Positions 1-20,434 of a stretch of 20,434 nucleotides of DNA are shown piece by piece (the first letter of the stretch is position 1; each line of letters begins with the position of its first letter). The stretch is taken from the IMG/VR virus record IMGVR_UViG_3300017743_000190, positions 1 through 20,434 of that record. One strand, written 5' to 3'. The DNA comes from a virus. The position numbers and the translations under genes are program-made. The notes beneath the pieces are model-generated. The model was given only the letters and a program-made list of their open reading frames with translations. It was not told the DNA's origin and ran no database searches.

Positions 1-1
1 A

Positions 2-865
2 GTAGGACTACCAGTTGGAACAGTAGCAGATAACAGCATTACAGGTGCTAAACTACAAAACGGTACAATTGGTCTAAACAAAATACAAGCTGGTGATTAC
101 TACAATGCTGATACATTTACAGCAGGATCAAATCAAACTGCTTACACATTGACAACTGATCCAGGATCACCATACGCTATAACAGTTTACGTTGCAAATG
201 TACAACAAAAACCAGTTACAAATTATACAGTGAGTGGAACAACACTAACACTTTCGGCGGCGCCAACACAAGGTGTGGAAGTATATGTACGTTATTATGG
301 AGTTGCACTTGCCGTTGGTACTGTAGCAGATTCAAGTATCACTGGTGCAAAACTACAAGATGGCACAATAACCATTGACAAAATTGCGGCAGGAGCATAT
401 ACTAAACAAACATTTACAGGTGACAACACAACCACAGCATTTACATTAAGCACAGACCCTGGTGTAGCACAAGCACTATTGATAATGGTAGACAATGTTG
501 TACAAGAACCTACTGAAAACTACACAACTAGTGGAACAACACTAACATTCACTAGTGCTCCAGCACTTAATGCTAGAATATATGTTCGCTTTCTTGGATT
601 GCCGTATGCAAATGCTAGTGTTCCAGCTGATGACAGTGTTACAAATGTAAAACTTAATTTAACATACACTAGTAATCAATACACAGGAAATAATTCAGCT
701 ACAGCATATACAATTCCAGCAGGGCATACAGCTAATAGCGTATTAGTAATATTAGATGGACTAATATTGCCTCCAAGTGATTACAGTGTAAGTGGCACTA
801 CATTAACATTTGGTAGTGCTCCACTGCTTAATCAAAGTATAGATATAAGGTACATGCCGGTATGA
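2..865 (+). CDS. Repeat-module tail fibre/structural protein (5' truncated)
   Basis: The reading frame is open from base 2 with no start codon required, so the N-terminus lies outside the window; it ends in TGA overlapping the next gene's ATG (ATGA at 862-865). The visible 287 residues are built from about three copies of a module of roughly 90 residues. Each has a V-[AG]-T-V-A-D-x-S-I-T-G-A-K-L linker (diverged in the last copy), then a beta-rich unit containing TxFTGDxxTTAFTL, a VxVDNVxQxPxxxYTxSGTTLTF core and a closing [IV]YVR[FY] strand. Such tandem beta modules are typical of phage fibre shafts and baseplate-associated fibres in marine myoviruses. No enzyme motif, signal peptide or membrane segment is visible. 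Overlap with the fibre at 862 suggests that the two are co-translated and belong to the same fibre assembly. The assignment to fibre rather than another virion structure is inferred from repeats and context. Confidence 0.75.
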   Translation, partial: VGLPVGTVADNSITGAKLQNGTIGLNKIQAGDYYNADTFTAGSNQTAYTLTTDPGSPYAITVYVANVQQKPVTNYTVSGTTLTLSAAPTQGVEVYVRYYGVALAVGTVADSSITGAKLQDGTITIDKIAAGAYTKQTFTGDNTTTAFTLSTDPGVAQALLIMVDNVVQEPTENYTTSGTTLTFTSAPALNARIYVRFLGLPYANASVPADDSVTNVKLNLTYTSNQYTGNNSATAYTIPAGHTANSVLVILDGLILPPSDYSVSGTTLTFGSAPLLNQSIDIRYMPV

Positions 866-3330
866 GTAGAGTAAGAGACTTAGCAGACAATAATATTGTA
901 TTTGTAGATGGTATTACCACAGCAGATATAAGTGAAGGTGCAAATTTATTCTTCACCAACACAAGAGCAGATGCAAGAGTAGATCTTAAAATGATAGATG
1001 AAGATAATATGTCATCTAACAGTGCGGCTCACATGCCTAGTCAACAATCAGTAAAAGCATATGTGGATGCACAAACTTTGGTGTTAATTGATGAAGATAA
1101 TATGGCAACAAACAGTGCAACCAGACCTCCATCACAACAATCAGTGAAAGCATTTGTTGATACTAGTGTTGCGGGTATAATAGATTCAGCACCAGGAACA
1201 TTGGATACACTTAATGAACTGGCGGCGGCTTTGGGAGATGACGCAAGTTTTAGTACTACAGTAACCAATTCAATTGCTACCAAATTACCACTAGCAGGTG
1301 GTACACTAACTGGTGGGTTGAATGTTACGTCAGGTAACGGAGATCAATTAGTATTAGATAATGCCGGAGAAAGATTTACACAGATTGGTCTAAAGCATAG
1401 CGGTACTCAACAAGGTGCATTGTGGTTAGATGATACCGATAGTATGGTTGACTTGTATGCAAATATAGGACACGGTATAAGATTAAAAACAGGCGGAGAT
1501 GTTCCAAGAGTTACTGTCAATACTACCGGATATGTTGACATGAATAGTGCATCACAAATTCGTCTGACCTTGGGTAGCACAGGCGCCGCGGGTACTAACA
1601 CTGCAAACTGGATAAGAGGTACAGCTGGACAGTTAGGATTGAACGGCGCCAGTGATAATATTCACTTTGAGATCGGCGGTACCTACGCTATGAAGATTGA
1701 CTCATCTAGAAGATTGCTAGTAGGTAAATCATCGAGCAACTATGCTACAGAAGGTGTTGAAATTAGACCAAATGAGGTACTGATTACCAAGGCAGGAGCC
1801 AATCCTTTGAGTGTGAGGAATAATGGAGCTGGTGGTATTATATCTTTTAACTCAGCTGGTACATCTGTAGGTAATATAGGTATTGAATCAAGTGGTTTTT
1901 ATGTAGACGGTGAAGGCAGTCATGCAGGTTTAAAATTATTTGCAGGTGCAATTGGACCACGTCAAAATGGCGCAGATATAGATGCTACTATTGACTTGGG
2001 CTGGACTGGTGGAAAATTTAAAGACATATATGCAAGTGGCACTGTATATGCAACACCAGGTGGTAATGATGGATCCAGTGCTAACTATGCCGCAAAGAGT
2101 GCAAACGAAATACTAAACAACTATGGATACAAGCCAAGCGGATTGTATTGGATTAGAGAACCAAATACGGGTACACCCAAACAAATATACTGTGACATGG
2201 AAACAGACGGTGGAGGTTGGATGCTGTGGTTAGAATACAATACCGGTGCAAACAGTATGTACAACCAAGCAACAGCAACAGCTAATTTAGCAAGATCATA
2301 CAACAATAACTATTCAAAATACGAAGTAATGGTTGATGCTAGCTATGTAAATCAAATTAATAGACGCAGTCTCAGAGGTGTATGGGAACTTGATGCCAAT
2401 GGTGGAATTAGAACAAATGGATTTAGAAATTGGGGTGAAGTTAGAATACCTGAAAGTGTAGGTAATCAATTTCAACCTGAAATAGACGCTTACTTTAACA
2501 GTGGAGCAGACGGTGAATTTATTAAAAGAACTGAATACTACGCTATTAACGGAGCAAGTGGTTGGGCAAGTATAGGTAGTGGCAGTCAACGTGTATACAT
2601 AAGAGAACCTAATCCAGCAGTTAAACCAGGAACACTAAGAAGTTATGCTGGTATTAACTATGAATGGGCTTATGATGGTACACAATATGGTTGGTGGGTA
2701 CATGAAAGCAGTTATGCTGTACCTATGTTTAATAGTTTAACCAAAAATGCTGGGTATGCAGTGACCTACGACAATGGTAGAAGAGATGTATTTGAACCAG
2801 GCAAATCCAACAGTGATGTAAATGTGAACAATGGCAACAATGGACCAGGTGTTGTGGGTGTGGGCAAAGGTATATTGGTAGGCGAGTTTTCACTTCAGTT
2901 CAACCTAGGATACCGTTGGGGCTGGTCAGAAATGTACATCGGAGATGCTGTACCAACTGGTCTTGCTCTAGCCCAAGGCGCAAGTCCATACGCAAACAAA
3001 GATCAGTTTGGTATTGCTAACAACAGTTCAAACAATCAATCCTACTATCAATGGAGAACCAGTGATGGTGTTCAACAGGTCAATGTCAGTGGACTGACTC
3101 CATACAGTTTTGGAAACTATTGGACATGGAATAGACAGAGTAATGGAAACGTATATCTGCGAAATCCTGGTGGTACAGTATATACTTTAGGAACATTTTT
3201 CGGACCAATGAAGTTTTTCTCTGGTGCACAAAGTCCACACAGAACAGAAGTATTGAATATACAAAGTGCTGGTAGGAACAGTGCTTTAACTGCTGGCAGT
3301 GGAAATCCTTCGACAACACTAAGACACTAA
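862..3330 (+). CDS. Tail fibre/adhesin with fibrinogen-like C-terminal domain
   Basis: 822-aa virion protein. The ATG overlaps the previous stop and a TAAGG ribosome site lies at 846-850. Residues about 20-40 carry a GANLFFTNTRADARV element frequent in phage fibres. Residues about 45-102 are two tandem 30-residue repeats (IDEDNM...PSQQSVKA[YF]VD). A glycine/serine/threonine-rich beta shaft follows, including LPLAGGTLTGGLNV near 143. From about residue 415 the sequence changes to a fibrinogen C-terminal-like region: SGLYWI, then IYCDMETDGGGWMLW (about 440-455), aromatic-rich onwards to about 735 with RWGWSEMYIGD. In animals and some bacteria and phages this fold binds glycans, so a receptor-binding tip role is likely but inferred. 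The last about 80 residues are a separate G/N/S-rich tail. No S74 intramolecular chaperone signature was seen. It is likely in the same transcription unit as the upstream fibre. Confidence 0.8.
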   Translation: MSRVRDLADNNIVFVDGITTADISEGANLFFTNTRADARVDLKMIDEDNMSSNSAAHMPSQQSVKAYVDAQTLVLIDEDNMATNSATRPPSQQSVKAFVDTSVAGIIDSAPGTLDTLNELAAALGDDASFSTTVTNSIATKLPLAGGTLTGGLNVTSGNGDQLVLDNAGERFTQIGLKHSGTQQGALWLDDTDSMVDLYANIGHGIRLKTGGDVPRVTVNTTGYVDMNSASQIRLTLGSTGAAGTNTANWIRGTAGQLGLNGASDNIHFEIGGTYAMKIDSSRRLLVGKSSSNYATEGVEIRPNEVLITKAGANPLSVRNNGAGGIISFNSAGTSVGNIGIESSGFYVDGEGSHAGLKLFAGAIGPRQNGADIDATIDLGWTGGKFKDIYASGTVYATPGGNDGSSANYAAKSANEILNNYGYKPSGLYWIREPNTGTPKQIYCDMETDGGGWMLWLEYNTGANSMYNQATATANLARSYNNNYSKYEVMVDASYVNQINRRSLRGVWELDANGGIRTNGFRNWGEVRIPESVGNQFQPEIDAYFNSGADGEFIKRTEYYAINGASGWASIGSGSQRVYIREPNPAVKPGTLRSYAGINYEWAYDGTQYGWWVHESSYAVPMFNSLTKNAGYAVTYDNGRRDVFEPGKSNSDVNVNNGNNGPGVVGVGKGILVGEFSLQFNLGYRWGWSEMYIGDAVPTGLALAQGASPYANKDQFGIANNSSNNQSYYQWRTSDGVQQVNVSGLTPYSFGNYWTWNRQSNGNVYLRNPGGTVYTLGTFFGPMKFFSGAQSPHRTEVLNIQSAGRNSALTAGSGNPSTTLRH

Positions 3331-3337
3331 TAAATGT

Positions 3338-3371
3338 TAAACATAAATATGTATAACAAGTAAGGTATACA
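3338..3371 (+). repeat. 34-bp direct repeat, copy 1 (late promoter + RBS cassette)
   Basis: These 34 bases are identical to 6327-6360. Each copy contains a late-promoter box, a predicted start site and a TAAGGT ribosome site, and sits directly before a long VGIG-repeat fibre gene. The identity ends at the base before or next to the start codon. Confidence 0.9.
3342..3349 (+). promoter_or_regulatory. T4-type late promoter for fibre gene at 3373
   Basis: CATAAATA differs by one base from the T4 late box TATAAATA. It is followed directly by TGTATA, predicting a start near 3355 and an 18-nt leader with TAAGG at 3361-3365 before ATG 3373. The same box heads the cassette at 6331. Confidence 0.65.
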
Positions 3372-3372
3372 C

Positions 3373-6033
3373 ATGGCAGTTGGACAAATAATCAGTAGAG
3401 CAATAGCACAAGGCGCAGTTACATCAGACGATGTTGGCTCTCTAGCAATAACCCACGCAAAACTACACACAGACATGGATTTAAGTTCAAAAACTGTAAC
3501 CATGCCAGCTGTTATTCGTGGTCCAGCTACACTTACAATTGATCCTGCGGCAGTAGGTGACAACACAGGTACGTTAGTTATTGCAGGTGACTTGCAAGTA
3601 GACGGCACAACAACTACAATTAATTCAACCACAATGACTGTGGACGACAAGAACTTAGTGCTTGCTAGTGGTGCAGGTAATGCCTCAGCGGCAGACGGCG
3701 CAGGGGTGACTATTGATGGTGCTAGTGCTACAATGCTTTACACACATGCAACAACCAGTTTTGACTTTAACAAACCAGTAAACATAGCTGGTAATCTAGG
3801 TGTAACAGGAACAGTTGATGGTGTAGACATAGCGGCTAGAGATGCAGTATTAACTAGTACAACTACAACAGCTAATGCGGCATTACCTAAGTCTGGTGGT
3901 ACTATGACAGGTGTTATTGCTGGATTTGAATCCACTGGTATTGATGATAATGCAACCGATACAGTAATTACTGTTCAGCAAAATGGTATGGTTGGTATTG
4001 GCATAGATGGTCCTGGTGCTAGATTAACTTTAGGCGGAACAGCTGGAGCCGCAGACAATTCCAGTGTTATGCTGATCGCATTAGGTGCTACTCAGAAAAC
4101 ATATTTTGGTACAGCAAACGCAACAGGAAATATTATTACTGGAAGTTCTTCAGGAGATACAGTACTTAGAAGTAATGGCCATAACATATTGTTTAGTGTT
4201 GATAGCGGATCCTCTTCGGCAGTTTATATAAAATCCGACGGCAAAGTTGGTATTGGAGAAACTAGTCCTCTAGGTAAACTACATGTAAAAGATGGTGACG
4301 CTGGAAGTATTACAACAAACGGCGCTCATGATACTATTATTGTTGAAGGTAGTGCTAATACAGGTATTAATATTTTCTCACCTAGTACGAGTTATCAATA
4401 TTTGGCATTTGGCGATCCGGGTGGCTCGAACAGAGGGTATGTACGTTATCAACACAGTATTGACCAAATGGTATTACGAGCAGGCGGCACAGATACGGTG
4501 TTTATTAACGGTGGTAATGTTGGAATCGGGGCAGATAGTCCAAATGAAATGCTTCACATTGAAGCGACAAACCCTAAGATAAGGTTATTAAACAACAGCA
4601 CTGGTGGATCTGGGTTAGAATGGTGGAATGATTATGGCGGCAGTGATCACATCAACTCTAGCATAGGATGGAATGAAGGATCGGCTAATTGGGAATTTAA
4701 AAATTATAGAGCTGATGGTCAATCTGGTAGTCCTTATGGAAATATAGATTTTTTAAATGGATCAACAACATCTCCTACTCTGACACTTAGAATTGCAACG
4801 AACAATAATGTTGCTATAGGACATAGTAGCCCGACTGATAAACTTGATGTACAAGGCGCAGATAATGGAATAACAATTAGGTCTGCATCAGCTCATAGAC
4901 CTAAACTATCACTAATTAATGATTCTAGTACCATGCTTACTTTAAGTGCTAATGGTACATATGCCGCAATCGGTGATGGAGCAGATGCAAATAGGTATAT
5001 GTCTTTCAGAAGTGGCAAAGTTGGTATAGGTACAACTAGTCCTAGTTATAAATTTCATGCAGTAGATGATAGCTCTAATACTGACCCTGAATCAGATTTA
5101 GGTGTTTATTATGGTTTTCTCAATAGTAATGCAAGTGTAAACACAGGATCTGCTATATTATTGGGTTCTAATAATAATTCTGGATCGGCTATATATGCTC
5201 AAAGAATAGGAGCAAACAACGAACACAAGTTGGGTATCCAAGTAAGAAACAGTGCAGGATCATCTACAACACATCTTACAGTAATGGGAAGTGGTAATGT
5301 AGGGATTGGTGCAGGTGCTCCAAGTACATTATTGGATTTACAAACACCAGGTAATACTGTAGATGGTGGTTACTATAGTACTATGACAATCAACAACACA
5401 GGATCAGGAACCTGGAGTAGACTACGTTTTGATAGATCTAATAGTGCAAAGTGGGGAATTTCACTAGGCACAGATGATAAATTAAAAATAAGCAATTTAG
5501 ATGTAAATGGAGGCGGTGGCGCCAATGATGGAGCGTTAGTGATAGATAATACAGGAAAAGTTTCCATTAATTCACAAACTGCTTATGCCAAATTTTATGT
5601 TAGTGGTGGTGTAATGGCTCACGCTTTTGATAACGGTGGTAACTGGAGATCATTGGGATCATTTGGAGCTGGTAGTGGACAATATTGTCACGTTAAAACA
5701 ACCTTGACATACAACTCTTATAGAATGACAACGTTTCGTGCAACTGGGTTTTTACCATATAGTGCTATAGGACATGGATATTTAGGTTGTTACACTTACG
5801 GAGCCACACCAGGTTCTCCATATGGACAAGCTAATTTTAATTTAGGTAATCATGCAATTGCTTACAGTCAATACTATGCAAGTGATAGTTCTTTAGTTCT
5901 TGTATGGAACTGGGCTACAACTTATGATGGTTTTTGGCTAGAGTATATATCAACTGGTGGTACTTACGGAAATGTTATAGATGTTAATGTTGTAGCTGCC
6001 ACTAATTCCAATTCAACTTCAGGAGTATATTAA
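3373..6033 (+). CDS. Long tail fibre with VGIG repeats (cassette 1)
   Basis: 886-aa putative fibre. The start is the ATG after TAAGGT at 3361. Residues 1-50 form a compact N-terminal head (AVGQIISRAIAQGAVTSDDV), plausibly the attachment end. Around residues 75-160 is a DLQVDGTTTTINSTTMTVDD element common in phage fibres and structural proteins. The shaft (about 200-770) contains about seven spaced copies of a [NK]VGIG-x-x-[ST]P-x-x-K-[LF] motif, a signature of repetitive trimeric phage and bacterial fibre shafts. The last about 140 residues are non-repetitive, aromatic-rich and have two cysteines; they are probably the receptor-facing tip or trimerisation domain. Stop TAA is followed after 2 nt by the next gene, whose AGGAG ribosome site lies inside this gene's 3' end, so the two form one unit. 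The function is inferred from repeat architecture and context; the tip domain is not recognised. Confidence 0.78.
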   Translation: MAVGQIISRAIAQGAVTSDDVGSLAITHAKLHTDMDLSSKTVTMPAVIRGPATLTIDPAAVGDNTGTLVIAGDLQVDGTTTTINSTTMTVDDKNLVLASGAGNASAADGAGVTIDGASATMLYTHATTSFDFNKPVNIAGNLGVTGTVDGVDIAARDAVLTSTTTTANAALPKSGGTMTGVIAGFESTGIDDNATDTVITVQQNGMVGIGIDGPGARLTLGGTAGAADNSSVMLIALGATQKTYFGTANATGNIITGSSSGDTVLRSNGHNILFSVDSGSSSAVYIKSDGKVGIGETSPLGKLHVKDGDAGSITTNGAHDTIIVEGSANTGINIFSPSTSYQYLAFGDPGGSNRGYVRYQHSIDQMVLRAGGTDTVFINGGNVGIGADSPNEMLHIEATNPKIRLLNNSTGGSGLEWWNDYGGSDHINSSIGWNEGSANWEFKNYRADGQSGSPYGNIDFLNGSTTSPTLTLRIATNNNVAIGHSSPTDKLDVQGADNGITIRSASAHRPKLSLINDSSTMLTLSANGTYAAIGDGADANRYMSFRSGKVGIGTTSPSYKFHAVDDSSNTDPESDLGVYYGFLNSNASVNTGSAILLGSNNNSGSAIYAQRIGANNEHKLGIQVRNSAGSSTTHLTVMGSGNVGIGAGAPSTLLDLQTPGNTVDGGYYSTMTINNTGSGTWSRLRFDRSNSAKWGISLGTDDKLKISNLDVNGGGGANDGALVIDNTGKVSINSQTAYAKFYVSGGVMAHAFDNGGNWRSLGSFGAGSGQYCHVKTTLTYNSYRMTTFRATGFLPYSAIGHGYLGCYTYGATPGSPYGQANFNLGNHAIAYSQYYASDSSLVLVWNWATTYDGFWLEYISTGGTYGNVIDVNVVAATNSNSTSGVY

Positions 6034-6035
6034 TT

Positions 6036-6329
6036 ATGGATGAATTTTATAAACATATAAAAGAGGATGGAACAGTAGAGTATAGAAATGTTAATTATGA
6101 TAAATTAATGACACATATAGCTGAAGAAGCAGCCAGAACTGATATACCAGCCGATGCACCTATTCCCACTGCAGAAGATGATCTTAATGTAATTTTAACG
6201 AATAGAAAATATTCTTACCCTCCTATAGAAGATTTTGCTGATGCTTGGGTAAAGCAAGATGAAGATGCTTTAGAAGAATATAGACAAAAATGTTTAGCTG
6301 TAAAAGCGGCACATCCTAAACCCGAGTAA
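6036..6329 (+). CDS. Small acidic protein paired with tail fibre (putative fibre accessory/chaperone)
   Basis: 97-aa acidic soluble protein starting 2 nt after the fibre stop, with AGGAG at 6021-6025. The C-terminal half has a YPPIEDFADAWVKQDEDALEEY helix-rich segment followed by C-x-AVKAAHPKPE. I recall comparable short PPIEDxxDAxVK...Y...C.AVK proteins next to phage fibre genes, but I cannot name the family with certainty. No signal peptide or membrane helix is present. Its position as the second gene of a fibre cassette, matching the fibre plus small gene pair at 6362-9052, suggests a role in fibre folding or attachment, which is inference. Its stop TAA (6327-6329) is the first three bases of the 34-bp promoter repeat that drives the next cassette. 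Confidence 0.65.
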   Translation: MDEFYKHIKEDGTVEYRNVNYDKLMTHIAEEAARTDIPADAPIPTAEDDLNVILTNRKYSYPPIEDFADAWVKQDEDALEEYRQKCLAVKAAHPKPE

Positions 6330-6360
6330 ACATAAATATGTATAACAAGTAAGGTATACA
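6327..6360 (+). repeat. 34-bp direct repeat, copy 2 (late promoter + RBS cassette)
   Basis: Identical over 34 bases to 3338-3371; the first three bases double as the stop codon of the 97-aa gene. The copies are about 3 kb apart and precede fibres with different sequences but the same repeat style. Confidence 0.9.
6331..6338 (+). promoter_or_regulatory. T4-type late promoter for fibre gene at 6362
   Basis: CATAAATA followed by TGTATA; predicted start near 6344, an 18-nt leader with TAAGG at 6350-6354, then ATG 6362. Spacing is identical to the promoter at 3342. Confidence 0.65.
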
Positions 6361-6361
6361 T

Positions 6362-8701
6362 ATGGTAACTTCAGCAAAAGAAATAAGTGATTTAGCACAC
6401 GGTGTTGATGTTCATTCATCAGGTAATGTTGGTATTGGGGTCACTAATCCTGGAGCTAAACTGTCAGTGAGCGGACCAGCCGCACTAGCTAATTTAGGTG
6501 GTGGCAGTACAGCTTCATCAGCATTGTACGTAAACAGTACAAGTGGACATGTTGGCGAATTGATTCAAGTATTGAAAAATGGTACTACAAAAATGCATAT
6601 GGCTAACAATGGTAAACTTGGTCTTGGCACAAGTAATCCACTAGTAAATTTAGACATGGGAGTTACATCTCCTAATGATCAAGTTATAGCACTTAGACAA
6701 AACGGAGTGTCGAGAACTACACTAGGACTAACTAATAATTATGGTGTAAGAGTAGCAGGTCCAAGTGACGCTTCAGCTACTGGTGCTGTATTTGAAGTTG
6801 GACAAAATAATGCTAGTGATGGTACTACATATCAAAACAATAGATTTACTGTTCTATATAATGGCAACGTTGGTATCGGAGAAGCTAATCCACAAAGAAG
6901 TGTTGTTGTAAAAGGTGCCAACAGCTCAACTACTTCAATTCAATTTCAAACTCCTGCTACAGGTTCGGCGGCAGGAGATGGTTTTGGTATCGGATATGAT
7001 TCCAACGCAAAAGGTTTTATATGGAATTACGAAGGTAGTGATACATATATAGGAGGTGCTACATCAAGTACAACAGTTACAATTCAAGGTTCAAGCGGAA
7101 ACGTTGGTATTGGTACAACTAATCCAAGCAGAAAGTTAGTTTTATATGATGCTAGTGCGCCTTACATGGCATTTCAAAACAGTAGCACTGGCAATGCGGC
7201 AGGTGACGGACTGCAAGTTCAGATGGCAGGTCTTCATGGATACGTTTTTAACTATGAGAGCGGAGACCTCTATCTAGGTTCAGGAGGTGCTACTCGTATA
7301 ACTATTAAGTCAGATGGCAACGTTGGTATTGGTACAACTAATCCAGATCAAGCACTACAAGTAAAAGGTATAATAGAAACTCAAGCTAGTAATAGTACAA
7401 ATGGTTGGATGATGTATACCTACACTGACAATACATTGAGATTTAACTTCAATGGTGTTGGTGGTGATGAGATTATAATGAAAGATTCTGGCCAAGCTGG
7501 TATTGGTACAGCGCCATATACAAATGCAAGATTAACCTTAGGTGGTACTGACACCGGTGGATATCCAGCTGTGTTACAGTTTGATAACAACAATTCCAGT
7601 GGTGCAGAATTCTTTATGCTTGCCACAGACACCAATTGGTCTGCCGGTGCTAATAAATTTCTAATGGGACATGGAGCACCTAGTAGTAGTAATGCAGATA
7701 TAACAATTGACAGTGCTGGTAATGTTGGTATTGGTACAACTAATCCAGGTAGAAAACTAGATGTGCAAGGAACTGGAAATGTTTACGGCAGATTTATGAG
7801 TACAAACACTACTGGTGCAGGTATAAATGTAAAAGATTCAGCAGAAGATTGGTTAATACAAGCAGACGGTGGTGTTGGACCAGGACTTGCTATTTACGAT
7901 TTAGGACGTAGTGCTTACCGAATGCTAATAAAAAGCAACGGCAACGTTGGTATTGGTCAAACTAATCCTGGTCAAAAACTTACAGTAGCAGGTGGTGTAG
8001 AATCTCAAGCTGGACAAGGCAGTGTTAATTTTTATGCAACCACAGCAGGTAGCTACAGTCAACTAAATGGTTCGGGTGGTACTGCTTGGGCATATGGATC
8101 AACAGGAGGAAATAGTGCGCCTAATACTGCGGCTAGTTCAACTTTTGGATTTCATCATTGGAACGGAAGTGCATGGAGCAATCCAGTTAATATCCAAACA
8201 GGAGGACGTCTGCAACACAGAGACACTGCGACCTCTACTCATTATGGTGCGGCATCAACTGTGTATAATATTACGAATATGTCTATAATTGGTGGGAAGT
8301 TGCGTTTTTCAATACAGGTGTATTTTCCCAACGGTACAAGTAACCAAGCAGTTAGAATATATAATGGTCAAACTAGTTTATGGTTTGCTGGAGAAGTGTG
8401 TATTGGCTCTACATACAGTAATGCGTCGGCAACGGGACTTAATCGTTATAGTTTTAGCCACAACTATAACACCACCAACAACTATGGGAATGTATTAACT
8501 CAGACTGAATCTTTTGGGCAAGTTGCAAGTCATTTTCAATTTGATAGCCATGGTTATGATACCGGTGAAGGTGCTCACTATTTTGAATTTAGACATGTCA
8601 ATGCTTATGGTAATACAATGTTTCTTCAGTTTGAAGGCAATGGCAGTTCTCCAGATCATGCTAACATGACAACCTGGTATTATAAACACAAAACTTACTA
8701 A
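6362..8701 (+). CDS. Long tail fibre with VGIG repeats (cassette 2)
   Basis: 779-aa putative fibre. The N-terminal 25 residues (VTSAKEISDLAHGVDVHSSG) differ from cassette 1. The shaft (about 18-560) holds about eight GNVGIGTTNP-type motifs roughly 50-110 residues apart, several followed by [RK]KL; between them are beta-rich, Gly/Asn/Ser-rich stretches. The C-terminal about 170 residues (from about 610) are non-repetitive, rich in H, Y, F and N, and resemble a receptor-binding or trimerising tip, though I do not recognise the domain. At DNA level three of the repeats share an identical 24-base core, so recombination within the gene is easy to imagine. It is followed after 9 nt by a tail-assembly-chaperone-like gene. 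It is probably an alternative or additional adhesin to the 3373 fibre; which one the virion uses cannot be told from sequence. Confidence 0.78.
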   Translation: MVTSAKEISDLAHGVDVHSSGNVGIGVTNPGAKLSVSGPAALANLGGGSTASSALYVNSTSGHVGELIQVLKNGTTKMHMANNGKLGLGTSNPLVNLDMGVTSPNDQVIALRQNGVSRTTLGLTNNYGVRVAGPSDASATGAVFEVGQNNASDGTTYQNNRFTVLYNGNVGIGEANPQRSVVVKGANSSTTSIQFQTPATGSAAGDGFGIGYDSNAKGFIWNYEGSDTYIGGATSSTTVTIQGSSGNVGIGTTNPSRKLVLYDASAPYMAFQNSSTGNAAGDGLQVQMAGLHGYVFNYESGDLYLGSGGATRITIKSDGNVGIGTTNPDQALQVKGIIETQASNSTNGWMMYTYTDNTLRFNFNGVGGDEIIMKDSGQAGIGTAPYTNARLTLGGTDTGGYPAVLQFDNNNSSGAEFFMLATDTNWSAGANKFLMGHGAPSSSNADITIDSAGNVGIGTTNPGRKLDVQGTGNVYGRFMSTNTTGAGINVKDSAEDWLIQADGGVGPGLAIYDLGRSAYRMLIKSNGNVGIGQTNPGQKLTVAGGVESQAGQGSVNFYATTAGSYSQLNGSGGTAWAYGSTGGNSAPNTAASSTFGFHHWNGSAWSNPVNIQTGGRLQHRDTATSTHYGAASTVYNITNMSIIGGKLRFSIQVYFPNGTSNQAVRIYNGQTSLWFAGEVCIGSTYSNASATGLNRYSFSHNYNTTNNYGNVLTQTESFGQVASHFQFDSHGYDTGEGAHYFEFRHVNAYGNTMFLQFEGNGSSPDHANMTTWYYKHKTY
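7103..7126 (+). repeat. 24-base repeat encoding VGIGTTNP, copy 1 of 3
   Basis: The same 24 bases occur at 7103-7126, 7322-7345 and 7724-7747, with a diverged copy at 7946-7969. They encode the VGIGTTNP shaft motif of the fibre. Exact DNA identity, including third codon positions, exceeds what protein constraint requires. Confidence 0.85.
7322..7345 (+). repeat. 24-base repeat encoding VGIGTTNP, copy 2 of 3
   Basis: Identical to 7103-7126, in the same reading frame of the fibre gene. Confidence 0.85.
7724..7747 (+). repeat. 24-base repeat encoding VGIGTTNP, copy 3 of 3
   Basis: Identical to 7103-7126, in the same reading frame of the fibre gene. Confidence 0.85.
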
Positions 8702-8710
8702 AGGGATAAC

Positions 8711-9052
8711 ATGTACAAATTTACTTACAAAGACGAAGAATACTACTACAATCCAGAGAATCCTATTATAACTGGTATGGATCCTGATACAGGAGAAATG
8801 CTAGAAGGAGACAAGCTCAGAGATGTATTGGGTATGACTGATTCAGAAGCACAACAATGTCATGCTACAGGTTTACTCAATGAACTTAGAGCCAAACGTG
8901 ATGAACTTATTAAAGATACAGATTGGGTTGGCGGTACAGATGTTCCTCAAAGTTTAAAAGATGTTTGGCAAGCATACAGACAACAATTAAGAGATATTAC
9001 AGATTCCGCTACAAGCCTGTCAGATGTTGTATGGCCCACAAAGCCAAGTTAA
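8711..9052 (+). CDS. Phage tail assembly chaperone-like protein (Phage_tail_APC type)
   Basis: 113-aa soluble protein with AAGGG at 8701-8705 before the ATG. The C-terminal half reads LRAKRDELIKDTDW...VPQSLKDVWQAYRQQLRDI...VVWPTKP, which matches the layout of Phage_tail_APC proteins: an RxxLLxxTDW helix, a WxxYRQxLRDI helix and a closing WPxxP. These small proteins sit directly downstream of tail fibre genes in many phages. The N-terminal half (YKFTYKDEEYYYNPENP...GMDPDTGEML) is probably a small beta unit seen in comparable proteins. Here it is the second gene of fibre cassette 2, so a role in folding or mounting the 779-aa fibre is the natural reading. Its TAA stop shares bases with the stop of the convergent Nudix gene (TTAA at 9049-9052), leaving no room for a terminator between them. 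Confidence 0.8.
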   Translation: MYKFTYKDEEYYYNPENPIITGMDPDTGEMLEGDKLRDVLGMTDSEAQQCHATGLLNELRAKRDELIKDTDWVGGTDVPQSLKDVWQAYRQQLRDITDSATSLSDVVWPTKPS

Positions 9053-9507
9053 AAATCATCAAGCCAATTTGGCAAATCTAATTTGTCTTTTTGGCGATTA
9101 TATATTGTTTCAATCTTTTCTATCATTTCATGACTTTGTAATACCATTTTAGCACCTCTGTGTAATGGCTTGGGCCAGCAATCTAAATTAGTCCAACAAT
9201 ATCCTGCACTTTCGTGATTACACTGTGGAATAAATTCTTCAAACACTGTTACACAAAATGTATTGTAGGTAAACTTTTTATCGTCACTTATAAACTCATT
9301 AAGAGGATATACCTTTTCAATATCAGGTAAAGGACCTAATTCTTCTTTACATTCTCTGAGTAGTGTTTCAATGGGACGTTCTTTTTTATGACTCTTGCCT
9401 CCCCAGAAACTCCAAGTTAGTGGGTGGCTTGATGTTTTACTTCTTTGTTGCAACATAATCCTGCCTGTGTCCAAGGCGAGAAAACAGCAACCGCTTGCTT
9501 TAATCAT
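9049..9507 (-). CDS. Nudix hydrolase
   Basis: 152-aa Nudix-fold pyrophosphohydrolase. The Nudix box is complete: G37-x5-E43-x7-R51-E52-x2-E55-E56-x-G58, preceded by WSFWGGK, so the metal-binding glutamates are present and the enzyme should be active. The start MIKASGCCFLAL leads directly into the first beta strand, as expected. Family members hydrolyse nucleoside diphosphates linked to another moiety (oxidised dNTPs, ADP-ribose, NAD, capped RNA ends); the substrate cannot be read from this sequence. T4 itself carries a Nudix enzyme (NudE), so the class is known in the group. It is the last gene of the minus-strand operon, starting 2 nt after the SGNH-like gene, with a TAAGG ribosome site inside that gene's end. 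Being behind neck genes implies late expression. Confidence 0.88.
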   Translation of the reverse strand: MIKASGCCFLALDTGRIMLQQRSKTSSHPLTWSFWGGKSHKKERPIETLLRECKEELGPLPDIEKVYPLNEFISDDKKFTYNTFCVTVFEEFIPQCNHESAGYCWTNLDCWPKPLHRGAKMVLQSHEMIEKIETIYNRQKDKLDLPNWLDDF

Positions 9508-9509
9508 AG

Positions 9510-10433
9510 TTACATTACCTTACTTGTAATAAAATTTGCAATCCAATTATTTGTGAGTGGTCCAAAGTGTGCAAATAGTTTGTCTACTAGTTTTAAATTT
9601 GGATCTAAGTTCGTAAGATCTCTGCCAAACCAACTATCTAAAAATGTATCTAACTTAATTTCTCCGCTGAATGCTTTGGTTGCTGTACTCTGCCGTTCTT
9701 GCCAATGAAGGTCAAATTCTTCTCTTCCTAAGCTAAACTTGTTTAAGAATATAGGTTCTAAGTTTTTGTTTGCTAAATCTAAATAACTGCTAGTATTAAA
9801 AAAATTAAAAGCATAAACGTCAATATTATTCATATGACTTACCATCTCATAATGAGATAGTGAAACACGTTCTAGATAATCAGTGATGTATTCATCTGAG
9901 ATATAGTTAGAGAATTCTTTTCTTTCTAACGAATAATTATCTTTCCGAGTTGCATTTATTTGTATTCGTTTCATTTTTTGTGTATATATCGTATCCCTAT
10001 ATAACGAAGTCCATATTACTACTATTTTTTTAGGCTTATATTTCCTAGATAATATCCAAACAAGATTTTGAAATATAAGACTATTACTTGCGCCAGGAAC
10101 ACCCATGTTAATTACAGGGTACTTTGTGATCTTAGATAATTGTTCTGTTACTGTTTCTTCCATTGGCGATCCTACTCCTGTAACATGTGAACATCCTAAT
10201 ACTACTATATAATTAGAAAAATCAAAATCATCATCAAAGTCGAAATTACATCTAAATCCTTTAGCGTTAAAAGTATATTCGATACTTTGATTTAACCAAC
10301 GCCAATTTGTATCTCTTAAAATTTTAAAATTTTGTTCAAGTAATATCTCACTGTCAGTTGCATGAAACTGTGTACTAGTACTTCGAATATCTTCGTTGTT
10401 CCCCCAAGGGATAGACAATGAGTCAGGCATCAT
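9510..10433 (-). CDS. SGNH/GDSL-hydrolase-like protein
   Basis: The start is taken as the ATG at 10433 (307 aa), because it overlaps the stop of gp15 as TAATG; a longer version from a TTG at 10451 is possible but less likely. Residues about 75-88 read NYIVVLGCSHVTGVG, matching SGNH block I in the GCSH form seen in many phage and marine proteins, with Ser as the candidate nucleophile. Residues about 108-118 (NMGVPGASNSL) fit the Gly and Asn blocks. KIVVIWTS (about 136-143) fits the strand before the substrate cleft. AHFGPLTNNWIANF near the C-terminus (about 288-301) resembles the block V His segment (HPGPxxH), though the usual Asp two or three residues before the His is not obvious. Family members are esterases or deacetylases acting on lipids and glycans. 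Placement in a neck/tail operon suggests a virion or host-surface role; this is inference. Confidence 0.68.
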   Translation of the reverse strand: MMPDSLSIPWGNNEDIRSTSTQFHATDSEILLEQNFKILRDTNWRWLNQSIEYTFNAKGFRCNFDFDDDFDFSNYIVVLGCSHVTGVGSPMEETVTEQLSKITKYPVINMGVPGASNSLIFQNLVWILSRKYKPKKIVVIWTSLYRDTIYTQKMKRIQINATRKDNYSLERKEFSNYISDEYITDYLERVSLSHYEMVSHMNNIDVYAFNFFNTSSYLDLANKNLEPIFLNKFSLGREEFDLHWQERQSTATKAFSGEIKLDTFLDSWFGRDLTNLDPNLKLVDKLFAHFGPLTNNWIANFITSKVM

Positions 10434-11830
10434 TATAGGTATATGCGCCAAAATCCAGGATTATAAGTTCCTTCGTAACTGTTAATCCATTCAGTGCCTG
10501 CCCATTTTAAACTGTCCTGTGTCTGCGTATTTGTAACATATTGTACAGTAGATCCGTTTGCACTTGCATCAAAAGATATATTCCATTGTGTGCCATCATA
10601 TTCGATAATATCACCTACATCAGCACTAACTGACCATCCTGCACCACCTGCTGTAGATTTAGTTAACAAATATCGTTGACCAGTGGCAATCGCAGGAAGT
10701 GTACCATCACCCGGAACGTTTAATTGAGGATCTATTACTGCATCAACTGAACTAAGTGTATTTGCAGGTTTGCTATTAGTATCAATGGTGATGTCTAATA
10801 GATTAACATTACCTGGATTAATTTTAATTGTGCCTATTACATCACCCGACGTAACACTTGGGTCTGTTGTTTGTTTTAATCTCAACTGACTTACGTCATC
10901 TCTAAACTCTCCAAAACCTTTTAATGCAGTTTGCCAATTTAATACATTTCCATCACTGTCAAGATTAGTTCCGCTTTCACTTAATAATTGTGCAGTTGCA
11001 TTGCCATTATTGTCAACATTAAATTTCATTTTAAGTGCGTCAAGTGTGACGACTTTATAGCTAGTAAACAATGGAGTATAATCGTTTCCTAATCTCAAAG
11101 CACTCAAAGCATTAGCATCTACATCTTCTATATTATCAATGATAGTATGAATAACACTGTTCTTAACTACTTTAGCTGGAGGATTAATTAGTACAGGCAT
11201 TGTAAAAGTCATTGTGCTAATATCAATTATGTCATCAACTCCGCTAGGTATAGCTCTCATACTCCAGGTAGTAGCTATTAATTCTACATAGCTAAGTGTA
11301 CTCCAATCCATTGGATTGTTACTAGTATGAATATTAAGTGTTGGGTTAAACAATACTAGTATTTGTTCTAACATTTGTAATTTTTGTTCTGTATTACTGG
11401 TCCATAAATCTACTTGCATTGTAAGCATGTAAGGAACAGGCTGATGTCTTTTTATACTGTAAGCATTGCCTACTTCATTCTCATAGGAATTTGTAGATTC
11501 GTTAAATCTTTTTTCATATACAGGTACAGTTTCTTCGTATTGTGGAAACGTTCTCATATTTGGAGCAGGTTCTAATCCAGTTACATGACAACTTATAAAA
11601 GGAGTTGTTTGTAACATGTTTTCACTATTTTCTCTAACAATATGTGCCGCCATTCTACTTACATCACCATAACGTACAGGTACTGTTTGATAAACTATTT
11701 CACCAGCTTGGTCCACATGCATGCCTACTTGGAAGCCTGCAAATATTCTTATAAACTGTTGGATGTATCTACGTAGTTGCTTGTCATAAAAGTAAGGTAC
11801 CGCAGTTAATTTGTTTGTTTGATATGCCAT
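10433..11830 (-). CDS. gp15: Tail sheath stabiliser/completion protein gp15-like, C-terminally extended
   Basis: 465 aa. The N-terminal about 230 residues follow T4 gp15: an early PYFYDKQLRRY segment (T4 has a FYNSSFRRY-type motif), VPVRYGD near 50-55, and PYMLTMQVDLWTSNTEQKLQMLEQIL with FNP at about 133-163, matching the T4 YELSIFTRYEDDMFQIVEQILPYFQP block. A conserved T-x-T-x-P-V-x-x-x-PP segment sits near 207-219. In T4, gp15 forms a hexameric ring at the head-proximal end of tube and sheath and joins the tail to the neck. T4 gp15 is about 272 aa; here about 200 extra residues follow, with a G-x-W-rich module (DIIEYDGTQWNISF; LKWAGTEWINSYEG) ending in NPGFWRIYL. Start and stop both overlap neighbours as TAATG, giving tight coupling to gp14 upstream and the SGNH-like gene downstream. 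Confidence 0.82.
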   Translation of the reverse strand: MAYQTNKLTAVPYFYDKQLRRYIQQFIRIFAGFQVGMHVDQAGEIVYQTVPVRYGDVSRMAAHIVRENSENMLQTTPFISCHVTGLEPAPNMRTFPQYEETVPVYEKRFNESTNSYENEVGNAYSIKRHQPVPYMLTMQVDLWTSNTEQKLQMLEQILVLFNPTLNIHTSNNPMDWSTLSYVELIATTWSMRAIPSGVDDIIDISTMTFTMPVLINPPAKVVKNSVIHTIIDNIEDVDANALSALRLGNDYTPLFTSYKVVTLDALKMKFNVDNNGNATAQLLSESGTNLDSDGNVLNWQTALKGFGEFRDDVSQLRLKQTTDPSVTSGDVIGTIKINPGNVNLLDITIDTNSKPANTLSSVDAVIDPQLNVPGDGTLPAIATGQRYLLTKSTAGGAGWSVSADVGDIIEYDGTQWNISFDASANGSTVQYVTNTQTQDSLKWAGTEWINSYEGTYNPGFWRIYL

Positions 11831-12921
11831 TATGTATTATCCGCTTTTGGTTTAATTACCTCACTTAGTGGAGTTTTTTCATTAAATTCTCTGTCATCAA
11901 TTACTGTGGTGTTACTATTATTGATGTAATCACTAGCATTATAGGTTTTATCAGTCCATGTTTGGTCAGTAACATTATCATAAAGCCTATGCCATCTACT
12001 ACCCCTTCTCACAAACAATCGATTTGGATTAAAGTCTGTTCTTATGAAATAATCACCTTGATTAAATGTAGATGGAAATTGATCTCCGCTTGCTATAGTT
12101 TCGCCATGATTGTATGTGTTGTTTTGATTTACAATTCCTCCACTAGTAGCATGGTCATATCCAAATAGATGATCGGTTAAACTTGTGCCAGTAGGATCTT
12201 CTTGTTCAGCCGCTTCAACAATTGCATCACTGATATTAAATTCTGTTTTATATGTACTGAGATCATTCTTTAGACTATCAGCATCATCGCCATCTCCGAG
12301 TATATCGAAGTATTCTTGACTGTCTGTTAATGGCGATAGTTTAACACGCCATATATGTGGATACCAAGTTTGACTAAATCCTTCCGCACCTCTATTAGCG
12401 TCATTCACAACATAATATTTGTTAATGGCTTTCTTATCGTTACTTAATAATAGTGCATCTCTAAGGTGTGGTAACTCTAACACATCACCAGGCATAAGTT
12501 TTCTGCCCATTACTTCTACCATTTCGTTCATATGAAATGTCATATACAGTTGATCATTACTAAGAAATAGTCCAAATTGTGTTAAATCAAAATCTGTGTC
12601 TTGTACATTATATACACCACGCAATTCAAATATATCTGGATCGTATTTACGATCTCTATTTTCCATAAACAGTAAATCTTGTACTTTAGTTTCGTTAATA
12701 ATACCGTCAATGTTAATAAAGTCTCCGTTTAACGGATCAGTTTCTGTCCCTGCCACATAGTTAGGCTGTGAAGCATCTTTTTTATCACCTACATATGCAG
12801 GTCCTACATATTTGTGTACATGAACACCAGTGCCACCTACACTAAATTGTTCACGAATACTTCTATCCATGAAGTAATAATCGTTAGTTTTGGTCGGTTT
12901 ATATACGCTTAATCTTGGCAT
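11830..12921 (-). CDS. gp14: Neck protein gp14-like
   Basis: 363 aa from the ATG at 12921 (MPRLSVYKPTKTNDYYFMDR); a GTG at 12990 would add 23 residues but would span the divergent promoter, and the late box lies exactly before 12921. The central region resembles T4 gp14: REQFSVGGTGVHVHKY, KVQDLLFMENRDRKYDPDIFELRGVY, a DFDLTQFGLFLSNDQLYMTFHMNEMV segment, and MPGDVLELPHLRD followed by YYVVNDANRGAEGFSQTWYPHIWRVK. In T4, gp13 and gp14 build the neck that closes the portal after packaging and accepts the tail. Residues about 285-317 (GDYFIRTDFNPNRLFVRRGSRW) are a small module similar to ones inserted in the sheath. There is no Shine-Dalgarno sequence before the ATG. It heads the minus-strand operon with gp15. 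The gp14 label rests on motif layout and neighbour gp15. Confidence 0.75.
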   Translation of the reverse strand: MPRLSVYKPTKTNDYYFMDRSIREQFSVGGTGVHVHKYVGPAYVGDKKDASQPNYVAGTETDPLNGDFINIDGIINETKVQDLLFMENRDRKYDPDIFELRGVYNVQDTDFDLTQFGLFLSNDQLYMTFHMNEMVEVMGRKLMPGDVLELPHLRDALLLSNDKKAINKYYVVNDANRGAEGFSQTWYPHIWRVKLSPLTDSQEYFDILGDGDDADSLKNDLSTYKTEFNISDAIVEAAEQEDPTGTSLTDHLFGYDHATSGGIVNQNNTYNHGETIASGDQFPSTFNQGDYFIRTDFNPNRLFVRRGSRWHRLYDNVTDQTWTDKTYNASDYINNSNTTVIDDREFNEKTPLSEVIKPKADNT

Positions 12922-12926
12922 ACAGT

Positions 12927-12934
12927 TATTTATC
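12927..12934 (-). promoter_or_regulatory. T4-type late promoter of the gp14-gp15 operon
   Basis: On the minus strand the sequence reads GATAAATA, then ACTGT, then the ATG of gp14. With T4 spacing the transcript would begin at or next to the A of the start codon, so the message would be leaderless. Confidence 0.6.
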
Positions 12935-12947
12935 GATACTTTAAAGG

Positions 12948-12975
12948 TTGACAAATTTGTTAAAGATGCTAAATT
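12948..12975 (+). promoter_or_regulatory. Sigma70-type promoter for the 413-aa gene
   Basis: AAAGG precedes a perfect TTGACA (12948-12953), then a 16-nt spacer and TAAATT (12970-12975, 4 of 6 to consensus). The AAAGGTTGACA context recurs at 15656 and 16800. It fires away from the late promoter that lies 13 bp upstream on the other strand. Confidence 0.5.
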
Positions 12976-13008
12976 AGTATGTAAAGGCACAAATAGAGAG
13001 GCATAGTT

Positions 13009-14250
13009 ATGGCAACACCTAGAAGTTTAACAAAGAAACCTAAGAAGAAAATTTCATTCAAACGTATTAAAAAACGTGGTTTACAAGCACCAGGTTTTGA
13101 AGGTTGGGAAAACCTAGAAGGATCTGCATTTTCTAGAATGAAACGTATGAACAACGACTTCTGGTACATGAACTATAAACATACTGAAAACATAGAACAT
13201 ATGTTTACATGGATGAAAGCAAACGATTATTCAAAAACAGATATATCAAATGTAAAGAAAGCCGCCAAATACGAAGGACTAGTAGGTATATACTGCCGTA
13301 TGTTGTTAGATGGCTGTCCTGACTATAATGAAAAAGAACAAGAGTATTGGCAGTCTTGCCCTGGAACTAGTGGCAATATTAAACCTATTAGCGAAGTTGT
13401 TAAACCTAAGATTGCTGAACTAATAGAAGCCGGCAAACTAATTGTGGAAGAGAAAAAAGCAGACGATAAAAAGAAAAATGTTTATATTCCTAGTATACAA
13501 GAACGTTTAGAAGAAGCGGCTAGTGACAAGACTGAAGAGTTGGATGAATGGATTGACAACTGGATGCGTGACAGCAAAGCCAACCCTCTTAAAGATAAAC
13601 TTCCTTTGAATTTATTCAAGCAAAAACAAATTAATCTCGGACACTTGCGTTTTGTAACAAATTGGTTTATCGGTGCATACGAAGAATTACAAGAGCTCAA
13701 CAATTTACCTCCTGCAAAACAACGTGACGATATGCAACAACAACTTGCTGAAGGTTACGAAACTTATAGTAAAGCACAAATAAAAGAACTTACAGACTTT
13801 TACAAGCGACTGTTTGATGCTATTGAAATTATGAAAGCTGAACAAAAACAAAACCGTGCAGTTCGTAAACCTAAAGTTAAAAGTGCTCAAGAGCTTGTTA
13901 AGAAGCTCAAGTTTAAGTCTAGTGACGGAGACTTTGGTATTGCTAGTATTAATCCAAGTGAGATTATTGATGCAACTGCGGTAGTAGTATTCAATACAAA
14001 GAATCGTAAGATAGGAATTTACTATGCAGAAGATCATGCACAGTTCAAAGTTAAAGGTACTACACTACAACACTTTAGTGAAATTCGTAGTTTACAAAAA
14101 ACTATTCGTAAGCCGGATGAGATACTACCGCAATGGAAAAAGATTACCAAACACAAACTAAAAGCACAATTTGGATATCTTAAAACAACTGAAACTAAAA
14201 TGAATGGCAGATTTAATGCGGATACTATTATCTTAAAAGCCTTTAAGTAG
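13009..14250 (+). CDS. Conserved-looking phage protein of unknown function, basic N- and C-termini
   Basis: 413 aa, starting with ATG after a GAGAGG ribosome site (about 12996-13001). The first 25 residues are very basic (SLTKKPKKKISFKRIKKRG), suggesting nucleic-acid contact. Residues 40-110 are helical and aromatic. Residues about 130-310 are charged and helix-rich with coiled-coil potential (VEEKKADDKKK; LEEAASDKTEELDEW; KAEQKQNRAVRKPKVKSAQELVKKLKFK). The C-terminal about 90 residues (INPSEIIDATAVVVFNTKNRKIGIYYA ... VKGTTLQHFSEIRSLQKTIRKP ... KMNGRFNADTIILKAF) form a distinct mixed alpha/beta domain. I recall a similar C-terminal domain in uncharacterised proteins of marine T4-like phages but no assigned function. 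It has a sigma70-type promoter and reads into gp13, 13 nt downstream. A DNA- or RNA-binding role is only a guess from charge. Confidence 0.7.
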   Translation: MATPRSLTKKPKKKISFKRIKKRGLQAPGFEGWENLEGSAFSRMKRMNNDFWYMNYKHTENIEHMFTWMKANDYSKTDISNVKKAAKYEGLVGIYCRMLLDGCPDYNEKEQEYWQSCPGTSGNIKPISEVVKPKIAELIEAGKLIVEEKKADDKKKNVYIPSIQERLEEAASDKTEELDEWIDNWMRDSKANPLKDKLPLNLFKQKQINLGHLRFVTNWFIGAYEELQELNNLPPAKQRDDMQQQLAEGYETYSKAQIKELTDFYKRLFDAIEIMKAEQKQNRAVRKPKVKSAQELVKKLKFKSSDGDFGIASINPSEIIDATAVVVFNTKNRKIGIYYAEDHAQFKVKGTTLQHFSEIRSLQKTIRKPDEILPQWKKITKHKLKAQFGYLKTTETKMNGRFNADTIILKAFK

Positions 14251-14258
14251 TATAAATA
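14251..14258 (+). promoter_or_regulatory. T4-type late promoter of gp13 (leaderless geometry)
   Basis: A perfect TATAAATA is followed by GTTGT and then ATG at 14264. The start expected from T4 spacing coincides with the A of the start codon. No Shine-Dalgarno sequence lies upstream of this ATG. Confidence 0.7.
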
Positions 14259-14263
14259 GTTGT

Positions 14264-15004
14264 ATGGCACTAAGAGATGATTTAGTAAAAGAAATAGAAC
14301 TGCGACTAGGTGGACAGATGGTTGATGTTGAACTCGACCCTGAACACTATGATATTGCGTTAAAGAAAAGTTTTGAAAAATACAGACAACGTAGTGAAAA
14401 CGCAGTCGAAGAGGCATTTGTTGCATTAAATCTTACAACAGACATCAGTGAATACACATTAGATTCTGATATCATAGATGTTCATGACGTGTATAGACGT
14501 AGTAGCGGAACACTTAATAGTTCTAGTAGTGGAGATATTGAACCATTTGAAACTGCATATCTAAATAATTACCTATTGTATAGTGGTAGAGCAGGCGGTA
14601 TGGCAATTTACGATGCACTTAGCCAACACCGAGAACATCTAGGAAAAATGTTTGGTGAGAATTATACATTTACTTGGAATACAGTAACTAAGAAACTATT
14701 GTTACATCGAAGAGTAAAAACTGATGACACAGTGTTTATACATGTATACAAACACAGAAGTGATGAAGAATTATTACAAGATACCTATAGTGCTCCTTGG
14801 TTAAAAGATTATGCACTAGCACATAGTAAACTTATACTTGCAGAAGCACGTGGTAAATTTAATACTATTGCAGGACCACAAGGTGGTACAAGTTTAAATG
14901 CAGATGCATTGCGTATGGACGCTCAAGCAAGTATTGATAAACTTGAAGATGATCTCAAGTTTTATGCTGAAGGCCAAGCTGGACTTGGCGTTATTATTGG
15001 TTGA
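14264..15004 (+). CDS. gp13: Neck protein gp13-like
   Basis: 246 aa (T4 gp13 is about 309). The N-terminal helix-rich part MALRDDLVKEIELRLGG...VDVELDPEHYDIALKKSFEKYRQRS is typical of head-completion/neck proteins, which start with a short bundle that binds the portal. The middle contains a beta region with TFTWNTVTKKLLLHRRVK and VFIHVYKHRS. The C-terminal part APWLKDYALAHSKLILAEARGKF...GPQGGTSLNADALRMDAQASIDKLEDDL matches the T4 gp13 end (REYASALIKKQWGKNL...LPGGVQLRGGDIYNEAL), a diagnostic layout. It works with gp14 to seal the filled head and bind the tail. Here gp13 lies on the opposite strand from gp14 and is separated from it by the 413-aa gene, unlike T4, where 13-14-15 are contiguous. 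Its last codons overlap the next gene's -35 box. Confidence 0.8.
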   Translation: MALRDDLVKEIELRLGGQMVDVELDPEHYDIALKKSFEKYRQRSENAVEEAFVALNLTTDISEYTLDSDIIDVHDVYRRSSGTLNSSSSGDIEPFETAYLNNYLLYSGRAGGMAIYDALSQHREHLGKMFGENYTFTWNTVTKKLLLHRRVKTDDTVFIHVYKHRSDEELLQDTYSAPWLKDYALAHSKLILAEARGKFNTIAGPQGGTSLNADALRMDAQASIDKLEDDLKFYAEGQAGLGVIIG

Positions 15005-15029
15005 CTTTTCTTAAAATTTACGCTAAACT
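15001..15029 (+). promoter_or_regulatory. Sigma70-type promoter for the dNMP kinase gene
   Basis: TTGACT (15001-15006), a 17-nt spacer and TAAACT (15024-15029). The -35 overlaps the stop codon of gp13. It is followed by an ACGGAG ribosome site before ATG 15059. Confidence 0.5.
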
Positions 15030-15058
15030 GTAAAAAATAACAATTTACGGAGTAGCGT

Positions 15059-15649
15059 ATGATAATTGGTATATGCGGTTTAATCGGCAGTGGCAAAGGA
15101 ACCGTTGCCGATATTTTAGTAGAAAATCATAACTTCCAAAAACTTAGTTTTGCTGACAAACTCAAAGATGGCGTTGCCAGTGTGTTTAGTTGGGATAGAG
15201 ATATGCTGGAAGGCGACACTGATAGAAGTCGTATCTGGCGTGAGAAGCAAGACGAATTTTGGACAAATGAATCAGGTATGTCCGTTACTCCAAGATTAGT
15301 ACTACAACTATTTGGTACTGACTGTATGCGTAACGGGTTTTTTGACGGCATTTGGGTAAGCCTTGTAAAACAACAGATACTTGAAAACCCAGATACTAAT
15401 TGGGTAATACCTGATGTACGTTTTCCAAACGAAGTTAAGATGATACAAAGTGTACAAGGACAAGTGTGGCAGGTACGCAGAGGTGATTTGCCTGTTTGGT
15501 TTATGGATAAACGTGATAATAATATAGAACCTACAGATGTACATCCAAGTGAATGGGCTTGGATTGATCAGGATGAATCGTTCAATGAAATCATATATAA
15601 TGACGATAGTTTAGAAGAATTATTAAAAAAGATTGAAATAATCGTATAA
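15059..15649 (+). CDS. Deoxynucleoside monophosphate kinase (T4 gp1-like)
   Basis: 196-aa P-loop kinase, predicted to phosphorylate dNMPs to dNDPs for phage DNA synthesis. Walker A is GLIGSGKGT at residues 7-15. LSFADKLKDGVASVF (29-43) matches the 'AxxLK' substrate-side helix of this family. LFGTD at 84-88 and IPDVRFPNE at 117-125 are the two other characteristic motifs; T4 gp1 has ALGTD and VPDTR at the same places. The C-terminus ends NDDSLEELLKKIE, which closely parallels NDGSLEELFSKIK in T4 gp1. At 196 aa it is shorter than T4 gp1 (241 aa), lacking the insertion after the first third. The start is the ATG after ACGGAG (15047-15052). It has its own sigma70-type promoter, consistent with early or middle expression despite lying between neck and sheath genes. 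Confidence 0.87.
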   Translation: MIIGICGLIGSGKGTVADILVENHNFQKLSFADKLKDGVASVFSWDRDMLEGDTDRSRIWREKQDEFWTNESGMSVTPRLVLQLFGTDCMRNGFFDGIWVSLVKQQILENPDTNWVIPDVRFPNEVKMIQSVQGQVWQVRRGDLPVWFMDKRDNNIEPTDVHPSEWAWIDQDESFNEIIYNDDSLEELLKKIEIIV

Positions 15650-15655
15650 AAAAGG

Positions 15656-15684
15656 TTGACAACAAGACATCTTGGTGCTATAGT
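15656..15684 (+). promoter_or_regulatory. Strong sigma70-type promoter before the 80-aa gene
   Basis: TTGACA (15656-15661), a 17-nt spacer and TATAGT (15679-15684): a near-consensus host promoter, preceded by AAAAAAGG. It would also transcribe the downstream structured RNA and the rpiB pair. Confidence 0.7.
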
Positions 15685-15718
15685 GTATGTATAGTTAGAA
15701 ACAAAGAAGGAATACACA

Positions 15719-15961
15719 ATGTTTAGAATCCCTAGCTTTTATGAGATGCCAAATATGACTTTTGAAGAAGCAAAAAACGTACTAGAAATAGACGGTGATT
15801 TGCTTAAAGGTATGGAGCATGTTAGTGAGCATTGGGATCGTTATGCATCTGGTAATGCTGATGATATGTACGCAGATGACGATGCATTTTATGAGCATTG
15901 GGAATACGAAGTAAACGCATATAATGTTGTGTTTTCCAAAATGCAACCTTTATTTGTTTAA
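15719..15961 (+). CDS. Small acidic protein, function unknown
   Basis: 80 aa, strongly acidic in its second half (GNADDMYADDDAFYEHWEYE), with no signal peptide or membrane helix. ATG follows GAAGGA (about 15706-15711). The N-terminal part FYEMPNMTFEEAKNVLEIDGDLLKG could be a short helical hairpin. I do not recognise the family. A near-consensus sigma70 promoter stands 35 nt upstream, so strong early expression is likely; small acidic early proteins in phages often bind host proteins or mimic DNA, but nothing specific in this sequence shows that. The gene is followed directly by the structured RNA segment. Confidence 0.62.
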   Translation: MFRIPSFYEMPNMTFEEAKNVLEIDGDLLKGMEHVSEHWDRYASGNADDMYADDDAFYEHWEYEVNAYNVVFSKMQPLFV

Positions 15962-16145
15962 ACCCTCAGCCAAGAGGAGCGGGAGAAAATGGATTAGCAT
16001 AACGTAACACCGCAAAAAGCACGAGTAGGTTCTCCCTTAAGAATTGAAAGTTATGGTGAAGCAAGGTGTTAAGGGGCTGGCTAGCTAAAAGTCCGGACTA
16101 GTCAGACGACAGTGAAGCGACCACACTAAAAGCCCGGCATTTTTT
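15962..16145 (+). ncRNA. Candidate structured RNA or structured leader upstream of the rpiB pair
   Basis: About 185 nt without a long ORF. GC is 87 of 180 bases (48 percent, hand count 15961-16140), clearly above the neighbouring coding DNA. Complementary segments visible by eye: GGGAGAA 15981-15987 with TTCTCCC 16030-16036; TAACACC 16005-16011 with GGTGTTA 16065-16071, which crosses the first helix and would make a pseudoknot; CTGGCTAG 16077-16084 with CTAGTCAG 16098-16105 (one G-U); and GCTGGCT 16076-16082 with AGCCCGGC 16131-16138 (one bulge), which excludes the previous helix. The last pair ends just before six T (16140-16145), like an intrinsic terminator. The 69-aa gene follows 15 nt later. 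It does not match tRNA, tmRNA, RNase P RNA, 6S RNA or riboswitch consensus that I can recall. It could be a free small RNA or a cis-acting leader; strand is assumed from the T-run and promoter at 15656. Confidence 0.6.
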
Positions 16146-16160
16146 AATTAAGAGGTTATT

Positions 16161-16370
16161 ATGGAATATGATGATAGACATGGCGGTCCTTATGACCGAG
16201 GCGGAGCAGACAGCTACTACCGAAGAGGATATAATCCTCATTACTATACCGGTGATTCTTTGCAGTCAGAAGAAGTTCCAATGGCATTAATGACACCTGC
16301 AGAAATTACTGCTTATACCAAAGGGTATAATGATAATGAAGATCTTGGTGATTTCAAGGATTGGGGTTAA
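16161..16370 (+). CDS. Small Tyr/Gly/Asp-rich protein coupled to RpiB
   Basis: 69 aa, with an AAGAGG ribosome site at 16150-16155. The sequence begins MEYDDRHGGPYDRGGADSYY and continues RRGYNPHYYTGDS..SEEV, then MTPAEITAYTKGYNDNEDLGDFKDWG. I recall short proteins with the same DRGxADxYYxRxxxPHYY ... EExxAYxxGYxxxExxxDxKDW pattern in many phages and bacteria; the function is not known to me. There is no membrane segment. Its stop overlaps the ATG of rpiB as TAATG (16368-16372), so translation of the two is coupled. It lies just downstream of the structured RNA and would share any regulation by it. Confidence 0.68.
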   Translation: MEYDDRHGGPYDRGGADSYYRRGYNPHYYTGDSLQSEEVPMALMTPAEITAYTKGYNDNEDLGDFKDWG

Positions 16371-16792
16371 TGATTGTTACAATAGGCAGTGATCATGGCG
16401 GTTACAAAACAAAACAAGCAATCAGTGAATGGTTACTAGAACAAGGACATGTAGTCAGAGATTGTGGTTGCGATAGCGAAGAAAGTTGTGACTACCCAGA
16501 CTTTGCAAAAGGTGTATGTGAACTAGTAGCAGATGGCGGCGCGAATTTTGGTATCCTAATATGTGGTACAGGCATAGGTATGAGTATGACAGCAAATCGT
16601 AATCCAAAGATCCGTGCAGGACTTTGTAAAGATACACATACTGCAATGCTTACAAGACAACATAACAATGCCAATGTATTGTGCTTAGGTGCTAGAGTAA
16701 CTGACCCAGCTTGGATTATTAATATAGTTGATACATTTCTTACCACAGAATTTGAAGGTGGTAGACACGAAAAAAGATTAGAAAAATTATAA
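16370..16792 (+). CDS. rpiB: Ribose-5-phosphate isomerase B
   Basis: 140 aa from ATG 16370 (a TTG at 16361 would add three residues but is less likely, given the TAATG overlap). RpiB interconverts ribulose 5-phosphate and ribose 5-phosphate in the pentose phosphate pathway. The catalytic set appears complete: SDHGG with D8 and H9, CGTGIG with the base Cys at 65 and Thr at 67, H98 in TRQHNNANVL, and R132 and R136 in GGRHEKRLEKL. These positions coincide with the numbering I recall for E. coli RpiB. The length is normal for the RpiB/LacA/LacB family (about 145-150). As a phage-borne metabolic gene near a dNMP kinase it could feed ribose phosphate into nucleotide synthesis. LacA/LacB-type sugar isomerases are the alternative, but the Cys and His favour RpiB. 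Confidence 0.92.
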   Translation: MIVTIGSDHGGYKTKQAISEWLLEQGHVVRDCGCDSEESCDYPDFAKGVCELVADGGANFGILICGTGIGMSMTANRNPKIRAGLCKDTHTAMLTRQHNNANVLCLGARVTDPAWIINIVDTFLTTEFEGGRHEKRLEKL

Positions 16793-16799
16793 AAAAAGG

Positions 16800-16828
16800 T
16801 TGACAAAGAATTCTTGTAGTGTTACACT
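16800..16828 (+). promoter_or_regulatory. Sigma70-type promoter for the wHTH-like gene
   Basis: TTGACA (16800-16805), a 17-nt spacer and TACACT (16823-16828), preceded by AAAAAAAGG as at 15656. There is a leader of about 45 nt, then GGAGG at 16870-16874 and ATG 16880. Confidence 0.65.
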
Positions 16829-16879
16829 ACTTTTATTGTTTAGGGATAAACTCTAAACACAACTTAACTGGAGGCATAT

Positions 16880-17128
16880 ATGGCTTTTACTACAATTAAA
16901 ACTAACCAGAAGACTTTCTTAGAAACTTATCTAAGAGGTACTGGAAAAACTTTGACTGCGAAAGACGCAAAAGCAAGGTTCGGCATTCAGCAACTTCCTG
17001 CTAGAATGAGCGAAATGAAATCAGCTGGACTTAATGTTAAGACTGATATTGCTACTACAGGTGCAACACGATATAGTATTACTGCTCGTGACACAACTGG
17101 TAGCAGAGCAAAAATGTTCGCAGTATAA
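16880..17128 (+). CDS. Small winged-helix-like DNA-binding protein
   Basis: 82 aa, basic. ATG follows a strong GGAGG. The arrangement TFLETYLRGTGKTLTAKDAKARFGIQQLPARMSEMKSAGLNVKTDIATTGATRYSI looks like a winged helix: helix 1, an LTAKDAKARFG helix-turn-helix start, a recognition helix LPARMSEMKSAG, then a two-stranded wing ending in RYSI. Comparable short phage proteins (ARF/SRFGI..L.ARI.ELR..G) are annotated as helix-turn-helix proteins. It has its own sigma70-type promoter and an intrinsic terminator, that is, a stand-alone monocistronic unit, which fits a transcriptional regulator or abundant DNA-binding protein. The target is unknown; the closely spaced early and late promoters in this window are obvious candidates, but this is speculation. 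Confidence 0.7.
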   Translation: MAFTTIKTNQKTFLETYLRGTGKTLTAKDAKARFGIQQLPARMSEMKSAGLNVKTDIATTGATRYSITARDTTGSRAKMFAV

Positions 17129-17144
17129 GTTATACTGTTTTTTA

Positions 17145-17172
17145 AAATAGAGCCTACGGGCTCTATTTTTTT
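17145..17172 (+). terminator. Intrinsic terminator after the wHTH-like gene
   Basis: A perfect 10-bp stem, AAATAGAGCC (17145-17154) with GGCTCTATTT (17159-17168), loop TACG, followed by further T to 17172. It separates the early-type block from the sheath gene. Confidence 0.9.
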
Positions 17173-17230
17173 GACTAAATTATTAACTACTAAGTTAACC
17201 TTCATAACCACCCTGATATATAGCCTATTT

Positions 17231-17238
17231 GGTAAATA
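17231..17238 (+). promoter_or_regulatory. Late promoter of tail sheath gene
   Basis: GGTAAATA followed by GTTGTA, the same downstream bases as at the gp13 promoter. The predicted start is near 17244, with a 30-nt leader and AGGAG at 17262-17266 before ATG 17274. The box is a weaker match than TATAAATA. Confidence 0.5.
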
Positions 17239-17273
17239 GTTGTAATAAATTATTTTATCACAGGAGCAAAAAT

Positions 17274-19775
17274 ATGGCAACTTTAACATCACCAGGCGTA
17301 AATGTTTCAGTAGTAGATGAAAGTGCTTACGGCGCACCAGGCGCTGGTACAGTACCACTATTGCTTGTAGCAACACGTCAGGATAAAACTGATCCAACTG
17401 GTAGTGAAGCTGATGGAATCGCCGCACAAACTAAAAGTGCAAATGCTGGCAAGGTCGTTAAAGTGACTAGCCAGAGAGAACTTACACAGTTTTTTGGCAA
17501 CCCAACATTTACTAGAAATGGAACCGCAGTAGTACAAGGCAGTGAAACCAGCGAATATGGTTTAATGGCGGCTTACAGCTACTTAGGACAAGGAAATCAA
17601 GCATTTGTTGTGAGAGCAGACTTAAACTTAGGGCAACTCGAAGCCGCAACTACTGCACCAACTAGTGCATATGCAACTGCAAATGGTCTTTGGTTAGACA
17701 CAGATGCAAGTAGATATGGTATTCACGAATGGAGTGCTACAAACAGTACATGGGAAAATAAAATTCCAACTGTAGAAATTAACGCAACAGGCGCACAGGC
17801 AACTGTAGACGGTGCAACAAATCATACACCTAGTACAGCCGCAAGTGCCGCAACTAACGACACATATCTTGTTGTTATTCATGTTGACAATGAAATTGCA
17901 ACTACTGCCGCTAGACAGATAAGTTTACAATACTTTCATGGTGCAGGCGGTGCATGGGAATTGATTGATAATTCGCTAGCCGCAGGTGATGCAACATATG
18001 ACGAACATTATAGTGCACCGGGCTCACCAGCCGCTGGTGACATTTGGATTAAAACAACTAGTGCAGGTAACGGAATTGATCTTAAATTCTTTGCATACAG
18101 TAGCACAAGTACAGCATTTGTAGCAAAAACAGTACAAGGTGTTAGCACAACACAAACTGACGGTGCTGGCGCAATTGGTGACTTTGTACCACAAGATGGT
18201 TCAAGTGCAACTGTATTAAGTGCAAGTACAGCCGTAGTTGGCAACTTATTATTAGACCAACAAGCTAATACACGTGGTACACTAGTAGTAAGAGAAGTAG
18301 TAACTGGTGGTGCGGTAGGTGCATTAACAACACCTGATCTTCAAGCACAAGCTAATACTCCAACAGCAACACCTGCAAATGGGCAGTATTGGTTTGACAA
18401 TACAATAAATGCACTTGATATGTATACAATCAACAGTGGTTATGCAAGAATAACACCAACTTATAGTACAACTGCTCCAACATCACCTAGTGCAGGAGAT
18501 ATTTGGGTTGATACAACACTAGCAGGCGAGAATCAAGCCAACGAACGTGCATATCCAAAAATTTACAAACGTAATGTTGGAAACAGTGCATGGGTATTAC
18601 ATGATAATACAGATCAAACTACATCAAACGGTGTATTGTTTGCTGATATTACAGATACAGCAAGTGATAACAGTAATGGTGGTAAAGCAACTACAGTTAC
18701 TGGTGCACCAAGTGCAGGTGTTTATCCAGCAGGCATGATTGTTATCAACATGGCACAAAGTAAAAACACAGTTCGTGCATGGAACGGTACAGCATGGAGA
18801 AATGGTGCCGCTAATCATGCAGACGGAAGTGGAGCATTTGGAAGATATGCACAACGTAAAGTAATCGCAACAGCAATTCAAGCAGTTGCCGCAGGATCAG
18901 ATTTAAGAGATCCAAGCAACAGATTTAGCTTGTTGGCGGCACCTAACTATCCTGAACTAACAGACGAAATGGTAACATTGAACAGTGATAGAGGTGAAAC
19001 AGGATTTATTATTGTTGATACTCCAATGCGTAAAACACCAACTGCCGCAGTAAATTGGGTGCAGAATACTGCAAACGCATCAGAAAACGGAGAAGATGGA
19101 CTAGTAACTAAAAACACATATAGTGCAGTTTACTATCCAGCTGGACAGACAACAGAACCACTAGGTGGTGCAACAGTTGCAGTTCCTCCGAGTCATATGG
19201 CACTTTATACATTCGCATACAATGACAACATTAGCTTTCAGTGGTTCGCTCCTGCTGGCTTAACAAGAGGTGTTGTACAAAATGCAACCTCAGTAGGACA
19301 CATTACTACTGAAGGTGAATTTAAAGCGGTAAGCCTTACACAAGGACAACGTGATAGTATGTATACTGCAAAGTTAAATCCAATTACAACATTCCCTGGA
19401 CAAGGCACAGTAATTTTTGGACAAAAAACTTTACACGGTACAACAAGTGCATTAGACAGAGTTAATGTTGCAAGACTTGTTGCATATCTCAGAGATAGAT
19501 TTGACGAACTAGCGAGACCATTCTTGTTTGAGATCAATGATGCACAAACAAGAGCAAGAGCAAAAGTTGCTTTTGAAAGATTCTTAGCTGACATTCTCAG
19601 TAGAAGAGGACTTAATGATTTTGCAGTAGTGTGTGATACAAGCAATAATACTCCAGCAAGAATTGATCGTAATGAATTTTATGTAGATGTTGCAATTGAA
19701 CCTTCAAAAGCGGCAGAATTTATTTACATTCCGATTAGATTAGTGAATACTGGTACATTAGCCGCAACAAACTAA
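17274..19775 (+). CDS. gp18: Contractile tail sheath protein gp18
   Basis: 833 aa from ATG 17274 (after CAGGAG); a TTG at 17229 in frame is upstream of the leader and rejected. The N-terminus ATLTSPGVNVSVVDESAYG is the classic sheath start that forms the linking arm. The C-terminal about 300 residues (SRFSLLAAPNYPELTDEM... VIFGQKTLHGTTSALDRVNVARLVAYLRDRFDELARPFLFEIND ... EFYVDVAIEPSKAAEFIYIPIRLV) are the conserved contractile core and linker shared with T4 gp18. T4 gp18 is 659 aa; the excess lies at about residues 125-500, where several copies of a small module appear (NGLWLDT, AGDIWIKT, NGQYWFDN, AGDIWVDT followed by W-containing ends). These correspond to the surface-exposed domains of the sheath, which vary among phages. 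It is driven by a late promoter and closed by a strong terminator. Confidence 0.95.
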   Translation: MATLTSPGVNVSVVDESAYGAPGAGTVPLLLVATRQDKTDPTGSEADGIAAQTKSANAGKVVKVTSQRELTQFFGNPTFTRNGTAVVQGSETSEYGLMAAYSYLGQGNQAFVVRADLNLGQLEAATTAPTSAYATANGLWLDTDASRYGIHEWSATNSTWENKIPTVEINATGAQATVDGATNHTPSTAASAATNDTYLVVIHVDNEIATTAARQISLQYFHGAGGAWELIDNSLAAGDATYDEHYSAPGSPAAGDIWIKTTSAGNGIDLKFFAYSSTSTAFVAKTVQGVSTTQTDGAGAIGDFVPQDGSSATVLSASTAVVGNLLLDQQANTRGTLVVREVVTGGAVGALTTPDLQAQANTPTATPANGQYWFDNTINALDMYTINSGYARITPTYSTTAPTSPSAGDIWVDTTLAGENQANERAYPKIYKRNVGNSAWVLHDNTDQTTSNGVLFADITDTASDNSNGGKATTVTGAPSAGVYPAGMIVINMAQSKNTVRAWNGTAWRNGAANHADGSGAFGRYAQRKVIATAIQAVAAGSDLRDPSNRFSLLAAPNYPELTDEMVTLNSDRGETGFIIVDTPMRKTPTAAVNWVQNTANASENGEDGLVTKNTYSAVYYPAGQTTEPLGGATVAVPPSHMALYTFAYNDNISFQWFAPAGLTRGVVQNATSVGHITTEGEFKAVSLTQGQRDSMYTAKLNPITTFPGQGTVIFGQKTLHGTTSALDRVNVARLVAYLRDRFDELARPFLFEINDAQTRARAKVAFERFLADILSRRGLNDFAVVCDTSNNTPARIDRNEFYVDVAIEPSKAAEFIYIPIRLVNTGTLAATN

Positions 19776-19795
19776 AAAAAATTAACATAATACTT

Positions 19796-19825
19796 AATTA
19801 GGCGCCACAGTGCGCCTAATTTTTT
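19796..19825 (+). terminator. Intrinsic terminator between sheath and tube genes
   Basis: A 10-bp perfect stem, AATTAGGCGC (19796-19805) with GCGCCTAATT (19812-19821), loop CACAGT, followed by T to 19825. The next late promoter starts 11 bp downstream, so sheath and tube transcripts are separately controlled. Confidence 0.9.
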
Positions 19826-19835
19826 GGGTAAACAA

Positions 19836-19843
19836 TATAAATA
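19836..19843 (+). promoter_or_regulatory. T4-type late promoter of tail tube gene
   Basis: A perfect TATAAATA followed by CTGTTA. The predicted start is near 19849, with a 24-nt leader and GAGGAG at 19861-19866 before ATG 19873. Confidence 0.8.
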
Positions 19844-19872
19844 CTGTTAGCCGATAATATGAGGAGATTCCA

Positions 19873-20434
19873 ATGGCAGTTATTACAACACTAGGTGTTC
19901 CAGACAATGCAGGAAACACAACAACTATCATGCCGAAACTCCAGTATCGTTTTAGAGTTACGTTTATTGGAGAAGGCTTTAGTTCAACGCCTACACGTAG
20001 CGTTGTGAGTGTAAGCAGACCAGCGTTAACACACGACGAGACAATTGTAGATGCATACAACAGTAGAATTTATCTAGCAGGTAAACATACCTGGGATCCA
20101 GTAACATGTGTTCTCAGAGATGATGTAGACAGTGCAGTATTAAGAGAATTAAATAATCAACTTAACAGACAAGTTGATCACGCAAATCAATCAGCTCCTA
20201 GAGCAGGTTCAGCATACAAGTTTCAAATGAAAGTAGAAACATTAGATGGTGCTAGTCCTACTCCAGGTGTACTTGACACCTTTGAACTTGCAGGTTGCTA
20301 TATTTCAAACATTCAATATGGTGAATTAGCATATGCAAGTAGCGAACAAGTTCAAGTAACAGTAAGTGTTCGTTATGATAACGCAGAGATTTTTGATGCC
20401 GCTAACCAAGCTACATTAACAGGAACTACACCTG
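19873..20434 (+). CDS. gp19: Tail tube protein gp19 (3' truncated by window end)
   Basis: The frame is open from ATG 19873 to the window end, giving 187 codons; T4 gp19 is 163 aa, so little should be missing. It starts MAVITTLGVPDNAGN and continues PKLQYRFRVTFIGEGF, the beta-barrel entry typical of tube proteins. Later VSRPALTHDETIVDAYNSRIYLAGKHTWDPVTCVLRDDVD and FELAGCYISNIQYGELAYASSEQVQVTVSVRYDNA match the gp19 pattern (P.L..D.......Y..GK..W......RDD...; L.GC....V..G.LDY.SSE...I...I.YDNA). The protein stacks as hexameric rings inside the sheath and conducts DNA. Strong GAGGAG ribosome site and perfect late box indicate high late expression. In T4, gene 19 follows 18 directly, as here; portal gene 20 may come next, outside the window. 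Confidence 0.95.
   Translation, partial: MAVITTLGVPDNAGNTTTIMPKLQYRFRVTFIGEGFSSTPTRSVVSVSRPALTHDETIVDAYNSRIYLAGKHTWDPVTCVLRDDVDSAVLRELNNQLNRQVDHANQSAPRAGSAYKFQMKVETLDGASPTPGVLDTFELAGCYISNIQYGELAYASSEQVQVTVSVRYDNAEIFDAANQATLTGTTP

Follow-up and report, generated by a model that had tools for sequence, protein, structure and literature searches.

Organization of the locus

The window, by which we mean the whole 20,434-nucleotide stretch of DNA that was analyzed, is a 20.4-kb piece of an uncultured virus record (IMG/VR record IMGVR_UViG_3300017743_000190). On its + strand, the gap between an 80-aa ORF (15719-15961) and a 69-aa ORF (16161-16370) is without a sizeable ORF, and the 69-aa ORF is followed by rpiB (16370-16792; PF02502). 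GC content is 46% for positions 15984-16139. A T6 run at 16140-16145 lies 15 nt 5' of the ATG at 16161, as the initial annotation of this DNA had reported. The nearest strong promoter, here as elsewhere a sigma70-like consensus match, is upstream of both the 80-aa gene and the RNA described below (Table 1), and a consensus scan found no promoter directly before the RNA in the clade of the window. A strong promoter-like block (AAAAAGGTTGACA) is repeated in the window at 15650-15684, before the 80-aa gene, and at 16793-16830, before an HTH_39 gene, and is present also in two relatives (L003 and L007).

Single-sequence folding gave no extra stability over shuffled sequences (z = +1.04 for the + strand and +0.36 for the - strand), so that the window sequence taken alone holds nothing beyond chance. 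This is an expected outcome, because the structure contains pseudoknots. A search of the window against Rfam gave nothing at threshold, and one chance match to a CRISPR repeat (E 5.7).

Table 1. Features of the RNA and its upstream promoter in the window
Feature	Position	Strand	Evidence
Sigma70-like promoter, TTGACA-17-TATAGT, TG before -10	15656-15684	+	Consensus scan, 11/12 matches
Shine-Dalgarno region: GAGGAG 15974-15979, GGGAG 15981-15985	15974-15985	+	Sequence match; Shine-Dalgarno-like in nearly all members
Start-stop mini-ORF, ATG GAT TAG, then C	15989-15997	+	Found in 28/29 members with complete 5' end
P1 5' strand; H-type pseudoknot stem 1	16008-16012, pairs with 16054-16058	+	97% paired, 3/5 pairs doubly changed
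P1b 5' strand	16021-16022, pairs with 16050-16051	+	100% paired, both pairs doubly changed
P2 5' strand; H-type pseudoknot stem 2	16034-16040, pairs with 16069-16075	+	100% paired, 5/8 pairs doubly changed
P1b and P1 3' strands, in P2 loop	16050-16058	+	Covariation
P2 3' strand	16069-16075	+	Covariation
Hairpin P3 (16077-16084/16098-16105), apical loop CUAAAAGUCCGGA	16077-16105	+	100% paired, 8/8 pairs doubly changed
Hairpin P4, GUG AAGCGAC CAC (16112-16114/16122-16124)	16112-16124	+	85% paired, 2/3 pairs doubly changed
PK2 5' side, in P3 loop	16091, 16093-16096	+	100% paired to 3' tail, 3/5 pairs doubly changed
PK2 3' side, tail CCGGC	16134-16138	+	Covariation
U6 tract directly 3' of PK2, probable 3' end or partial terminator	16140-16145	+	T-runs common in members

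A family of RNAs in uncultured phages

The segment holds a real, undescribed structured RNA that is common to many uncultured, mostly marine, phages. Relatives were collected from loci near the 69-aa gene and by two pattern scans, followed by nhmmer and covariance model searches. These yielded about 60 loci, which represent about 30 distinct RNAs, on IMG/VR contigs and in one marine metagenome-assembled genome (MAG), with pairwise identity down to 0.41; the members all come from assembled metagenomes and are kin by descent, so counts across them are not counts of independent events. True members scored 75-172 bits against the covariance model, except for a fragment cut by its contig end (L070), and all other sequences scored at most 23 bits. 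The two best of these weak matches are coding sequence, and two others are without the structured part. An additional member, L206, was left out of model building and was recovered at 74.9 bits (E 3.6e-14). It is on contig PAWD01000051.1, filed under a marine Thaumarchaeota MAG, and has phage-like genes as neighbors; the contig is probably a misbinned phage. When model R1 was searched in 300 genomes of that MAG's phylum, L206 alone matched.

Six family members compared by blastn with 50,697 phage genomes had no real match; short matches in T4-like Enterobacter phages were inside an annotated coding sequence. A Rubritalea pattern match (L205) was rejected, since the family structure was not visible in it and the model did not match. 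The 80-aa gene has relatives that lack the RNA, so the RNA is an optional module.

Conserved fold

Helices were counted on alignment A1 and on a model-made alignment of 27 rows. There are six: P1 (5 bp), P1b (2 bp), P2 (8 bp), P3 (8 bp), P4 (3 bp) and PK2 (5 bp). P1 crosses P2 in an H-type pseudoknot, and PK2 joins the loop of P3 to the 3' tail. Standard pairs occupy 98.1% of the cells of the six helices in 27 sequences, and double changes occur in 23 of the 31 pairs. The initial annotation had proposed a structured, possibly pseudoknotted RNA, and the homologues bear this out through compensatory changes: 199 cells are doubly changed, compared to 55 +/- 6 in shuffled alignments and 6-24 in slid controls. 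P1 and PK2, which were absent from the model used for aligning, are paired in 98.8% of cells. A pseudoknotted structured RNA is thus confirmed far beyond chance by this comparison. The helix cells hold 35 G.U pairs and no A.C pairs, and therefore the + strand is the RNA. Many loop nucleotides are invariant across members.

The conserved helices differ from those first drawn. Two crossing 7-bp complementarities had been pointed out from the window, and both are there in the letters, but neither is conserved: 15981-15987 (GGGAGAA) with 16030-16036 (TTCTCCC) is paired in 70.5% of cells with three double changes, and 16005-16011 (TAACACC) with 16065-16071 (GGTGTTA) in 71.4% with one. The mutually exclusive 3' helices that had given the segment the look of a transcriptional riboswitch or attenuator are not supported by the comparison, as the terminator-like GGGCU/AGCCC alternative pairs in 24% of cells and no alternative helix is conserved. 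A decayed gene, the contrary case considered in the initial annotation, does not explain the segment either: stop codons interrupt every forward frame in 25 of 27 members and the conserved blocks do not stay in phase with one another, and therefore the segment is not the remnant of a gene. The same two observations rule out translation of a conserved ELKxMxKQG frame.

A start-stop mini-ORF at the 5' end

The most telling feature of the RNA is a mini-ORF that had gone unreported in the window. The 5' end is otherwise weakly conserved, and yet a Shine-Dalgarno sequence (called by sequence match), an AUG, zero or one codon and a stop are found in 28 of the 29 members whose 5' end is complete, compared to 2.0% of random 49-nt windows from the same contigs. 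With up to two sense codons allowed, as in minigenes, the count is again 28 of 29; in L200 an alternative start gives two codons before the stop. Members elsewhere have ATG TAG, ATG TGA, ATG ACC TGA, ATG GTA TGA or ATG GTT TAA. The second codon is free and the start shifts by 3 nt, while the position of the stop is usually fixed, 10-11 nt from P1 in 22 of 25 members and 5-7 nt in L142/L149 and L206. From the known path of mRNA through the 30S subunit, we infer that the entry side of a ribosome would lie at roughly the first base of P1 when the mini-ORF stop occupied its A site.

Among 25 rows, the stop is TGA in 11, TAG in 11 and TAA in three. A C after a stop codon is a weak termination context. 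In 21 of 26 members the stop and the base behind it read TGAC or TAGC, compared to 7.8% of 319 long ORFs on the same contigs; collapsed by lineage, the count is 9 of 13 (p = 6e-8). The C could also be conserved for a structural reason. In Escherichia coli, termination is influenced by the base that follows the stop (PMC5373646).

Two side observations concern this end of the RNA. In the clade of the window, 15963-15979 can form a CCUC-loop-GAGG hairpin over the first Shine-Dalgarno sequence of the mini-ORF, which might serve as an added control on the access of ribosomes. L166, the sole member without the mini-ORF, is also one of two members (with L159) in which one forward frame is open across the whole RNA.

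Promoters, 3' ends and neighboring genes

Sigma70-like promoters lie just upstream of the RNA in L206, L202/L194, L161/L204/L185 and L165/L135 (empirical p 0.0005-0.025), and weaker ones in L166, L174, L153 and L159. At the other end, a T-run of at least four within 14 nt after PK2 is found in 17 of 27 members, compared to a background of 6%. L172 has a canonical hairpin terminator in place of the U-tract, followed by a new promoter, and a promoter also lies between the RNA and the next gene in L133 (p 0.003), L159 (p 0.009) and probably L142. Together, the upstream promoters, the U-tract or terminator ends and the promoters behind them suggest a stand-alone small RNA, and in several lineages we infer that it forms a separate transcription unit. 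The second reading offered in the initial annotation, a free small RNA that has an end of its own, fits better than a switch for rpiB.

The genes downstream are unrelated and include those for an ATPase, DUF932, DUF7178, GP88, DUF6011, HTH_39 and proteins of no assigned family, and the gap between RNA and gene ranges from 12 to over 300 nt across the family. The RNA is co-directional with the next gene in every locus seen. An HTH_39 winged-helix gene (phrog_4973) is the immediate downstream neighbor of the RNA in L206 (3462-3722) and, in the clade of the window, follows two genes further on (16880-17128).

Relationship to known RNAs

The initial annotation could not place the RNA in a known class, and this stands: no Rfam family covers the whole of it. 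The 62-nt GP20-b model (RF03003), which reportedly comes from Weinberg et al. 2017, aligns with the 3' third in several members, at the same place and on the same strand. All of these matches are below its gathering score of 36.2 bits, the best being 31.7 bits in L197 and 29.9 bits in L135 and those in several other members weaker. L197 and L135 match GP20-b positions 1-62, comprising a P3-like hairpin, a GGUG..CACC hairpin and an AAAAAGC tail, and hairpin P4 resembles the 3' hairpin of RF03003. GP20-b gave no match in the window at E 10 and none in 50 other records at E 0.01; a match in a coding region of L135 (E 0.003) is due to chance, and two pattern scans of viral contigs did not find the GP20-b consensus. 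These sub-threshold matches to the 3' third, with none in the 50 records, make the 3' domain a probable relative of GP20-b. The whole RNA is not fileable as GP20-b, a model that is without the P1/P2 pseudoknot and the mini-ORF and is filed as cis-regulatory in Rfam.

The nearest precedents in setting are manA (RF01745) and wcaG (RF01761), conserved structured RNAs of marine sources and cyanophages near varied genes, with a possible pseudoknot in manA; the account in PMC2864571, as far as it extends, mentions no start-stop mini-ORF. Neither model matched the window by cmscan, even at E 10. Transfer-messenger RNA likewise joins a message-like part to pseudoknots, but ARAGORN found no tmRNA in the window. 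Readthrough and frameshift pseudoknots resemble the phage RNA in that an H-type pseudoknot follows a stop codon at a defined spacing. The phage RNA, in contrast, has no conserved frame past its stop and therefore nothing to read into, and we rejected a role as a stimulator of stop-codon readthrough.

Proposed function and alternative explanations

Comparison across the family shows the fold, the + strand, the mini-ORF, the usual placement of its stop, and independence from rpiB or any one gene. A ribosome-binding site and a start-stop gene set against a knotted fold suggest that the RNA is probably a ribosome catch and not a switch for a sugar gene. The likeliest interpretation, which we consider somewhat probable, is that these phage RNAs of about 160 nt, half message and half structured, are self-contained, trans-acting small RNAs on which a ribosome docks. 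A ribosome would initiate on the mini-ORF via the Shine-Dalgarno sequence and AUG, would be held at a stop where termination is slow (UGAC or UAGC), and would come to rest with the pseudoknot at its mRNA entry side. The docked RNA may occupy, mark or be stabilized by host ribosomes during infection. Possible uses of the docked ribosome are to sequester or mark ribosomes, to protect the RNA, or to gate read-through to the gene that follows; in the window, where the RNA lies within an operon, it may also limit read-through into downstream genes. More tentatively, the family could represent a new kind of noncoding RNA that combines start-stop ribosome recruitment with a double pseudoknot at the mRNA entry side and acts in trans on translation or ribosome fate. 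The papers searched describe no RNA in which a ribosome is kept at a start-stop site next to a folded structure. If ribosome docking is correct, phages carry an RNA built for this purpose, through which the control of host ribosomes by RNA from environmental phages would become testable, and the curated GP20-b model may cover just the 3' third of something longer. Whatever its function, the RNA is a well-supported family that as a whole is absent from Rfam 15.

A switch specific to one gene is unlikely. A cis-acting 5' leader in a broader sense, either a riboswitch or a translation-coupled attenuator, is a possible alternative to which we give a minor share of our confidence. Here, occupancy of the mini-ORF, or a ligand on the pseudoknot core, would set the outcome at PK2 and the U-tract, so that transcription ends or the next ribosome-binding site is hidden. 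The consistent orientation of RNA and next gene is in its favor, as are the U-tract directly after PK2, the aptamer-like invariance of many loop nucleotides and the cis-regulatory filing of GP20-b. In the clade of the window and in L202, L153 and L206, the next gene begins about 16-50 nt downstream of the RNA and no promoter separates the two. This arrangement counts against docking and also fits a cis leader; the missing mini-ORF of L166 and the shorter stop spacing of L142/L149 and L206 likewise count against docking. However, a leader is at odds with the wide variation in downstream genes and gaps, with the promoter or terminator that separates RNA and gene in L172, L133 and L159, and with the lack of a conserved alternative helix.

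It is less probable still that the RNA is a ribozyme or a protein- or ligand-binding structure in which the start-stop motif is untranslated. The very strong covariation and the invariant loop nucleotides would be explained, and U[AG][AG]C could serve as an RNA element. Such an element would not account for the alternation of UAG, UGA and UAA, the free second codon, starts that move by exactly 3 nt, or a correctly placed Shine-Dalgarno sequence.

The mini-ORF also recalls the phage lambda bar and axe-txe mg2 minigenes, which share a Shine-Dalgarno sequence, AUG, one more codon and a stop; the portion of PMC8708949 that bears on them describes no conserved fold behind the stop. According to the same portion, minigene RNA is stabilized by long pauses, and UAA is the most toxic stop. 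The rarity of UAA, in just three of 26 members, therefore argues against a toxin that depletes host tRNA through peptidyl-tRNA drop-off, and for pausing. The phage RNAs differ further in that the second codon is unconserved and in several members missing, leaving AUG-stop, and a toxin would leave the conserved pseudoknots unexplained, which makes a bar-like toxic minigene very improbable despite the one- or two-codon ORF after a Shine-Dalgarno sequence in a phage. The metabolite switch for rpiB first suggested for this segment is refuted as a general function and can be set aside almost entirely: the RNA precedes a small ORF and then rpiB in the window and in L002 (99% identical), but among the 35 loci with RpiB relatives in IMG/VR L002 is the only one with the RNA before rpiB, the record of L022 has it (93% identity) away from rpiB, and other RNA loci mostly precede unrelated genes.

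Other elements near the RNA

In five loci (L161, at 1234-1340, and L204, L185, L196 and L145), a second, different pseudoknot-like element lies directly after the RNA. It consists of ATTGTCG..CGACA around a covarying hairpin (AGTG/CACT, GGG/CCC, ACG/CGT) with the loop AGTATAAA, and has an outer pairing of CCTG/CAGG or GCTTA/TAAGC; it is absent in L153. This element is possibly another new leader RNA, before a gene for a small basic protein. In L165/L135 and in L197, copies of one and the same phage-specific intergenic hairpin lie on either side of the RNA gene (GTCCAAYRTTGGAC; AAGTCCGCTGACGGACTAA), and in L159 a repeat, TTAAATTAACTGTTGAC, lies on both sides of the RNA.
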